A DNA stretch of 64,000 nt, taken from contig JANYHM010000008.1 in the NCBI GenBank assembly GCA_025359065.1, forward strand, positions 1-64,000, read 5' to 3'. Origin of the DNA: Synechococcales cyanobacterium GL140_1_metabinner_5_sub (GTDB taxonomy: Bacteria; Cyanobacteriota; Cyanobacteriia; Cyanobacteriales; Chamaesiphonaceae). Under the pieces are notes generated by a model. The model worked only from the letters and a program-made list of their open reading frames with translations, did no database searches and had not been told where the DNA came from. The position numbers and the translations under genes are program-made. Position 1 is the stretch's first letter. Each line of letters begins with the position of its first letter. Shown here piece after piece: positions 1-64,000 of this stretch.

Positions 1-2
1 TC

Positions 3-587
3 CTCCAGCAAGATTGTTCGGTTCAAGCTGGAACGCGCAATTTAATGACGCATTCTATGGTGTCAGCGATCGCGCTGGATGCTCGGATGATGAAGATTTC
101 TAGCTCTTTTTTAGGATGCAATGCCACGCCATTTCGAGCGATATTATTTGAGAAGTCAGCAAAGACGAATTGGCTAGTATCTTGGCATCAGGATACTGTC
201 TTGCCACTGAAGCAGTTTAATTCATCACTAGAGTGGGGGCCTTGGTCGGAGAAAGCGGGCATTCTTTATGCGCAGGCTCCTTCCTGGGCATTACAGCGAG
301 TGGTAGCACTTCGACTGCATCTAGACAATACGACACAGGAAAATGGGGCTTTGCGAGTCATTTCTGGCTCCCATGAATCTGGAGTTTTGAGCCATGAGGC
401 AATTGTGGAGATGACGAAGTTGGGTGAAGCCGTTACCTGTGAAGTTAAAGCAGGTGGGGTGATGGCGATGAGTCCATTATTGATTCATGCCTCATCAAAA
501 ATGATTGTGGATCAACCGAGAAGAGTTTTGCACATTGAGTATGCTGATAGTTTGGAGTTTAAAAGTATCCAGCTTGCCGTTGCTTAA
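3..587 (+). CDS. Phytanoyl-CoA dioxygenase (PhyH) family protein, 5' end outside window
   Basis: Probable Fe(II)/2-oxoglutarate-dependent oxygenase. The frame is open to the left edge without a stop, and the codons before the first ATG (position 45) read AGTRNL, a typical PhyH stretch, so the true start lies off the window. Iron ligands are visible: the HxD pair in SWHQDT and a distal His in LLIHASSK, followed by the Arg-rich QPRRVLHIEY that would hold 2-oxoglutarate. The core GALRVISGSHESG is also family-typical. The substrate cannot be told from sequence. A 360-bp spacer separates it from the broken rtcB gene downstream. The family call is firm; the function is open. Confidence 0.8.
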   Translation, partial: LQQDCSVQAGTRNLMTHSMVSAIALDARMMKISSSFLGCNATPFRAILFEKSAKTNWLVSWHQDTVLPLKQFNSSLEWGPWSEKAGILYAQAPSWALQRVVALRLHLDNTTQENGALRVISGSHESGVLSHEAIVEMTKLGEAVTCEVKAGGVMAMSPLLIHASSKMIVDQPRRVLHIEYADSLEFKSIQLAVA

Positions 588-947
588 CAATTTCGTTGCT
601 ACGAGCTGGCGAGAATTGATCCATAATAGCGAAACGTGGCTCACAGCCTCAGAACAAAAATGTTAGACCGCTTTGATTTCCCTCTCTAAGTCTCAGCACT
701 CTTAGCTAATACCCAGAAGACAGCGATCGCTCCTCCAAGCTAAAATAAAGTAGTACAAGTCGCAGCAAGATTTGACCTTGACTTTTCTCAAAAGACTGTG
801 CTAAAAGAGAGTTATATATGCCTCTGCTAGGCTATTCTTCCACAGCATCTCTGATCTCTATGAGTTGTGTGCAAACCTTTGACTGCGGCTGCTGAAACCG
901 AGTCAACCTCTCTTCAAAACACCATAATTTGGTTTTGACTAGCAAAT
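588..947. other. Gene-free spacer of 360 bp
   Basis: No open frame with family resemblance on either strand. It contains one HIP1 octamer (GCGATCGC, near 723). I see no terminator-like hairpin with a T run and no recognisable promoter. Confidence 0.5.
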
Positions 948-1903
948 ATGCAGCCGAAAAATATTTTGCGGCTTCTGCGAGCTTTGGCTCGGCAGGGGCT
1001 TGATGTGCAATATGATAACCAATCCTACAAAGTGCGTTGGTCTAATGCCGATGATGCACCGATCGCGGAAGTGCTTTTACCTGAACACTTCCCCGTAGAA
1101 GCCAAGGCATTCAAACAGTTAGCCAACTTGGCAATGGCCAAGCATCCTGCGGGCGGTCAGGTTTGTCGAGTCTGTGCTACCCCAGATTTTCATCCAGGTG
1201 ATGCAGGGGTGGCGATCGGCTCCATCATTGAAATGGCCAACCAAGTCATTCCGGCAGCCGTAGGTTCTGATATCAACTGTGGAATGCGTCTTCATGTGGC
1301 TGATCTTTCCGTGGAACAGTTTCTGAGTCAGCGTGATCGTTTTGTAGAGCTAATGAAGGGTGATTACTTCTTTGGTAAGCGGGATGTCACTATGACCGCA
1401 CCAGCAATGGCAGCCATGTTTCAACATGGAGTTGTAGGCTGGTTAGATGCTATGCTTTCTCAACCTACTGGAAGCATTATCCAATCAGATATAGACCAGC
1501 TCGCCTCAGAAGTCGATCGGATTTTTCTGGGGGGATCAGGGCTGGGTGACGCGCAAGGGAGCCTGTCCAGCTCATGAGGGGTCAGCCGGTGATTATCCCC
1601 GGTTCTATGGGTGCGCCTTCTTATCTATTAGTGGGGTTAGGTAATGAAGACTGGTGTTGTTCGGCTTCTCATGGGGCAGGGCGATCGAGGTCGCGTTTTG
1701 ATCTGAGCCGCCGGGGTAATCAGGAGAGTGAGGCAGAACTGGGGTTGACTGGTGTTGATTGTGTTACTTTGCGAGAGGAGCGGCGCATTGAGGAAGCCCC
1801 TGCGGCCTACAAGCCGATTGCACCAGTCATTGATGCCCAGGTGTCAGCGGGGTTGGTGCAAGTGGTAGCGCGGATGCGCCCGATTTTGACTTTTAAGGCG
1901 TGA
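948..1903 (+). pseudogene. rtcB: RtcB-family RNA ligase pseudogene (central deletion plus frameshift)
   Basis: RtcB joins 2',3'-cyclic phosphate and 5'-OH RNA ends using Mn and GTP. The first frame (948 to about 1540) gives an intact N-terminal part, including the metal-binding GSDINCGMR. It then breaks off after FLGGSGLG. A second frame from 1543 resumes far downstream in the family (WVTRKGACPAHEG). At the G run 1578-1581 one extra base moves the reading to a third frame, which continues as GQPVIIPGSMGAPSYLL, CSASHGAGRSRSRF (the catalytic-His region) and the C-terminal EEAPAAYKPI and MRPILTFKA. The central part with the GNHF-type metal site is absent. About 320 codons remain, against roughly 400-480 in the family. 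It cannot make an active ligase. Confidence 0.85.
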
Positions 1904-1997
1904 GTCAGGATTGTATTTGAATTGACACATCCAGAGCTGAGCGGTACTCATGGGGAAACGGCTATAGTGATCAGTATCTTGTGCAACATGGGGATTG

Positions 1998-2126
1998 TTA
2001 GATATGTTGGATGTTTTGGTTCTGCATAAATTCAATCCACTTGTCCACCTGCTCCGTACCATATCCTGGTCGAGCAGAGCCAAATACAATGGGTTCATTC
2101 TCTGAAGCTGGAGCAAATTTATACAT
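1998..2126 (-). pseudogene. N-terminal stub of a cyanobacterial protein-phosphatase-like gene
   Basis: A 42-residue frame starting MYKFAPASEN and continuing FGSARPGYGTEQVDKWIEFM resembles the beginning of the small dual-specificity/tyrosine-phosphatase-like proteins of cyanobacteria, as I remember them. It then stops, and no catalytic CX5R motif follows in any frame. It lies just downstream of the transposase relic on the same strand, so it looks like a piece left by a deletion next to an insertion sequence. The family is recognised from memory and is only moderately sure. Confidence 0.45.
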
Positions 2127-2148
2127 ATTCAGAAACAACAGAAGATCA

Positions 2149-2250
2149 TCAAACAAATTGTTTACGGCATTGCTTGCAGATGTAGCATTGCTTGCCGCGC
2201 CGGTAGCCATTTTTGGAAAGATTGATCGATCGGCAGTGAGGGCATTTCAT
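2149..2250 (-). mobile_element. 5' remnant of an IS1-type transposase gene (InsA-like zinc finger)
   Basis: The last 33 codons of the TetR reading frame are MKCPHCRSINLSKNG, then GKQCYICKQCRKQFV. This is the N-terminal CxxC...CxxC zinc finger of IS1-family InsA-like transposases. Nothing of the catalytic part follows; the sequence passes straight into the phosphatase-like stub. I could not identify inverted-repeat ends or a target duplication. It is best read as a deleted insertion whose start is fused to the host gene. Confidence 0.65.
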
Positions 2251-2904
2251 TACTTTCATTACATTTGATCCTAAATCATCACCTACATAGGGTGCCAGAT
2301 AGGACACAATCAAATCCTCGGTCTGCTGGGTTAATTGGGCGACATGATTCAGGTCAGCGCTTCTGAGAATTTGCAAAGTCAGTGCATTACTGCTGTGTAC
2401 ACATACCTCTGCCAGTAATTGAGTGTTAGTTAATTGCGGATTTCGCTGTTTGAGAATCGTTGCCATGAAATCGATCGCTTCTTGGGTAAAACTATCATCG
2501 ATCGATTGAAAAATTTCTCGGGACTCAAAAAATTGCACAAACACTACTCGGGAAACCGGGTCATCAAAAATATTGACCACCGACTGGACTAGTAAGTGAA
2601 TAGTAAACCGCAAAGATTGATGGGATAGATCAAGGCTGCCAGCTTGTGCCCACATCTGCTTAACTCGCTCCACATGGTACAGCTCCATTGCCTGGAAAAT
2701 CGCCGCTTTGTCTGGGAAAAACTGATACAGCGATCCGATCGCCGTCTCTGCTTGAACGGCAATCAATTGGGTGGTAGCAGCCGTATAGCCCACCCTTTCA
2801 AAAACTAAAGCTGCTGCTGCCAAGATTTTTTTAACTCGTTCTTTACCTCGTTGCTGTCGAGGCTGCCGACGCATGGTGCTTGACAAACATGAATCATCTT
2901 TCAT
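2149..2904 (-). CDS. TetR-family repressor, C-terminus replaced by a transposase zinc finger
   Basis: The N-terminal helix-turn-helix is clear (residues about 20-65: ILAAAALVFERVGYTAATTQ, then GSLYQFFPDKAAIF). The ligand-binding domain runs to about residue 210 (LIVSYLAPYV). The frame does not stop there but continues through GSNVMKV into 33 residues of an IS1-type zinc finger, so the 251-residue product is a chimaera. Start: ATG 2904 leaves 53 bp to the divergent Rieske gene; ATG 2874 (MRRQPRQQRG) is an alternative. Neither has a strong ribosome site. It probably represses itself and the Rieske oxygenase through the repeats between them. Whether the extra finger changes stability or binding is unknown. 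Confidence 0.85.
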   Translation of the reverse strand: MKDDSCLSSTMRRQPRQQRGKERVKKILAAAALVFERVGYTAATTQLIAVQAETAIGSLYQFFPDKAAIFQAMELYHVERVKQMWAQAGSLDLSHQSLRFTIHLLVQSVVNIFDDPVSRVVFVQFFESREIFQSIDDSFTQEAIDFMATILKQRNPQLTNTQLLAEVCVHSSNALTLQILRSADLNHVAQLTQQTEDLIVSYLAPYVGDDLGSNVMKVMKCPHCRSINLSKNGYRRGKQCYICKQCRKQFV

Positions 2905-2940
2905 ATATTAGAAAATACGATCAATCTTTCGTATATTTTA
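2893..2940. promoter_or_regulatory. Probable TetR operator/divergent promoter region
   Basis: Two copies of ATC(A)TCTTTC.TATATT lie in direct order at about 2893-2910 and 2920-2938. The second half also forms an imperfect palindrome, AAAATACGA (2912-2920) against TCGTATATTTT (2929-2939). The AT-rich block sits between the divergent tetR and Rieske oxygenase genes, the usual place for a TetR operator overlapping both promoters. The first repeat overlaps the first tetR codons if ATG 2904 is used. Confidence 0.5.
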
Positions 2941-2957
2941 CTCTGGGAGAGAATACG

Positions 2958-3938
2958 ATGTCGTCTATGTTACCTGGTGCTCCTTGGTTGTTAGCTCATC
3001 GATCGATGATAAAAACTAATCAACCTTGCAAAATTTCCTTACAGGGTAATGATTTTGTTTTGTGGGTAGATGCCGCCGGTGAAATCCAAGCTCTGCCCAA
3101 TGCCTGTCCCCATATGGGTGCGATGCTGTCAGCCGGTTGGTGTAAGCAAGGTAAAGTGGTTTGTCCTTTTCATGCTCTCCAGTTTGACGGAGCGGGCTGC
3201 ACTGTTTTACCAGGTTCTGGTCAGCAGACATTGCCTTTACTTCAACCTCTAAAATTAATCATCCAAAACGATTTTATTTGGTCTTATGGTCAGCACGAAC
3301 CAGTTATGCCTATTCCCAGTATTTTAAATGAAATAGCCAGCGACTATAAATTTATTGGAATGACTGGTGAATATAATGTCCAGACCGATTTGTTATCAAT
3401 GCTATTGAATATGCATGACTACAATCACCAAAATGGCACCCATCGGCCACTATTTGAGATTGAAGAAGTATTGTTCGATCGCTTTGTCGATGAAGGCTAT
3501 CATTCTGATGCCTATTATCGAATGCCCAGAGCACAGACCAGTCTGAGCGATCTTTTCAGAAATCCAGCTCTGCTGGCCATGCCCAAAACATTGACAGCCC
3601 ATCTGGAAAACTTCTTTCCGGCTCTAGTGATTTTTCATGGCACTACTTTTTTCGGCAAATTCAAGCAGTGTCATATTTTTGTCCCAGAGTCAGAAGCCCA
3701 TACTCGTACTTATGTGTTAGTCTTTGGGCAAACTAATAGTTTTATTGGCAAAATTGCTTTACGGGCATTGCGATCGAACATGCTGCAATTGGTGGATCAA
3801 GTCGTGCAGCAAGATGCCGACATTTTACACAAGATCTACCCAGGGACTCCCCAAAAAATCAAACTTAATAATGAGGTCGGCATGGATTGGGTACATCGTA
3901 ATTTTGAGCATTTCCCTCAGATAGTTATCCCCAAATAA
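2958..3938 (+). CDS. Rieske [2Fe-2S] non-haem iron oxygenase, alpha-subunit-like
   Basis: A 326-residue single-component-type Rieske oxygenase. The Rieske centre is complete: CPHMG (C-x-H) and CPFHAL (C-xx-H), about residues 49-76. The C-terminal catalytic half has LLNMHDYNHQNGTH, in the place of the mononuclear-iron His ligands. ATG 2958 is preferred over an upstream in-frame ATG because it is preceded by GGGAGAG about eight bases away and gives the usual family start. The divergent tetR gene probably controls it. Reductase and ferredoxin partners are not next to it. The substrate is unknown; pigments, lipids or aromatics are all possible for this broad family. Confidence 0.85.
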   Translation: MSSMLPGAPWLLAHRSMIKTNQPCKISLQGNDFVLWVDAAGEIQALPNACPHMGAMLSAGWCKQGKVVCPFHALQFDGAGCTVLPGSGQQTLPLLQPLKLIIQNDFIWSYGQHEPVMPIPSILNEIASDYKFIGMTGEYNVQTDLLSMLLNMHDYNHQNGTHRPLFEIEEVLFDRFVDEGYHSDAYYRMPRAQTSLSDLFRNPALLAMPKTLTAHLENFFPALVIFHGTTFFGKFKQCHIFVPESEAHTRTYVLVFGQTNSFIGKIALRALRSNMLQLVDQVVQQDADILHKIYPGTPQKIKLNNEVGMDWVHRNFEHFPQIVIPK

Positions 3939-4038
3939 CGAGACAGAAATTTGTTAACTGACTTAATTCGTGAATTTTCACTGATTAAGATATACTCATG
4001 GCATAATGATTGACGGAAATTGTAGCAGGAAACCGTCA

Positions 4039-4602
4039 ATGGTTCATACCCCTACTAGACAAATCACTTTAGAGCAGTTTTTGGCATTACCCGAGACTAA
4101 GCCAGCTAGTGAGTATATTGATGGTCAAATTATCCAGAAACCCATGCCTCAAGGTCATCATAGTGTGATTCAGAGTGAGCTATTAACTGAGCTGACTCTG
4201 GTTTTGAAGCGTCAGGGTATTGCGGTGCCTTTCAGCGAGCTGCGCTGTACTTTTGGGGGTCGATCGATTGTGCCAGATATCGCGGTGTTTGAGAATTTGC
4301 GAGTGCCGACGAATGCTGGGGAAATAGAAAATGTGTTTATGATTGCTCCAGATTGGACAATTGAAGTTTTGTCACCGGGGCAGAGTGCTAACAAAGTTTT
4401 GAAAAATATTAATCACTGCTTGGCACATGGGGCACAGATGGGTTGGTTGATTGATCCGAGTGATCGATCGGTAGTAATTAGTGGTTCGGGGTATAGCGCG
4501 GAAGTAGTCGATGAGCCGCTGGCTATTTTGCCGGTGCCAAATTTTGCTAAATCCTTGCAGCTATCGATCGAACAAATGTTTAGCTGGTTGAATCTAGCGT
4601 AG
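4039..4602 (+). CDS. Uma2-family (DUF820) endonuclease-like protein
   Basis: A protein of about 187 residues with the standard Uma2/DUF820 order: QITLEQFLALPETKPASEYI, then a middle RSIVPDIAVF and IEVLSPGQS, which correspond to the restriction-endonuclease-like core (acidic residue in VPD, Glu in IEV). These genes are numerous in cyanobacteria and their role is not established. An in-frame ATG at 4006 would add 11 residues, but the family start fits ATG 4039. An 8-bp inverted repeat (4009-4016 and 4033-4040) surrounds this start and could mask it in the RNA. The next gene begins 4 bp after its stop, so the two are probably cotranscribed. Confidence 0.8.
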   Translation: MVHTPTRQITLEQFLALPETKPASEYIDGQIIQKPMPQGHHSVIQSELLTELTLVLKRQGIAVPFSELRCTFGGRSIVPDIAVFENLRVPTNAGEIENVFMIAPDWTIEVLSPGQSANKVLKNINHCLAHGAQMGWLIDPSDRSVVISGSGYSAEVVDEPLAILPVPNFAKSLQLSIEQMFSWLNLA

Positions 4603-4606
4603 ATTA

Positions 4607-5158
4607 ATGAAATATCTATACACGATCGATAACTCTGACCATACCAAAACTGATGGCTCGATCGCCTCAGAGCTAGATGAATACATTACCATTGCTGGTA
4701 TCCGAGAAATTTATCGGTCGGCGATCGAGCAATATCCTGAAGAATGCTGTGGCTTGATTTTGCAGCAGGGAATTTGTCCCTGCCCAAATATCCAAAACCA
4801 ACTACATCAATTAGACCCTAGCAACTACCCCCGCACTGCCGCTAACGCTTTTACCTTCGCCGCTGCGGATGCTCTATTTTTGAGCCGTAACATTAATTCT
4901 ACTAATCCTGTAAAGATTATTTATCACTCCCATCCAGATGTCGGAGCCTACTTCAGTTATACTGACAAAACCAGCGCTCTGTATGAAGGCCAGCCCATTT
5001 ATCCAGTTGATCATTTAGTAATTGGTGTGCAAAATGGTAGCGTGATCTGTGCCAAAATCTTTAGATTTATTGGAACCGAGTATACTTTAGTAGCTATTAT
5101 CCCTGGCAGTAACGACAAGATTTTTGATCAGCTTATCAAAGGCGACTATAATGATTAA
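4607..5158 (+). CDS. JAB/JAMM-type metallopeptidase (M67 family)
   Basis: A 183-residue protein with an intact JAMM zinc site: the upstream Glu in YPEECCGLIL and HSHPDVGAYFSYTD (HxHP, then Ser and Asp). JAB proteases of this bacterial type cleave after Gly-Gly-like tails or work in sulfur-carrier and ubiquitin-like pathways. No E1-like or ubiquitin-like gene is adjacent here, so the substrate is open. It follows the Uma2 gene by 4 bp and precedes ycf46 by 45 bp, all on the same strand. The first 30 residues lack family similarity. Confidence 0.85.
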   Translation: MKYLYTIDNSDHTKTDGSIASELDEYITIAGIREIYRSAIEQYPEECCGLILQQGICPCPNIQNQLHQLDPSNYPRTAANAFTFAAADALFLSRNINSTNPVKIIYHSHPDVGAYFSYTDKTSALYEGQPIYPVDHLVIGVQNGSVICAKIFRFIGTEYTLVAIIPGSNDKIFDQLIKGDYND

Positions 5159-5203
5159 CTGCTTTAAGATAGATGCAGCGCCTTTTATCTGTCAAAAATC
5201 TCT

Positions 5204-6706
5204 ATGGCCTTTGGTACCGATCTCGCCCTGCTCATTCGCGCCCGCTACTCCTTGATCTATATTCCCACGATCGAAGAAGAGCGAGTAGAAAAATCGATCG
5301 AGCAAGTGGCCAAACAGCTAGAAAACCGTCCGGTATACATCTGGGACTTTGTAGATGGCTACCAAGGCAACCCCAACGATCAAGGATTTGGCCGACGAAA
5401 TCCTTTGCAAGCCCTAGAATTTATCGACAAACTATCCCCCAACGAACCCGGTATCTTTATTCTGCGAGACTATCATCGCTTTTTAGAAGACGTATCCGTT
5501 GCCCGGAAGCTGCGTAACCTGGGGCGTAAGTTTAAAGCCGAACCCAAAAACCTGATCATCCTTGCCCCCCAAATCAGCATCCCCAACGACCTCAGCGAAG
5601 CCATCACCATCTTAGAATTTCCTTTACCCAACGCCGAAGAAATCCGCAGCGAAATCGCCAAACTCCTGCAAGCCACCCAGCAAAACCTAGCCAGCCCAGA
5701 TCTTGATGACATCGTGCGCGCCAGCCAAGGTTTATCGCTCGATCGAGTGCGCAGAGTACTAGGCCGCGCGATCGCCGAACATCAATCGATCGAACCCGCC
5801 GACGTAGAGTCGATCCTAGAAGAAAAACGCCAAACCATTCGTCAAACCCAAATCTTAGACTTCTACCCTACCAGCGCCCAAATGGCAGACATCGGTGGCC
5901 TAGACAACCTCAAAGAATGGCTAGTCCGTCGGGGTGGCTCCTTCTCTGATAAAGCCCGTCAATATGGCTTACCCCATCCCCGTGGTCTATTACTTGTGGG
6001 CATTCAAGGTACTGGTAAATCTTTGACTGCCAAGGCGATCGCCCACCATTGGCACCTGCCATTACTCAGACTCGATGTCGGTCGTCTGTTTGCCGGACTA
6101 GTCGGCGAATCAGAATCGCGCACTCGCCAAATGATCCAGCTCGCCGAAGCCCTGTCACCCTGCATTCTCTGGATCGACGAAATCGATAAAGCCTTTGGCG
6201 GACTGGATAGCAAAGGTGATGCAGGCACCACCAGTCGAGTTTTTAGCACCGTTGTTACCTGGCTAGCCGAAAAAACCTCTGCGGTGTTTGTGGTGGCCAC
6301 CGCCAACAATGTCCAAGCTCTGCCTCCAGAAATTTTGCGCAAGGGGCGGTTTGATGAAATCTTTTTTGTTGGTTTACCCAGTCAGAATGAACGCCGATCG
6401 ATCTTTGCGGTACATTTACAAAAAGTGCGGGCGCAGAGCTTACGAGACTTTGACCTCGATCGACTAGCTGCCGAAACCCCTAGCTTTTCTGGAGCAGAAA
6501 TCGAACAAATTTTAGTTGAAGCCATGCATATTGGCTTTAGTCAGAACCGGGACTTTACCACAAATGATATTCTGGAAGCTGCTAGTCAAACTATCCCTCT
6601 AGCAGTCACCGCCCAAGAGCAAATTAACGCTTTGCAAGAATGGGCAAACTCAGGCCGTGCAAGGCTGGCATCTCGTCAAGGCAATATTTTAGGCAACGAC
6701 CAATGA
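5204..6706 (+). CDS. ycf46: Ycf46-type AAA ATPase
   Basis: A 500-residue cyanobacterial/plastid AAA protein. The N-terminal domain begins FGTDLALLIRARYSLIYIPT, typical of Ycf46. The AAA domain has Walker A GIQGTGKS (near 266), Walker B ILWIDEID (near 321) and the arginine-finger/sensor segment ILRKGRFDEIFFVGLPS. The homologue in Synechocystis (slr0374) has been linked to regulation of inorganic-carbon use. The stop overlaps the ATG of the next gene (ATGA at 6703-6706), indicating translational coupling with the SH3 membrane protein. Confidence 0.92.
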   Translation: MAFGTDLALLIRARYSLIYIPTIEEERVEKSIEQVAKQLENRPVYIWDFVDGYQGNPNDQGFGRRNPLQALEFIDKLSPNEPGIFILRDYHRFLEDVSVARKLRNLGRKFKAEPKNLIILAPQISIPNDLSEAITILEFPLPNAEEIRSEIAKLLQATQQNLASPDLDDIVRASQGLSLDRVRRVLGRAIAEHQSIEPADVESILEEKRQTIRQTQILDFYPTSAQMADIGGLDNLKEWLVRRGGSFSDKARQYGLPHPRGLLLVGIQGTGKSLTAKAIAHHWHLPLLRLDVGRLFAGLVGESESRTRQMIQLAEALSPCILWIDEIDKAFGGLDSKGDAGTTSRVFSTVVTWLAEKTSAVFVVATANNVQALPPEILRKGRFDEIFFVGLPSQNERRSIFAVHLQKVRAQSLRDFDLDRLAAETPSFSGAEIEQILVEAMHIGFSQNRDFTTNDILEAASQTIPLAVTAQEQINALQEWANSGRARLASRQGNILGNDQ

Positions 6707-7152
6707 TTAACGTGATTAAATTTCTGCTCGGCGTGATACTAGGAATAGCTGCTTTAGGTGCCATGGCTGGTGCTGGAGGCTATTACTTTTTTACGACTAA
6801 CCTGAGTGTGCAGCCCAAGCGCCCGCAGTTTGCTGAAGAAAATAAACCTAAACCAAAACCCAAGCCGATCGCCACTCCGAAACCAACAGAATCAGAAAAA
6901 CCTGACCCTAAAAAAGAAGAAAAAGAATTACCTGTTGGGGCTTATGGTGCCACCGTAATTTGGGAGCAGGGTGTATCTCTACGTCAAGAAGCTGCCGATA
7001 GCAGTGCCAAAATTGGTGGCGTAGCCTTCAAAGAAAAAGTCACTGTAATGCAAGAAAATACCGAAAAAACCTGGGTACAGATTAGAAACAGTGATGGTAC
7101 TTTGGAAGGCTGGCTAAAAAGCGGCAACTTAGAGCGCGATCCAGGAAATTGA
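6703..7152 (+). CDS. SH3-domain protein with one membrane anchor
   Basis: A 149-residue protein: a hydrophobic N-terminal segment (residues about 3-30, GVILGIAALGAMAGAGGYYF), a Pro/Lys-rich linker (KPKPKPKPIATPKP...), and a C-terminal bacterial SH3 domain (VSLRQEAADSSAKIGGVAF ... TWVQIRNSDGTLEGWLKSGN). It is probably anchored in the inner membrane, with the SH3 domain in the periplasm binding peptidoglycan or protein. ATG 6703 is chosen because it overlaps the ycf46 stop codon. A longer upstream frame would run inside ycf46 and is unlikely. Confidence 0.75.
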   Translation: MINVIKFLLGVILGIAALGAMAGAGGYYFFTTNLSVQPKRPQFAEENKPKPKPKPIATPKPTESEKPDPKKEEKELPVGAYGATVIWEQGVSLRQEAADSSAKIGGVAFKEKVTVMQENTEKTWVQIRNSDGTLEGWLKSGNLERDPGN

Positions 7153-7167
7153 AAAATTCATTTGGTT

Positions 7168-7226
7168 GAGCGGATTCGCGTAGCGTCTGCCTGCGCAGAA
7201 GCCAACAACAAGCGCGATCCGAGCGT
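7168..7226. repeat. Short dispersed repeat, MITE-like
   Basis: A GC-rich block between two convergent genes. Its outer ends GAGCGGATTCGCG and GCGCGATCCGAGC are imperfect inverted repeats. The centre holds TCTGC-CTGC-GCAGA, a perfect small hairpin. Its word TTCGCGTAGCGTCTGC matches, on the other strand, the element inside ftsQ at 40329-40356, which supports a repeat family rather than chance. Confidence 0.5.
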
Positions 7227-7264
7227 CTTCATCAGATAACGTCGAAATCATCTAGAACCTAGAT

Positions 7265-7281
7265 GGTGGACAGTGCCCACC
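7265..7281. repeat. Short palindrome GGTGG...CCACC between convergent genes
   Basis: GGTGG and CCACC flank ACAGTGC. GTGGGCA..CCACCCTAC words of this kind are scattered through many cyanobacterial genomes. It sits 26 bp past the furA stop on the minus strand, but no T run follows on either strand, so terminator activity is doubtful. Confidence 0.35.
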
Positions 7282-7306
7282 CTACAAGACTCTCATCAAT
7301 CTCACT

Positions 7307-7756
7307 TTAAACGATCGATCGCTGGCAGCGGGGGCAAATGGCATGAATACTCATTTGGCAATCTAGCAGATGGTAGCCTTCTTTTTGAGCAGTTTTATTG
7401 CCAATCTTAAGAATCGAATCATTTTTGAATTCGATCGTTTTATTGCAAGAAACACAAATTAAATGGTGATGATGGTGAGGAGCTGGACTATTGATTTCAT
7501 AATGTTTGTGTCCTTCAGCTAGCTCTAGCTCCCGCAAAATGCCCATGCGCGACATCATTTTTACGGTGCGGTAAATAGTCGAAAGGCTAATTTGATGGCC
7601 AGCAGTAGCCAAGACTCCCTGGAGATCTTCGGCGCTTAGGTGTTTGCCGCTTTCGAGATCTTGGAAAATCTTTAAGATTACTTCTCGCTGGGGTGTAAGC
7701 CGCCACCCTTTATCGTGCAGTTCGGCTTTGAGTGACTCGGCGGTGTACGTAGACAT
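7307..7756 (-). CDS. furA: Ferric uptake regulator FurA
   Basis: A 149-residue Fur protein closely matching the cyanobacterial FurA pattern. The winged-helix part has LKAELHDKGWRLTPQREVIL and LSTIYRTVKMM. The dimerisation part has APHHHHHLICVSCNKTIEF, with His ligands and the CxxC zinc site, and CPRCQ near the C-terminus gives the second CxxC. FurA represses iron-uptake genes when iron is plentiful and is also tied to oxidative stress and haem binding. I saw no classical Fur box in the 106 bp upstream. It is convergent with the SH3 gene and follows, on the same strand, two glycosyltransferase genes. Confidence 0.93.
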   Translation of the reverse strand: MSTYTAESLKAELHDKGWRLTPQREVILKIFQDLESGKHLSAEDLQGVLATAGHQISLSTIYRTVKMMSRMGILRELELAEGHKHYEINSPAPHHHHHLICVSCNKTIEFKNDSILKIGNKTAQKEGYHLLDCQMSIHAICPRCQRSIV

Positions 7757-7826
7757 ATCCAGCTACTGTGACATTGCTTAGGGTGAAATTGCTGCGGAGA
7801 GTATTGCCAATTCTTAGGTAGGCAAC

Positions 7827-7856
7827 ATAGAGGCTAACTAACTAGCCAGCCTCTAT
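7827..7856. repeat. Perfect 9-bp inverted repeat (hairpin) downstream of a glycosyltransferase gene
   Basis: ATAGAGGCT (7827-7835) and AGCCTCTAT (7848-7856) can pair around a 12-base loop. It lies just past the stop of the glycosyltransferase gene and upstream of furA. There is no T run after it on the minus strand, so a standard intrinsic terminator is not certain. Confidence 0.45.
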
Positions 7857-7862
7857 ATTAGC

Positions 7863-9239
7863 TTACGAGACCCTAAAGTTAACCACCTTGGTTGGGAGTG
7901 CGGCAGTTTGTAACAGTTCGGGTTCTGCTAATAACTCTCGGTACAAATCACTGAGCTGCTGAGCTACACCCGACCAACTGAAATAAGTAAGGACTCTTTG
8001 AGCTGACTTTTTGCGGGCTTTTTGTGCCCACAGGCGATCGACCAAAATACGCTCGATCGCCTGTGCAAAACCATCTACATCCTGAGCTGGTACTAAGATG
8101 CCAGTTTCTTCGTCCACCACAGTAAAGTTCAGCCCACCAACTGCCGAAGCGACTACTGGAGTACCACATGCCATGGCTTCGATCGCCACCAGACCAAATG
8201 GCTCGTAGTGACTTGGCACTACGCAAACATCGGCAGCCGAGTAGTAGAGGGGTAATCGATCGTGACCCACCATCCCCACAAAGTCGGTTTGCTCAGTAAT
8301 GCCTAGCTCTGCAACCAACTCTTCAATCCGCAGTCGCTCTTGACCATCAGACTGGTTGGGGTCACTGCCGCCCACAATTACCAACCGCAATCGCTCTAAA
8401 TCTAGAGACGCATCATCGCATTGGGCATAGATTTGACCGACGGCGCGTACTAAAGTATCAATGCCCTTGCGTTGATCGAAACGACCTACATACAAAATCA
8501 CTTTATCTTGGGGATCAATATTCAGAGTCTGGCGACTCACGGGCTTAGACATGATCTGAAAATTATCCACGTCCGTCCCACAGGGAATTACCTGAGTATT
8601 TCCTACTTTAGAAACCAACTGGCGCAGATCGTCTTGTTCCTGTGGACTAGTGGCTACCACACAGTCATAGCTTTCTAAAATGTCTTTTTCGATCGCCAGA
8701 CGTTGACTGGCAACTTCTGGAACTTCAGGGACTGATAGATATTTTACGGCACCCAAAGAATGATAGGTATGCACTAATTTTACTGGGTAATGCTGACGCA
8801 GTTGCATTCCTACCCAGCCAGACATCCAGTAATGAGTATGAATAGCTTTATAGGTCATAGAATGCTTAGTTTGAAAACGCAGTAATGCTTGCACGAACTC
8901 CGGCATATAGGGCATCATTTCATCCCGTGAAACATAAGCTTGTGGCCCAGCAACTAAGCGAATAGTGCGGCAGCAAGGGCTATGCTGAACAATTTCTGGA
9001 TCATAGGGGTTAGCCTTGCGCGTAAACATATCTACCTGATAGCCCAAGGCAGCGAGGGCTTCTCCAACTTGTCGGACATAAACGTTTTGTCCGCCAGCGG
9101 CTTCTTTGCCTATTTCTGCTGCGGGATCTCCATGCTCCGAGATTAAGGAGATCGCTGGACGGGATCGATCGATCGAACTCAAAGCTAGGGGGTTGGTTTT
9201 AGCAAAACCTAATAAATGCTGTCGGTTTTTTTGCGACAT
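7863..9239 (-). CDS. GT4-family glycosyltransferase (sucrose-synthesis/MshA-like group)
   Basis: A 458-residue GT-B-fold retaining glycosyltransferase. The N-terminal Rossmann half has the donor/acceptor loop AAGGQNVYVRQVGEAL and HTHYWMSGWVG. The C-terminal half has VGRFDQRKGIDTLVRA and HYEPFGLVAIEAMACGTPVV, carrying the conserved E-x7-E pair. This N-terminus (ISEHGDPAAEIGKEAAGGQN) is the type seen in sucrose-phosphate-synthase-like and MshA-like enzymes. It probably transfers a sugar from a nucleotide donor, but the acceptor cannot be fixed. The first 25 residues are poorly conserved. A second GT4 gene lies 98 bp upstream on the same strand; the two may act in one pathway. Confidence 0.8.
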   Translation of the reverse strand: MSQKNRQHLLGFAKTNPLALSSIDRSRPAISLISEHGDPAAEIGKEAAGGQNVYVRQVGEALAALGYQVDMFTRKANPYDPEIVQHSPCCRTIRLVAGPQAYVSRDEMMPYMPEFVQALLRFQTKHSMTYKAIHTHYWMSGWVGMQLRQHYPVKLVHTYHSLGAVKYLSVPEVPEVASQRLAIEKDILESYDCVVATSPQEQDDLRQLVSKVGNTQVIPCGTDVDNFQIMSKPVSRQTLNIDPQDKVILYVGRFDQRKGIDTLVRAVGQIYAQCDDASLDLERLRLVIVGGSDPNQSDGQERLRIEELVAELGITEQTDFVGMVGHDRLPLYYSAADVCVVPSHYEPFGLVAIEAMACGTPVVASAVGGLNFTVVDEETGILVPAQDVDGFAQAIERILVDRLWAQKARKKSAQRVLTYFSWSGVAQQLSDLYRELLAEPELLQTAALPTKVVNFRVS

Positions 9240-9337
9240 ACTAACACCTCGATTTTATTACTGTACGCAGAAAGCAGCCTTAGACACTTTTCAGTATTTT
9301 GGGGCTGCTATGCTGCTAACTCAGACCCGATTCTTGG

Positions 9338-10417
9338 TTAAACCAAAGAAAGAGTACGGGTTATTTGACTATGACCATTCATAGACCACTTTTCTTCTAA
9401 CACTGCTTGGTAAGCAGCCTCATAACCATTGGTCATGGCTTGTACCCCAAACTTGAGGGCGACATAATCTCGGCAAGACTGTCGATCGATACTGGCTACT
9501 TTTGCCACGGCATTTACGCATTCGTCTACGTTTTGACAAACAAAGCCGCTGACTCCATCAGAAATAACTTCACCAACTGAACCCATTTCGATGCCGATTA
9601 CTGGTGTCCCGGCAGCCATCGACTCGATCATGACCAAACCAAAAGGTTCGCGCCAAGTAATGGGGAACAAGGTGGCATAAGCCCGACCCATCAAGTTATT
9701 TTTCTGATGATGGTTGGCTTCACCCAAGAACTGAATAAATTCACCATCTACATGTGGTGCAATCTGCTCGTTGTAGAACTGTTCGTCTACAGGATCAATT
9801 TTGCCAGCCATCTTGAGGGGAATACCTACTCGCTTGGCAATTTCGATCGCGTGATGAGGCCCTTTTTCGGGAGACATTCGACCTAAGAAAGCCAAATACT
9901 GTGGCTCATCTGGCTGAGGGAAAAATTTATGATCGCCAACTCTAATGCTGTTGTACACGGTAGAAATGCAATTCAAGTCTAGCTGCGGTTCCCTTTGGGA
10001 GTTAGAAATACTAATATAGGGCTGATCTTTGGCATAAGAGTACATCTTGGCGTTGTCACGGGTAAAGATGCCATGAAGAGTATGTACTGTCGGCACTTTA
10101 CATAACTTGGCGTAAGGCAATGCCGAGCATCCCATGTGAGAGTGGATAATATCAAATTCTTCTGCTCGCTCATAAACGCTAACTAAGTTCAGCATTTCAT
10201 AAATTCCATACTCCTTAATATCTGGGTCAAGACGTAAGGCTTGGGGATGGATCGCTGATAGTTTGGCATCAGTGATCGAGTCGCCAGATGCAAATAGCGT
10301 TACCTCATGACCGCGTGCTACTAACTCGTCAGTTAGCAAGCCAACCACAAGCTCAATTCCGCCGTAGGCTGGAGGTGGCACGCGCTCCCACAAGGGGGCG
10401 ATTTGGGCGATTCTCAT
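9338..10417 (-). CDS. GT4-family glycosyltransferase
   Basis: A 359-residue protein starting MRIAQIAPLWERVPPPAYGG, a common start for GT4 enzymes that glycosylate envelope or lipid acceptors. Donor-site motifs are LAFLGRMSPEKGPHHAIEIA and WREPFGLVMIESMAAGTPVI with the E-x7-E pair. It is preceded by a purine-rich stretch (AGGAGAAAATTC on the coding strand) just upstream of the ATG, a good ribosome site. It is likely cytosolic or membrane-peripheral. The acceptor is unknown. Its neighbour downstream on the same strand is another GT4 gene. Confidence 0.82.
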   Translation of the reverse strand: MRIAQIAPLWERVPPPAYGGIELVVGLLTDELVARGHEVTLFASGDSITDAKLSAIHPQALRLDPDIKEYGIYEMLNLVSVYERAEEFDIIHSHMGCSALPYAKLCKVPTVHTLHGIFTRDNAKMYSYAKDQPYISISNSQREPQLDLNCISTVYNSIRVGDHKFFPQPDEPQYLAFLGRMSPEKGPHHAIEIAKRVGIPLKMAGKIDPVDEQFYNEQIAPHVDGEFIQFLGEANHHQKNNLMGRAYATLFPITWREPFGLVMIESMAAGTPVIGIEMGSVGEVISDGVSGFVCQNVDECVNAVAKVASIDRQSCRDYVALKFGVQAMTNGYEAAYQAVLEEKWSMNGHSQITRTLSLV

Positions 10418-10908
10418 GAATTTTCTCCTGAGTTTTTAATCAAAATTATTTAAGGTTCTGATGGGCTTACTTCTACAGTGTTTTGCAATATAAATTTTTG
10501 GCTGTTTACTCTAGGAGTACAGATGTAAAGAGCAATAGCCACCGTAAATAGTGAGTTTCAAATCGCAGCTTGGTCTCTGATCGCTTCACTACAAAGTTTT
10601 TTTGGAATACAATAAATTCCTCTCAAAAATTTATTTGAGTGACGAGTAAGTCTTGCTGATAAAGGAATCTAGCAAGCGTTAGCAATTAGATAAAGCTGAA
10701 ATTAAAGTGTTTTCCTAAACAGTCTAAGCTTAAATGCTTATTTTTATACCCAATGGTATCTTAACAATAATTTTATATTTTAGTTGGTCTTAGATTGTTC
10801 CCCCAAACGCAGTGGCTCATCGGCATCCAGGCCGTAAAAAGCCGTATTTTTTCTTAATATAACTTAACAAATTTTCAGATAAAGTATTATTCGTAACAGC
10901 CCAAATAG
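10418..10908. other. Gene-free AT-rich spacer of 491 bp
   Basis: It lies between two minus-strand genes. No convincing small gene is visible on either strand. The region near 10830-10855 (GGCCGTAAAAAGCCG followed by TATTTTTTC) has only a 3-bp stem and is not a credible terminator. The part nearest the glycosyltransferase gene should contain its promoter, but no clear box stands out. Confidence 0.45.
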
Positions 10909-11493
10909 TCATTTGCCTGGATTGGGTTTCAAATTACGCTGATTTATTTCTTGCCATTGAATGTAACAGGTGGCTACCTTTAAAGAACAAGTGTAAGCAA
11001 CGATCGGCTGTTCTTCGCTAAATTTAAGATTAAAAATTCGTACGTTGTAACCATATCTACGGGCGACTAAGCCATATCTATTTACTAATTGATAGCGTTC
11101 TAAGTACTCTAAATTATTCCAAAATTGGGAATTTACCACTAAATCAATGCGTTTCTTTGTGGGATAAGCCAACCAGTTTAAAACGAGCTTATTAGGGAGC
11201 TGATCTTGAGTCCACCAGAGGCTGGGCATACTTTTGCGAAATACTGGAAACCGTTCGATCGAATCAGCCATAATCACACCAGAACTTTTTTGCACGCCAG
11301 AACCTTTCAACATTTCCACATCTAGCGGTTCGGAATCGTAACTTACAGGACTACTGGTAGGGTCAGGAAAAACCAGCGGAAGTTGGGCGGGGGCAGATGA
11401 GACAGAGTTAGTGGGTAGAATCGCCCAACAGCACAGCAGCATTAGAGAATGTCTTAAGTACCCTAAGTTTTTTTGTTGTTTCTTTGGTTGCAT
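10909..11493 (-). CDS. Secreted protein of unknown function
   Basis: A 194-residue protein with a Lys-rich start (MQPKKQQKN) and a hydrophobic segment (SLMLLCCWAILPTNSVSSAPA) that fits a signal peptide with cleavage near residue 35. The mature part is Trp/Tyr-rich: MPSLWWTQDQLPNKLVLNWL, LERYQLVNRYGLVARRYGYN. It contains few cysteines and no metal or catalytic motif that I recognise. A purine-rich ribosome site (AGGGAGGATC on the coding strand) precedes the ATG. Its organisation resembles conserved cyanobacterial periplasmic proteins without assigned role. It is divergent from trpE. Confidence 0.6.
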   Translation of the reverse strand: MQPKKQQKNLGYLRHSLMLLCCWAILPTNSVSSAPAQLPLVFPDPTSSPVSYDSEPLDVEMLKGSGVQKSSGVIMADSIERFPVFRKSMPSLWWTQDQLPNKLVLNWLAYPTKKRIDLVVNSQFWNNLEYLERYQLVNRYGLVARRYGYNVRIFNLKFSEEQPIVAYTCSLKVATCYIQWQEINQRNLKPNPGK

Positions 11494-11645
11494 GACTAGA
11501 TCCTCCCTCTTGGCTATTAGCCCGGTTTGGCTTACAAATATTCTAAGCGCAATTTCTATTTAGCAGGCAGATTACCGCCGAAGATGGGCTAGGATGGCAA
11601 GTGACTGTTACTCTTGTCTCTATTCGCAGTTAAAGCATTGCCATC

Positions 11646-13190
11646 ATGATACTTCCGGAATTCGATCAGTTTGCTGCTCTTGCTGCCCCTCCTACTTCAG
11701 GTGCTTGTCAGAGCAACTTTATTCCGGTCTATCAAGAGTGGGTAGCCGATTTAGATACTCCAGTTTCGGCTTGGCAGAAAGTGTGCAGCGGTTCGCCCTA
11801 TAGTTTTTTGTTGGAATCAGTGGAAGGCGGCGAAAAGGTTGGTCGCTATAGCTTGTTGGGCTGCGATCCGCTGTGGATTTTAGAAGCACGGGGCGATCGA
11901 GTTAGTAAAATCTATCGGGATGGCCAGATAGAAGAGTTTCAGGGAAATCCGTTAGAGATTTTGACCCAATGCCTTGCCGATTACCACCCAGTTAAACTAC
12001 CAATGCTGCCAGCAGGAATTGGCGGGCTGTTTGGTTTTTGGGGCTACGAATTAATTAAGTGGATTGAGCCGTCAGTGCCAATATATGCTGCCCAAACTAA
12101 TGATTTACCCGATGGCTGCTGGATGCAGGTCGATCATTTAATGATTTTTGATCAGGTGAAACGCAAGATCTTTGCCGTGGCCTATGCCGATATTCGGGCG
12201 GCCAAAGGAGACTTAAAGCTGGCCTATCAACAGGCCAGCGATCGGGTGCAATCTTTATTAGATCGACTTCAGCAATCTACTCAACCACAATTTCTTAAAT
12301 GGCAGCCGCCAGCCCCGGCGGTGAAGACCACTGAACTGCCGCCAAATTACCGCAGTAATACTAGTAAAGAAGAGTATTGTGCGAGCGTCGAGGCAGCCAA
12401 AGAATACATCAGAGCCGGTGATATTTTCCAGGTGGTGGTTTCTCAGCGCTTGAGCACCGATTTTGTAGGTAAGCCGTTTGATTTGTATCGATCGCTGCGT
12501 CTAGTCAATCCTTCGCCTTACATGGCCTATTTCAACTTTAGAGATTGGCAGATCATTGGCTCTAGCCCCGAGGTAATGGTGAAAGCCGAAAACAATGGTG
12601 ACGGGACTAAGGTGACTCTACGCCCCATTGCCGGTACTCGTCCGCGCGGAGCTACGCCTCAACAAGATGATGATCTGGCTATGGAGCTATTGGCCGATCC
12701 TAAGGAGGTAGCCGAACATGTGATGCTGGTAGATCTGGGTCGCAATGACCTAGGGCGAGTCTGTATCAGTGGCACGGTGAAGGTAGATGAAATGATGTCG
12801 ATCGAGCGTTATTCTCATGTTATGCACATTGTCAGCAATGTGGTGGGTGAGTTGGCACCCCATAAAACTGCCTGGGATCTACTAGAAGCCTGTTTTCCGG
12901 CAGGAACAGTCAGCGGCGCACCCAAAATTAGAGCGATGGAAATTATCCACGAACTAGAGGGCTGTCGGCGGGGCTTATACTCAGGAGTCTATGGCTACTA
13001 CGACTTTGAGGGTCAGCTAAATACGGCGATTACTTTGAGAACGATGGTGGTGCGATCGACGGAAGCTGGCCATGAAGTCTCGGTGCAGGCCGGTGCAGGG
13101 CTAGTGGCAGACTCCGATCCGGTGACAGAGTATGAAGAGACTCTGAATAAGGCTAAGGGGTTATTAGAAGCGATTAAGTGTCTGAGTTAG
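11646..13190 (+). CDS. trpE: Anthranilate synthase component I
   Basis: A 514-residue chorismate-using enzyme that makes anthranilate, the first step of tryptophan synthesis, with a TrpG glutaminase supplied from elsewhere. The N-terminal regulatory part has SYSFLLES-like SPYSFLLESVEGGEKVGRYS. The chorismate-binding core has SPSPYMAYF-like VNPSPYMAYFNF, IAGTRPRGATP, LVDLGRNDLGRV, FPAGTVSGAPKIRAMEII and AGAGLVADSDP. Length and motifs are normal. It is convergent with the LptF/G-like gene, with only 8 bp between stop codons. No leader peptide or attenuator with Trp codons is evident upstream. Confidence 0.95.
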   Translation: MILPEFDQFAALAAPPTSGACQSNFIPVYQEWVADLDTPVSAWQKVCSGSPYSFLLESVEGGEKVGRYSLLGCDPLWILEARGDRVSKIYRDGQIEEFQGNPLEILTQCLADYHPVKLPMLPAGIGGLFGFWGYELIKWIEPSVPIYAAQTNDLPDGCWMQVDHLMIFDQVKRKIFAVAYADIRAAKGDLKLAYQQASDRVQSLLDRLQQSTQPQFLKWQPPAPAVKTTELPPNYRSNTSKEEYCASVEAAKEYIRAGDIFQVVVSQRLSTDFVGKPFDLYRSLRLVNPSPYMAYFNFRDWQIIGSSPEVMVKAENNGDGTKVTLRPIAGTRPRGATPQQDDDLAMELLADPKEVAEHVMLVDLGRNDLGRVCISGTVKVDEMMSIERYSHVMHIVSNVVGELAPHKTAWDLLEACFPAGTVSGAPKIRAMEIIHELEGCRRGLYSGVYGYYDFEGQLNTAITLRTMVVRSTEAGHEVSVQAGAGLVADSDPVTEYEETLNKAKGLLEAIKCLS

Positions 13191-13198
13191 TTTAAAAA

Positions 13199-14362
13199 CT
13201 ACCTAGCTGTCTTGGTCAACAAATAGACTCCAACTCCAACTCCCAACATGTTTGGAATCCAGCCCGCAAAGAAAGGCGATAAATAACCTACCTCACCCAG
13301 GGCACCCATGACGGTAATCAGAATATAGTAGCCAAAAATCATCAGCAAACTCACCCCGAAACTAGTGGCCTTACCGCCCCGCTGTGGTCTAATTCCTACT
13401 GCCGAACCAATAATGCCAAAAATTAGACAGACAAAAGGCAGTGCTAGTTTCTGTTGGATTCTGATTTGAAAAACATTTACGGCTTTCCAGTCACCTTTAC
13501 TGCGCAGCACCTCTAAGTAATTAATCGATTCAGTAATATTCATTTGGTCGGGCTGTCGATCGGGAGCCGCGATATCTAAGGGAGTTTTGCCCAGACTTAC
13601 TTTTAGGTGCTCAAACTGGCTCTTAGTAGAGTTTTTCGACTTCGGATCAATTTCATACACCGTGCCATTAGAAAAGTCCCAGGTTTTTTTGCCAATATCT
13701 AACCTGCCAGACTTGGCATCAATTACTCGACTGACTTCGCTTTGTGATCGATCGATCACCATTACATCCTTCATTTCTTGGCCATCAAACTGGCGAGCAT
13801 AGAAAAAACGCACTAAGTTTTGAATTTCAGTGCCATCTTTTTGCTTTTCTTTGGTGATATCTGAATAGGTAATGTTGTCTTTTTTAAATGCTGGTTTTTC
13901 TTGCTTCAAAGCTCGATCCATAGTGGCAGCAGCTTCTAATTTCGCTGCGGGGACAACTGCTTCTTGCAATACAAAGGTCAAACCAGTCACCATCAAACTC
14001 AATACTAGAGCCGGTACAATCAATCGATAAACGCTAATTCCGGCGCTGCGTAGAGCAATAATTTCACTGTCTCCAGAAAGCCGCCCAAAGGTCATCATGG
14101 TCGCCAGTAGTACCGACATCGGAAAAGAATAGCCAATAAACTCTGGCATGGTGAGAGCCAAAACTTTTGCCGCAATTTCTAGCGGTAGCCCCGACTGAGT
14201 AACTTGGCGAATTAACTCAAACACACTGCCAACCGAAGTGGCGATCGAGGAAAAAGCACCCACCCCAAACAAAAAAGGCAGCAACAACTGAATAAAAATG
14301 TATCGATCCATCACCGATACATGGGGCAAAAAATAATTGATAAAGCGAAACCTAGTAACCAT
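13199..14362 (-). CDS. LptF/LptG (YjgP/YjgQ)-family permease
   Basis: A 387-residue inner-membrane protein with the LptF/G layout: three N-terminal membrane segments (from MDRYIFIQLLLPFLFGVGAF to about residue 120), a large periplasmic domain (about 130-290), and three C-terminal segments (IQQKLALPFVCLIFGIIGSA, SFGVSLLMIFGYYILITVMG, FFAGWIPNMLGVGVGVYLL). LptF/G with LptB extract LPS from the inner membrane and hand it to LptC. An lptC gene is present at 39015 in this window. Cyanobacteria often have a single LptF/G-type gene, so the letter cannot be assigned. It meets trpE tail to tail. Confidence 0.88.
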   Translation of the reverse strand: MVTRFRFINYFLPHVSVMDRYIFIQLLLPFLFGVGAFSSIATSVGSVFELIRQVTQSGLPLEIAAKVLALTMPEFIGYSFPMSVLLATMMTFGRLSGDSEIIALRSAGISVYRLIVPALVLSLMVTGLTFVLQEAVVPAAKLEAAATMDRALKQEKPAFKKDNITYSDITKEKQKDGTEIQNLVRFFYARQFDGQEMKDVMVIDRSQSEVSRVIDAKSGRLDIGKKTWDFSNGTVYEIDPKSKNSTKSQFEHLKVSLGKTPLDIAAPDRQPDQMNITESINYLEVLRSKGDWKAVNVFQIRIQQKLALPFVCLIFGIIGSAVGIRPQRGGKATSFGVSLLMIFGYYILITVMGALGEVGYLSPFFAGWIPNMLGVGVGVYLLTKTAR

Positions 14363-14429
14363 GCTGCTGCCCTGAATTTTGCCGACTCTAAAACTTAGTA
14401 TTCCCCCATGGGAATAGATTTGAATTCAC

Positions 14430-14702
14430 CTAACATTCAATAATCTCTGGCTCTTGGCTGCCCTTTACCACACCCATTTCTTGACGGGTTTGCCAGCCAG
14501 CCTGCCACTGCGATCGATCTTTCAGCGCCTTGGCATTGATCCAAAACCGCACGGTGGGGTCACAAGAAGAAACCATCTCGGCAAAGACATGGGTACCATC
14601 ATTTTGGCGATTGATCACCTGAAAATGCCGCCAGCCCCACATTTTTTGGCAGGCTGTCCATTTGGATTGCAGCAGGTGGGGATACTTGATTTTCTTGACC
14701 AT
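14430..14702 (-). CDS. Trp-rich small protein, TIGR02450 family
   Basis: A 90-residue protein with the signature KYPHLLQSKWTACQKMWGWR and then HFQVINRQNDGTHVFAEMVS. Tryptophans recur (KWT, MWGWRH, RFWINAK, SQWQAGWQ). The family is small, conserved in cyanobacteria and some other bacteria, and has no known role. It is divergent from yraN by 78 bp and lies upstream of the LptF/G-like gene on the same strand. Confidence 0.8.
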   Translation of the reverse strand: MVKKIKYPHLLQSKWTACQKMWGWRHFQVINRQNDGTHVFAEMVSSCDPTVRFWINAKALKDRSQWQAGWQTRQEMGVVKGSQEPEIIEC

Positions 14703-14780
14703 AGCTTTTGAGAGTTTGTGCTGTCTCTATATGGTAGATTATGCGGGCAGTCATGATGTTGGTGATGCCTAGGGAGAAAT

Positions 14781-15197
14781 ATGTCTACGATCGGCGAACA
14801 GGGTGAAGCATTGGTGGGTGCATGGCTGGGTACCAAGCAGGCCAAGGTTTTGCACTATCGTTGGCGATCGCGGCAGGCCGAGGTAGATATTATTGCCGAA
14901 AAGCAAGATGGCACGCTGCTGTTTATTGAAGTGAAAACCCGCAGCGCCAAGAATTGGGATACCGATGGTCTGCTGGCAGTTACGGCGCGCAAGCAGGCCA
15001 AAATTTTGCAGGGAGCCGAGATGTTTTTGGGTTTGCACCCAGAGTTAGCCGATCGGGCTTGTCGGCTTGATGTGGCGCTGGTACGGCGGGTTGCTGCGAA
15101 TAAGACTTTTATTGGTAAGTCACTTTGCTCAACTTGTGCTGAGAGTGGCGAAGCTCTTCATCTTATTCAGTACTTGCCAGGAGCCTTTGATTCGTAA
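14781..15197 (+). CDS. yraN: YraN-family (UPF0102) endonuclease-like protein
   Basis: A 138-residue protein with the UPF0102 pattern: GEQGEALVGAWL, then VLHYRWRSRQAEVDIIA and LLFIEVKTRSAKNWD. These form the PD-(D/E)XK-like core (Asp in EVDIIA, E-x-K in IEVKTR). The family is predicted to act on DNA, perhaps Holliday junctions, but this is unproven. A GGGAGAA ribosome site precedes the ATG. The C-terminus after about 110 residues is less conserved. Confidence 0.85.
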   Translation: MSTIGEQGEALVGAWLGTKQAKVLHYRWRSRQAEVDIIAEKQDGTLLFIEVKTRSAKNWDTDGLLAVTARKQAKILQGAEMFLGLHPELADRACRLDVALVRRVAANKTFIGKSLCSTCAESGEALHLIQYLPGAFDS

Positions 15198-15392
15198 TTT
15201 TAGATATCTCACTAGTGAATACAAGGAATGGATCCCTGGCCATACTTTACGATTTACGCCCGGAACCTTTTACCTGATCAGGAATCAAGAATCAAGTACA
15301 ATGTATACCAATTTACAGAATCGATCAGAAACCTTTAAGTATAGTTCCGAAAGATTAAGTATCTTTAAATTCCCTGAGTGTGAGTTTTCACT

Positions 15393-17048
15393 ATGTCCAA
15401 TTCCAAAACCGGTGCTTTTTCTTTAGCGTTACTGAGCCTGACCACAGTTTGCATTAGCTTTCCAGCCTTTGCCGAATCTGATGTTTCTAGCAAAATTCTG
15501 ATTGCTCAAACCTTAAATGTATCTGCTACAAATAACGAAATTCCGCTAGCAGCAGTGACTGCACCTCAAAGTGATGAGGTTGCTCCTACCGATCGCAATG
15601 CCCAAATTCTGAAGTCGCTCAATAAAAAGTATCAGTGCGGCATAGAAGAAATAGACAAAACTGTCTCTCGATCGGAGTTTGCCGGTAGCGTTGTCACTTG
15701 CCTTGAAGCATTAGAAGCCAAAATCGCCAAGAATCCTAGTGAAATACCTGCGGCGGACATGGCACAGCTCAAAGAGATGACCAGTAACTTTCTCAGCGAA
15801 GTTAGCGCGCTCAACAATCGGGTAGAAGCTGCTGAGAAAAAAGTGGCTATTCTCCAAAATGGCAGTAGTTTTTCCACCACTACTAAACTTGCCGGAGAAG
15901 TAATTATTGGCTTAAGCGCTCTTAGCGGTCAAACTGGCAAACCAGCCACTGACACGAATGGAGGAAATATTGTAGTAACTGATCGAGTACGCTTAAACTT
16001 CGATGCCAGCTTTAGCGGTAAAGATCGCCTGCGCACCCGTTTAGAGTCTCGGAATAATATTCCTTTTAATGCTGGTGCTGGTAACGGTGGCACGGGTACT
16101 AATACCACTCGCCTAGGCTGGGATGGAGATGAAGGAAATACGACTAATCTTTCTCTGTTACAGTACACATTGCCATTGGTAAATGGCTCCAAATTAACTT
16201 TGGATGCAACTGGTAGTGAATACAATGAAAACATGTACACCTTTAATCCGCTGTTGGCAGCAGCAGGCACCGGTTCCTTGACCAGATTTGGTCGTTTCAA
16301 CCCGGTTTATCGTCAAAGTGGTTTGGGAACAGCGGCAACCCTCGATTATAAGTTCAGCCCTAACTTTACTGGTTCGATCGGCTATGCTGTACCTCTCGCG
16401 CCCGCACCGGCTGCCGGTGCTCCTGGTGTAGGTATTGCTAACAATCCATCAGAAAATGCAGGGCTTTTTGGCGGTAACTATTCTGCACTAGCTCAGCTTC
16501 GCTATCAGGCATCACCTAACTTTGATTTAGGTCTTTCCTATGGTCGGTCTTATCACTCTGCTGGGGCTGGTGTAACAGCAGCGACCGGTAGTGCTTTTGC
16601 CAATAATCCCTTCAATGGCAATGCCACAGTTGCTAACCACTACAGCTTCTCAGCATCATCTAAACTTTCTCCGGGCTTCGTGCTGTCGGGATGGTTGGGA
16701 TTAACTAGTGCTTTGGCGGAAACTGGTGGTCGAGTTACTGGAAATGCAGACATTTTCAACGCGGCGATCACCGCAGCTTTCCCTGATTTAGGTGGCAAAG
16801 GCAATACTTTGGGCTTTATTTTGGGTATTCCGCCAACAGTTAGCAGTATTTCGTCTAATGTGCCAGCTCTGGCCGGTCGTTTCAACCCAGATTCGGCATT
16901 GCACCTCGAAGCTTTGTACAAAGTCAAAGTTAGCGACAATATTGACATTACTCCTGGAGTATTGTTAGTCACTAGCCCCGAAAGTACTAGTGCTGTGAAA
17001 AGAGGTAGTGAATTTGTGGGTACAGTAAGAACCACTCTCCGTTTCTAA
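15393..17048 (+). CDS. Cyanobacterial outer-membrane iron-uptake porin (SomA/OprB-like)
   Basis: A 551-residue outer-membrane porin. Parts in order: signal peptide (LALLSLTTVCISFPAFAES), a degenerate SLH-like segment (residues about 70-110, LKSLNKKYQCGIEEI ... VTCLEALEAKI), a coiled coil (about 125-155, LKEMTSNFLSEVSALNNRVEA), and a beta-barrel ending in F (TVRTTLRF), as outer-membrane proteins do. Homologues in cyanobacteria are abundant and linked to uptake of inorganic ions including iron. It stands alone, with a long AT-rich upstream region and a strong terminator downstream, consistent with high expression. Whether iron or FurA controls it cannot be seen. Confidence 0.85.
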   Translation: MSNSKTGAFSLALLSLTTVCISFPAFAESDVSSKILIAQTLNVSATNNEIPLAAVTAPQSDEVAPTDRNAQILKSLNKKYQCGIEEIDKTVSRSEFAGSVVTCLEALEAKIAKNPSEIPAADMAQLKEMTSNFLSEVSALNNRVEAAEKKVAILQNGSSFSTTTKLAGEVIIGLSALSGQTGKPATDTNGGNIVVTDRVRLNFDASFSGKDRLRTRLESRNNIPFNAGAGNGGTGTNTTRLGWDGDEGNTTNLSLLQYTLPLVNGSKLTLDATGSEYNENMYTFNPLLAAAGTGSLTRFGRFNPVYRQSGLGTAATLDYKFSPNFTGSIGYAVPLAPAPAAGAPGVGIANNPSENAGLFGGNYSALAQLRYQASPNFDLGLSYGRSYHSAGAGVTAATGSAFANNPFNGNATVANHYSFSASSKLSPGFVLSGWLGLTSALAETGGRVTGNADIFNAAITAAFPDLGGKGNTLGFILGIPPTVSSISSNVPALAGRFNPDSALHLEALYKVKVSDNIDITPGVLLVTSPESTSAVKRGSEFVGTVRTTLRF

Positions 17049-17069
17049 TTCGTTGATTTTCTAAAAATA

Positions 17070-17104
17070 AAAAAGCCCCTGGTAGTAAATATCAAGGGCT
17101 TTTT
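17070..17104. terminator. Bidirectional intrinsic terminator (porin / response regulator)
   Basis: AAAAAGCCC (17070-17078) pairs with GGGCTTTTT (17096-17104), with a further T-A, G-C, G-T and T-A extension inside and a 7-base loop. A/T runs on both sides let it stop transcription from both convergent genes. Confidence 0.85.
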
Positions 17105-17105
17105 G

Positions 17106-17837
17106 TTAACCAAATCGATAGCCAAAACCCCGTACTGTTAGCAAATAAACCGGATGGCTGGGATCTACTTCTATTTTGGAGCGCAGCCAGCGGATATGAA
17201 CATCTACTGTTTTGGTATCGCCCATAAAGTCAGCGCCCCAGACCCGATCGATCAACAAGTCTCGGGAAAACACCCGACGAGGATTTTGAATGAACAAGCT
17301 CAGTAAAGCAAACTCTTTGCGCGATAAAGCAATCTCTTCGCCCTTAATGGTCACGCGATACTGCTGGGGATAAATGATAATATCGCCAAATTCTACGGTT
17401 TCTTCTAGATCCGACTCTGGCGTGGCTGTTTGGGTGCGCCGGAGCAACGCACGGCAGCGGGCGCGCAGTTCTGGTAGACCAAAAGGCTTTACCAAGTAAT
17501 CATCAGCGCCCATTTCTAAACCAAGTACCCGATCGGCTTCTCGCCCCTTGGCGCTTAGCATTAAAATCGGTACGTCGTTGCCCTGGCGACGCAAAAACTG
17601 ACAAATATCAATGCCGTTGAGTCCCGGCAACATCAGATCTAGTACTATCAGGTCAATCTGGCTAGTTTCGTCCAAACTGTTGATTACTTCGATCGCCTGA
17701 TTGCCATCGCTGACAGCAACTACCTGGTATCCTTCCCCTCGTAGAAACTGACTGACTAGATCACGAATGGTTTTTTCGTCTTCTACTATTAAAATAGTAG
17801 GGTTAGAGTTGGCTGTGGCAGGGCTATACCTCGTCAT
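17106..17837 (-). CDS. OmpR/PhoB-family response regulator
   Basis: A 243-residue two-domain regulator. Receiver: acidic pocket VEDEKT, phospho-Asp in LIVLDLMLPG (near residue 64), Thr/Ser position LMLSAKG and Lys in LVKPFG. C-terminal winged helix: EIALSRKEFALLSLFIQNPR and TVDVHIRWLRSKIEVDPSHP, ending VRGFGYRFG. No kinase gene is adjacent. It is not the essential RpaB or RpaA type, whose receiver sequences differ; a PhoB/SphR-like or orphan role is possible. The terminator 17070-17104 also ends this gene. Confidence 0.88.
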   Translation of the reverse strand: MTRYSPATANSNPTILIVEDEKTIRDLVSQFLRGEGYQVVAVSDGNQAIEVINSLDETSQIDLIVLDLMLPGLNGIDICQFLRRQGNDVPILMLSAKGREADRVLGLEMGADDYLVKPFGLPELRARCRALLRRTQTATPESDLEETVEFGDIIIYPQQYRVTIKGEEIALSRKEFALLSLFIQNPRRVFSRDLLIDRVWGADFMGDTKTVDVHIRWLRSKIEVDPSHPVYLLTVRGFGYRFG

Positions 17838-17969
17838 ACAGATTTATAAAGTAAGGTTAGGTGGAGGTGGTTTCCCTAAGCTTGCTTTTATCATAGTTTC
17901 GGGCCGAAAGGTTAAAACTTTAACCACCTCCTAACCTCGACATAACTTTTCCTTAGTGGTCAAAATCCT

Positions 17970-19133
17970 GTGAAAATTACCCAAACTGTCCTTGTCGTTG
18001 GTGGACTTCATCACCTGAGCCAACGAGTGGTAAAACAACTGTGGCAAAAAGGCTATCAGCCCCGATTGATCGTGGGTGCTGCCGAGTTGACAACGGCTCG
18101 ATCGATCTTTCCCCAAGGGTTAGAGTTAGTAGTGGGGGAAGCCACTAGTTTGACTGGTGAAGACTGGCAAGGAGTGCAGGCCGTAATTTATTGTCCGGCC
18201 AAGGTCAATCAGCTAGAGCTGGATGCTTTTGTGCGATCGGCTAACCCCGAGCTGCCCAACAGCAATAATCGGGAGCTATTTGATTTCAGTGAAGCAGGTC
18301 AAGACTTGGTGGGTGCTTGGATGGCGGTGAACGATGGAGTGATGGGTGGGGTGAGTGAAAGTGGTTTACAGATTGTGAATGGCCGTGCTTTTTTTAAGGG
18401 CAATGTGTCAGTCGATCGGGGCGGTGGTTTCGCTTCGATTCGCACTCAAAATTTCAATCCGCCCCTAGACCTCAGCAATTATCAAGGGATTGCCCTAAAA
18501 GTCCGTGGCTCTGGGTCTGGGCAGCGCTACAAGCTCTTTCTGCGTCCTTCGGAGCAGTGGGATGGTATTAGCTACGGCTATTCTTTTGATACCAATGCCA
18601 ATTCTTTTACCGATCTGCGAATTCCCTTCAGTAACCTAATGCCGGTGAAGCGCGCCAAGATTGTGAATGATGCGCCAGCCTTAGAGCGTCGTCAGGTATC
18701 TTCGATTCAAATTATGCTCAGCAAGTTTGAGTACGATGGCGGTCTAAATCCTAGTTTTCGGCCAGGAGAATTTGAGCTGGAGCTGTGTTCGATCGGAGCT
18801 TATGGCGATCGGACTTTGCCCCAGTTAATTGTGGTGGCTCCACTCACTGACACCGAGGGAAATGTCGCCCAGGCATTAGCGGGCAGCGTGCGCCCTCATG
18901 CGCTGCTACATCCGTTGACGGTGGTGGACGCACCCGGTGGTCAGGAGCTAGATTTTAGTCTGACCAAGGCTCCTACTGGTACGGTAAGCAGCCCTGATTT
19001 AGCAGAGCTGTGCGTGCAGCTACTAAATATCCCTGAAGCCTGTCAGCGCACGATCAATGTCCAAGAGTACGGTCAACTGGGGGTCAATAATTGGTCAGCA
19101 ATGGTGGGGAAGGCGATGTCTGGAACACCCTGA
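17970..19133 (+). CDS. CIA30-domain protein with a degenerate SDR-like N-terminus
   Basis: A 387-residue protein, GTG start. The first 80 residues have a Rossmann beta-alpha-beta outline (VLVVGGLHHLSQRVVKQLWQ), but the Gly-rich NAD(P) loop GxxGxxG is replaced by GGLHHLS. Residues about 100-280 are the CIA30 domain (WMAVNDGVMGGVSESGLQIV, GGFASIRTQNF, FDTNANSFTDLRIPFS). The tail resembles the distal half of an SDR domain. Cyanobacterial and plant members insert CIA30 inside an atypical SDR. CIA30 in mitochondria assists complex I assembly; a role in NDH-1 or other assembly here is inference. Cofactor binding is doubtful. Confidence 0.8.
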   Translation: MKITQTVLVVGGLHHLSQRVVKQLWQKGYQPRLIVGAAELTTARSIFPQGLELVVGEATSLTGEDWQGVQAVIYCPAKVNQLELDAFVRSANPELPNSNNRELFDFSEAGQDLVGAWMAVNDGVMGGVSESGLQIVNGRAFFKGNVSVDRGGGFASIRTQNFNPPLDLSNYQGIALKVRGSGSGQRYKLFLRPSEQWDGISYGYSFDTNANSFTDLRIPFSNLMPVKRAKIVNDAPALERRQVSSIQIMLSKFEYDGGLNPSFRPGEFELELCSIGAYGDRTLPQLIVVAPLTDTEGNVAQALAGSVRPHALLHPLTVVDAPGGQELDFSLTKAPTGTVSSPDLAELCVQLLNIPEACQRTINVQEYGQLGVNNWSAMVGKAMSGTP

Positions 19134-19252
19134 AACATCAATTCCCATGATGGTAGTATTTGCCCAACGCTGAAGTTCATCACCTCCATGAAGATCCAGG
19201 CACGATTCACGGTAAGCTATAACCTTGTGGATACAAGTGATAGAGATTTATT

Positions 19253-19981
19253 GTGCGGAAAGTAATCATTGCTGGCAACTGGAAAATGTTCAAAACTCAA
19301 GCCGAAGCGGCAGAGTTTTTACAAGGGTTTTTGCCCTTAACCGAAACCACTCCAGAAGACCGAGAGATTGTCCTCTGTGTACCATTTACCGACCTAGCCA
19401 CAGTCAGCAAATTTCTCCATGGCAACCTAGTTCGACTGGGTGCCCAGAATGTTCACTGGGAAGCAGATGGTGCCTATACCGGAGAAATCTCAGCCCCAAT
19501 GCTACTCGAACAAGGCGTGCGCTACGTAATTATTGGCCATAGCGAACGTCGGCAATACTTTGGCGAAACGAATCAAACCGTCAACCTGCGTCTCAAAGCA
19601 GCTCAACAGCAGGGCTTAGTCCCTATTCTGTGTGTGGGAGAAACCAAAGAACAGCGCGATGCTGGCACCACCAAACAAGTCATTGCCGAGCAGCTAAAAG
19701 CCGGTTTAGTAGATGTAGACCTCAAGAAACTAGTCATTGCTTACGAACCAATTTGGGCGATCGGTACCGGTGACACCTGTGCAGCAGACGAAGCAAACCG
19801 CACAATCGGCGAAATCCGCGCCCAATTAACCAACTCTACTGTGAGCATTCAATACGGCGGCTCCGTTAAACCAGATAACATCGATGAAATTATGGCTCAG
19901 CCAGAAATTGATGGCGTATTGGTCGGTGGTGCTAGCCTAGATGCCCAGAGCTTTGCTCGCATTGCCAATTACCAAGGGTAA
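19253..19981 (+). CDS. tpiA: Triosephosphate isomerase
   Basis: Interconverts dihydroxyacetone phosphate and glyceraldehyde 3-phosphate in glycolysis and the Calvin cycle. A 242-residue TIM barrel with GTG start. Motifs: Asn/Lys catalytic AGNWKMFKT (residues 7-15), the His in GHSERRQYF, the catalytic Glu in [13 protein letters not shown] with loop 6, and the phosphate loop YGGSVKPDN and GVLVGGASL. Length is normal. The next gene starts 20 bp after the stop, so the two are probably cotranscribed. Confidence 0.96.
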
Positions 19982-20000
19982 AATTAGCCCTAAAATTTCT

Positions 20001-20699
20001 ATGAGCCTGCCCCTTTCCACAGATATCGAATATACCTGTCGATCGAACATTAACCTCTACAGCTCCACTCAGGCCGAAGGTTTGGCCTCCCAGGTCGCAG
20101 CAGGCCGCAAGCTCAAAGTAATTGACACCAATGTCGAGAACCAAGTTATGCGAGTGCGATCAGTAGAAGACGACTATCCGGGTTGGTTACTAGTGAGAGA
20201 TTTGCGCCACCTAGAACCCAGCGTTTATTTCTATGAGCCATTGGTGATCGATCGCCCCAAAATCGCCCAGCGACTTTCAGGCATCATGGCTTTTGCCGAA
20301 GCAGCAATGGCAGTACCAAATCAATATTTGTGGGGCGGTACCGTTGCCCCCGACTACGACTGTTCTGGATTAATGCAGGCAGCCTTCATGTCTCAAGGAG
20401 TTTGGCTGCCCCGTGATTCTTACCAGCAAGAGGCTTTTGTCCAACATATTTCGATCGATGAATTAATACCTGGCGACCTGATCTTTTTTGGCACTCCCCA
20501 AAAAACCGACCATGTGGCCATGCACTTAGGCGATCGGCAGTACATTCACAGTTCTGGTGTCGAAATGGGTAGAAATGGCCTTGGCCTTGATTTACTCTCA
20601 GCAGATAACCCGGACAAAATTGGCTTAGGCTATTGGCGAAAGCTGCGCTGCTGCGGCAGAGTGATGAGCAGTTACCAAAGCCTGGGCTGTGGCCGCTAG
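20001..20699 (+). CDS. NlpC/P60 peptidoglycan endopeptidase with SH3b domain
   Basis: A 232-residue protein of the cyanobacterial gamma-D-glutamyl-diaminoacid endopeptidase type. The N-terminal SH3b domain (about 10-75) includes YTCRSNINLYSSTQAEG. The catalytic domain has the Cys in APDYDCSGLM (about residue 120), a His in TDHVAMHLG and a third polar residue region YIHSSG. Structures of Nostoc/Anabaena homologues show specificity for free muropeptides, so a role in peptidoglycan recycling is likely. There is no signal peptide, which agrees with a cytosolic role. ATG 20001 is preferred to an in-frame ATG inside tpiA. It lies 20 bp after tpiA. Confidence 0.9.
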   Translation: MSLPLSTDIEYTCRSNINLYSSTQAEGLASQVAAGRKLKVIDTNVENQVMRVRSVEDDYPGWLLVRDLRHLEPSVYFYEPLVIDRPKIAQRLSGIMAFAEAAMAVPNQYLWGGTVAPDYDCSGLMQAAFMSQGVWLPRDSYQQEAFVQHISIDELIPGDLIFFGTPQKTDHVAMHLGDRQYIHSSGVEMGRNGLGLDLLSADNPDKIGLGYWRKLRCCGRVMSSYQSLGCGR

Positions 20700-20736
20700 A
20701 GATAGATATCTAAGAAGGATATTAGGAGGTATCAGG

Positions 20737-21000
20737 ATGGCTCGCCGCTCGGAAACTACAGCCAATGTGCGCGTTACCGATCACTCTTGGCAAAGAGGAG
20801 TCATTGGTGGAGAAGTGCAAGCCGGAGATTTTACTTGGAAGTTTTGCTGGCGCTTTCGCGGCGAACGAGATAACTTATCGATCGAGCCTTCTTTGGGCAG
20901 AGCCTTGATCCAAGATGCCCTGCTGCGCTTTTTGCTTAAATGGGACTATCAGCTTGAAGCAGGTGGCGACTACACTTTTACTGTGCGAGCTAAATTTTAG
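20737..21000 (+). CDS. DUF3146-type cyanobacterial protein
   Basis: An 87-residue protein: [20 protein letters not shown], then [15 protein letters not shown] and [20 protein letters not shown], ending [16 protein letters not shown]. This pattern is what I know as DUF3146, found in cyanobacteria without a known role. Start ATG 20737 is set by a strong ribosome site, AGGAGGT, nine bases upstream; an earlier in-frame ATG inside the previous gene is rejected for that reason. The order NlpC/P60-DUF3146-efp-accB is compact and on one strand. Confidence 0.7.
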
Positions 21001-21085
21001 GTTGAAAATCTCCAAATCGAGATTTTTCGGCTCTACTGCCCACACACTGATAAAATTAGAAGCTGACTATTTTCTTCACCAACTC

Positions 21086-21649
21086 ATGATCTCCAGCAAT
21101 GACTTTCGGCCCGGTGTTTCAATCGTATGGAATAATAGCGTCTGGCGAGTAGTAGAATTTCTGCACGTCAAACCCGGTAAGGGAGCAGCCTTCGTGCGCA
21201 CCAAACTCAAAAATGTCCAGTCAGGCAACACCGTGGAGCAGACCTTCCGAGCAGGTGAAACCATGCCCCAAGCCAATCTGGAAAAGAGCACCATGCAGCA
21301 CACCTACAAAGAAGGTGATCAGTTCATTTTCATGGACATGGAATCTTATGAAGAAGCCACCCTCACCGAAAAACAAATCGGCGATCGAGTAAAGTACCTC
21401 AAAGAAGGTATGGAAGTCAGCGTAGTGCGCTGGGGTGAGCAAGTGTTGGAAGTAGAACTGCCTAACGCCGTAGTACTAGAAGTCACCCAAACCGACCCCG
21501 GTATGAAGGGAGACACAGCCACTGGCGGCAACAAGCCAGCGATTGTTGAGAGTGGTGCTCAGGTGATGGTGCCTTTGTTTATTACCATTGGTGAAAAAAT
21601 CAAGATCGACACTCGCACTGATACTTACCTCGGTAGAGAAAAAGAATAG
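21086..21649 (+). CDS. efp: Translation elongation factor P
   Basis: A 187-residue three-domain factor that relieves ribosomes stalled on polyproline. It starts [20 protein letters not shown]. The tip of domain I is [15 protein letters not shown], where the Lys in the PGKG loop reaches the peptidyl-transferase centre. Domain III has the usual YLGREKE end. Longer in-frame starts upstream fall inside the preceding gene and lack ribosome sites; ATG 21086 matches the family. accB follows 45 bp later, a pairing conserved in many cyanobacteria. Confidence 0.96.
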
Positions 21650-21694
21650 CTGGGCTATCTCCCTGTGACAGTATAAAACTGTGGTAATACATAT

Positions 21695-22141
21695 ATGTCG
21701 ATAAACTTTCAAGAGCTGCGCGAGCTAATCGCGGCGATCGCCAATACTGATGTGGTGGAGCTAAATTTAAAAAACGCCGATTTTGAGCTGGCCGTGAAAA
21801 AGAATCCCGGGGTCGTGACCACGGTAGTTTCTACACACAACGCCCCTCAGCCCGTCCTGGTCTCGCCGATTGAGTTAGTGGCACCTGTGGTAGATAAAAA
21901 GTGGGTGGAAGTGAAGTCTCCGATGGTGGGTACCTTCTATCGTGCCCCAGCTCCTGATGAACCGTCTTTTGCTGCTGTAGGCGATCGGATTACGATGGGT
22001 CAAACGATTTGTATCATCGAAGCTATGAAACTAATGAATGAGCTAGAAGCTGAAACCAGTGGCCAAGTGATGGAAATCTTGGTAGAAAATGGTCAACCAG
22101 TGGAGTTTGGCCAAATCTTAATGTATGTGAATCCGAGCTAA
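21695..22141 (+). CDS. accB: Biotin carboxyl carrier protein of acetyl-CoA carboxylase
   Basis: A 148-residue carrier for the first step of fatty-acid synthesis. The N-terminal helical part is INFQELRELIAAIANTDVVE. A flexible linker follows (about 45-70), then the biotinyl domain with the thumb and the biotinylated Lys in EAMKLMNELEAE (about residue 111). It follows efp and is closed by a strong terminator. The partner subunits accA, accC and accD are not in the window. Confidence 0.95.
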   Translation: MSINFQELRELIAAIANTDVVELNLKNADFELAVKKNPGVVTTVVSTHNAPQPVLVSPIELVAPVVDKKWVEVKSPMVGTFYRAPAPDEPSFAAVGDRITMGQTICIIEAMKLMNELEAETSGQVMEILVENGQPVEFGQILMYVNPS

Positions 22142-22160
22142 ATTTATTGGTCTTGATAGT

Positions 22161-22189
22161 AAAACCCCTACAGTTGCGCAGGGGTTTTT
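22161..22189. terminator. Intrinsic terminator after accB, probably bidirectional
   Basis: AAAACCCCT (22161-22169) pairs with AGGGGTTTT (22180-22188) around a 10-base loop, with one more T following. It lies between accB (+) and the GerMN gene (-) and can serve both. Confidence 0.85.
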
Positions 22190-22214
22190 GGTGAATATTA
22201 ATTTTAACAGTTCG

Positions 22215-22928
22215 CTATTGAGCGCCTTGAATCGAACTAAAGTCTTTCTTTAAACTGCTGCGAGTCATAGGCTGATCTAACTCCAAGCCACCCAATTCTT
22301 TTAGCTCCTCACCATTAACCGATAACCACACCTTCGCGCGAGGGTCTAAAGCTGTAGCGGTATAAATCACCTGAGCCAAACGACTTTGCAAGGAAGCCGC
22401 TCCAGCAGATTTGCCAAACTCTTCCGATAAGTCTACCCGAACCCCATTTTTATCTGCCTTGAGACCAAGCAATCTAGTTCCGGCTGGAATAGCGGAGGAA
22501 GTTTTACTCTTAGGATTCTTCTCAGAAGTTTTGGTGTTGAGCATTTCGCCAAAAGCCGCTTGTAAATTTTCCTCAGCAGTGCGAGTAGTCTTCTTCACGG
22601 TCAAGTCGCTAGGAACTACTTCAATCCCCTTATCGGTAAGCTGCACCTTGTTGATTTTAACGCTGTGCTCTGGAATCGGGATTGGTTCTACAGACGGCAC
22701 TTGCTGTACCGGTGGTTCAACCTGAGGTGGAATAGGGTTTAAAGGAGGTGCTGGTGGAGGTGTTTGTGGTTGCACTGCTACTGGTGAATTGCCATTTTTA
22801 GGATCAATTTCCACCGTGCCACTAAACTTCACCCCTGGCCGAGGCATTAACACCGACACCCCAATTCCAGCAACCACAGCTCCAGCGGCGACCGCTGCTG
22901 CCAGTGTTTTAGGATTCATTTGTTTCAT
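22215..22928 (-). CDS. GerMN-domain membrane-anchored protein
   Basis: A 237-residue protein with an N-terminal membrane segment (LAAAVAAGAVVAGIGVSVLM), a Pro-rich spacer (about 48-85, PQTPPPAPPLNPIPPQ), and a GerMN domain (about 100-225: NLQAAFGEMLNTKT, GTRLLGLKADKNGVRVDLSE, LAQVIYTATAL, VWLSVNGEEL). GerMN occurs in spore GerM and in many envelope proteins, probably as a protein- or glycan-binding module. The domain should be periplasmic. It is convergent with accB and shares the terminator between them. Confidence 0.82.
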   Translation of the reverse strand: MKQMNPKTLAAAVAAGAVVAGIGVSVLMPRPGVKFSGTVEIDPKNGNSPVAVQPQTPPPAPPLNPIPPQVEPPVQQVPSVEPIPIPEHSVKINKVQLTDKGIEVVPSDLTVKKTTRTAEENLQAAFGEMLNTKTSEKNPKSKTSSAIPAGTRLLGLKADKNGVRVDLSEEFGKSAGAASLQSRLAQVIYTATALDPRAKVWLSVNGEELKELGGLELDQPMTRSSLKKDFSSIQGAQ

Positions 22929-23078
22929 TGCTCTGACTCCACCACAAAAAATATATTGAATGCTTGAACGGAATTATGTAACATCTGGTGACTCTCCGAT
23001 CTTATCAAATTCTAGCTGTTTCGACAGCCGAAAAATAGCCGAAAAAACCATATCAAACAACCGCCGATTATTATCGAA

Positions 23079-23894
23079 TTATCTTGGTTTTTGTCCTGGT
23101 GGCAGTTGAAAACGCACAAAGGTAGCGAGTTCCAATCTTTTATCCACCATTTTTACATTCAGAATTCGAGCAGTTAAACCAGCACTTTCTAGTACCGCTA
23201 AATCGGCTTGATTATTCACGCTATCAACAACGCTTTGTAAGACAAAGCCCGGTAGCGGAATCCGGTTTACCGTCCCCTGAGTATTAGTGAGCTTAATCTT
23301 GCGACCACCACTAATTTCTACCCCGGTTTCTAAGTCTAAGTCCAAGCGGTTCTTAGCATTAGCTCCATCGGTCAAACTCATTTGAAAACCTAGGCGGTTG
23401 CCAGCCAAAAAGTGTACTTGAGGATTCTCTACTTTATAGATGATTCCCGCTGAACCACCAAAAACCGCTAAGCCTTTGCTGACAATTTCCTGTACCCGGT
23501 TGAGCACTTCCACAGACTTTAGTGCTTTATTTAAATCACTTTCTGTCAAAGAAATCTTCACGCCTGCCTGCAATGGCCGAGGCAAAGATTCTAGCCGAAT
23601 CTTACTCGGATCACCCTGGAGCAACTTCGGATCGATCGAAATAGGGTCGGTTTCTAATTCAAAACCATCAATTCGTAGCTCCTTAGTCAGCCACAGACCC
23701 TTAGCCGACATCCGCACCCGATCGGCCTTGCCGTTGAGAATCTGTAAATTGGGAGCATTGTCAATGCGCACCTGGATATTTTCTACCCGATTCACTCGCG
23801 CAGTAACAGCGCTTTCTACAGCCTTATCAGCTACAATCCCACCCAAAGACAGAGCAGATAAAAAGCCCGTCAACAACGCAGTGATTAATTCCAC
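23079..23894 (-). CDS. DUF2993/LmeA-family lipid-binding-like protein
   Basis: A 271-residue protein with a hydrophobic N-terminus (LITALLTGFLSALSLGGIVA). The body has ARVNRVENIQVRIDNAPNLQ, GLWLTKELRIDGFELETDPI and LPGFVLQSVVDSVNN, a pattern of cyanobacterial DUF2993 proteins. The related LmeA of mycobacteria binds phosphoinositides, so lipid binding at the envelope is a reasonable guess. A GGAGTG ribosome site lies just upstream. It runs in the same direction as proS upstream and the GerMN gene downstream. Confidence 0.75.
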   Translation of the reverse strand: MELITALLTGFLSALSLGGIVADKAVESAVTARVNRVENIQVRIDNAPNLQILNGKADRVRMSAKGLWLTKELRIDGFELETDPISIDPKLLQGDPSKIRLESLPRPLQAGVKISLTESDLNKALKSVEVLNRVQEIVSKGLAVFGGSAGIIYKVENPQVHFLAGNRLGFQMSLTDGANAKNRLDLDLETGVEISGGRKIKLTNTQGTVNRIPLPGFVLQSVVDSVNNQADLAVLESAGLTARILNVKMVDKRLELATFVRFQLPPGQKPR

Positions 23895-23960
23895 CCCACA
23901 CTCCTGTTAAATGTTCAGATATCAATACGGCTAGCAAATTGTAAAATTTTTTGGTGGGAA

Positions 23961-23982
23961 GATGGAGAAACACTTCTCCATC
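23961..23982 (-). terminator. Hairpin downstream of proS, possible terminator
   Basis: GATGGAGAA (23961-23969) and TTCTCCATC (23974-23982) make a perfect 9-bp stem with loop ACAC, extendable by GGGA/TCCC with bulges. It is 125 bp past the proS stop and upstream of the DUF2993 gene. It lacks an immediate T run, so it is only a candidate terminator. Confidence 0.4.
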
Positions 23983-24107
23983 CCTCTCAAAACGTGATGA
24001 TGACACCCTAATTAATCACGCCAACCAGTTTAGCATGACTAGCCCCTAGATAAATACAGATAAGTATTGTCATCAAATAAATTTTCACCCCAGAATTTCC
24101 ATCAAAA

Positions 24108-25907
24108 TTACCCAATACTCGCAGCAATCCAAGAGCGAATTACCCCTTGCACTTCAGGGACGGGGATTTCTTGAGATTGTTTCGTCGATCGGGTAACTAC
24201 CTCCACCTGGCCACTTTGCAGCGATCGACCGGTGACAATGCGGTAGGGAATGCCAATTAAATCAGCATCTTTAAATTTCACCCCTGCTCGCTCATCTCGA
24301 TCGTCCAAAATGGTCTCGATGCCCGCTGCATTTAGCTCTTGATAGAGCTGTTCTGCCGCCGCCATCTGAGCAGCATCGGTCACATTGGGCACACAGATAA
24401 TTACCTGATAAGGAGCGATCGCCACCGGCCAAATAATGCCGTCTTTGTCATAGGACTGCTCTACCGCCGCTTGGGCTAGCCGCGAAACTCCAACTCCATA
24501 GCAACCCATAACCAATGGCTGTTCGGTGCCTTGTTCGGTAGTAAAAGTTGCACCCATGGCCTCGGAGTATTTGGTGCCAAGCTGGAAAATATGCCCAACC
24601 TCGATGCCTCGGGCTGTTTCTATGGTTTGGCTCGGATCATGGATAGCTCGATCGCCCACCAGTGCCGTGCGGACATCTACCTGAACAGGCAAGGGATAAT
24701 CTGTATTCCAGTTGGCTCCGGTTATGTGATGGCCAGGGCGATCGGCTCCAGTCACAAAGTTAGTCAAACTAGCCGCAGTGTGATCTACTAAGCGGAGGAT
24801 TTTTGCTGTTACTGTACCGGGTTTAACACAATCATCACCTATCCCTGGTGAAATATAACCCAAGGGCAGCGGCTGAGCGACCCATTTACTCATGGCTTCG
24901 CTATCGGGTACCACCAAACCAATAATGGTCTTGGCCTGATAATCCGCAGCGCGTTTGCTGAGTTCGTTGGTGAGCTTGACCTCGTTCACTTTTTGGTCGC
25001 CGCGAATGCTGACCAGCACAATTACCGTGGTGCCATTGTCGTATGTGGCTTGATATAAAACATTTTTGACGATCGAGCTAGCCGCGCATTTCAAGACCGC
25101 TGTGAGTTTTTCGATTGTGTCGCTGGCTGGGGTGGCCACTTCTTCTCTACTAGTAAAGATCGAAGCTACCGCATCGGCGGGCAAAGAAACCGCTTTTTCC
25201 GCATTGGCCGCATACTGACCATCAGCGGTGTAGAGCACATCATCTTCACCGGCATCAGCCAGCACCATAAATTCTTGAGAACCAGAACCACCGATCGCCC
25301 CCGAATCGGCATCTACTGCTCGGAACTTTAGGCCACAGCGACGCAGCATATTGCTATAGGCCACGGCCATTTCTTGATAGGTTTCTTTCAGGCTTTCTTC
25401 GTTGGCATGAAAAGAATAGGCATCTTTCATGATGAATTCCCGCCCCCGCATCAAACCAAAACGAGGACGAATCTCGTCCCGAAATTTGCTCTGAATTTGA
25501 TAGAGGTTTTGGGGCAACTGCCGATAGGATCGAATCATATCTCTAGCCACCGCTGTAATCACTTCTTCATGGGTGGGCCCTAGGGCAACTTCTCGCTGTT
25601 GCCGATCGGTGAAAGCAAACATAATGCCTTCAGATTTGGTATAAGTATCCCAACGGCCAGACTGCTGCCAGAGTTCGGCGGGCTGAAGCTGCGGTAACAG
25701 ACACTCTTGGGCACCGGTCGCATCCATTTCTTCTTGGACAATTCGCCGCACTTTATTGAGTACTCGCCACATTAAGGGCAGGTAAGCATATAGTCCGCTG
25801 CCGATCCGGCGAATATAGCCTGCACGCAGCAGCAGCTTGTGGCTAGGAATTTCGGCTTCTGCCGGTTCTTCGCGCAGGGTGACAAAAAGGCTCTGAGAAA
25901 GTCGCAT
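24108..25907 (-). CDS. proS: Prolyl-tRNA synthetase, bacterial type with editing insertion
   Basis: A 599-residue class II synthetase. Motif 1 region starts [20 protein letters not shown]. Motif 2 is around [17 protein letters not shown] and MKDAYSFH. The editing (INS) domain occupies about residues 225-400, and motif 3 is in [20 protein letters not shown]. The C-terminal anticodon domain ends SWIAASIG. The length fits the prokaryote-type ProS, which edits mischarged Ala-tRNAPro. It is divergent from psbU with 158 bp between starts. Confidence 0.96.
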
Positions 25908-26065
25908 AGTGCCAGTGAAATAAATGAATGTTCATCATAGCAGGGGGATAGATAGCAGGTTAAAATTTTGGCAATTATTTGGCCTTGGTACCCAGATGAT
26001 CGGCTAAGATGGATTGGGCACCTGTGGCCGCTTATTATAATTTAAAGATAAATTGGAGAAAATAT

Positions 26066-26461
26066 ATGAAACAGCTAATTCGGATAGCGATCGCTTTTTG
26101 CCTCTGTCTAGCCTTGACGGTAGGTTTTGCGGCTCCTTCCTGGGCAGAAACCGATACTGCCGTGATCACTCAGGGTAGCAATAAGGCTGACTCTAAGCTG
26201 GGTACCGAATTCGGTAAAAAAATTGATCTCAACAATACCAATGTGCGGGCTTTCCGCAAGTATCCGGGACTGTATCCTACTTTGGCCAAAAAGATTGTCA
26301 ATGGCGCTCCTTACAAGTCGGTAGAAGATGTCTTGGCTTTACCTGAACTCAGCGCGAACCAGAAGTCTTTGCTAGAAAGTAATTTAGACAACTTTACTGC
26401 CACCAGCACCGACGATACTTTCAACGAAGGCGGCGATCGGTATAACAACGGCTATTACTAA
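26066..26461 (+). CDS. psbU: Photosystem II 12 kDa extrinsic protein PsbU
   Basis: Stabilises the oxygen-evolving Mn cluster on the lumenal side of photosystem II. The 131-residue precursor has a signal peptide ([21 protein letters not shown]). The mature part is [20 protein letters not shown], then [20 protein letters not shown] and [18 protein letters not shown], with the helix-hairpin-helix-like fold of PsbU. Start ATG 26066 is fixed by GGAGAA upstream and by the signal peptide. A perfect terminator follows. The C-terminal tail DRYNNGYY is slightly longer than usual. Confidence 0.93.
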
Positions 26462-26476
26462 ACTTTTAGTGTCTGC

Positions 26477-26511
26477 AAAAAAAGTCCCAGTCAATAGCTG
26501 GGACTTTTTTT
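26477..26511. terminator. Bidirectional intrinsic terminator (psbU / fasciclin)
   Basis: AAAAAAAGTCCCAG (26477-26490) pairs perfectly over 14 bases with CTGGGACTTTTTTT (26498-26511) around a 7-base loop. The A and T runs allow termination in both directions. Confidence 0.92.
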
Positions 26512-26528
26512 AATTGTTCACCAACAGC

Positions 26529-27200
26529 TTATTTAAGAGCAGTTAGACTAGGTGGAATTAAGACCTTATCAATCACATGGATTACACCATTGCTTGCAAC
26601 GTTATCAGCCTTGATTACTTTGGCACCACCAACAGTAACGGAACCTTTACTGGCAACGATATTGAGAGCACTACCTTCAGCACTATTTACTTTGCCAGTT
26701 TTTACATCAGCCGCCATTACTGCCCCAGAGATTACATGGTACTTCAACACCTTTTGCAGTGCTGCTTTGTTCTCAGGCTTCAGCAGCTTGTCCAAAGTGC
26801 CGGCAGGCAACTTGGCGAAGGCAGCATCAGTTGGAGCAAACAAAGTGTAAGGGCCAGTGCCAGAAAAAGCTTCTACTAATTCAGCAGCCTTGACAGCAGC
26901 TACCAACTTGCTGAAGTTTTTGTTGCTAGCAGCTAAATCTACGATGTTGCCAGCAGCGGCTGCTGGAGTGTTACCAGCAGGCTTGGCCTGGGTGGTAGTG
27001 ACAGGTCTGCCAGAACTCACAGGTTTACCTGTGGCTGCAGGCTTAGCTCCAGGCGCAACAGTGGTTGCACCCGCAGAAGTGGCACCAGGATCTTTCTTGG
27101 TGGAGGGCATAGACTGGGCTTGCAGGGCACCAAAGCTGGTGACTGTCAGGGCTAAACCTAGTGTTGCCACTACGATATTACGAAGTTTTAAGTCGTTCAT
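26529..27200 (-). CDS. Secreted fasciclin (FAS1) domain protein
   Basis: A 223-residue protein with a signal peptide (IVVATLGLALTVTSFGALQA), a low-complexity Ala/Pro/Thr/Gly spacer (about 35-85), and one FAS1 domain. FAS1 marks: GPYTLFAPTDAAFAKLPAGT, KAALQKVLKYHVISGAV, and a C-terminal IKADNVASNGVIHVIDKVLI. FAS1 domains mediate adhesion or bind extracellular polymers; in cyanobacteria they are common and of unknown partner. It is convergent with psbU and shares its terminator. Confidence 0.9.
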   Translation of the reverse strand: MNDLKLRNIVVATLGLALTVTSFGALQAQSMPSTKKDPGATSAGATTVAPGAKPAATGKPVSSGRPVTTTQAKPAGNTPAAAAGNIVDLAASNKNFSKLVAAVKAAELVEAFSGTGPYTLFAPTDAAFAKLPAGTLDKLLKPENKAALQKVLKYHVISGAVMAADVKTGKVNSAEGSALNIVASKGSVTVGGAKVIKADNVASNGVIHVIDKVLIPPSLTALK

Positions 27201-27380
27201 GCGGAGTGAGACCTCATTTTTAGTGGAATTATTTAAGATAAAACTTAATCTATCAAGTGACTGTCACCACTGTTACGATGTTCCTTGCTGCTAAAAAAAA
27301 GGTTGAAATACCATCGAGATTCCGCCAAATCTCGTAATATTAAAGAGGCCATGTTGACTTTTCTCGCACCCTAATCTGCT

Positions 27381-27974
27381 ATGTCTTCTGGGCGCACCCA
27401 CGATCGAATAACGCTAATTTCTCTACCCATCCTTACCGGGATTAGTTTGCTGTTGACCCGCAATGCCGAACTCACGTTGTGGGTGGCGGGGAGTTTTTTG
27501 TTTGGGGGTTTAATGTTTGGCCCCGATCTAGATATTCACTCTAATCAATCTATCCGCTGGGGCTGGTTGCGCTGGATGTGGCAACCTTATCGACAAGCAG
27601 TACCCCATCGATCGGCTCTTTCCCACGGTCCGATCATTGGCACAGTCTGTCGCTTGCTATATGTGGGTTTATGGGTGATTTTGCTCGCTCTACTTTACCA
27701 ATCGATCTGTTATTTTTTGAAGTGGCCAATGTGGAATGAAGTACAGATTTGGGAAATAATTAAGCAGTTTGTTACTAAGAATCACTCTACGCTGCTGGCG
27801 ATTTTTGGGGGTTTAGAAGTAGGCTCCATGAGCCATTATTCGGCAGATTTTTTGAGTTCGCTTTCTAAGAAAATCTTTGCTGAGAAAAAGCCGATTATTG
27901 ATGCAGAAGAAACCTTAGAAGCGCAGCCCAAACCTCGTAACAGCAAAAAATCTCGCCAAAGGCGCAGGACTTGA
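27381..27974 (+). CDS. DUF2227 putative metal-binding membrane protein
   Basis: A 197-residue protein starting SSGRTHDRITLISLPILTGI, with the His/Asp-rich set typical of this family: GRTHDR, FGPDLDIHSN, HRSALSHGPIIGT, MSHYSADF. Three or four hydrophobic segments suggest a membrane location (ISLLLTRNAELTLWVAGSFL, LLYVGLWVILLALLYQSICY). The pattern resembles membrane-bound hydrolases with metal-binding histidines. The C-terminus is Lys/Arg-rich (RNSKKSRQRRRT). It is convergent with hfq, 42 bp apart. Confidence 0.75.
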   Translation: MSSGRTHDRITLISLPILTGISLLLTRNAELTLWVAGSFLFGGLMFGPDLDIHSNQSIRWGWLRWMWQPYRQAVPHRSALSHGPIIGTVCRLLYVGLWVILLALLYQSICYFLKWPMWNEVQIWEIIKQFVTKNHSTLLAIFGGLEVGSMSHYSADFLSSLSKKIFAEKKPIIDAEETLEAQPKPRNSKKSRQRRRT

Positions 27975-28016
27975 TGTGTTTAACTAGTTAATAAGTAGTA
28001 GAAAAGTAAGTGTCAA

Positions 28017-28226
28017 TTACAGAGGCTTAATGTATGCGACGGCGCTCTTGCCCACAATAACCTTGCTGCCATCAGCCTGAGTCAAACAAAAATAGTCGGT
28101 ATCCTGCCAAAACAGCTCACCACTGAGCACATCAGAAGTAACTAACTTGATTTCTAAGCGGCTCTTGTCTTTAATGAGCTGCTGAATTTGGCGGGTGCTG
28201 GGCTGGTTAATATCTAGTTCTGGCAT
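28017..28226 (-). CDS. hfq: Cyanobacterial Hfq
   Basis: A 69-residue Sm-like protein: PSTRQIQQLIKDKSRLEIKL, then GELFWQDTDYFCLTQADGSK and VGKSAVAYIKPL. This is the shortened, divergent cyanobacterial Hfq. In Synechocystis it lacks strong RNA binding and acts with the pilus ATPase PilB1 to allow motility and DNA uptake. It is divergent from dapF by 48 bp, a neighbourhood seen in other cyanobacteria, which supports the call. Confidence 0.88.
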   Translation of the reverse strand: MPELDINQPSTRQIQQLIKDKSRLEIKLVTSDVLSGELFWQDTDYFCLTQADGSKVIVGKSAVAYIKPL

Positions 28227-28274
28227 GGTTCACAGTAGAATTGAGTGAGGTTATTAATCAAAGAGTAGTGCGCT

Positions 28275-29147
28275 ATGGCGATCGGCAAAGATCTTACCCA
28301 CAAAATTGAATTTACTAAATATCAAGGCTTAGGCAATGACTTCATTCTAGTGGACAATCGCCACCAGACCGAACCATGTCTTACTCCTGAGCAAGCAATC
28401 CAGCTCTGCGATCGACATTTTGGCATTGGAGGAGATGGGGTTATTTTTACTTTACCCGGTACAGATGGTGCAGACTACACCATGCGGATTTTTAACTCTG
28501 ATGGTTCCGAGCCAGAAATGTGCGGCAACGGTATTCGCTGCATGGCGGGCTTTATTACTAAACTCGAAAACAAGCTGGGTCAGCAGGTCACTTACCAGAT
28601 CCACACTGGCGCAGGGCTAATTGTGCCAGAGATTTTGGCCAGCGGTCAGATTCGGGTAGATATGGGTGAGCCAAGGTTATTAGCTGCCGAGATACCCACA
28701 AGTTTGGCAGGGTTGGATCAGAAAGTGATCGATCGACCCATCCAAGTAGCTGACAAAGAATACTTGGCCACCTGTGTTAGCATGGGCAACCCCCACTGCA
28801 TGGTCTATGTGGACGATGTAGCAGCAGTGAATTTGCCGGATATTGGGCCAAAGTTTGAGCATCACCCGGTTTTTCCCCAGCGCACTAATACCGAGTTTGT
28901 GCAGGTGGTTCGTCCTGATTACGTGAAAATGCGAGTTTGGGAAAGAGGAGCCGGGATCACCTTAGCCTGTGGCACCGGAGCCTGCGCTACAGTTGTAGCT
29001 GGGGTGTTGACTGGCCGGAACGATCGAGTCTGCACGGTCGAGCTACCCGGCGGCTGTTTAGAAATCGAGTGGTCGGCAGCCGATAACCATGTGTATATGA
29101 CTGGGCCAGCCCAGGCGGTGTTTACAGGTGAGGCAAATCTTGGCTGA
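28275..29147 (+). CDS. dapF: Diaminopimelate epimerase
   Basis: Converts LL- to meso-diaminopimelate for lysine and peptidoglycan. A 290-residue enzyme with both catalytic cysteines: [11 protein letters not shown] (about residue 85) and [12 protein letters not shown] (about 235), plus [23 protein letters not shown] and [15 protein letters not shown]. Length is slightly above the usual 275-280, as in cyanobacteria and plants. Its last codons overlap the start of the ABC-type gene downstream. Confidence 0.95.
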
Positions 29148-29838
29148 TTTAAAAGTTGAGCGCCTAACTTTTTCTTTGCCTTATAAACCTTTGCTCCAGC
29201 CAGTATCGTTTACAGTTACGGCTGGTGAGGTGGTGGTGGTTACGGGGGCAAAGGGAGCGGGGAAGACTTTGCTGCTGAAGCTGCTAAATCGTTTGGTAGA
29301 GCCAACCGGTGGTCAGGTGTTTTGGGCGGGGCAAGAGTATCGATCGATTCCGCCGCCTAATCTGCGCCGCCAGGTGGCTTTTGTGGCAACAGAACCAGAT
29401 TTATTGGGCATGACGGTGCAGGAAACTTTGATGTATCCGTTGTTGGTACAAAAATTGTCACCAGCAGTGATGGAGCAGCGGTTAATTGGGGTTTTAAGTA
29501 ACGTTATGATCCCAGAAAATTGGCTAGGGAAACGAGCTGGTGAGCTGACAATAGCTGATTGTCAGCGAGTGGCAGTGGCTCGCTGTTTGATGATGGAGCC
29601 ACAGGTGCTGTTGTTGGATGATCCTTTTAAGTATTTAGATCTGGTGGTGTGGGCAGAGTTGCGATCGATGGCCAAAAAGCTTTGTTTGAGCTTAGTGGTA
29701 GCAGGCAAAAATTTGGAGTCCGATCGGGTTTTACACTTACGCAATGGTCATCTGTTGTGGGATCGAGCCGAGGTAGATTGGGTGGCGCTGGGTGAGGAGA
29801 TCGATCGCACTGAAGCAGCAGAGGCCGATTGGGATTAG
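29140..29838 (+). CDS. ABC-type ATPase with degenerate catalytic motifs
   Basis: A protein of about 232 residues with an ABC nucleotide-binding fold. Walker A is intact ([15 protein letters not shown]). Elsewhere the key residues are changed: the signature LSGGQ is LTIADCQ, the catalytic Glu after Walker B is Asp (VLLLDDPFK), and the switch His is missing (LVVAGKNLE). It may bind ATP but probably hydrolyses it poorly, if at all. TTG 29140 is favoured by AGGTGAGG six bases upstream; GTG 29128 in the same frame is possible. It overlaps dapF by 8 bp, so translation is coupled. No permease gene is near. Confidence 0.75.
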
Positions 29839-29999
29839 GAATATGTTACTCTCAGCTTTGCATTATTACTAACATCTAGTAGCAAAGTATCGACAGATTT
29901 GTGGGGATCTGCGGCAGTTGTCATAAGAACTTTTAAACGCTGGTGAGGTTGCGTTCTGTTGCTCTGATTATATTCGTAGTTTCAGTGGGTCGATCGGAG

Positions 30000-30314
30000 T
30001 TAGCGACGTTGCTCTACAAATCTACCCGTGACATATTTATGCAGGACACTGGAGATAAGTGTTTGATAGGGGATACCTTCTTCAACGGCGATGGTTTGAA
30101 TACTTTCTAAGTCTGCTGACGACAGGCGCAGGGTGATCCGTTTGTCTTTGGCGATTCTCGTTTCGAGAGGTTTGGCTAACGCTGCTTTGGCATAACCTTG
30201 AAGTTCTTGAAAACGAGCTGGCTCTTTGACGGATTGCCACTCACCAGCCTCAAAGGTTTCTAAGAGTTCTTTTTCTTCATTATCAGAACTAATAAGCACG
30301 ATATCTTGAGTCAT
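30000..30314 (-). CDS. CopG-type (ribbon-helix-helix) antitoxin-like protein
   Basis: A 104-residue protein. The C-terminal half is a ribbon-helix-helix DNA-binding unit: DKRITLRLSSADLESIQTIA and EEGIPYQTLISSVLHKYVTG. The N-terminal half (IVLISSDNEEKELLETFEAG, then EWQSVKEPARF) is the toxin-facing region usual in CopG/BrnA-like antitoxins of cyanobacteria. Its ATG follows immediately on the TAA of the upstream gene, the tight coupling typical of toxin-antitoxin pairs. No BrnT or RelE-like toxin is found next to it. It may instead work with the small upstream protein. Confidence 0.75.
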   Translation of the reverse strand: MTQDIVLISSDNEEKELLETFEAGEWQSVKEPARFQELQGYAKAALAKPLETRIAKDKRITLRLSSADLESIQTIAVEEGIPYQTLISSVLHKYVTGRFVEQRR

Positions 30315-30530
30315 TTATCCTCGATCTAATACTTTTCCCAATCGCTGTTTGCGATGAGTCAAAATTTCCTGTTCGATTTTAACGATCGCTTCTTCTAAGT
30401 AAATTCCAGCCAGCTCCATCTCCTGACAATTTCGATGTGCATTGGCTAAAGTCTGCTTAATTTTCTCTTGTTCGGGGATAATTGGCATAGAACTTAAAGT
30501 TGCTTTGATTTCTGGTGGCAGTTTCGACAT
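30315..30530 (-). CDS. Small 71-residue protein paired with the CopG-type gene
   Basis: It starts MSKLPPEIKATLSSMPIIPE and continues with a charged, probably helical stretch (EKIKQTLANAHRNCQEMELA, EEAIVKIEQEILTHRKQR). The frame is open far upstream, but that part reads as non-coding, so ATG 30530 is chosen. It ends with TAA directly against the ATG of the CopG-type antitoxin gene. I do not recognise the family: no nuclease or gyrase-toxin motif is visible. It could be a toxin, an accessory protein, or a remnant. Confidence 0.5.
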   Translation of the reverse strand: MSKLPPEIKATLSSMPIIPEQEKIKQTLANAHRNCQEMELAGIYLEEAIVKIEQEILTHRKQRLGKVLDRG

Positions 30531-30743
30531 GGTATCTTCATTGTGTATTTTAATCATACCGCGAACCAAAGAGTTCGATAATTCACCTGGCAGGCCAGCT
30601 ATGGCAATTATCTGCATGTTACAGGGATTACTAAAACCAAGACTGCCCGAAAATATGTTCAAGCTGCTTAGGATCAAGCCACTAAGTAACAGTTCGATCG
30701 AAAAGTAGGGTATATTGCTTCCCATCAGCACTAGACTCAGCCT

Positions 30744-32852
30744 ATGTCCGTTTCGCCCGCCAACCGTCGGCCACCGCTGCTACTCGTTGTAGATGATGAT
30801 GAAGTCATTAGAAAAATCTTGACACAAAACTTGGCCGAAGAAGGCTATCAAATTGTCGAGGCCAAAAACGGCGAAGCTGCCCTGGTAATGTATCAGCAGG
30901 TGCAGCCCGACATGGTGCTTTTAGATGGCATTATGCCCGTGATGGATGGCTTTGAATGCTGCGCCAAACTGCAAGAACTCCCCAATGGCCCCCAGACCCC
31001 CGTACTGATTATTACCGGGCTGGAAGAAACCAGCTACGTCGATCGAGCATTTCAGGTCGGTGCTGCCGATTACATTACCAAACCAATCCACTGGCCAGTA
31101 ATGCGCCAGCGTGTCCGTCGCCTGCTGCAACAATCCCAGCTTTACTCTGATCTAGAAACCTCCAACCTAGCTCTGCGTCAAACCGCCCAGCAGCTTCAAG
31201 AACAAAACCGCCTGCTAGAACAGGCGAAACAGGCCGCCGAAACTGCCAACCGTGCTAAAAGCTCCTTCCTGGCTGCTATGAGCCACGAAATTCGCACGCC
31301 CATGAATGGAGTAATTGGCATGACTGGCCTGTTGCTAGACACCGAGCTAGATACCCAGCAATACGATTTTGTGAACACCATTCGGAGCAGTGGTGATGCC
31401 CTGTTGACTTTGATCAATGACATTTTAGATTTCTCCAAAATTGAATCGGGCAAACTAGAGCTAGAACAGCAGCCGTTAAATATCCGTGACTGCATCGAAG
31501 AAACCCTCGATATGATGGCTCCCAAAGCTTCGGAGCAGGGCTTAGAACTGGCTTACTTAATCTACAAAAACACTCCCAGCAACGTGATTGGGGATGTCAC
31601 CCGCATCAAACAAATCTTAGTCAATTTGGTGGGTAACGGAGTCAAGTTTACGCCCAAAGGCGAAGTAATTATTGCCGTCACCAGCCACAAAATAGGCGAT
31701 CGCAATTCGGCCTTTAGTGACCCCGACCCTACCTACGAAATCAAATTTGCCGTCAAAGATACCGGCATTGGTATTCCTGGGGACAAGCTCGATCGGCTGT
31801 TTCAGGCTTTTAGTCAAGTAGATTCTTCTACCACCCGCAACTACGGCGGCACGGGGTTAGGCTTGGCGATTAGTCGCCGCTTAGTCGAAATTATGCAGGG
31901 CAAAATGTGGGTAGAAAGCCAAGAGCACTATGGCTCTACTTTTTATTTTACGATCACTGCTAAAGCCGCTCCAGCAAGGCATCTTACCCCTAAGGCTGAA
32001 TCTCCACAGGCTGCTCAGTTACAAGGCAAACGGTTATTGATTGTAGAAGACAACAAAACTCATCGACAGATTTTAAATCTGCAAACCCAAGCATGGGGAA
32101 TGATTCCGGTGGTGACTTGCTCTGGAGCCGAGGCGCTGCGCTACCTAGAGCGCCAAGAGCCTTTTGACCTAGCGGTTTTGGATATGCAGATGCCCGAAAT
32201 GGATGGCATTGAACTAGCTACCAGAATTCGCCAGATGGCTTTTTATCGACACCTACCGTTAGTGGTGCTAAGTTCTTTGGGTGTAAGCAAAATCGATGCA
32301 GTTAAAGTAGATTTTGCGGCAATTTTGAGCAAGCCCATCAAGCAATTACAGTTGCATGATGTTTTGGCCAAGGTGTTGGGTGGTCGATCGGACTTAATGG
32401 AACAGGTGCGCAACGAACAAGAAACCGCCAACAAAATCCCCGATCCTTCTCACTCTCTAAGGATTTTGTTAGCTGAAGATAATTTGGTGAACCAAAAAGT
32501 AGCAATTCACATGCTAAAAAAAATTGGCTACCAGGCAGATGTAGTGATGAATGGTTTGGAAGCGATCGAAACTCTCCAGAAATCTATTTATGATGTAGTG
32601 CTAATGGATCTACAGATGCCCAAAATGGATGGTATTGAGGCCACTCGTCATATTATTTCTCGCTTTCCACCCGAGCGTCGCCCCCAAATTGTCGCGATGA
32701 CTGCTAATGCTATGGAAGGCGATCGAGAAATCTGTTTGGCAGCCGGCATGAATGACTATATTACTAAACCCATTAGCATTGAGCAATTAGCCAAAGCTTT
32801 AAGCAACTGTTGTCCGATCGCTTCCCGCGCTAGCCATGCAACTTTAAATTAA
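30744..32852 (+). CDS. Hybrid histidine kinase: REC-HisKA-HATPase-REC-REC
   Basis: A 702-residue soluble signalling protein with no membrane segment. Order: receiver 1 (phospho-Asp in [13 protein letters not shown], about 60), coiled coil (about 130-170, [20 protein letters not shown]), HisKA with the H box [19 protein letters not shown] (about 180), HATPase with [18 protein letters not shown] and GGTGLGLAI (about 290-400), receiver 2 ([11 protein letters not shown], about 480), and receiver 3 ([12 protein letters not shown], about 625). Three receivers point to a phosphorelay, but no HPt domain is present. The 5' receiver suggests it takes input from another kinase. It is upstream of and cotranscribable with the DHNA-CoA thioesterase gene, 15 bp apart. 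Confidence 0.92.
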
Positions 32853-32867
32853 TGCTTTAAAATAACT

Positions 32868-33266
32868 ATGGAATATCGTTGGGACTACCAAATACAGCTA
32901 CGTGACACCGATGCAGCCGGAGTAGTATATTTCGCTAATTTTTTAACTATTTGCCATGGGGCCTATGAAGCTTCTTTGAGTGCAGCAGGGATTAATCTGA
33001 GGCTACTGATTAGTAACCCAGACGCAGCCTTGCCTATTATCCATGCCAGCGGAGATTTTAAGCAGCCTCTATATTGTGGCGATCACCTCCAAGTATTATT
33101 AGTGCCTAGTCAAGTCAATGAAAGTGAGTTTCAGGTAAATTATCAGTTGTGTTTGGCGAATGGCCAGGTGGCGGGGACAGCTTTGACCAAGCATGTGGCC
33201 ATTGGGCTACAAGATCGGCGGCGCACTGCCCTGCCATCTTTTATTAAGGCTTGGATTGCCGGTTGA
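32868..33266 (+). CDS. 1,4-dihydroxy-2-naphthoyl-CoA hydrolase (hotdog thioesterase)
   Basis: A 132-residue 4-hydroxybenzoyl-CoA-thioesterase-like protein with the catalytic Asp in LRDTDAAGVVYFANFL and a hotdog helix CHGAYEASLSAAGI. Cyanobacterial members (such as Synechocystis slr0204) release 1,4-dihydroxy-2-naphthoate from its CoA ester in phylloquinone synthesis for photosystem I. Length and motifs fit that group. It follows the hybrid kinase by 15 bp. Other thioester substrates cannot be excluded. Confidence 0.85.
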   Translation: MEYRWDYQIQLRDTDAAGVVYFANFLTICHGAYEASLSAAGINLRLLISNPDAALPIIHASGDFKQPLYCGDHLQVLLVPSQVNESEFQVNYQLCLANGQVAGTALTKHVAIGLQDRRRTALPSFIKAWIAG

Positions 33267-33322
33267 TGAAAATTCTGGATGATTTAGCGGATCAGAGTAG
33301 CTTCAAAGCTCTGTACAGCAAT

Positions 33323-33723
33323 TCATTTTTGATTCAACCAGCTTTCAACGTCTGCCAAGCTAACAAAATCAAATAGAGCCTCCCCCAGATCTTCTAACTG
33401 AGATACGGTTAATTGCTGGATTCGATCGGAAACAGAAGATGGCAAGTCACCCAGCCGCCGAGCTAGCATCCGCAGTAGCATTCTGGCTTCACCAACTAAT
33501 TCACCTTCGGCTTTCGCATCTTGATAAACTCGTGTTTGTTGTAGCGTGATGTCTAACATGGCATCTACCTCGTCTCGGGTTAAGTTAGTGAATTTATAGA
33601 CGATTTGACTTCGATCAAATCAAAAACATATCGATCGGCATCAACCGGCGATCGATCTAGTAAATCGAATAATAATGTCGGGGATTGTCTGAATAGCTGG
33701 TAAAAGATTGTGTCGCGGGGCAT
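33323..33723 (-). pseudogene. Rpn-family (DUF2887/DUF4351) nuclease pseudogene with internal deletion
   Basis: On the minus strand ATG 33723 opens with MPRDTIFYQLFRQSPTLLFD and runs to YVFDLIEVKS, the N-terminal part of Rpn/PD-(D/E)XK 'recombination-promoting nuclease' proteins. The central catalytic part is missing. Reading then resumes in another frame with QIVYKFTNLTRDEVDAML (from about 33608), continuing to the C-terminal DUF4351-like part (LLRMLARRLGDLPSSVSDRI, QLEDLGEALFDF), stop at 33323. About 150 residues are lost and the frame is shifted at the junction, so no functional nuclease can be made. The last 78 codons from ATG 33559 could still be expressed as a fragment. Confidence 0.75.
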
Positions 33724-33833
33724 AAGTATCGAGGCTGATTCTTAAATATCTTACTGCTCGACGAGCATAATCAGCTAACTTAGTCTTCTGCGATTGCGAT
33801 CGACCACCAACTAATCCTGTCCGTAGAGCTAGA

Positions 33834-34781
33834 ATGGAAGCAAGGCTGAACATGGGACTTAGCATGATACAAAAAATCAAACAGAAAATAACATTTTCCG
33901 TGCTGGTGATCGGAGCATTATCATTACTTGCAGTGATTTGGAGGGTGCAACAAGTTAGTGTTAATGACCTTGGTAATAAAATTAACAGGCTGCAATCTAA
34001 CGTAGAGAAGCTTTCTGAGCCGAAAGATTTGTTGGAGAAGCTCAAGATAGAGAAAGATATTGTCGTCATCGAAAAAGATAGAACCACTATTCAGAATGGT
34101 GTTTACACTACGCTGGTTCAGGCTCTGGGAGGATTGATTTTGAGTGTTACGGCCTATGTGGGATACCGGAATTTAAAAGTTGCTGAAGATAAGCAGGTGA
34201 CGGAGAGATTTAGTAAGGCGATCGAGCATTTGGGTAACGACAAAATAGATATCCGACTAGGTGGCATCTATGCTTTAGAACAAATCATGGGTGATTCACC
34301 CAAGTATCACTGGACGATTGTAGAGATTATCAGTGCCTTTATTCGTGAGCGATCGCCAGTAACTAATGATCAGGATGGAGAAAACAAAATGCCCGGTGTC
34401 GATATCAAGGCCGCGATGTCTATACTTGCCAGAAAAAAAGTGGACAACGATCCCCCAAGAAAGAGTATCGATTTAAGGAGGGCGAACTTATTCGGAATAG
34501 AACTTGAAAAAGTAGCAAATTTAAGTCAGACTAATTTGGAGAGAGCTAATCTGAACGGAGCCAGTCTGTGGGAAGCTAATCTGGAAGGAGCTAATCTACA
34601 GGAAGCTGATCTCCGGAAAGCTTGTCTGGTCAGAGCTAATCTGAAAGGAGTTTTTCTGGGGCAAGCTAATCTGGAGGCGGCTAATCTGCGGGGAGCTAAT
34701 CTGGGGAATGCGATAGGATTGACTCCTCAACAAATAAAAGATGCTATATGTGACGAAGGTGTTCTAGAGAGACTTCGCTGA
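33834..34781 (+). CDS. Pentapeptide-repeat protein with two membrane segments
   Basis: A 315-residue protein. Two hydrophobic stretches (about 18-36, ITFSVLVIGALSLLAVIW; about 95-113, VQALGGLILSVTAYVGY) enclose a coiled coil. After them comes ERFSKAIEHLGNDKIDIRLG and GGIYALEQIMGDSPKYHW, common in cyanobacterial membrane pentapeptide proteins. The C-terminal third holds A(N/D)LxxA repeats (NLERANLNGASLWEANLEGA and so on) that form a right-handed square helix. The role is unknown. Three ATGs are near the start (33834, 33852, 33864); none has a strong ribosome site. It overlaps no gene but lies back to back with the Rpn pseudogene. Confidence 0.8.
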   Translation: MEARLNMGLSMIQKIKQKITFSVLVIGALSLLAVIWRVQQVSVNDLGNKINRLQSNVEKLSEPKDLLEKLKIEKDIVVIEKDRTTIQNGVYTTLVQALGGLILSVTAYVGYRNLKVAEDKQVTERFSKAIEHLGNDKIDIRLGGIYALEQIMGDSPKYHWTIVEIISAFIRERSPVTNDQDGENKMPGVDIKAAMSILARKKVDNDPPRKSIDLRRANLFGIELEKVANLSQTNLERANLNGASLWEANLEGANLQEADLRKACLVRANLKGVFLGQANLEAANLRGANLGNAIGLTPQQIKDAICDEGVLERLR

Positions 34782-34818
34782 CTATAAGTACACAGGTATT
34801 ATTTGATTTGTTACCATA

Positions 34819-35003
34819 GGTAGCAACTTAAAGCGGGACAAAATAGCAGAGACATTGCACTTGCCCTCATCCCCCAACCCCTTCTCCCAGAATTGGGAGA
34901 AGGGGAGCCGGAATATTCAACGTAGTCTCTTGCTCCCTCTCCCAAGCTTGGGAGAGGGTTGGGGTGAGGGCAAGTGCAAAATGTCCCGCTTAAAATTGTT
35001 ACC
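34819..35003. mobile_element. MITE-like element with long inverted ends (185 bp)
   Basis: The left end GGTAGCAACTTAAAGCGGGA (from 34819) and right end (to 35003) are inverted copies with 19 of 22 matches; AAGCGGGACA/TGTCCCGCTT is perfect. Inside, TTGCACTTGCCCTCA (34855-34869) faces TGAGGGCAAGTGCAA (34965-34979), and each arm carries its own hairpin (CTTCTCCCAGAATTGGGAGA; CCCTCTCCCAAGCTTGGGAG). No reading frame is present. The CCCTCATCCCC..CAACCCCTTCTCCC words are widely scattered in cyanobacteria. A transposase would have to act in trans. Confidence 0.75.
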
Positions 35004-35030
35004 CGTCACCATTGCTCGATCGCCCCACTA

Positions 35031-35630
35031 CTAAAACTGACCAAGCATCCACACCAGTACCGCAAGCAAATCCTCCACAGGCAAAATAGAGTATTCCGTG
35101 GGATCTAGAAAAACGTTGTTGCCCTGCATCTGCAAAAACTGCCAGAGAGAACCATTTGTGACAATGCCATAAACTTGCTCCAGCGGCTCACCCCGTTCTG
35201 CATTAAACCTTTGTGCCGCAAACATCTCAGCGATACACTGATACCAGCCATCTTCTAAGATGCCTTTCTTGGCCTCCACCAAAGCAATCACCGGCGCATT
35301 GAGAACTATTTGGTCTGGAGACCTACTGCTCAAAAAGTCACAGACCCCATTCAAACCCAAATCCTTATCTACATTGAACTCCTTCCCCGAAAACACGCTG
35401 ATGTTATCGTTTAAAAGCTTCCGCAGTTCCACCAGCACCGGAGCAATCATAAACTCCGAGCGTGCCTTCTCCGAACCAGCTAGCTTCGCCAGTGGTAAAG
35501 TCCTCGCTAACGTTTCCGGCAACCAGGCACTGGGCAAAACCGGTGTCAACGCTGGCAAAAAAGCCTGAGATTGCAGCCTCAAACCCAACTTTTTCTCTAC
35601 ATCATCATTGGTGAAAGTGTTGTACGGCAT
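35031..35630 (-). CDS. PD-(D/E)XK-like protein, paralogue 1
   Basis: A 199-residue protein with a nuclease-like pattern: GLNGVCDFLSSRSP (Asp), VIALVEAKKGI (E-x-K) and a following Gln/Glu helix (YQCIAEMFAAQRFNAERGEP), then VYGIVTNGSLWQFLQ. This resembles the restriction-endonuclease fold core of type I HsdR N-termini and related solitary proteins. It is a clear paralogue of the next upstream gene, about 40 percent alike by eye in the centre. No methylase or specificity subunit is adjacent. Function unknown; the nuclease activity is inferred from motifs only. Confidence 0.7.
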   Translation of the reverse strand: MPYNTFTNDDVEKKLGLRLQSQAFLPALTPVLPSAWLPETLARTLPLAKLAGSEKARSEFMIAPVLVELRKLLNDNISVFSGKEFNVDKDLGLNGVCDFLSSRSPDQIVLNAPVIALVEAKKGILEDGWYQCIAEMFAAQRFNAERGEPLEQVYGIVTNGSLWQFLQMQGNNVFLDPTEYSILPVEDLLAVLVWMLGQF

Positions 35631-35754
35631 TAGGTCAATACCAATTTTAGAAAGCCTGCTAAATATTCATTTTAGCAGCTATTTCATCGTCACTTATGCA
35701 CTGTGGAAGTGATGTCTTTAGCATCGATCGGTAGCAAAAACCACGATCAACAAT

Positions 35755-36348
35755 TTATTGAATCATCCATTGCAAAATCCCTAAAATCCGCTGTACCGGA
35801 GTGACAGGATACTCTGTGCTATCGATAGTTACGGCTTTATCCACCAGAGAGAGAAATTGCCAGACTTTACCACTCGTCACACTGCCATACACAGTAGCGA
35901 TTGGTTTGCCTGCTCTCTCATTAAAAATTTGTGCAGCTACCATCTCAGCGATACATTGTCCTAACCCCAGATCCAACTCGCCCTTTTTTGCCTCAACGAT
36001 TACCGCTACAGGAGCTTGAATAAGATAAGCAGTGGTCGATCGGCTCAACAGAAAATCACAAAACCCATTAAGACCTCGATCTCGATCTACATTAAACTCC
36101 TCCCCAGAAAACAGCTTAACCTGCTCATTACTTAAATGCTCGATCTCCAACAAAATTGGGCTAATTAGTCGTTCTGACTTAGCTTTCTCCGATCGAGCTT
36201 TTTGCCCTAGGGGCAACCACCGCTGAAAAATAGTTAAAAACTCTGTTTCTGGTTCCACGGAAGGTAAAAACTGACAAAAAGGAGCATCGGTGAGAGTTAG
36301 ATTGAACTGTTGGACAACCTCGTCAAGAGTAAAGGTGTCATAAGCCAT
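35755..36348 (-). CDS. PD-(D/E)XK-like protein, paralogue 2
   Basis: A 197-residue protein with the same layout as its downstream neighbour: start MAYDTFTLDEVVQQFNLTLT, middle LFSGEEFNVDRDRGLNGFCD, core VAVIVEAKKGELDLGLGQCI, and end GSVTSGKVWQFLSL. The shared core contains the putative metal-binding Asp, the E-x-K pair and the Gln. The two genes are on one strand, 124 bp apart, so they look like a tandem duplication that has since diverged. No function is recognised beyond the nuclease-like motifs. Confidence 0.7.
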   Translation of the reverse strand: MAYDTFTLDEVVQQFNLTLTDAPFCQFLPSVEPETEFLTIFQRWLPLGQKARSEKAKSERLISPILLEIEHLSNEQVKLFSGEEFNVDRDRGLNGFCDFLLSRSTTAYLIQAPVAVIVEAKKGELDLGLGQCIAEMVAAQIFNERAGKPIATVYGSVTSGKVWQFLSLVDKAVTIDSTEYPVTPVQRILGILQWMIQ

Positions 36349-36669
36349 AGGAATTGTTTCTTATCCTGCCTTCCAATTCTTTCTAATGTTGGGTGGGCTG
36401 AAGTTCAGTATAGCCAAGATCCTCTTAATCTGAGTGCTACGAAGGCATATCTTTATACTCGCAATCGTTCATAGTCTGAAATATTTAACAGTCCAGTGCA
36501 GACAACTGTGTCATTCATACTAAGTTTTGTGCAGAAATGCTAAGAATTGCTGGGCGAGTAGTTTTTTGCAGACTTGATTTCCGATAGGATCTATTTTTCT
36601 GCCTTAGACTTGTAAGATATCGCCAGGACTTCTACAGCTTTGGCATCTGCCTCTGGACAATCAGACTAC
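36349..36669. other. Gene-free spacer of about 320 bp upstream of metG
   Basis: It separates a minus-strand gene from metG. No small gene or strong hairpin is visible. It should hold the promoters of both divergent genes, but I could not pick out reliable boxes. Confidence 0.4.
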
Positions 36670-38295
36670 ATGAACACCGCCGATTCCCCCAAAGACAAAT
36701 TTTTGACACGAACTTTCACCATCACTACCCCGCTGTACTACGTCAATGGCTCTCCTCATATTGGTCACGCCTACACCACAATGGCCGCCGATGCTTTGGC
36801 GCGCTTTAAGCGCTTACAAGGACATGAAGTACTGCTGATTACCGGCACCGACGAACATGGCCAAAAAATAGAACGCACCGCGATCGAAGCCGGTCTTTCG
36901 CCTCAGGCCCACTGCGACAAAGTAGTGGCCGATTTTCGGCAGCTTTGGCAGCAGTACAATATCCAGATCGATCGATTCATTCGCACTACCGATCCCCACC
37001 ACGAGCAAATCGTCAAAGAGTTTTTCCAACGGGTGCTGGACAAAGGCGATATTTACCAAGGCCAACAAAAAGGCTGGTACTGCGTAGCCTGCGAAGAATT
37101 CAAAGACGAGCGCGATCTGCTGGCCGACAAGCATTGCCCCTTACACCCGAGCAAGGTCGCCGAATGGCGCGATGAAACCAACTACTTCTTTAAACTATCG
37201 GCCTACCAAGAAAAACTAGAAAAGCTTTACGCCGATCGACCAGATTTTATTCAGCCCCCTAGCCGCCGCAACGAAGTTTTGAGCTTTGTGAAAGGTGGTT
37301 TGCAAGATTTTTCTATTTCCAGAGTAAATTTAGATTGGGGCATTCCATTACCTAATGATCCTAGCCACACTGTTTATGTGTGGTTTGATGCGCTGCTGGG
37401 CTACATTAGCGCCCTGGCAGAACCAGGTCAAACCCCTGATTTAAACGCATCCATTAGCAAATGGTGGCCAGCCAATGTCCATATTATTGGCAAAGATATT
37501 CTGCGTTTCCACGCCGTCTACTGGCCTGCCATGCTAATGTCTGCTGAGCTACCCTTGCCTAACATGGTTTTTGGCCATGGCTTTTTTACCAAAGACGGCA
37601 AAAAAATTAGTAAAAGCGAAGGCAACACGGTGGATCCGCTACTACTTGCCCAAACCTATGGGGAAGAATCACTGCGTTATTTCTTTTTGCGCTGCTTTGA
37701 ATTTGGTCAAGATGGTGATTTTAGCGAAGCCCGTTTCGTAGAGATCGTCAACAATGACTTAGCCAACGGCTTAGGCAACCTGCTGAATCGCACGCTAGGG
37801 ATGGTGAAAAAATATTCAGAGCAATTGATTGTTCCGAGTTGCAATGTGGCCGAAATTCCGCCAGATCATCCTCTAAAGTCGATCGGGCAAGACTTGGGCA
37901 GCCGAGTGAGTAATCACTACGATCAACTGGCCTTTAGTGCTGCCGCCGAGGCTATCTTTGATCTGGTGCGCGCTAGCAACAAGTTTATTGACGATTCTGC
38001 CCCTTGGACAATGTTCAAAGCCGGTCAACATGCCGAACTCCAGCAGGTTTTATACACATTATTAGAATCTGCTAGGTTAGCTGGATTCCTGTTGTCGCCA
38101 GCGATCCCCAAAATTTCTACGGCGATCTACCAGCAGCTAGGCTTGACGATCGACTTTGATCACCTACAATCGACATTGGCATTGGTCGATTTCAACGCTC
38201 ACAGTGCTTGGGGCTTCTTACCCGTAGGAGGACAACTTAACTCAGCTCAGCCAGTGTTTGCTCGGTTAGAATTGGCACCTGAAAACTCGACATAA
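36670..38295 (+). CDS. metG: Methionyl-tRNA synthetase
   Basis: A 541-residue class I synthetase. Motifs: HIGH as NGSPHIGHAYTTMAADALAR, a single zinc-knuckle region CVACEEF ... CPLHPSK (about 140-165), KISKSEGNTVDP (KMSKS variant), and an anticodon domain. It lacks the C-terminal EMAP/Trbp111-like dimerisation domain found in longer MetG. Start: ATG 36670 is preferred to a TTG ten codons earlier, since the family starts near the beta strand TFTITTPLYYVNG; both lack a strong ribosome site. Confidence 0.95.
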   Translation: MNTADSPKDKFLTRTFTITTPLYYVNGSPHIGHAYTTMAADALARFKRLQGHEVLLITGTDEHGQKIERTAIEAGLSPQAHCDKVVADFRQLWQQYNIQIDRFIRTTDPHHEQIVKEFFQRVLDKGDIYQGQQKGWYCVACEEFKDERDLLADKHCPLHPSKVAEWRDETNYFFKLSAYQEKLEKLYADRPDFIQPPSRRNEVLSFVKGGLQDFSISRVNLDWGIPLPNDPSHTVYVWFDALLGYISALAEPGQTPDLNASISKWWPANVHIIGKDILRFHAVYWPAMLMSAELPLPNMVFGHGFFTKDGKKISKSEGNTVDPLLLAQTYGEESLRYFFLRCFEFGQDGDFSEARFVEIVNNDLANGLGNLLNRTLGMVKKYSEQLIVPSCNVAEIPPDHPLKSIGQDLGSRVSNHYDQLAFSAAAEAIFDLVRASNKFIDDSAPWTMFKAGQHAELQQVLYTLLESARLAGFLLSPAIPKISTAIYQQLGLTIDFDHLQSTLALVDFNAHSAWGFLPVGGQLNSAQPVFARLELAPENST

Positions 38296-38372
38296 AATTA
38301 TCGTTCGAGTCGATCGCAACCATAAAAACTTTTTTTATCACCTTTTTACAAAAACTTCTTTGAGGCATTGTT

Positions 38373-38957
38373 ATGCTTAGTACTACTCCACCTAACCAAG
38401 GCGGTGCTTTTTCGCCGGAACAAGTCCTCGAAAATCGGGGACGAGTAGCAATTTTTATCGATGGCTCCAATCTTTTTTATGCGGCGCTACAACTCAACAT
38501 TGAAATTGACTATACCAAGCTGCTAGCCCGTCTCACCGGCGGTTCACGGCTGCTGCGCTCTTTCTTCTATACCGGAGTCGATCGCACCAACGAAAAACAG
38601 CAGGGCTTTTTGCTGTGGATGCGCCGCAATGGGTATCGGGTAATTGCCAAAGACTTGGTACAGTTGCCTGATGGCTCCAAGAAGGCCAATCTAGACGTAG
38701 AAATTGCCGTAGATATGATGTCTTTAGTGGGCTGCTATGACACGGCCGTTTTAGTGAGTGGTGACGGCGATCTAGCTTATGCCGTAGATGCCGTTAGCTA
38801 CCGAGGAGTCCGGGTAGAAGTGGTCAGCTTACGATCGATGACAAGTGATAGTCTGATTAATGTATCTGATCGATACATTGATCTGGAAAATGTCCGCGAA
38901 GATATCCAAAAAACTTCCCGCAGCAATGGGCCAGGTAGCTCTGATATATGGATTTGA
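38373..38957 (+). CDS. LabA-like NYN-domain protein
   Basis: A 194-residue protein with a PIN/NYN nuclease-like fold. The acidic residues are in VAIFIDGSNLFYAALQ, DVEIAVDMMSLVGC and VLVSGDGDLAYAVDAV. LabA in Synechococcus elongatus mediates feedback repression of circadian-clock output; related NYN proteins are thought to act on RNA. The N-terminal 25 residues are a Pro/Gly/Gln-rich tail. It precedes lptC by 57 bp on the same strand. The member cannot be assigned to LabA itself with certainty. Confidence 0.85.
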   Translation: MLSTTPPNQGGAFSPEQVLENRGRVAIFIDGSNLFYAALQLNIEIDYTKLLARLTGGSRLLRSFFYTGVDRTNEKQQGFLLWMRRNGYRVIAKDLVQLPDGSKKANLDVEIAVDMMSLVGCYDTAVLVSGDGDLAYAVDAVSYRGVRVEVVSLRSMTSDSLINVSDRYIDLENVREDIQKTSRSNGPGSSDIWI

Positions 38958-39014
38958 TATTGGCCTCTCCTCACCTTCCAGCCCTTTCTTGACCAGAGAA
39001 AGGAGACTAACCGT

Positions 39015-40256
39015 ATGAATCCACCTCGCTGGCTTACCACTGGGATCGCTGTTGCTTTGTGCTGCGGCATGATCTTGAGTGGCTGTGGCGGTGGAAAAAA
39101 AGACCCCGCTGATAACCCAGCCACCGAAAACAAACTAAGCATCGACAATTTTAGCCTGGAGCAATCTAACGCCCAAGGAAAATTGTGGTGGAAAATGAAA
39201 GCAAAAAAAGCTTCATACACCATCGATCGCAAAGTCGCTCAGGTAAAAGATTTGGCGGGGGAACTCTATCAAGATGGTCAGGTGATCATGAGGCTGACTG
39301 CCCAAACTGCCGATGTGATTCAAAATGGCGAAAAAGTTACGCTGCGTGGTGATGTGACTACCACCGAAACTCGGAACCAGTTAGTCGTAGTCAGCCAAGA
39401 ACTAGAGTGGCAGCCCAACCAAGACTTATTGACCATCAGTAAAGGTGTTCGTGCCACCCACCCCAAAGCCCAAATGACTGCCGATCGGGGCACTTATGTC
39501 AGTCGGCAACAGCGGCTGGAACTATTCGATAAAATCATCGCCGTTGCCCCTGCCGAAAATATTCGGTTGCAAACCAGCTATTTAGTCTGGGATGTAGACA
39601 CTGCAAATATTAGCGGTGATAAACCAGTGAGGATCGATCGATTCAAAGAAGGCAAGCAGATCGAACAAGTTAATGCCGATAGTGTCAGCTATAACATCGA
39701 TAAACAGGTGGCCAAGCTAGGTGGTTCTAGCAGGGTAAAGTTTACTTCGATCGAACAGGCCATGAAAGTTGAGGCCAATAGCGCTACTTGGGAGATTCAA
39801 CCCAATGTTGTGTCACTCCAAGACAAAATTCGCTTCGATGGCACTAAACCATTGATGCGAGTGACTTCCAACAATGCTCGCTGGAATATCAAGCAGCAGC
39901 TCATCACCGCCACCAATGCCCTAGAAATTTTTGACCAAACCGAACAAGCTACTTTCACAGCCAACAGTGGCAGCTTAGATCTGGCCAAGAACACTGCTGT
40001 TTTAAACGGCAATGCCCGTGGTTCTTCCACTCGTAACCAGGCCAAAATTCAAGCTGAAAAAATCACCTGGGATATCACATCTCAACAAATCACCGGCAAA
40101 GGCCAAATCCGTTACCAACAAACTGATCCCGTCCTTAAAGTAAATGGAGCAGAAGCGATCGGCAAACTCCAAGACCAATCGGTGGTAGTAACAGGTAACG
40201 GTAAAGATTTTGTAGAAACTCTAATAATTCCTAGTCCCGAAAGCCCCACCAAATAA
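39015..40256 (+). CDS. lptC: LPS-export protein LptC, long cyanobacterial form
   Basis: A 413-residue lipoprotein. Signal peptide with lipobox: IAVALCCGMILSGCGGGKKD, Cys near residue 24. The rest is a long series of beta strands of the LptA/LptC/OstA type (DFSLEQSNAQGKLWWKMKAK, LRGDVTTTETRNQ, ISGDKPVRIDRF, LNGNARGSSTRNQ). It is about twice the length of E. coli LptC and probably contains extra OstA-like jellyroll units, as usual in cyanobacteria. It would form part of the bridge carrying LPS from LptF/G (13199 here) to the outer membrane. A GGAGAC site precedes the ATG. Confidence 0.85.
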   Translation: MNPPRWLTTGIAVALCCGMILSGCGGGKKDPADNPATENKLSIDNFSLEQSNAQGKLWWKMKAKKASYTIDRKVAQVKDLAGELYQDGQVIMRLTAQTADVIQNGEKVTLRGDVTTTETRNQLVVVSQELEWQPNQDLLTISKGVRATHPKAQMTADRGTYVSRQQRLELFDKIIAVAPAENIRLQTSYLVWDVDTANISGDKPVRIDRFKEGKQIEQVNADSVSYNIDKQVAKLGGSSRVKFTSIEQAMKVEANSATWEIQPNVVSLQDKIRFDGTKPLMRVTSNNARWNIKQQLITATNALEIFDQTEQATFTANSGSLDLAKNTAVLNGNARGSSTRNQAKIQAEKITWDITSQQITGKGQIRYQQTDPVLKVNGAEAIGKLQDQSVVVTGNGKDFVETLIIPSPESPTK

Positions 40257-40295
40257 AAATACTGCTAAGATGAACACGAACTTTTCCTGCGCCCT

Positions 40296-41147
40296 ATGAA
40301 CACCTCCTTCACCAACGAAGAACTGCGTGATTCCGCTACGCGGACGCTACGCGAACGGCGGCGGCAGCTTCGTAGAGAGCGGCAAATCCGCACCCTGAAA
40401 GTCTCCTGGCAAGTGTTACTGCTGGGCGGCATCGTCGGCGGAGTGATTTGGGGTGTAACCAGACCAGACTGGACAATTAGCAAACCGCAGCAAGTGAGCA
40501 TTGTAGGTAATCAATCCCTTACCGAAGGCGCGGTGCGCAACATGCTGGGACTGAGATACCCAGCTTCTTTGTTGCAAATTGAACCCCAGGCACTCAACGC
40601 CAAGCTTTTATCCCAAGGTAGCGTGGTAAAAGCCACTGTCCATAGAGAGCTGATGCCACCTCGGCTGTATATACAAATTAGAGACCGCTTGCCCGTGGCA
40701 GTTGTCGATCGAACAATCAACAACAAAGTTACCAAAGGGCTGCTAGACGAAACTGGCCAGTGGCTACCCCTGACCAGCTATCGCTTAAAAGCTGACCAAG
40801 TACCCAATCTGCGGCTGATTAGCAGCCAATCTTGTCCCGGTTGGTCTGAGCTATACCGTGCAATTCAACAAAGTCCTGTCCAGATCAGCGAAGTAAACTG
40901 TCAAGATCCGCTTCATTTGACCCTGGCTACTGAAATTGGTATGGTGCAGATAGGCGAGTTCGATCGCACCAAAATTTACAAGCAATTGCAGAGAGCGCAC
41001 GAATTGCGCGATTGGCAACAGTCCACATCCCTAAAAAATGCTATCGTCGATTTAGAAAATCCTCAATCGCCCAAACTGCAAGAAATAGGAGGAAAGTCAG
41101 CAGTCCCTATCACCAGTGATACCAAACCGCCAGTCCAAATTAGGTGA
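40296..41147 (+). CDS. ftsQ: Cell division protein FtsQ/DivIB
   Basis: A 283-residue bitopic membrane protein: basic cytoplasmic N-terminus (about 1-35), one membrane helix (about 38-58, VLLLGGIVGGVIWGVT), and a POTRA domain (SKPQQVSIVGNQSLTEGAVR, then LLSQGSVVKATVHRELMPPR) with a beta domain after it. It links early and late divisome proteins. It is directly upstream of ftsZ, as in many cyanobacteria. Residues 12-21 (DSATRTLRER) are encoded by a short dispersed repeat that has inserted in frame. Confidence 0.88.
   Translation: MNTSFTNEELRDSATRTLRERRRQLRRERQIRTLKVSWQVLLLGGIVGGVIWGVTRPDWTISKPQQVSIVGNQSLTEGAVRNMLGLRYPASLLQIEPQALNAKLLSQGSVVKATVHRELMPPRLYIQIRDRLPVAVVDRTINNKVTKGLLDETGQWLPLTSYRLKADQVPNLRLISSQSCPGWSELYRAIQQSPVQISEVNCQDPLHLTLATEIGMVQIGEFDRTKIYKQLQRAHELRDWQQSTSLKNAIVDLENPQSPKLQEIGGKSAVPITSDTKPPVQIR
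40329..40356. repeat. Short dispersed repeat inserted in frame in ftsQ
   Basis: The stretch contains CGCTACGCG twice, separated by GA, followed by AAC. The reverse complement (GTTCGCGTAGCGTC..) matches the block at 7168-7226. It lies in the cytoplasmic N-terminus of FtsQ and keeps the frame, adding about ten charged residues. Confidence 0.6.
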
Positions 41148-41342
41148 GTCGAATCTGTTAATCAAAACAAGTAGATTAAATTAAGATTGTTAAGAACATT
41201 TACTTTTTGTGCGAAAATCCATCAACACATAGCTAATGCCCGGTATTTTGGGTTTAAATATTTCATTTAGATTTATTATTTATCCATTCCATCGAACAAA
41301 CGGTTTCAGTTGGCAGTCAGCGCCTATTCAGAGCAATCAATT

Positions 41343-42515
41343 ATGAGCAAACCCAACCCCATTTCATACCCAGGATTCAATAACCCCATGTCTGGCAACG
41401 ACCCAATGTTCGATGAAATTGTCCCCAGCAGCGTCGCCAGAATTAAGGTGATCGGCGTAGGCGGCGGCGGTAGCAATGCAATCAACCGCATGATCGCCAG
41501 TGATATTACGGGCATTGAGTTTTGGACAATGAACACCGATGCTCAGTCACTCTCTAACAATGGTGCCAATCGGCGGCTACAACTCGGCCAAAAGCTCACC
41601 AGAGGGCTAGGTGCAGGCGGCAACCCGGCGATCGGCCAAAAAGCCGCTGAAGAATCGCGGGAAGAAATCGCCGCCGCTATAGAAGGCGCTGATTTAGTCT
41701 TTATCACCGCTGGTATGGGTGGCGGCACCGGCACTGGGGCTGCTCCGATCGTCGCTGAAATCGCCAAGGAGATGGGTATTCTCACAGTCGGGGTAGTTAC
41801 TAAGCCTTTTACATTTGAAGGCCGTCGCCGCACTAATCAAGCCGATGAAGGCATCGCTGCGCTTCAAAGTCGGGTTGATACCTTAATTGGTATACCCAAC
41901 GACAACTTGTTGAAGGTGATCTCTGAGCAGACCCCTATGCAAGATGCCTTTCGCTTTGCTGATGATGTGCTGCGATCGGGTGTCCAAGGCATTTCTGACA
42001 TCATTATGATTCCGGGACTTGTTAATGTTGACTTCGCCGATGTGCGGGCTGTAATGGCCGATGCCGGTTCTGCCATGATGGGCACTGGTACTGGTTCGGG
42101 CAAAACCCGCGCCGAAGATGCTGCCAAAATGGCGATCGAGTCACCGCTGCTAGAATCTTCGATCGAAGGTGCCCGAGGGGTAGTTTTTAACATCACGGGC
42201 GGTGTAGATCTGAGTTTGCACGATGTAAATAAAGCTGCCGAAGTGATCTACGCTGCCGTAGACCCCAACGCCAACATTATTTTTGGTGCGGTGCTAGATG
42301 AACGGATGCAGGGTGAAGTGCATATTACAGTGATTGCCACTGGCTTCACTGGCGAATCTCAAGCTCCACCTCCATCTCTGAACAAAGCGGCTCCTATGTC
42401 TTTACCGAAGCGCTCTGCCTCCCCTAGTTCGCTGCCAGTACAGGAGTCTAAAGGCACTCAAAAAGGCGGATTAGATATTCCAGAGTTTCTCCAAACTCGT
42501 CAGCCTAAAAAGTAA
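41343..42515 (+). CDS. ftsZ: Cell division GTPase FtsZ
   Basis: A 390-residue tubulin-like protein that forms the Z ring. Motifs: [16 protein letters not shown], the tubulin signature [14 protein letters not shown], the T7 loop with [11 protein letters not shown], and the C-terminal short conserved peptide region [14 protein letters not shown] that binds partners such as FtsA-less tethers (ZipN/SepF in cyanobacteria). Start ATG 41343 gives the usual short N-terminal tail; a TTG 11 codons upstream is in frame but less likely. The 195-bp spacer after ftsQ could hold a separate promoter. Confidence 0.96.
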
Positions 42516-42546
42516 TCTGGAGCGATAAGCTCGTTTTGATTACCAT

Positions 42547-42569
42547 AGCCCTCCTTTCTCAGGAGGGCT
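42547..42569 (+). terminator. GC-rich hairpin after ftsZ
   Basis: AGCCCTCCT (42547-42555) and AGGAGGGCT (42561-42569) form a perfect 9-bp stem with loop TTCTC, 32 bp past the ftsZ stop. Only TTCCC follows, so it may protect or pause rather than terminate by itself. Confidence 0.55.
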
Positions 42570-42597
42570 TCCCATGTATTAGGGGGTTCCTAGAAAT

Positions 42598-42637
42598 AAA
42601 AAAGAGAGACGACTCAAATTAGTCGTCTCTCTTTTTT
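42598..42637. terminator. Strong bidirectional terminator (ftsZ / tRNA-Asn)
   Basis: AAAAAAGAGAGACGACT (42598-42614) pairs over 17 bases with AGTCGTCTCTCTTTTTT (42621-42637) around CAAATT. The T and A runs serve both ftsZ (+) and the tRNA gene (-). Confidence 0.92.
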
Positions 42638-42657
42638 ATTAATCGTAACTTGAAATA

Positions 42658-42729
42658 CTCCCCGAGCAAGATTCGAACTTGCGACCGATCGGTTAACAGC
42701 CGATTGCTCTACCACTGAGCTATCGAGGA
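42658..42729 (-). tRNA. tRNA-Asn (anticodon GTT)
   Basis: A 72-base cloverleaf on the minus strand: acceptor TCCTCGA/TCGGGGA, D arm GCTC-AGTGGTA-GAGC, anticodon loop CTGTTAA (GTT) on a 5-bp stem ATCGG/CCGAT, and T arm GCAAG-TTCGAAT-CTTGC. The discriminator is G. CCA is not encoded. Its 3' end faces ftsZ, and the terminator 42598-42637 lies just behind it. Confidence 0.95.
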
Positions 42730-43059
42730 TTGGGTTTACTGAGTTTAGGCCAGTTTTCCCATTATAACCATGCCTATGAGTTATTGGCAAGGGTTTGCTC
42801 TATATTTCTTTCGGAAAACTTGATCCACACCTTAAACGCTGTAGGTAGCGTAGTAAGCTAGTACGCACGCTAGATTTCAGATGAGCTGACGATCATAAAT
42901 CATAAATCACATATTGCAACTAGAACGCTTGACCTAATACTAGATATGGAGTTTTAACGGCTTGTCAATCCCCACATATCGGTGATTTTTAAATGCTAAT
43001 AATTCAAAGATTTTCCTTGAATTCGGAATACAATATGACTCCCTGATAAATGGCTGCAC
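42730..43059. other. Spacer of 330 bp between tRNA-Asn and the CyRepA1-type gene
   Basis: It should contain the tRNA promoter and the promoter of the large gene. An imperfect inverted repeat TAGCGT...ACGCTA lies at about 42846-42870, and a short direct repeat (ATAAATCATAAATCA) near 42895-42910. I see no regular iterons like those at plasmid replication origins and no copy of the tRNA 3' end. Confidence 0.4.
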
Positions 43060-46000
43060 ATGGAACTATCTACCCTAGACCCTCTGCACTATGCTGAACT
43101 AGTAAAAGACAGCGGAATTGCACCTGGTTTAGCCAGCTTGAATTTTCGATCGATCACTGGTGAAACTTGTTACGACTACTTATTTATATCCCCGGAGTTG
43201 CCCAGAAATAATGCTGGACAGGTAACTCCGGGCTGGTTGCGTCGGTACACCAACTGCTTAGAAGGAGGCTGGTGGTGTGCGGGGTTAGATCCATTAGCCG
43301 CTTGGCAGCCGATGGAATGGGGAACTTTCAAGCCTAACAAACCTAAACGCAGCAAAGAAAATAAACGGATCAAGTATGAGCATCCACCTCAAATAGCCAC
43401 CAAGCTGTTTTGTTTGCGGGTAGATGGTGCAACGTGGCAGAAAGTAGCTCAGCGCTATAAACAGAATTTGCCTAAGGGCATTAGTGCCGATACCGTTGAG
43501 GCTGCTGGATTTTGGCAGTGGGTGATTGAACACAAGCTGCCGATCGTGATTTGTGAGGGTGCAAAAAAGACCGCTGCACTGCTTTCCCAGGGATACGTGG
43601 CTATTGGGCTACCAGGAATTAACAGCGGTTATCGGGTATCTAAAGACCTGGCTGGAAATACTATTGATCGGCAGCTCACTGCCGAGCTAGCAGTTTTTGC
43701 TGAGGTCAAGCGCGATATCTTTATCTGCTTTGATTACGAAGTTAAGCCCAAAACCCTAGATGCAGTAAACCGCGCGATCGCCCATTTAGGGGAAGTTTGC
43801 CAAGCTCAGCAGTGTTCAGTAAAAGTAATTCGTCTCACTGGCCCCGAAAAAGGCGTAGATGATTTCTTGGTGGCTCAAGGTCTTGCTCAGTTCGAGAAAC
43901 TGGCGGCAGCAGCGCTAGATCTAGAGACCGATTTGGCTCGAACTCATCCTCACCATCGTCTGACCTATCCGGTGGCTGTCACTCTGCACCAACGCTATCT
44001 ACAGCGCCTAGACTTTCCAACAACTGGGATTGCTGGGGTCAAATCGGCAAAAGGCACCGGTAAAACCACTGCATTGATTCCATTAATCGAAGCAGCCCGC
44101 GCCGAAAATCGGCCAGTGTTGCTGTTGACTCACCGTATTCAACTGGGAAGATTCCTCTGTGAGCGAATTGGGGTGAACTGGATCAACTCCAGCTTAGATT
44201 CTGGTAATAATTCAGCGGCCAGCTTGGGCCTCTGTTTAGACTCTCTCTGGAAACTCAACCCCGAGCATTGGTTGGGTGGAATTGTGATTTTGGATGAGGT
44301 AGAGCAGTCTCTCTGGCATTTGCTGAATAGCTCGACTTGTAAGAGCAAACGGTTAGTGATTCTCAAAACCTTCCAACGCCTGATTTCTCAGGTGGTGGCC
44401 TCTGGTGGCTTGATAATTGGCCAAGATGCCGATTTGTCAGATATTTCGATCGATTACCTGGTAAAACTAGCTGGCTGCGAAATCGAGCCTTGGCTAGCGG
44501 TCAACGAGTGGCAGCCAGAAACTGGCTGGGAAGTGAATTTCTTTGATACTCCTAACCCCACGGCTTTAATTAGCCAGTTGGAGCAAGACCTGTTGGCTGG
44601 CCACAAATGCTATGTGAGCACCGATAGCCGATCGGGTCGCTATGGCTCGGATACGCTGGATCAATATATTCGCAATCAGCTTCAGCATTTAGAAAACCAA
44701 TATACCAAAACTTTGGTAATCTGTAGCCAGACGACCAATACTCCTGATCACCCGGCAGTGGACTTCGCTTCTCAGATCAATGATCGAGCTACTGAGTATG
44801 ATGCCGTGTTCGTGACTCCCACACTGGGTACCGGGGTGAGTATTGATGTAGACCACTTCGATCGGGTTTATGGTTTGTTTCAGGGGGTAATTCCAGACCC
44901 AGAGGTACGGCAGGCACTGGCTCGGGTGCGGGCAAATGTCCCTCGCTATTTATGGTGTACCAAGCGTGGTGTAGGCATGTTGGGCAGCGGCAGCAACAAT
45001 TACCGCACATTGGCTTTTTGGTATCAGGAAAACTACAAAGAAAGCTATGCCTTGATGTGCCCCAGCCAAGCTTTTGATGTAGATGTGCCATTGATCTATG
45101 ATCCTGTCCACTTACGAGCTTGGTCAAAGTTTGCGGCGCGAATTAATGCTTCAATTACTCTCTATCGAGAGTCGATTCGGGCTGGGTTGCTATTGGAAGG
45201 CCATCAAATTATCAATATCGATGGTGATAGTGAAAAAGAAAAGCTGGTAGAGCTACGCCAAGCGCTGGTGCTGGCGGCTAAGACCGATAAGGATCAGGCT
45301 AAGAAGCTGATGGGCGAAATTTTTGCGCTTCAGCAACAGGTGGGTGCAAAGACCAAGAAGCACCAGTTGATCAAAGATCAAACTAAGAATATTCAGCAGC
45401 AGGCCAAGCAACAGGCCGCGAATGCGGTGGCCAATGCGCCAGATATTCGATCGGATCAGTATCAGTTCTTGGCGGGCAAGCGTTTCTTGACAGATGCTGA
45501 ACGTCAGCAGGTCAATAAATATATGCTGAAGCAGCGTTATGGCGTGAAAGTCACCGCAGACCTTAAACTCAAAGATGAGCAGGGCTATTATGGCCAGTTA
45601 ATGACTCATTTTTATCTGAGCTATCATTTGCAGTTTGCTAGTAACGATAAACTCTCCCAGGCTTTTGATAGCAACAATGCCGAGCAGCAGATTTTCTTGC
45701 CAGATATTAATAACTACACTTTAAAGATTCAAGGTTTGGTAGCTTTGGGTATTCCAGAGTTGCTGAATCTCGATCGACAGTTTACATTGCAAGATCCTGA
45801 TTTGGCGGCTTTACAGCGGATGGCTTGTCTCTGTAGCCAGCATATTAAGCGGGCGATCGGTCTCAATTTATCTTTGGATGGCAAGTCGGCTAAACAAGAT
45901 AGTTCGATCGTGATTTTTGGCAAGTTTTTGGGTCTGCTAGGACTGAAGCTGATATCTATTAAGACCAGTGGCAAAGGTAAGAAGAACAAGATCTATCAAA

Positions 46001-46146
46001 TCGATCCTGAGACTTGGAATGATGGCCGTAATAAAATCTTTGCGGTCTGGAAACGCAATGCGGTCATCGATTCCAATATTTTACAAGATATTCCCGCAAC
46101 ACCAATCCTTCGTGATATCAACAAAGTCCCGGCTGGAGTCAACTAA
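43060..46146 (+). CDS. CyRepA1-type plasmid replication protein (TOPRIM primase-helicase)
   Basis: A 1028-residue protein with the make-up of cyanobacterial plasmid Rep proteins of the CyRepA1 group. Residues about 150-290 are a DUF3854/TOPRIM-like domain (LPIVICEGAKKTAALLSQGY, GLPGINSGY, DIFICFDYEVKPKT). From about 325 there is a P-loop helicase: Walker A GVKSAKGTGKTTALIPL, Walker B GIVILDEVEQSLWHL, and a distal motif TPTLGTGVSIDVDHFDRVYG. The C-terminal 300 residues are helical and basic. Such proteins start replication of cyanobacterial plasmids; here the gene sits among chromosomal housekeeping genes, so it may mark an integrated plasmid or element. No partition gene or integrase is seen beside it. 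Confidence 0.8.
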   Translation: MELSTLDPLHYAELVKDSGIAPGLASLNFRSITGETCYDYLFISPELPRNNAGQVTPGWLRRYTNCLEGGWWCAGLDPLAAWQPMEWGTFKPNKPKRSKENKRIKYEHPPQIATKLFCLRVDGATWQKVAQRYKQNLPKGISADTVEAAGFWQWVIEHKLPIVICEGAKKTAALLSQGYVAIGLPGINSGYRVSKDLAGNTIDRQLTAELAVFAEVKRDIFICFDYEVKPKTLDAVNRAIAHLGEVCQAQQCSVKVIRLTGPEKGVDDFLVAQGLAQFEKLAAAALDLETDLARTHPHHRLTYPVAVTLHQRYLQRLDFPTTGIAGVKSAKGTGKTTALIPLIEAARAENRPVLLLTHRIQLGRFLCERIGVNWINSSLDSGNNSAASLGLCLDSLWKLNPEHWLGGIVILDEVEQSLWHLLNSSTCKSKRLVILKTFQRLISQVVASGGLIIGQDADLSDISIDYLVKLAGCEIEPWLAVNEWQPETGWEVNFFDTPNPTALISQLEQDLLAGHKCYVSTDSRSGRYGSDTLDQYIRNQLQHLENQYTKTLVICSQTTNTPDHPAVDFASQINDRATEYDAVFVTPTLGTGVSIDVDHFDRVYGLFQGVIPDPEVRQALARVRANVPRYLWCTKRGVGMLGSGSNNYRTLAFWYQENYKESYALMCPSQAFDVDVPLIYDPVHLRAWSKFAARINASITLYRESIRAGLLLEGHQIINIDGDSEKEKLVELRQALVLAAKTDKDQAKKLMGEIFALQQQVGAKTKKHQLIKDQTKNIQQQAKQQAANAVANAPDIRSDQYQFLAGKRFLTDAERQQVNKYMLKQRYGVKVTADLKLKDEQGYYGQLMTHFYLSYHLQFASNDKLSQAFDSNNAEQQIFLPDINNYTLKIQGLVALGIPELLNLDRQFTLQDPDLAALQRMACLCSQHIKRAIGLNLSLDGKSAKQDSSIVIFGKFLGLLGLKLISIKTSGKGKKNKIYQIDPETWNDGRNKIFAVWKRNAVIDSNILQDIPATPILRDINKVPAGVN

Positions 46147-46158
46147 ATCACCCGCCGC

Positions 46159-46217
46159 AGATAACCTTTGCAGCGCAGCCAATCAACTTTCGGCGGTTGT
46201 GTGCATTGGAGTTATGC
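46159..46217 (-). repeat. Imperfect stem-loop, attC-like
   Basis: Nested pairing over about 60 bases: ATAAC/GTTAT (46161-46165 with 46211-46215), CCAAT/ATTGG (46179-46183 with 46205-46209) and CAAC/GTTG (46184-46187 with 46196-46199). On the minus strand this reads GCATAAC ... GTTATCT, directly downstream of the methyltransferase-like gene, the place and outline of an integron attC site. The arms are unequal (13 bases against 1 between outer and middle stem), which is not canonical. Confidence 0.3.
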
Positions 46218-46229
46218 CGCGATCACTTA

Positions 46230-46901
46230 TCAATTAATTTTCAACATTTGGTTCCCACCTTTTTGAAACTCATAAGCAACAGTTTCAACTTCTGCACTAT
46301 AACCTTTTTCAGATAAATCTTTCATCACCAGTTCAAGGTATGGAGATATCTCACCATTAAGTTTAAGTAATGGAAAAATTCTTATCTCCGAGGCAACTCG
46401 CAAGAGTTCATGAATTGAAGCTATATGAAAATCAAGGGGTAATTGCTCTGAATACAAGAAGAGTAAATGAGAACATACACACAGGTCAAACTGACTATCA
46501 GAAAAATTCAAGCTTGGCAAAGATTGATATAAATATCGTTCGGAAACTTTTCCTGCTCCATAATCTAATAAAAACTTCTCCATTGCGCCTAGACGAGCTT
46601 TGCCAAGTTCATCAGCATCTTGAAAGTTCTTCCAAATATAGTTGTGAGAATTTTGTTTTACTTGTGAAATGACTTGCTCATAAGTTGCTCGAACACGCTG
46701 CTCGATCTGTTCACCAGAAAATTGATAAACCGGATCAATAGATACGACAGAGTGTCCTAACTTAGTCATTTCGGCATTGAAGCTAGCTGGCCCATCACCG
46801 CAACCAAGCATTTTCGTGCTTAAATCTGTTTCTGACAGACTAAACATTGACTTGTATTCTTCCAGTGTTCTGCCCCAAGGGACAACTTCATCAAGCTTCA
46901 T
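46230..46901 (-). CDS. SAM-dependent methyltransferase-like protein
   Basis: A 223-residue protein with a class I methyltransferase outline: motif I MLGCGDGPASFNAEMTKLGH, the acidic end of strand 2 in VVSIDPVYQF, motif IV region FDLCVCSHLLFLY, and a late beta strand SEIRIFPLLKLNGE. The first 25 residues (LDEVVPWGRTLEEYKSMFSL) are typical of a subgroup whose substrate is not known. It lies convergent with the CyRepA1-type gene, 83 bp apart, with an attC-like fold in between. Codon use is more AT-rich than the neighbours, which hints at transfer. Confidence 0.7.
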   Translation of the reverse strand: MKLDEVVPWGRTLEEYKSMFSLSETDLSTKMLGCGDGPASFNAEMTKLGHSVVSIDPVYQFSGEQIEQRVRATYEQVISQVKQNSHNYIWKNFQDADELGKARLGAMEKFLLDYGAGKVSERYLYQSLPSLNFSDSQFDLCVCSHLLFLYSEQLPLDFHIASIHELLRVASEIRIFPLLKLNGEISPYLELVMKDLSEKGYSAEVETVAYEFQKGGNQMLKIN

Positions 46902-47158
46902 TTAAATTAACCTTAGATATCGCCTTCACAAAATTTCGAGCGGCATAGCGGTCATTATACAGAATTTTTCTGCATATCCACCCAAATCTGGGCAGATAAG
47001 TAGCAACGCTCAATTAAATATAAGATGAATCAACCTGAAACTTTTTCCTAGACTAAAGTCATTTTGCTTTAACCGGATGGTTATGCTGCTTCTTGTGGCT
47101 AACTCTCTCCTGCATCGATCGACCTTGCGCAGAGCCGTTTAGTAGTTGTTGGACTTAT

Positions 47159-48388
47159 TCATTGGGGCGGTGAACTATGACAAAAGCCACTATCCCACCA
47201 GATATTGTTGGAGCCAGAGGATTTACCATAGCTAGGATTAATGCCATATTTACTGCCTTCAGGATGTCCTAATACAGTAGAGACTGATTTATACATCTTA
47301 TTCACATTGAAACAGCGTGGATCGCAGTGCCCGTCAGGCAATCCATGATCCAGAGCAAAGTGAGTAGTAGTTTCAGGAAACTTACCAGCCAAGAAAGTTG
47401 CACGTAAATATTGCATTACCACATTGTCATACTGCACCTGAGTATATGGTGGATTCGAGAAAGGAATCAAATTACCGTTGCTGCCTGTACAACTATTTTG
47501 GTTGCCCCGATCGCTTTTAGCACCTACCTGTAAAATCTCGATCGGCACAGAGTTATTCACTCGCTGATTGCGAGTATTAAAATAATTTCTCGCCGCGCCA
47601 CAAGCTGCCCCTAAATCACTAGAAAGAGCGATCGACTTATTGCCGCCCTCATAAATATTGCAAATTGTTTCAGCGGTCCAAGTCCCCGCAGTAAAAATCT
47701 TACTGCTACTTTCTAGCTGAGCAACCGCCTTTTTTTGCTCTTTGGCAATTTCATCTGGCTGTAAACTCAAATTACCCAAAGCCCGATCTAATCCTTGTCT
47801 GCGCCCAGCAGAATTAGTCGATCGCCAAATCCGCCGAAACAGATCCTCTCGCCGACTTTGGTTTAATACATCTGAGGCTTTTTCAAATTCGGTAGTAGTA
47901 GGGCGACGCAGCTCATAAAAGTTGGGGCGTGCCACAATTGCACTGCTGCTCCGAGGTGCATAGATACTCACCCCTAGACCCAATGGGCCTCTACCTTCAA
48001 ATCGCTCTTTCTCTAGGCGAGCCGGGGGCAAAATTACGGCAGTGTCATGAAGAATGAAGCGCGGATTGCCGGGAGGAGAGAAGGGCGAAATGGTGCTGAT
48101 GTTTTTCGATCGTAAAAAGCTTTCTAGGCGAGTACGTTCATTGGGAGCCAATGCTCGACCAGCGTAATTGGTGCTACCTTGGGCGATTAACGTTTCTGCT
48201 GTTGAGGTGACTTCTGAAAAATTCGCTGGTTCCAAGTCGGATGAAATTAATGGTTCAGCGATCGGCGCGATCTTGGCTGATGTTAATGGCGGTGGGTCTA
48301 AGGGGCTGTAAGCCAGAGACTTTTGGGTGATGGCGACAGTGGCTGTGAAAATGACAAGGAACAGAAGAGCAATGGTACGAAAAAACAT
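47159..48388 (-). CDS. Secreted protein of unknown function, amidase-like motifs
   Basis: A 409-residue protein with a signal peptide (MFFRTIALLFLVIFTATVAI). ATG 48388 is chosen because it starts the signal peptide; a longer frame to 48475 lacks a ribosome site. Two stretches suggest an enzyme: PRFILHDTAVILPP (residues about 100-113), like the His-containing strand of amidase-type hydrolases, and ALDHGLPDGHCDPRCFN near residue 350, rich in His, Cys and Asp. Six or more cysteines occur in the second half, consistent with disulfides outside the cytosol. I do not recognise the family. It is divergent from aroB. Confidence 0.6.
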   Translation of the reverse strand: MFFRTIALLFLVIFTATVAITQKSLAYSPLDPPPLTSAKIAPIAEPLISSDLEPANFSEVTSTAETLIAQGSTNYAGRALAPNERTRLESFLRSKNISTISPFSPPGNPRFILHDTAVILPPARLEKERFEGRGPLGLGVSIYAPRSSSAIVARPNFYELRRPTTTEFEKASDVLNQSRREDLFRRIWRSTNSAGRRQGLDRALGNLSLQPDEIAKEQKKAVAQLESSSKIFTAGTWTAETICNIYEGGNKSIALSSDLGAACGAARNYFNTRNQRVNNSVPIEILQVGAKSDRGNQNSCTGSNGNLIPFSNPPYTQVQYDNVVMQYLRATFLAGKFPETTTHFALDHGLPDGHCDPRCFNVNKMYKSVSTVLGHPEGSKYGINPSYGKSSGSNNIWWDSGFCHSSPPQ

Positions 48389-48599
48389 AATTGGGTTTCT
48401 AGCTGGTAGGTCTGGTCTGGAGATGCTCAAAATAAGTATTATTTGAATATAATTCCAGAAAAGTCGATCAATCACAATAGCAGGGTCAACAACCTGGAAT
48501 CGAATAAGCCAGGGACGCTCCCTACATTAGCTTGTTCCTGAAGATCCTTTGGCATGGCCTATCGATTACTATGTAAACCTAGTCAATTTTATTAGCACC

Positions 48600-49691
48600 A
48601 TGGAAGTCACGATTCCCGTCGAGTTACCCACCAGCCGTTACAGCGTGGTCATTCAGCCTCAAGGATTACAGCATTTGGGCGAAAAATGCCGCCAGCTCAA
48701 GCTGGGCGAAAAAATCATCGTGGTTTCTAACCCCATCATTTTTGAGCATTACGGCACCACAGTTGTCGAATCTCTGTCGGCAGAGGGATTCCAGGTTAGT
48801 ACCTGCATCTTGCCCGCTGGTGAACAATATAAAAACTTTGACTCTCTGCAAAAAATCTATGACGCGGCGATCGATCAACAGCTAGAAAGATCTTCGACCC
48901 TGTTAGCTTTAGGCGGTGGTGTGATTGGCGATATGACAGGCTTCGCCGCTTCTTCTTGGCTGCGCGGTATCAACTTTATTCAAGTACCCACCAGCCTATT
49001 GGCCATGGTAGATGCTGCGATCGGCGGCAAAACTGGCATCAATCATCCACGGGGCAAAAACCTGATTGGAGCCTTCTATCAACCCGGGCTGGTGATGATC
49101 GATCCAGAGGTGTTACAGACTTTGCCCACGCGAGAATTCCGGGCGGGGATGGCTGAGGTAATTAAGTATGGCATTATTTGGGATGCTGAGCTGTTGGCCA
49201 TGTTAGAAAAAGCCGAGCAGCTAGATACGCTCGCTGGACTAGACATGCAGCTAGTCAGCGAAATTTTGCGCCGTTCGGCGCAAGCAAAAGTTGACGTAGT
49301 CAGCCAAGATGAAAAGGAAGCCGGTCTGAGAGCGATTTTGAACTACGGTCATACCATTGGTCATGCTGTAGAAAGCCTCACTGGTTACAAAGTAGTCAAC
49401 CATGGCGAAGCGGTGGCGATCGGGATGGTCGCAGCGGGCAAGCTAGCGGTGGCTGCCCAGATGTGGAGTCAGGCCGATACCGATCGACAAGATGCCGTAA
49501 TTCAAAAAACCGGGTTGCCCACGAAGCTCCCGACAGGCATGGATATTGATCAAATTGTGGCCGCCCTCTTTTTAGACAAAAAAGTACAGGCTGGCCGAGT
49601 GCGCTTTGTGATTCCTACTAAAATTGGTCACGCCACTGTGACTGACGCGATCGCCAATACTTTAGTGGCTGATATCTTAACCGGCATGTAG
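48600..49691 (+). CDS. aroB: 3-dehydroquinate synthase
   Basis: Second enzyme of the shikimate pathway, using NAD and Zn. A 363-residue protein starting [20 protein letters not shown]. Motifs: NAD loop [40 protein letters not shown], and the zinc ligands in [12 protein letters not shown] (Glu), [12 protein letters not shown] (His) and [10 protein letters not shown] (His). Length is normal. ATG 48600 matches the family; a TTG 17 codons upstream is in frame but unlikely. The CHASE2 kinase gene follows 33 bp later. Confidence 0.95.
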
Positions 49692-49724
49692 CTATTCTAT
49701 TCATCCATCAGTAACCAAACCACC

Positions 49725-52700
49725 GTGAAGCAACCAACTGCGGGCAAACTACCAAAATTTCTGGCTAGCACCATTAAATCTAGCTGGCGATGGTTGCCCG
49801 GATCGATCGCGGCGGGAGTGGTAATTTTGTTGTTTGAGTTGGGAGCATGGCAGCAGTTTGAGTTTATTGCTTACCGTCAACTGTTCCGAATGCGCGGGGA
49901 GCAAGCTTTAGATTCCCGGATCGTAACTATCTCGATTGATGATGACAGCGTCGATCGGCTAGGAGCTATTCCTTGGCCACACCAGCAGTATGTAGACCTA
50001 TTGAAAAAGCTACAGCCGTCTAAACCAGCGGTTATAGCTATCACTTTCCCGATTAGTGAGAAGAGTGAAGTAGATACAGTTTTGACCGAAGAAATAAAAA
50101 AATCAACGGTGGTTTTAGCCGATGATTGGCAAACCAGAGATTTACCAATGTTGTCTAACGCTAAACTGCGACAGGCAGCGACACAAGTTGGTCATGTGCG
50201 TCAGATGGAAGACAGTGATGGTTTAGTGCGATCAGTACAGCTTTTTCAGCAAAATGATGTGGCTTTTGGCTTAGCAGTAGTCCGAGCCAGTAAACTTACT
50301 ACACCTGGTCCTGATTATCCCCAGGATCTGTGGGTAAACTGGCGACAGGCTGCACCCAGAATTCCTAACTATTCTTTTGCTCAAGTTCTAGATCCTAAAT
50401 TTAATGCCACCAAACTAAGTGGCAAAATCTTGATTGTGGGGATCACGGCGCAGGGAATTGATCGGATGGGGACACCCTTCGATCGCTATAGTAGTGCCAA
50501 TGGCATTCATCTCCAAGCCACCATTATTGATAATTTGCTGCGTCATCGGGGGTTGCAAACTTTACCCAAGTGGCTATTGCTATTGTCGTTAGTAACAATT
50601 AGCCATCTTTTAAGCTGGCGATTGAGCTACTACGGCCAAGGTCGTCGTCTGTTAGTAGTTGTCTTAGCAACAGGTGGTTGGCTGCTGTTGGCCGTGGGCA
50701 GTTTGTATCTGAATTTATTGCTGTGGGTAGCCACGCCTCTAATTTTGATTGGAATGACTGGGGTGGGAGTGGCTTTTAGTGAAAAAATGTATATTGATGC
50801 CTCGATCGATCGGCAGATTCTTCAGCTCTGGCGCGCTCACCAAGTAGATCTAATTTCGCAGCAAAACTCACCGGCTATTTCGCCAGATTTACCATCGTTT
50901 AGTAAGGTGGCGAAGTTAGCTTCCTTGGCCGAAAACTTTGGCCGTGCCCAGTCTGCCCGCGCAGCGATTACCCACAGTTTATCTCTAGGACTTTTAGCAG
51001 TAGAACTGGACGGTCAAATTTGGTTCTGTAACTCGGTTGCTGCCCGATTGGTACAAACAAGCGTAGGAGAAAACATCGATCGGTGCTTGGTGCCTCAATG
51101 GCTCAGTCGCGGTGAATGGGATGCCAATGTGCATCAGATTCAAAGTGGTAACTATGTGGCGATCAAAGAAGTTCAACAAGGTGAACAGTTTTTTAGCCTG
51201 CGCATGGAGCCATTACTCGATTGGCGGGTGCTACAAAGTGACTTTGGCACTGAATCTCAGGAGCCAACCGAGAACACCCCCATTTCTGGAATATTATTGG
51301 TAGTCGAAGATGTGACTTCTAGTAAACACATGCAGTCACTTATTTTGGATCTAGAAATTCAGCGTCGCCAAGAATTAACTAAGCAAAATATCGCTCTTGA
51401 TAAAGCCCGTCAGTTAGCAGAAGCCGCTGCCAGTATTAAGAGTGCTTTTTTAGCTAATATGAGCCATGAAATTCGCACGCCGATGAATGCAGTGGTAGGG
51501 TTAACTAATTTATTGCTAGATACACCCTTAAATAGTGACCAAGAAGATTTTGTATCTATGATTAAAGTCAGTGCCGATCATCTGCTGAAAATTATTAATG
51601 AGATCTTAGATTTTTCTAAGTTAGAATCTGGCGAAATGCAGTTAGAATCAATCAAGTTTGATCTCAAGGAACTGATTGAACAAGTTGTTGAAATCTTGGC
51701 GAATCGTGCCCACAGCAAAGAGTTGAACCTGAGCTATTGGATCGAAACTCACACCCCACGTTTGGTTAAGGGTGATCCGACTCGGTTGCAACAGGTATTA
51801 ACTAACCTTATTGGCAATGCCATTAAGTTTACTAATCAGGGTGGGGTGACAGTAGATGTGCAGCCAATATTTTGTGGCACGACTAACACCACTATTAGAA
51901 TTACAGTGACAGATACCGGAATTGGTATCTCACCCGAAAACCAACAAAAGCTATTTCAGTCTTTCTCTCAGGCAGATGCTTCCACTACTCGCCAATATGG
52001 GGGGACTGGTTTGGGATTGGCCATTTGTCAGCGGTTAATAGACTTAATGGGAGGAAAGATTGGAGTGGATAGTCAGCCCGGGGCAGGCTCAGCGTTTTGG
52101 ATTGAAGTAGATCTGCTGACCTTATCGGTGCCGGTAAGTATGTCGATTCCTGCTCTACGGGGAGTATCGCTATCAATTTTTGATGATTGGCCACATCGGT
52201 CAGCGGCACTCACCAAGGTAGTAGAAGAATGGGGAATGCGGGTGATTGATGATAGCGAAAGACCGCAATTGGCTTTGGTGGACTGGAGTATGGGCACAAA
52301 TCAAGAGATTGTTGATTTATTAGTACAGCGAAAGGTGCCCACCATTGTCATGACTACTTTCGATCGCTATGAGTCGGCTCATGCCAAGCTAGGTGAAAAA
52401 GTAAGCTATATTTTTAAGCCAATTAAGTCCAGTCGTTTAGCAACTCTTTGCCAGGAAATGGTGCTACCGGTTGATCAACGTGAGGTTGACAAAAGCAGTG
52501 CTGCCGCTACTTCTACTCCCTACCCAATATCCATTAAGGAAAATCGTCAAATTCTGTTGGCCGAAGATAATTTGATTAATCAAAAGGTGGCGCTGCGTCA
52601 GTTAGCGAAGCTGGGGTATCAGGTAGATGTGGCTGGGAATGGTCAAGAAGTTCTAGAAAAACTGAACCAGAAGCACTATGACATGATTTTAATGGATTGT

Positions 52701-52943
52701 CATATGCCGGTTCTGGATGGCTACGAAACTACAATCTTGATTCGTCGCTTGCCCGATAAACGTCGGAGTACAGTGATTGTGGCACTCACGGCCAGCGCGA
52801 TGAAAGCCGATTTAGAGCAGGCGATCGCCTCCGGCATGAATGATTTCTTGTCTAAACCGGTGAAAATTGAGCAGTTGCAGCAGACGATCGAGGGCTGGCT
52901 CAGTGAAGATTTCAAAGTTAAGAGCAAGCTGCTGGATGCTTAA
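49725..52943 (+). CDS. CHASE2-domain hybrid histidine kinase
   Basis: A 1072-residue membrane sensor, GTG start. One N-terminal membrane segment, a periplasmic CHASE2 domain (about 60-280, IVTISIDDDSVDRLGAIPWP), three more membrane segments (about 282-355), a PAS-like region (about 420-530, SLGLLAVELDGQIWFCNSVA), a coiled coil, HisKA ([19 protein letters not shown], about 580), HATPase ([13 protein letters not shown]), a degenerate receiver (about 800-915) and a full C-terminal receiver (MILMDCHMPVLDGYE). CHASE2 ligands are unknown. Its stop abuts the ispH stop with no spacer. Confidence 0.92.
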   Translation: MKQPTAGKLPKFLASTIKSSWRWLPGSIAAGVVILLFELGAWQQFEFIAYRQLFRMRGEQALDSRIVTISIDDDSVDRLGAIPWPHQQYVDLLKKLQPSKPAVIAITFPISEKSEVDTVLTEEIKKSTVVLADDWQTRDLPMLSNAKLRQAATQVGHVRQMEDSDGLVRSVQLFQQNDVAFGLAVVRASKLTTPGPDYPQDLWVNWRQAAPRIPNYSFAQVLDPKFNATKLSGKILIVGITAQGIDRMGTPFDRYSSANGIHLQATIIDNLLRHRGLQTLPKWLLLLSLVTISHLLSWRLSYYGQGRRLLVVVLATGGWLLLAVGSLYLNLLLWVATPLILIGMTGVGVAFSEKMYIDASIDRQILQLWRAHQVDLISQQNSPAISPDLPSFSKVAKLASLAENFGRAQSARAAITHSLSLGLLAVELDGQIWFCNSVAARLVQTSVGENIDRCLVPQWLSRGEWDANVHQIQSGNYVAIKEVQQGEQFFSLRMEPLLDWRVLQSDFGTESQEPTENTPISGILLVVEDVTSSKHMQSLILDLEIQRRQELTKQNIALDKARQLAEAAASIKSAFLANMSHEIRTPMNAVVGLTNLLLDTPLNSDQEDFVSMIKVSADHLLKIINEILDFSKLESGEMQLESIKFDLKELIEQVVEILANRAHSKELNLSYWIETHTPRLVKGDPTRLQQVLTNLIGNAIKFTNQGGVTVDVQPIFCGTTNTTIRITVTDTGIGISPENQQKLFQSFSQADASTTRQYGGTGLGLAICQRLIDLMGGKIGVDSQPGAGSAFWIEVDLLTLSVPVSMSIPALRGVSLSIFDDWPHRSAALTKVVEEWGMRVIDDSERPQLALVDWSMGTNQEIVDLLVQRKVPTIVMTTFDRYESAHAKLGEKVSYIFKPIKSSRLATLCQEMVLPVDQREVDKSSAAATSTPYPISIKENRQILLAEDNLINQKVALRQLAKLGYQVDVAGNGQEVLEKLNQKHYDMILMDCHMPVLDGYETTILIRRLPDKRRSTVIVALTASAMKADLEQAIASGMNDFLSKPVKIEQLQQTIEGWLSEDFKVKSKLLDA

Positions 52944-54137
52944 CTAGCCCTTAGCAGCGAAAATCTTTTCGATGACTTCTTCTACTACTTTGTCAGGAGT
53001 AGAGGCTCCCGAGGTGATACCGACGGTAATTTGGCCAGCCGGAAGCCAGTTGTCACTAATTATTAGATCTTGTTTGAGGGGTTTGTGTTCTAAGCGGTAG
53101 TCAGCCAAGATGCGATCGGCGCTGTCGATATGGTAGGAGGGAATGGTGCGATCGATCGAGATTTCTTGGAGGTGGGTGGTGTTAGAGGAGTTGAAGCCCC
53201 CAATGACCATCATCAAGTCAATCTTTTCTTTGACAAGCTGGAACATGGCATCTTGGCGCTCTTGGGTGGCATCACAGATGGTGTTGAAGCTGAGGAAGTG
53301 ATCGTTAATTTCTACTGGGTTGTATTTGCGCAGCATGGTGAGCTGAAAGAGTTTGCCGATTTCTTCGGTTTCAGTTTTCAGCATGGTGGTTTGGTTGGCG
53401 ATGCCGACGCGCTCTAAGTCCATATTAGGGTCAAAGCCTGCCGAGCAGGCATTACTGAATTTAGTAAGAAATTCTTGTTTGTCGCCGCCGTTCAAAATAT
53501 AATCGCAAACATATTTGGCTTCTGCCATGTTCAGGACTACCAAATATTTATTGGCAAACGAAATTGTAGCTACGGTTTCTTCGTGTTTGTATTGGCCATG
53601 GACGATCGAAGTATGGTCATTCTTTTTGTGCTTTTCGACGGTATTCCAGACTTTAGAAACCCAGGGACAGGTAGTGTCCACAATGGTGCAGCCCTTGTCA
53701 TTCAGTAACTGCATTTCTTGCACGCTGGCTCCAAATGCCGGTAATATCACTACATCTTTTTCCCTAACCACGCCAAAGTTTTTTTCGCCCTGCTGAACTT
53801 CAATAAAGCCCACGTTCATTTCTTTTAAGCGCTGGTTCACTGAAGGGTTATGGATAATTTCGTTAGTAATCCAGATATCTTGGCTGGGGAAGTGCTGGCG
53901 GGTTTCGTAGGCCATGGCGACGGCGCGCTCTACGCCCCAACAAAAGCCGAAAGATTCGGCGAGCTTAATGGTGACGTTGCCTTGGGTGAGGGTGTAATTG
54001 TTGGCGCGAATTTGTTGAATCAGGTCGCTCTGGTACTCCGATTCTAGCGCCACATTGACTTCTGCTTGGTGGCCAAAGCCTTTGCGATGGTAGTTTTCGG
54101 AGTGGTTGAGCGATCGCTTAAATGCTTTGGTATCCAT
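52944..54137 (-). CDS. ispH: 4-hydroxy-3-methylbut-2-enyl diphosphate reductase
   Basis: Last step of the MEP isoprenoid pathway, giving IPP and DMAPP; needed for chlorophyll, carotenoids and quinones. A 397-residue enzyme of the long cyanobacterial/plant type. The iron-sulfur cysteines lie in [30 protein letters not shown] and [15 protein letters not shown]. The substrate motif is [14 protein letters not shown]. The first 50 residues form the extension found in this group. It converges exactly on the hybrid-kinase gene, the two stop codons being adjacent. Confidence 0.95.
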
Positions 54138-54234
54138 GTTTTTTGGCTATGGTGGTGGCTGCTGACGCAGGCAGGAGGTGGTGCTTACCTTTTACTTTAG
54201 CAGAAGGCGATCGAAATCTGTATCGGCAGGCTCT

Positions 54235-54936
54235 TCAAGTGTAAACAACACAGCTAAAAATACCCACCAAACTGCCTTGCTTCGTTAGTCCTACAGCTAA
54301 TCTGGGCAGAACGCAGCCTCCATTATATAAATCAATGCCTCTGGCATGTTCCTTGTCATAATCGGTATCTACAGCAACATATACCGCATTATGTAACCCC
54401 CGGCTCTCAAACCATGCGGCCAGACTTTTCCAAGATTTAATTGCCCGATCACACTCATCTTCCATCCCCTGGCTATCAACACATGCCAGCCACCAATCTT
54501 TAGGCTGCTCTGCTAGTGATGCAATTGTAATTTTGGCATCAGGATAAATAGCTCCACCAAAAGCCGATCGAATTACCTCCTCTGTTACCAAGGCAGAAAT
54601 CTCTTGTCCTTCGTTAGCAACCACATAAAATGGTGAAAACCCATGTTCGCCCTCATCGCCAAGGTTGATGAATTGACCCTCCATAATAAAGGCCGCTTCT
54701 TGAGCAAGCTGCTGACACAGCTCTATTTCGGCTGGATGATGCTGGTGCTGGAGTGTTTCTCCGGCTCGACCGATCGACCCGCAGGAATAAACTATAGTTT
54801 TGCGAGAAATCAGATTCCAAACCCACTCATTTTCTGGGTCACGGTCTTCCATGCCATAAGTTTCAGTGCATTCTACCAGTATTGCTAATTTCTCTGAATC
54901 TAATATGCAATCTTGAATCATCATCATTTTGACCAA
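54235..54936 (-). CDS. Protein of unknown function, acidic, cytosolic
   Basis: A 233-residue acidic protein without signal peptide or membrane segment. Several ATGs stand at the start (codons 1, 4, 5 and 6: MVKMMMIQ), so the exact start is open. Recognisable stretches: LISRKTIVYSCGSIGRAGET, GDEGEHGFSPFYVVANEGQE, ESRGLHNAVYVAVDTDYDKE. No catalytic or binding motif is known to me. It is divergent from the Ser/Thr kinase gene. Confidence 0.6.
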   Translation of the reverse strand: MVKMMMIQDCILDSEKLAILVECTETYGMEDRDPENEWVWNLISRKTIVYSCGSIGRAGETLQHQHHPAEIELCQQLAQEAAFIMEGQFINLGDEGEHGFSPFYVVANEGQEISALVTEEVIRSAFGGAIYPDAKITIASLAEQPKDWWLACVDSQGMEDECDRAIKSWKSLAAWFESRGLHNAVYVAVDTDYDKEHARGIDLYNGGCVLPRLAVGLTKQGSLVGIFSCVVYT

Positions 54937-55092
54937 CTTAGAGTCATCATTTTAGCCCATAGATTTTCTAAAAATTCGCGACATAATAGATCTTAAACTT
55001 TGTGGAATTTTGCAGCGGTCAAACTGGCCAATGGTAGAATCTATCACAGTAACAATTTCTCAGAGAAAAGCCCATAATCCGCCAGCAAACCC

Positions 55093-56856
55093 ATGATCTG
55101 TTGTCTAAACCCTAACTGCCAAAATCCTCCTCGTCCAGATGAGATAAAGTTTTGCGTGGAGTGCGGCACTGAGATGGCGATTTTAGAAAACCGTTACCGG
55201 CCATTGAAATCGATCGGGCGCGGTGGTTTTGGCAAGACTTATTTGGCCGCAGATATCAAGAAGTTTGGGGAGCAATGTGTAATCAAACAGTTTGCGCCTT
55301 CTTCTGGAGATGATAGCGAGACAGAGAAGAATCGCTTTCAGGACGAAGCTAAGCAGCTTCAACGACTGGGAGAACACCCTCAAATTCCGGCTCTTTTGGC
55401 TTTTTTTACAGAGCGCAGCTACTTGTATTTTGTCCAGCAATACGTCGCAGGCGAAAATTTGGCGGAAGAAGTAGCTGAGCACGGTTTATTTGATGAAGCC
55501 AAAGTGCGCAGCTTTCTGCAAGACTTACTAGGAATTTTGCAAGTTGTCCATCAGCAGGGCATTATCCACCGTGATATCAAGCCCTACAATATTATGCGAC
55601 GGCAATCTGACCAGAAGCTGGTGCTGATTGACTTTGGTATCTCGAAGCAATTGGAAGTCAATGCTCCTACCGGCACTAGCATTGGATCTTTGGGTTACTC
55701 GCCTCTAGAGCAAGTCTGGGGTGGCAAGGCTTATCCAGCCAGCGATCTATATAGCTTAGGTGTGACAGCTTTTTACTTGATGAGTGGCATTCCGCCTCAC
55801 AAAATTTTGGTAGATTTGCTAGAAGAAACTTCTCCAGAACAAGCTCATAACTGGGTGCAGCAGTGGCGCAGATATGTAAAAAGACCAGTGAGTAATGAGC
55901 TGGGGCGGGTGTTAGATGGACTGCTGCATATTGACCACAAACAGCGCTATCAATCTGCTACCGAGGTATTGCGCGCGTTGGAGGGCAAACAAGTACCGAA
56001 TAATCTGCCGACTCAACGGGTAGCAGCAAGTAACAATTATTCCCCGCCGCAGCAAGGAAATATTTTCAAGCTGCTGTTAGTTAGTGGTTTAGGGTTAATT
56101 GGCTCATTGTTATTGCTGCTGTTGACCATCAATATTTTCAAACCATCAAACGTTAATATCAGTCAAGACTTAGGCGATCGACCAGAGAATGCTGTTGCCT
56201 ACTTAGAGAGGGGTAAAAAGCAGAGTGCTGCCGACAAGTTCAATGAAGCTTTGGCCGACTTCAACAAATCGATTCAGCTTCAACCTACTATTGCCGGCAG
56301 CTATCTTGAGCGTGGACAAGTGCGCAGTAGATTAGAAGATAAACAGGGGGCACTAGCCGATTTCAATAAGGCATTAGAACTCCAGCCTAATTGGGCTGAA
56401 GCCTATTATCAGCGGGCTGGTGTGCAAGATGAGTTGGGTGATACTCAGCAGGCGATCGCCGATTTAAATAAATCCCTGAGCCTAGATAAAAACAGTTCGT
56501 TAGCTTTTATCCATCGGGGAAATTTGCATCTCAAACAAAAAAATCAGCTTCAGGCTCTCCAAGATTTTAATGCTGGTATCAAAATAGATCCTCGCAGCTC
56601 TTATGGCTACATGTCTCGGGCTAGTTTGTTTACTAGCACTAATAAAAAAGTACAGGCCATTGCTGACTATGATCAAGTGCTAAAGCTAGAACCCGAAGAT
56701 GCCTATTATCATTATCAGCGGGGACTTTTGCATCAAGATTTAAACAACAAAGCCAAAGCTAAAGCCGATTTTCAGGCAACGATCAAATTCGCTAAAAAAA
56801 CAGGCACAGAGAAAGATTATGCTGATGTTGCTGCCAAGCTACGACAGGTTCAATAG
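55093..56856 (+). CDS. Ser/Thr protein kinase with zinc ribbon, membrane helix and TPR repeats
   Basis: A 587-residue cyanobacterial Hanks-type kinase. Residues 1-30 are a zinc ribbon (CCLNPNCQNPPRPDEIKFCV, then ECGTEM). The kinase domain (about 33-300) has the Gly loop SIGRGGFGKTYLA, the VAIK-type Lys in CVIKQF, the catalytic loop IIHRDIKPYNIMRR, and DFG as LIDFGIS. A membrane helix follows (about 330-350, LLLVSGLGLIGSLLLLLL), then about six TPR units (AYLERGKKQSAADKFNEALA and repeats). The TPRs would lie on the other side of the membrane from the kinase. The ligand and substrates are unknown. Confidence 0.9.
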   Translation: MICCLNPNCQNPPRPDEIKFCVECGTEMAILENRYRPLKSIGRGGFGKTYLAADIKKFGEQCVIKQFAPSSGDDSETEKNRFQDEAKQLQRLGEHPQIPALLAFFTERSYLYFVQQYVAGENLAEEVAEHGLFDEAKVRSFLQDLLGILQVVHQQGIIHRDIKPYNIMRRQSDQKLVLIDFGISKQLEVNAPTGTSIGSLGYSPLEQVWGGKAYPASDLYSLGVTAFYLMSGIPPHKILVDLLEETSPEQAHNWVQQWRRYVKRPVSNELGRVLDGLLHIDHKQRYQSATEVLRALEGKQVPNNLPTQRVAASNNYSPPQQGNIFKLLLVSGLGLIGSLLLLLLTINIFKPSNVNISQDLGDRPENAVAYLERGKKQSAADKFNEALADFNKSIQLQPTIAGSYLERGQVRSRLEDKQGALADFNKALELQPNWAEAYYQRAGVQDELGDTQQAIADLNKSLSLDKNSSLAFIHRGNLHLKQKNQLQALQDFNAGIKIDPRSSYGYMSRASLFTSTNKKVQAIADYDQVLKLEPEDAYYHYQRGLLHQDLNNKAKAKADFQATIKFAKKTGTEKDYADVAAKLRQVQ

Positions 56857-57007
56857 CTACAGAAAGACCGATTCTTTATGAGAATTTGACTACAACCATG
56901 GTGCGGTCACAGGAGATTTGTACCATAATTCGTTATCCAATTTTTTCGGAGAATTTCTCTCACCTTGTCATAGGTGTAAGAAGTGTGCCAATTCAAAGCT
57001 CTAAATT

Positions 57008-57784
57008 TCATAATCCACCACCATTAGAATTGATAATTTGTCCTGTAATCCACTGAGCCTCTTCAGTAGCCAACCAACCAATGACTCGCGCCGCATCGGC
57101 TGGCAGACCCCAACGACCTTGAGGATTAGCGTCGCGCACTACGTCATAAAGCTCACCAGTCGCCCAGCCCGTATCGGTAGCGCCGGGATTGACAGTGTTT
57201 ACCGTAATTTTACGCGGCGCTAAATGAGCCGACAAACTGAGAGTCAATTGATGCAGTCCACCTTTAGAGGCCACATAGGCCAACTCACCAGGCATTGGGT
57301 TTAAATGCTGTCCAGAAGTGAGCAAAATCACTCGACCACCGGTATCCCCACAATGTTGAGCAGCAAAAGCTTGCACCAGTAGCAGCGTTCCCCGCACATT
57401 GATTTGAAAATGGCGATCGATATCCACCGCCGTGAGTTCTTCTAACTTGCCCATAGTGCTATAAGTATGGTTAGCAACTACAATATCTACATGACCAAAA
57501 GCTTGCACAGCAGCAGCCATGATTTTACCCGGAGTTGTCGGGTCTAAAAAATCCCCTTCAGCATGAGCAATTCTGGTGCCGTTTTTTTGCAACGTAGCTA
57601 TTAATCCAGCAGTGCCATCGGCATCTGCGCCCCATTCTCGCTCGGCATCATAGGGTGCAAAAGAATGAATGAAAATATCTGCCCCTAAAGTAGATAATCG
57701 ATCGGCGATCGCGTAACCGATGCCTTTGCGCCGACTCACACCAGTAATTAGGGCGACACGACCGCTAAGAATTTTTGCTGACAT
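57008..57784 (-). CDS. Short-chain dehydrogenase/reductase
   Basis: A 258-residue classical SDR-like protein. The cofactor loop is ALITGVSRRKGIGYAIADRL (TGxxxxxGIG with an insertion), VVANHTYSTMG replaces NNAG, and the active site has Ser (LLTSGQHL), Tyr and Lys (YVASKGG). The C-terminus has NTVNPGATDTGWATGEL and WITGQIINSNGGGL. The insertion in the Gly loop and the N-terminal SARRKG resemble a subgroup annotated as 3-ketoacyl-ACP reductase-like; the substrate is not determined. ATG 57784 is chosen because AGGAG precedes it; an ATG six codons earlier is in frame. Confidence 0.85.
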   Translation of the reverse strand: MSAKILSGRVALITGVSRRKGIGYAIADRLSTLGADIFIHSFAPYDAEREWGADADGTAGLIATLQKNGTRIAHAEGDFLDPTTPGKIMAAAVQAFGHVDIVVANHTYSTMGKLEELTAVDIDRHFQINVRGTLLLVQAFAAQHCGDTGGRVILLTSGQHLNPMPGELAYVASKGGLHQLTLSLSAHLAPRKITVNTVNPGATDTGWATGELYDVVRDANPQGRWGLPADAARVIGWLATEEAQWITGQIINSNGGGL

Positions 57785-57917
57785 AAATGCTCCTAATCTC
57801 AATCGGCATCACAATTTTAGGATCAATTAACCCAAAGATTTATTAAGGAGCAGCGCATTTTGGCAGATGCTTTACCCAGACTTGTTACGATCAAACAGCA
57901 TATTTTAAAACTTATAT

Positions 57918-58373
57918 ATGACTAGCTTCCCCGACCAAACCCCTGACCTCCAAGCCGATGATTATGTAGTGATTGGTTTGGCTACCTGCTTCTACCGCGA
58001 TGAAGACGGCGTAAAGCAAGTGAAAATCGTTGAGCCAATTCCTGCCTCCGCGATCGAAGCTCTACTCAAAGGCGTGCCCACCTCTTATTCTCAAGCTGTA
58101 GGCACCACGATCGGCGCAGTATTGACCAATGGCCCTCACATTCCAGCCGGTTTCCCTGATGATGCTGAGATTGCCCAAGAATTTGTCGATCGCACCATTG
58201 CTGCTGCCCGCACCTTCAAGCGCACCCCCGCATCGGCGACCCTGATCCCGGTAGGTACTACCTATGAGGGATTCAAGTTTTCTACCGAGCGCAAGCGTGT
58301 CCTCAACGCTAGCCGCACGGTCACGAAAGATGATAATGTCAAACAGCACTCGCACACACATGCGCAGCTCTAA
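57918..58373 (+). CDS. Conserved protein of unknown function in an operon with an APH-like kinase
   Basis: A 151-residue cytosolic protein: DDYVVIGLATCFYRDEDGVK, VKIVEPIPASAIEALLKGVP, SYSQAVGTTIGAVL, and a His-rich end (HSHTHAQL). I do not recognise a named domain, though the sequence has the look of a conserved cyanobacterial family. The downstream kinase-like gene begins 18 bp after its stop, so the two are probably made together. It is divergent from the SDR gene. Confidence 0.65.
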   Translation: MTSFPDQTPDLQADDYVVIGLATCFYRDEDGVKQVKIVEPIPASAIEALLKGVPTSYSQAVGTTIGAVLTNGPHIPAGFPDDAEIAQEFVDRTIAAARTFKRTPASATLIPVGTTYEGFKFSTERKRVLNASRTVTKDDNVKQHSHTHAQL

Positions 58374-58391
58374 TTGACATCTAGAAGTTCA

Positions 58392-59630
58392 ATGCCAGAT
58401 CAAGCTCCATCAGATCAAGCTTTACAAGAAATTCAAGCCCTGCAATTTCACGATATTCCAGCAGCCAGTGCCAAGATGCTGGAATTTTTGCGTGGTTCCG
58501 ATCTGCCGTTTACCGTAGCCAGCGTGGTAGTTCGGCCTTTGGCAGTTTCGCTGAATTCTATTAACGGCTTCATTACTACCGATACCGGCAAAAAGCTGTT
58601 TTTTAAGACCCACATTGAACCACAAAGCATTATCAACGAATACTATAATGCCGAGATTTTAGCCGCTGCCAATTACCCCACGATTCAGCCCCTATTTGGA
58701 GCCACTGAGTACGGGAAGCAGTTGCTAATTTACGATTACTTTGATGCGCCTTCGCTGTTTGATGTGCTGCGAGAAATTGAACTGGGAGATCGACGTGATG
58801 GGCCACAAATCGTAGATATTCAAGAACAAGCCGATCGACAGCTTGCCGACATCTATTTAAAAACGATGGAACCGCTGAGTGCTGCTGACCATTCCGCCGC
58901 TCCTATCCATCAACTGTTTTATCACCGACTAGTTGGTGGTCGCTACGAGAACTTCTATGTAGGGCAAGATATTGCTCTCCCAGGAGCCACAGTGCCTTTT
59001 GCCGAGCTATCCCAATGGCGCTGGCGCATTAACGGAGTGGAGTATCAAGATTCGCTGCAAGAAATTATAGACAGAGCAATCAGAGTCTTGAATCCGGCAA
59101 GTTGCGATGTCTGGTCGATCGTGGGTCACGGGGATGCCCACAATGGCAATGTGTTTTTAGACCAAGATAAGCTGATCTATTTTGATCCAGCCTTTGCTGG
59201 CCGTCATTCCTTCTTGCTGGATTTAACCAAGCCGATGTTCCATAACGTCTTTGCGACTTGGATGTATTTTCCTCAAGCCGTGGCCGATCGGTTACAAATT
59301 CCCTGGACAGTGCAAAACGGCGTGATCGAGGTAGTTCATGACTTTGTGCCAATTCCTGAGCGTTGGGCCACTCTGCGATCGAAGCTGCACTTTGTTTTAG
59401 AGCCGGTTTTGGCTCAGTTGGGCGATCGCTCCGCTTGCGCCTCCGGTGATTGGCGAGAATATCTGAAGGCCGCGCTGTTCTGCTGCCCATTTTTGACCAT
59501 GAATCTGCGGGACTCGGCGAAGTTTCCGCCCTCGATTACGCTGCTGGGTTTATCCTTGGCCGTAGAAATGGGCAGTGCAGGGGCGGGAGTCCTCGATCGA
59601 GAGCTAGATATTTTGTTTGGTATTGATTAA
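58392..59630 (+). CDS. APH-like (aminoglycoside phosphotransferase fold) kinase
   Basis: A 412-residue soluble protein with a kinase-like fold. The catalytic region is SIVGHGDAHNGNVFLDQD (HGDxHxxN Brenner-type motif) followed by the metal-binding Asp in IYFDPAFAGRHSFLLD. The N-lobe Lys is probably in GKKLFFKTHIEP. APH-fold enzymes phosphorylate small molecules such as choline, homoserine or fructosamine; an antibiotic substrate is not implied. ATG 58392 is chosen over a TTG six codons earlier. A stretch near residue 350 (DRSACASGD) looks repeat-derived. It is cotranscribed with the 57918 gene. Confidence 0.8.
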   Translation: MPDQAPSDQALQEIQALQFHDIPAASAKMLEFLRGSDLPFTVASVVVRPLAVSLNSINGFITTDTGKKLFFKTHIEPQSIINEYYNAEILAAANYPTIQPLFGATEYGKQLLIYDYFDAPSLFDVLREIELGDRRDGPQIVDIQEQADRQLADIYLKTMEPLSAADHSAAPIHQLFYHRLVGGRYENFYVGQDIALPGATVPFAELSQWRWRINGVEYQDSLQEIIDRAIRVLNPASCDVWSIVGHGDAHNGNVFLDQDKLIYFDPAFAGRHSFLLDLTKPMFHNVFATWMYFPQAVADRLQIPWTVQNGVIEVVHDFVPIPERWATLRSKLHFVLEPVLAQLGDRSACASGDWREYLKAALFCCPFLTMNLRDSAKFPPSITLLGLSLAVEMGSAGAGVLDRELDILFGID

Positions 59631-59748
59631 TGCACTATTCGCCTAGTGATGAATGGCCTATTGTAAACTGCTTCTTAAAATAAATGGCTAATTTCAAAAA
59701 AGCCATTTACAGTGTTAGGTGGCGGCCAATAGTCTGTAATTAAAAATC

Positions 59749-60366
59749 ATGAGTCAACCAACTCCCTATGAACGGCTTGGCATTGGTGTGGATGCCTCTT
59801 TTGAAGAGATCCAGGCTGCGAAGAATCACCTGCAATCTTCTAGCGGTGGTGATCAGCGGTCGATCGATGACGCTGAAGCTGCCTACGATTCTATTTTGAT
59901 GGATCGGCTAAAATTGCGTCAAGAAGGCAAAATTGCTGTGCCAGAGGGCATTAGGTTCCCAGAGAAATCGGTGCAAACTATGTCTTTGCCCAAGCTTGCG
60001 CCCCCCAAGGTGGTCAGCGATAAGCTGGGTGACTTGGTAGAAATACCCACTGGTCGCAGTTTGGCAATCGGTGCGGGAGTTGCCACGGTGTTCGCGGCTT
60101 CGGCGGCTTTACCAGATGCCAATAATGATGGCTTGCCGTTGCTGCTGGCTTTGAGTGCTGGCTATACGCTGTTTACTTTGAAGGTCAAAAGCAATAAGTT
60201 GGGGCGAGCCTTTGCCATCACCGGCTTAGGATTAGTGGGTTCGATCGTGCTGATTTCGGCAGTAATTAGTGTGGCTGGCTTGTCTGTAGACAATATGTTG
60301 GCCGGTAAAGTTTATGCCTTAGGTGCAATTTTTACCCTGTGGCTGGTTGGTAGTTTCTTAAAGTAA
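59749..60366 (+). CDS. CPP1-like (DUF3353) J-like membrane protein
   Basis: A 205-residue protein. The N-terminus resembles a J domain without HPD (PYERLGIGVDASFEEIQAAK, then SIDDAEAAYDSILMDRLKLR). Three to four membrane helices follow from about residue 105 (LAIGAGVATVFAASAALP, LPLLLALSAGYTLFTL, AFAITGLGLVGSIVLISAVI, VYALGAIFTLWLVGSFL). The plant homologue CPP1 holds light-dependent protochlorophyllide oxidoreductase in the chloroplast membrane; a similar chaperone role in thylakoids is inferred. Confidence 0.82.
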   Translation: MSQPTPYERLGIGVDASFEEIQAAKNHLQSSSGGDQRSIDDAEAAYDSILMDRLKLRQEGKIAVPEGIRFPEKSVQTMSLPKLAPPKVVSDKLGDLVEIPTGRSLAIGAGVATVFAASAALPDANNDGLPLLLALSAGYTLFTLKVKSNKLGRAFAITGLGLVGSIVLISAVISVAGLSVDNMLAGKVYALGAIFTLWLVGSFLK

Positions 60367-60394
60367 AGCGTTGTTTTGAAATTTTGGTAACTGC

Positions 60395-61078
60395 TCAGCA
60401 CTCTGTCAAAATTAGGGCTACAGCTTCTTTTAAGCTGGCCACGATCACATCTGGCTGAAACTTCTCCAGAGTAGACCGATCTCTAATACCCGAGAGAACT
60501 CCAATCACCGGGATATGCTGACTTTTGGCGGCTGCAATATCAGCTTCGGTATCACCAATCATCCAAGTTTGATCAGCTACCGGCAATTCCTGCATTGCCC
60601 GAGCCATCAGCAGTGGCTTATCCAGTTCATCTTTGGTCTTAACATAATCGTTGCTGAGATTATAGCGGCGGTTGCTAGGGAAAAATGGAGTCAGTGGTGC
60701 CTGGGTGAAAGCGTAGTCTAGCTCTCGATCGCGGCGCATGGTCATCACCACTAAATCAATGCCCTGCTGCTGGATTTGAGTGAGTGCCTCGATCGCCGTA
60801 GGAATAATTCGATCATATTTCATATAAACTAACTGATGCACCAGTTCTTTGCGCAGTTGGCTAAACTGGACTGATTGATCTTCTGTTAGTCCAGACTGCA
60901 TACCAATATTAACTTCTGGAGTCTTCGATCGCTTTAAAGCCCAAAACTCTGCCTTACTCAAGGTCTGAATCTCTTGCCCTGGTTTTTTGGTCTGTTCGAG
61001 ACAAAGCAGATAGACTTGATAGTAACGCTCCGAAACATCCATAATCGGGCCGTCAAAGTCTGTAATAATCCTGAGCAT
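60395..61078 (-). CDS. HAD-superfamily hydrolase
   Basis: A 227-residue phosphatase-like protein. Motif I is RIITDFDGPIMDVSERYY, with the nucleophile Asp; DxDGP replaces the common DxDGT. Motif II lies near VVMTMRRDREL, motif III Lys near KTKDELDKPLL, and motif IV is WMIGDTEADIAAAKSQHIPV. It belongs to the phosphoglycolate-phosphatase-like group; the substrate is unknown. ATG 61078 begins directly at motif I, as the family does; an upstream in-frame ATG (41 codons more) has no family support. Confidence 0.82.
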   Translation of the reverse strand: MLRIITDFDGPIMDVSERYYQVYLLCLEQTKKPGQEIQTLSKAEFWALKRSKTPEVNIGMQSGLTEDQSVQFSQLRKELVHQLVYMKYDRIIPTAIEALTQIQQQGIDLVVMTMRRDRELDYAFTQAPLTPFFPSNRRYNLSNDYVKTKDELDKPLLMARAMQELPVADQTWMIGDTEADIAAAKSQHIPVIGVLSGIRDRSTLEKFQPDVIVASLKEAVALILTEC

Positions 61079-61134
61079 ATTTAGTAGTAACAGAGTAGTC
61101 GCCCCATATTGTATCTCAAGCTCGAAATGTTTGT

Positions 61135-61650
61135 ATGTTCTACTGTTCTGCGATCGATTATTTATCTTGTTTAGCCCCACCGGCACTAGTTGCGAGGCCA
61201 AATTATCAATGTCCTACTACGCTGCCAAAACTCACTGAATTGCTGATTCGTGATTTACCAAGTTATGCCAATCGATCGGAGCAGCGTCGCCGCCCCAAGG
61301 TAAATACGATTAATTACACCAACTACTTAACAGCCGGTCGCCCCGAAATAGCAGCCCAACTCATCGAAAATCCAGAATATCGCACCACTTTGCCAGCGGC
61401 TGCCCCACTTCAGCTTTACCTAAGCACTTTAGAGAAACGCTATGTAGGTCAAAATTCTACAGAGTTACAGCAGTTTCATTGGTTGTTTTTGGCTAAAGGA
61501 AAAAAAAATTGGTATTTAGTAGCCATGTATTCTCGCCAAGGCCGCACCAGTGGCGAACCATTACCTCCTGTTGAAAGCCTACAGAGTCCAGTAGGTGAAG
61601 GAGTCCAGATTTGGCTGCGAGACTGTAATGCGGGCAAAATCCAGCCTTGA
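61135..61650 (+). CDS. Conserved protein of unknown function
   Basis: A 171-residue protein. Possible weak secretion signal at the start (DYLSCLAPPALVARPNYQ). Conserved-looking body: TLPKLTELLIRDLPSYANRS, NYTNYLTAGRPEIAAQLIEN, FHWLFLAKGKKNWYLVAMYS and VGEGVQIWLRDCNAGKIQP. I do not know the family. It is divergent from the HAD gene by 56 bp and ends 22 bp before the AlkB-like gene end. Confidence 0.6.
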   Translation: MFYCSAIDYLSCLAPPALVARPNYQCPTTLPKLTELLIRDLPSYANRSEQRRRPKVNTINYTNYLTAGRPEIAAQLIENPEYRTTLPAAAPLQLYLSTLEKRYVGQNSTELQQFHWLFLAKGKKNWYLVAMYSRQGRTSGEPLPPVESLQSPVGEGVQIWLRDCNAGKIQP

Positions 61651-61672
61651 GATCAAACAGTTTTTGTAGCTA

Positions 61673-62233
61673 TTATTTTCTTTGGAGATCAATCGGTTTT
61701 TGATACAGGGGATCAATGCGCCGCAGGGTAAGGCTAATGCGACCTGCTATGACCGCAGCTCTTTTGATAGCGTGGCTCCAATGTTCTTGAGTGCGCTGGC
61801 TCATGTACAGCATGGAACCATGGGGCAGTAGGTAGTAGCGGCGCTCTTCGTAATTGGCCTTTGAGCGAAACGACAGCTTCCGTTCTACCCCCAACGAAAT
61901 AATAATAATCTCTGTGCCAGCTTCTAGGTTGTCAATTTCGTCAGAGTGAAAGCCCATTTTAGAGCGGCCATCTTCATAAAAATTAATCAAACAACTATTA
62001 GGCTGAAAACCCAGAGTTGTTTGTAGCTGATCACAAATTGGCACCAGTAAATCGTGCATCGGTTTATCTTCATAAACCAAACCAGAATAATTGTAAGCGA
62101 AACCATAACAAGCCGTCTTTCGGGCACTAATTCGCTCATCCCAGTCAATTTGTTCACACAATTGGCTATATAGTTTTGTGGCGACTTGGGGTGAAAGATA
62201 ATTAGGGAGAATGTTAACTTCTGGCTCGATCAT
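61673..62233 (-). CDS. AlkB-like 2-oxoglutarate/Fe(II) dioxygenase
   Basis: A 186-residue enzyme of the DNA/RNA demethylase group. Iron ligands: the HxD of KMGFHSDEIDNLEAGTEI (about 95) and the distal His of EHWSHAIKRA (about 150); the Arg pair for 2-oxoglutarate and substrate is in GRISLTLRRI. The YNYSGLVYEDKP and LPHGSMLYMSQRTQ stretches are AlkB-typical. It may repair N-alkylated bases, but related proteins act on RNA or protein. It is convergent with the 61135 gene. Confidence 0.85.
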   Translation of the reverse strand: MIEPEVNILPNYLSPQVATKLYSQLCEQIDWDERISARKTACYGFAYNYSGLVYEDKPMHDLLVPICDQLQTTLGFQPNSCLINFYEDGRSKMGFHSDEIDNLEAGTEIIIISLGVERKLSFRSKANYEERRYYLLPHGSMLYMSQRTQEHWSHAIKRAAVIAGRISLTLRRIDPLYQKPIDLQRK

Positions 62234-62447
62234 TACTGGAGACTAAATCAAATCTTGTTGCTGCTTCTCAGTTTAACCCACCATGGAGCAGCTCTGTGCA
62301 TCAGCTTGGCATCAAAAAACAGTAAAGAGTCTAAGCTATCGCCTCAGCATACTGCTAGCGGAAAAGAATTGTCTTGCATTTTGCAAGTAATGGGAGTAAG
62401 TTTGTAGAGTGGCAAGTGTTAAATGACAGCTTTTTTATTGATCTCTC

Positions 62448-62789
62448 ATGGCCTCTCGTTCTCCCTGCCCTATAGCATGTACTCTAGATTTGATCGGTGA
62501 TCGCTGGACGCTTTTGGTGATCCGCGACATGATGTTTATGGATAAACATCGCTTTGAGGAATTTTTGGAATCACCGGAAGGGATTTCGACTAATATCTTG
62601 GCCGATCGGCTAAAGTCTTTAGAGGAGATGGGCTTGGTAGAAAAACAGCCCTATAGTAATCATGCCCGTCGCATGAATTATTGCTTAACCGAGGCTGGTA
62701 AAAGCCTTAAACCAGTGCTTAAAGTCATGGCGATGTGGGGTCTAAAGCATCTAAAGGACACTCAAGTACCCCCAAGTTCCAATAAATAG
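62448..62789 (+). CDS. HxlR-family transcriptional regulator
   Basis: A 113-residue winged-helix protein with the N-terminal Cys (SPCPIACTLDLIGDRWTLLV) that senses electrophiles or quinones in several HxlR proteins such as YodB. DNA-binding part: FEEFLESPEGISTNILADRL, LEEMGLVEKQPYSNHARR. It is 33 bp upstream of a MAPEG gene on the same strand and probably controls it. The upstream spacer of about 210 bp should hold the operator; no clear palindrome is visible. Confidence 0.9.
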   Translation: MASRSPCPIACTLDLIGDRWTLLVIRDMMFMDKHRFEEFLESPEGISTNILADRLKSLEEMGLVEKQPYSNHARRMNYCLTEAGKSLKPVLKVMAMWGLKHLKDTQVPPSSNK

Positions 62790-62822
62790 ATCAATATTAT
62801 CAAATAAACCGGAGAAATCATT

Positions 62823-63215
62823 ATGTCTTCATGGGTTAGTTTAGTTACCATTGCAGCACTTCTGTTCTTTTTCGTCGTCACGATTAATGTGGGTAGAGCC
62901 AGAGCTAAATATGGAATAAAACCACCAGAAATGTCTGGTAGTCCAGAGTTTGAGCGGGTAGTGCGGGTTCAGCAAAATACTTTAGAACAGCTCAGCTTGT
63001 TTTTACCCGCTTTGTGGATTTTTGCCTACTTTGTAAATCCGATCGCTGCGGCTGGTTTAGGAGCTGTTTGGGTCATCGGTCGCATTATCTACGCTTGGGG
63101 CTACTACCAAGCCGCCGAAAAGAGAGGCCCAGGCTTTGGCATCGCCACCTTAGCTACCGTCGTTTTATTATTGGGATCGCTAATTGGGATTGTGTTAAAT
63201 TTGGCAAAAGTTTAG
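62823..63215 (+). CDS. MAPEG-family membrane protein
   Basis: A 130-residue four-helix membrane protein of the glutathione-transferase/leukotriene-C4-synthase-like family. The signature FERVVRVQQNTLEQLSLFLP is present, with the Arg/Gln residues that bind glutathione in eukaryotic members, and helices VSLVTIAALLFFFVVTINV, LPALWIFAYFVN, and ATLATVVLLLGSLIGIVL. Bacterial MAPEG proteins may conjugate glutathione or reduce peroxides. A GGAG ribosome site precedes the ATG. With the upstream HxlR gene it suggests a stress-response pair. Confidence 0.87.
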   Translation: MSSWVSLVTIAALLFFFVVTINVGRARAKYGIKPPEMSGSPEFERVVRVQQNTLEQLSLFLPALWIFAYFVNPIAAAGLGAVWVIGRIIYAWGYYQAAEKRGPGFGIATLATVVLLLGSLIGIVLNLAKV

Positions 63216-63240
63216 CAGCATCAATTACTCAAATATACTT

Positions 63241-64000
63241 ATGACTACTTTGGCTACAGCATCTTCAGCTCTCTTTGATTTGTTATTAAACCAAATCGAC
63301 CAACAGCTCAATCGACGAATTACCTTTGCCACTTATATGGATTTGGTGCTCTATGCTCCAGAAGCTGGCTACTATGCCTGCACCCATGATCGCATAGGTA
63401 GTTGTGGTGATTTCTTTACCTCACCTCATTTAGGTAGCGACTTTGGCGAAATGCTCGCGATTCAATTAGCCGAAATGTGGGAGCTATTAGATAGACCTCA
63501 ACCTTTTACGGTGGTGGAGATGGGAGCTGGACAAGGACTACTGGCCAAAGATATTTTGAGTTATTGGCAACAGCAATATCCAGAGCTACCTGCTGACTAT
63601 GTAATTGTAGAAACCTCCGCAGCAATGCGCCGCTGTCAACAGCAAGTTTTGGTGGATCAGCCAGTACGCTGGGTGGAATGGACAGATTTATTGCCTGAAT
63701 CTATTACTGGCTGTCTGTTTTCTAATGAGCTAATCGATGCGCTGCCGGTGCATCAGGTAGTAATTAAAGATGGCATGCTGCAAGAAGTCTATGTCACTGT
63801 AGATAACAACAATCAGCTCCAAGAAATTTTGGGGATACCATCGACTCCTCGGTTACTAGAATACTTTGAGCAGGCTGAGATTCCGATTTTAAGCTATGAA
63901 GATGGTTATCGAACCGAGGTGAACTTAGCCGCGATCGACTGGCTGCAAACTGTCAGTTCTAAATTAAACAAAGGCTATTTGCTGTCGATCGACTATGGCT
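63241..64000 (+). CDS. MidA/NDUFAF7-type SAM-dependent methyltransferase, cut by window end
   Basis: The frame is open to the right edge (253 codons visible; the family has about 390). It begins MTTLATASSALFDLLLNQID. Family marks: ITFATYMDLVLYAPEAGYY, GDFFTSPHLGSDFGEMLA, the SAM loop VVEMGAGQGLLAKDIL, and FSNELIDALPVHQVV. In mitochondria NDUFAF7 dimethylates an arginine of complex I subunit NDUFS2; a related target in cyanobacterial NDH-1 is inferred. It starts 25 bp after the MAPEG gene. Confidence 0.88.
   Translation, partial: MTTLATASSALFDLLLNQIDQQLNRRITFATYMDLVLYAPEAGYYACTHDRIGSCGDFFTSPHLGSDFGEMLAIQLAEMWELLDRPQPFTVVEMGAGQGLLAKDILSYWQQQYPELPADYVIVETSAAMRRCQQQVLVDQPVRWVEWTDLLPESITGCLFSNELIDALPVHQVVIKDGMLQEVYVTVDNNNQLQEILGIPSTPRLLEYFEQAEIPILSYEDGYRTEVNLAAIDWLQTVSSKLNKGYLLSIDYG

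Follow-up and report, generated by a model that had tools for sequence, protein, structure and literature searches.

Introduction

The closest described relatives of the gene treated here are the CyRepA1-type replication (Rep) proteins, represented by Slr7037 of plasmid pSYSA from Synechocystis 6803 and by the NCBIfam model NF042913. Chromosomal homologues of CyRepA have been reported in 80 of 145 genomes, with a function that needs validation (PMC10899382). An integrated plasmid origin rescues a dnaA deletion in S. elongatus, the plasmid replicon then assuming initiation of the chromosome, and how chromosome replication begins in cyanobacteria without DnaA, or in those that ignore it, is treated as an open question in the accessible text of the same study (PMC7198777). 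The NrdR regulon, which comprises the ribonucleotide reductase (RNR) genes and topA, is marked by paired 16-bp palindromes with spacers of 14-17 or 24-27 bp (PMC12051234, PMC4009431); topA is the non-RNR target described in P. aeruginosa (PMC4409342).

The protein and its domains

The window, i.e. the whole 64-kb stretch of DNA analysed, lies on a 65.5-kb contig that carries metG, ftsZ, and aroB. One of its open reading frames encodes an intact CyRepA1-family protein, which scores 373 bits against NF042913, above the cut-off of 200. The features of the gene are as follows.

43060-46146, forward strand: chromosomal CyRepA1-family gene of clade A, 1028 aa (profile matches, tree, dN/dS)
43510-43881, forward strand: DUF3854/TOPRIM-like domain, residues 151-274 (Pfam DUF3854, 158.5 bits; EGxKK and FDxE residues conserved)
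44023-45951, forward strand: CyRepA1 helicase region (NF042913 match)
44053-44067, forward strand: Walker A, GTGKT, residues 332-336 (conserved in clades A and B and in nine plasmid Reps)
44293-44304, forward strand: Walker B/DExx, DEVE, residues 412-415 (alignment with relatives)

The domain order and all helicase motifs are like those of the plasmid family. Both Walker motifs are intact, as are a motif VI-like QALARVR and the EGxKK and FDxE residues of TOPRIM type; all of them align with nine plasmid Reps, which bears out the first-pass annotation of a full-length TOPRIM/helicase Rep with intact Walker motifs between ftsZ-tRNA-Asn and aroB. The FDxE motif occurs in the clade A rows shown, and FDxD in all nine plasmid Reps. 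A search of the PDB with the helicase profile matched the helicases of origin-binding proteins (E about 1e-7); an AlphaFold2 run with five sequences reached a pLDDT of 38 and the structure was set aside. The gene encodes a TOPRIM-primase-like/SF2-helicase protein. Since a full-length, intact CyRepA1-type protein sits on the chromosome, it probably descends, at some depth, from a plasmid Rep.

The locus and its neighbours

The Rep gene has ftsZ, which ends at 42515, and tRNA-Asn(gtt) at 42658-42729 (reverse strand) on one side and aroB, which starts near 48549, on the other, ftsZ and aroB being named by eye. The tRNA is the only one in the window and the sole Rfam match above gathering score. 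In the interval the open reading frames are Rep itself, a methyltransferase-like frame at 46230-46901 on the reverse strand (Methyltransf_11 at 18.6 bits, below the cut-off of 21.2), and one frame that is unmatched. The methyltransferase-like frame is AT-rich, with a GC3 of 0.295 against 0.491 for Rep, 0.513 for metG, and 0.544 for aroB. None of the frames in the interval matches an integrase or Par family. The AT-richer neighbour and the lack of visible integrase and partition genes, both remarked on earlier, were seen again.

From these features an integrated plasmid, a plasmid remnant, or an integrative element that replicates had been proposed. The nearest named family is indeed a plasmid Rep, the neighbour at 46230-46901 is AT-rich, and the gene order differs from that of the genus mate directly 3' of Rep. 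However, the composition of Rep is host-like, the interval has no integrase, and no repeat of the tRNA region of at least 11 bp, as an att-type duplication would leave, was found downstream between 42761 and 56000. The ftsZ-tRNA-Asn junction is common to the window and the genus mate only; in other relatives the gene lies amid different chromosomal neighbours with no adjoining tRNA, and no neighbour of Rep is conserved across genera beyond close relatives. The distribution of the gene bears further on this proposal.

Distribution, phylogeny, and selection

Comparison with close relatives had been suggested as a way to find an empty site; instead, the CyRepA1 gene is carried by 11/11 genomes of the window's family (f1). 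Six families of the order have related copies (51-62% identity), which lie on multi-Mb contigs. Had the same gene stood at the same site in many distant genomes, the first-pass annotation would have taken it as a resident chromosomal gene. In substance this is what was seen, the gene being present throughout f1 and in six families, although the site differs and the junction is limited to the genus mate. The proposed search for plasmids with the nearest Rep gave a best plasmid Rep just 37.6% identical to the window protein.

At a threshold of at least 50% identity, 61 of the 291 genomes in the order carry a copy (clade A), and a second group, clade B, is found in 123; the two never occur in the same genome, with two candidates scored per genome, so that additional copies are undercounted. 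The phylogenetic tree was constructed from 78 of 83 rows: L033 was dropped as a duplicate of L004, and L054, L085, L091, and L092 were dropped at 22-25% identity. Two resident clades were recovered, A (with the window protein) and B, both without plasmid members. Clade A comprises 41 rows with an SH-aLRT of 100, and within it f1 is monophyletic at 100. The dN/dS between the window and the genus mate is 0.033 for Rep, 0.015 for ftsZ, and 0.046 for metG; therefore, Rep is under strong purifying selection in f1.

Taken with the host-like composition, a plasmid-free clade that spans six families makes a present-day integrated element highly improbable. The gene is almost certainly a domesticated, vertically inherited chromosomal CyRepA1 of clade A, a resident and not a current element.

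NrdR-box-like sites upstream

Upstream of the gene, and once within it, the following sites were found; all except the -10 element have no strand assigned.

42836-42851: palindrome ACGCTGTAGGTAGCGT, possible distal NrdR-like box (from sequence)
42867-42882: half-palindrome ACGCTAGATTTCAGAT, possible partner of the distal box, 31 bp from it (putative pairing)
42937-42952: NrdR-box-like site 1, ATACTAGATATGGAGT (pair scan, p=0.005)
42969-42984: NrdR-box-like site 2, TCCCCACATATCGGTG, weak, 8/16 consensus positions, 32 bp from site 1 with a 16-bp spacer
43029-43034, forward strand: putative -10 element TACAAT, a consensus match only (TAnAAT aligned in most f1 relatives)
43993-44006: second palindrome copy, within the Rep coding sequence (in G000 and G001, absent from seven g2 genes tested)

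The pair formed by sites 1 and 2 shares the top score in the window with an overlapping pair from that region. Pairs scoring at least 20 numbered two, with one box in common, against a mean of 0.15 in shuffled sequence. Site 2 is overlapped by GTCAATCCCCACAT at 42964-42977, a pattern that matches nowhere else in its own genome. A ACGCTGTAGGTAGCGT-type site with at most two mismatches lies upstream in 9/9 f1 loci; the second box is weak in this family (6-10 of 16 positions) and the pair reaches p<0.05 in five of the nine. No Rep-specific iteron array was found upstream of the window gene.

Beyond f1, paired NrdR-like boxes at p<0.01 precede 20/28 genes of the clade B set, 12/41 of clade A, and 5/9 nrdA controls, against 0/8 plasmid Reps and 0/68 downstream regions. 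The clade B set includes L032 (f4), which the tree places outside clade B; excluding it, the counts become 20/27 (p<0.01) and 21/27 (p<0.05). The RNR controls are 9 of 14 loci (L166-L174), L175-L179 being excluded because they are split or internal fragments whose starts are uncertain, and plasmid locus L101 was excluded since its record starts with too little upstream DNA. In the negative-control scan, which covered 260 of 324 other genes, four upstream regions (4/260) have a pair, three of them sharing an intergenic region with a resident Rep. Clear pairs that resemble the published NrdR consensus and spacings occur in f21, f22, f32, and clade B, and all of these sites correspond to those at nrdA promoters in clade B genomes; in f33 the boxes are essentially absent. 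A regular-expression search for NrdR itself gave no match in roughly 28% of a single symbiont genome plus small portions of others, a coverage that is uninformative.

The palindromes might also be sites of another factor, either Rep itself or a different regulator. This is suggested by the moderate fit of the f1 boxes to the NrdR consensus and by the palindrome CGCTRTNGRTAGCG, which in G000 and G001 is confined to the Rep locus, with one copy intragenic; that copy may reflect chance or coding constraint. Another factor agrees poorly with the sites of f21, f22, f32, and clade B, and is rather unlikely. The f1 palindrome had been considered as a unique Rep operator, an idea weakened when sites of this class were also seen upstream of nrdA and of clade B genes.

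NrdR appears as the better candidate regulator. Judged from the boxes, it probably controls the resident copies as a group, and control of the window's own copy is slightly favoured. The dATP-sensing repressor would bind the paired operator boxes and repress Rep by the same logic as ribonucleotide reductase; therefore, Rep supply would track dNTP supply.

A possible role in chromosome replication

A dnaA gene (TIGR00362) was detected in 0/8 f1 genomes, against 245/291 genomes of the order, and the C-terminal DnaA domain PF08299 was above cut-off in 0/11 f1 genomes and detected in both dnaA-positive relatives included. Among the members of clade B are dnaA-less reduced symbionts that resemble UCYN-A, and a resident copy is kept in the dnaA-less reduced genomes G250, G259, G177, G187, G214, and G232. 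Presence of A or B does not correlate with dnaA loss (28/46 dnaA-less vs 156/245 dnaA-positive genomes; Fisher p 0.74). Neither clade is present in 18/46 dnaA-less genomes, including those of f14, G026, and G143, the last with zero CyRepA1 matches even at 1e-5. GC skew gives no clear origin at the Rep gene in the window. In G003 (400 kb surrounding Rep, and 20 samples) and G250 (20 samples, 28%) the skew is irregular and does not switch at the gene.

The reading we favour is that a domesticated Rep, off any mobile element, acts in the synthesis of chromosomal DNA, with its expression under a control that senses dNTPs; participation in chromosome replication, as initiation or as helicase-primase support, is favoured to the same degree. 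In a genome without DnaA, the resident Rep would open DNA and support priming, either at a single site or at several sites of the chromosome.

A fork-restart or repair helicase-primase, which chooses no origin but primes stalled forks anew or takes part in recombination-dependent replication, would have the same TOPRIM and helicase anatomy. It would also suit the absence of an origin signal in the skew and the presence of the gene in genomes with and without dnaA alike, and NrdR control would be equally fitting for repair. On the other hand, the helicase is similar to origin-binding proteins and CyRepA1 members that have been tested initiate plasmid replication (PMC9978351, in its accessible text), and we consider a purely restart or repair function doubtful. 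It is also conceivable that the chromosomal protein acts in trans on the plasmids of the cell, in copy-number or incompatibility control: trans action of CyRepA1 has been inferred for pSYSA (accessible text of PMC9978351), and the window's own genome has further distant CyRepA1-like genes (C109 and C35). However, the gene is kept in G250 and G259, single-contig genomes of 1.4-1.5 Mb in which no other CyRepA1 over the cut-off was found, and purifying selection in f1 is strong, so that a plasmid helper is quite improbable.

Within the favoured role in chromosomal DNA synthesis, it is unlikely that the resident Rep is the sole initiator replacing DnaA. A broader scheme can be put forward as tentatively: chromosome-resident CyRepA1 would be the initiator, or one of them, in DnaA-independent cyanobacteria, namely the window's dnaA-less family and UCYN-A-like organelle-like and diatom-spheroid-like symbionts, plasmid Reps having been domesticated at least twice (A and B, never together) and put under NrdR, which would couple initiation to dNTP supply.

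Comparison with known systems

The resident clades supply a candidate for DnaA-independent initiation in 184/291 genomes of the order (61 A and 123 B), kept in dnaA-less reduced symbionts, and NrdR offers a testable regulatory link from a candidate initiator to dNTP supply. When chromosomal genes bear the label 'plasmid replication protein, CyRepA1 family', annotation and the detection of plasmids can be led astray. The homologues of PMC10899382 represent the same phenomenon as the window Rep; orthologous resident clades, dnaA status, and regulation are not described in the accessible text of that study. The S. elongatus rescue is a laboratory suppressor, whereas the window gene is old and resident, a candidate initiator without an origin signal in GC skew. 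Compared with plasmid CyRepA1, the window gene sits on the chromosome and not on a plasmid replicon, is vertically inherited, and belongs to a clade apart from the nine plasmid Reps. NrdR-like boxes precede many resident copies and none of the eight plasmid Reps tested. The paired palindromes are like those of the NrdR regulon, the candidate target here being a plasmid-type Rep; what is new is the occurrence of paired NrdR-box-like operators of the nrdA-promoter type upstream of resident CyRepA1 genes but of no plasmid Rep tested.

Residence of the Rep gene on the chromosome

The locus carries the following features:

42658-42729, minus strand, tRNA-Asn
42937-42952 and 42969-42984, NrdR-box-like pair, spacer 16 (p=0.005, pair scan)
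43060-46146, plus strand, Rep gene, an intact ORF of 1028 codons
46230-46901, minus strand, methyltransferase-like gene

The first-pass annotation described a full-length CyRepA1-type Rep whose Walker motifs look intact, and the protein bears this out. Its match to NF042913 CyRepA1 reaches 373 bits (cut-off 200) and that to DUF3854 158 bits, and beside nine plasmid Reps it retains all helicase landmarks (GTGKT, DEVEQ, DADLS, GTGVSID, and QALARVR) as well as the TOPRIM-type acidic residues. In the same alignment, the rows shown from clade A, the group containing the window gene, have FDxE, whereas all nine plasmid Reps have FDxD. With a profile of 20 family members, the helicase region resembles solved viral origin-binding proteins (E about 1e-7), and the best PHROG match is annotated 'replication'.

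The locus had also been read as an integrated plasmid, a remnant, or an integrative element. However, the gene is resident, not integrated, since it is present in all 11 genomes of its family (f1), has host-like composition, is under strong purifying selection, and has no att-like repeat at its locus. The ten other copies are 57-96% identical, and in two f1 genomes the gene lies in two pieces at contig ends. Its GC3 is 0.491, against 0.513 for metG and 0.476 for lptC; dN/dS to the genus mate (G001/L033, MAG Synechococcales cyanobacterium bin59) is 0.033, compared with 0.015 for ftsZ, 0.046 for metG, 0.063 for lptC, and 0.081 for ftsQ. As previously noted, no integrase was found among ORFs of the interval. 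In a search for plasmids with the nearest Rep, the best of 447 matching records was 37.6% identical. Comparison of close relatives showed the gene throughout f1, but the order ftsZ-tRNA-Asn-Rep is common only to the window and its genus mate, with aroB following Rep in the former and truA-rplM-rpoA in the latter; the remaining relatives have different chromosomal genes beside Rep and no adjoining tRNA.

Among 291 genomes of the order (completeness at least 90%), 61 have a copy with at least 50% identity, in families f1, f12, f21, f22, f32, and f33; in f33, 38 of 39 genomes have a clade A copy, often on multi-megabase contigs. A phylum-wide draw of 386 genomes gave 81 matches, 79 from the same order and two from outside it at 41% identity.

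The AT-rich codon use reported for the methyltransferase-like gene is confirmed (GC3 0.295 vs 0.491 in Rep), and this neighbour does look foreign. The corresponding place in the genus mate showed no such gene, which is probably a recent arrival beside a rearrangement breakpoint, unrelated to Rep. Two other, distant CyRepA1/DUF3854-type genes of the same genome, L054 (G000:C109) and L055 (G000:C35), lie on short contigs and are possibly plasmid-borne.

Two clades of resident Rep genes

In a quick IQ-TREE phylogeny of 78 proteins (LG+G4, SH-aLRT support only), the window gene belongs to clade A, whose 41 rows include no plasmid Rep (support 100, stem 0.74) and inside which f1 is monophyletic (support 100). 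A second plasmid-free group, clade B (27 rows, support 100), spans families f8, f2, f20, f29, f30, f15, f5, f10, f26, f7, and f24; all nine plasmid Reps fall outside both. With a clade B protein as query, 123 of the 291 order genomes have a B copy (identity 54% or more), none of them among the 61 with clade A, and 107 have neither; this exclusion runs along family lines, so that genomes are not independent evidence one by one. Ribonucleotide reductase type divides in step with the Rep clades, PF02867 being found in 12/13 clade B vs 0/13 clade A genomes tested (loci L166-L179).

Clade B includes genomes that lack dnaA. G250 and G259 are each one contig (1.44 and 1.49 Mb) without the photosystem II reaction centre; G177, G187, G214, and G232 measure 2.5-3.1 Mb, the reaction centre being missing in the last three and a fragment with stops in G177. 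From their reduced size and gene loss they are taken for UCYN-A and diatom spheroid bodies, whose lack of dnaA is reported in PMC6315102.

CyRepA homologues on 80 of 145 chromosomes are already in print, with function unvalidated there (PMC10899382). Among the open-access papers that the search covered on CyRepA1, DUF3854, and DnaA-independent replication, none on the resident clades or on NrdR control of these was found.

Absence of dnaA

dnaA (TIGR00362) is present in 245 of 291 order genomes and in none of eight f1 genomes, among them the window's own (99.84% complete). For the DnaA C-terminal domain, the 11 f1 genomes gave three scraps below threshold and no match over the cut-off; the same search detected it in both dnaA-positive relatives included. 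Replication independent of DnaA is described for Nostoc 7120, Synechocystis 6803, and Synechococcus 7002 in PMC7198777, which also gives Geminocystis and C. aponinum as dnaA-less and reports rescue of S. elongatus without dnaA by an integrated plasmid origin. The resident Rep suggests itself as a candidate for initiating replication in place of DnaA. However, its distribution does not follow the loss of dnaA (A or B in 28/46 dnaA-less vs 156/245 dnaA-positive genomes, Fisher p 0.74), and the f14 genomes, G026, and G143 have none of dnaA, A, and B; therefore, it is not a general DnaA substitute. G143 (f33, 3.8 Mb, one contig), whose congener G258 retains clade A, is a good genome for asking what starts replication. 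GC skew revealed no origin at the Rep gene in G003 or the sampled G250, which fits the multi-site replication reported for such species and by itself supports nothing.

Conserved sites upstream of Rep

In the region from tRNA-Asn to the Rep start codon, the final 110-150 nt align across the two f1 genera and the flanks do not. The palindrome CGCTRTNGRTAGCG occurs twice in the window's genome, both at the Rep gene (42837 and, inside the ORF, 43993), and likewise twice at Rep in G001; all nine f1 loci have an upstream site with at most two mismatches. The adjoining box GTCAATCCCCACAT is the sole match of its pattern in the genome. Both patterns were derived from these same regions, and their informative part is rarity elsewhere. 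The in-ORF copy (43993-44006) is present in both genomes of the window's genus and in none of seven g2 genes tested. The class CRCTANNNNTAGYG occurs exactly upstream of 15/41 clade A genes, 11/28 genes of the B set (clade B plus L032, outside it in the tree), and 0/9 plasmid Reps, with shuffle expectations of 0.04 and 0.01 loci for clade A and the B set. Resident Reps of f12, f21, and f33 (e.g. L013, L014, L066) have a conserved CGTGNTANGGTTTTANAT-like element some 50 nt ahead of the start; it is perhaps an extended -10 promoter and differs from the f1 arrangement.

A scan with the published NrdR consensus and spacing rule (p<0.01) found pairs at 20/28 B-set, 4/9 f1, and 8/32 other clade A genes, and at 5/9 nrdA genes of clade B genomes; there were none at eight plasmid Reps or 68 downstream regions, and essentially none at f33 Rep genes. 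Four of 260 other genes had a pair, three of them (at L048, L049, and L094) divergent from a resident Rep and thus having the intergenic region in common with it. In family f22 the divergent gene (L048 10779-11735, plus strand; L049 11562-12461, plus strand) shares the same strong pair and may be co-regulated with Rep. No pair across the 64 kb outscores the window pair, which is equalled by one that overlaps it; aligned f1 pairs score 17-21 of 32 (background 95th percentile 17, 99th 20), the second box being weak. In the two UCYN-A-like genomes, conservation is strong over the last 110 nt upstream of Rep, and the gaps before Rep measure 727 and 681 nt, which is long in that genome, where 9 of the 308 gaps sampled are 680 nt or longer.

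Box-like sites, protein anatomy, residence, and dnaA absence are observed here; NrdR binding, Rep activity, and a chromosomal target are our inference. Most likely, plentiful dATP would lead NrdR to repress the Rep gene, and once dNTPs are consumed by DNA synthesis, levels of Rep and of ribonucleotide reductase would rise together; the helicase would open DNA and the TOPRIM module aid priming at chromosomal sites. By sequence, the sites upstream of resident Reps resemble the NrdR box, given as acaCwAtATaTwGtg in two copies an integral number of helical turns apart in PMC4009431, and with spacers of 14-17 or 24-27 bp in PMC12051234.
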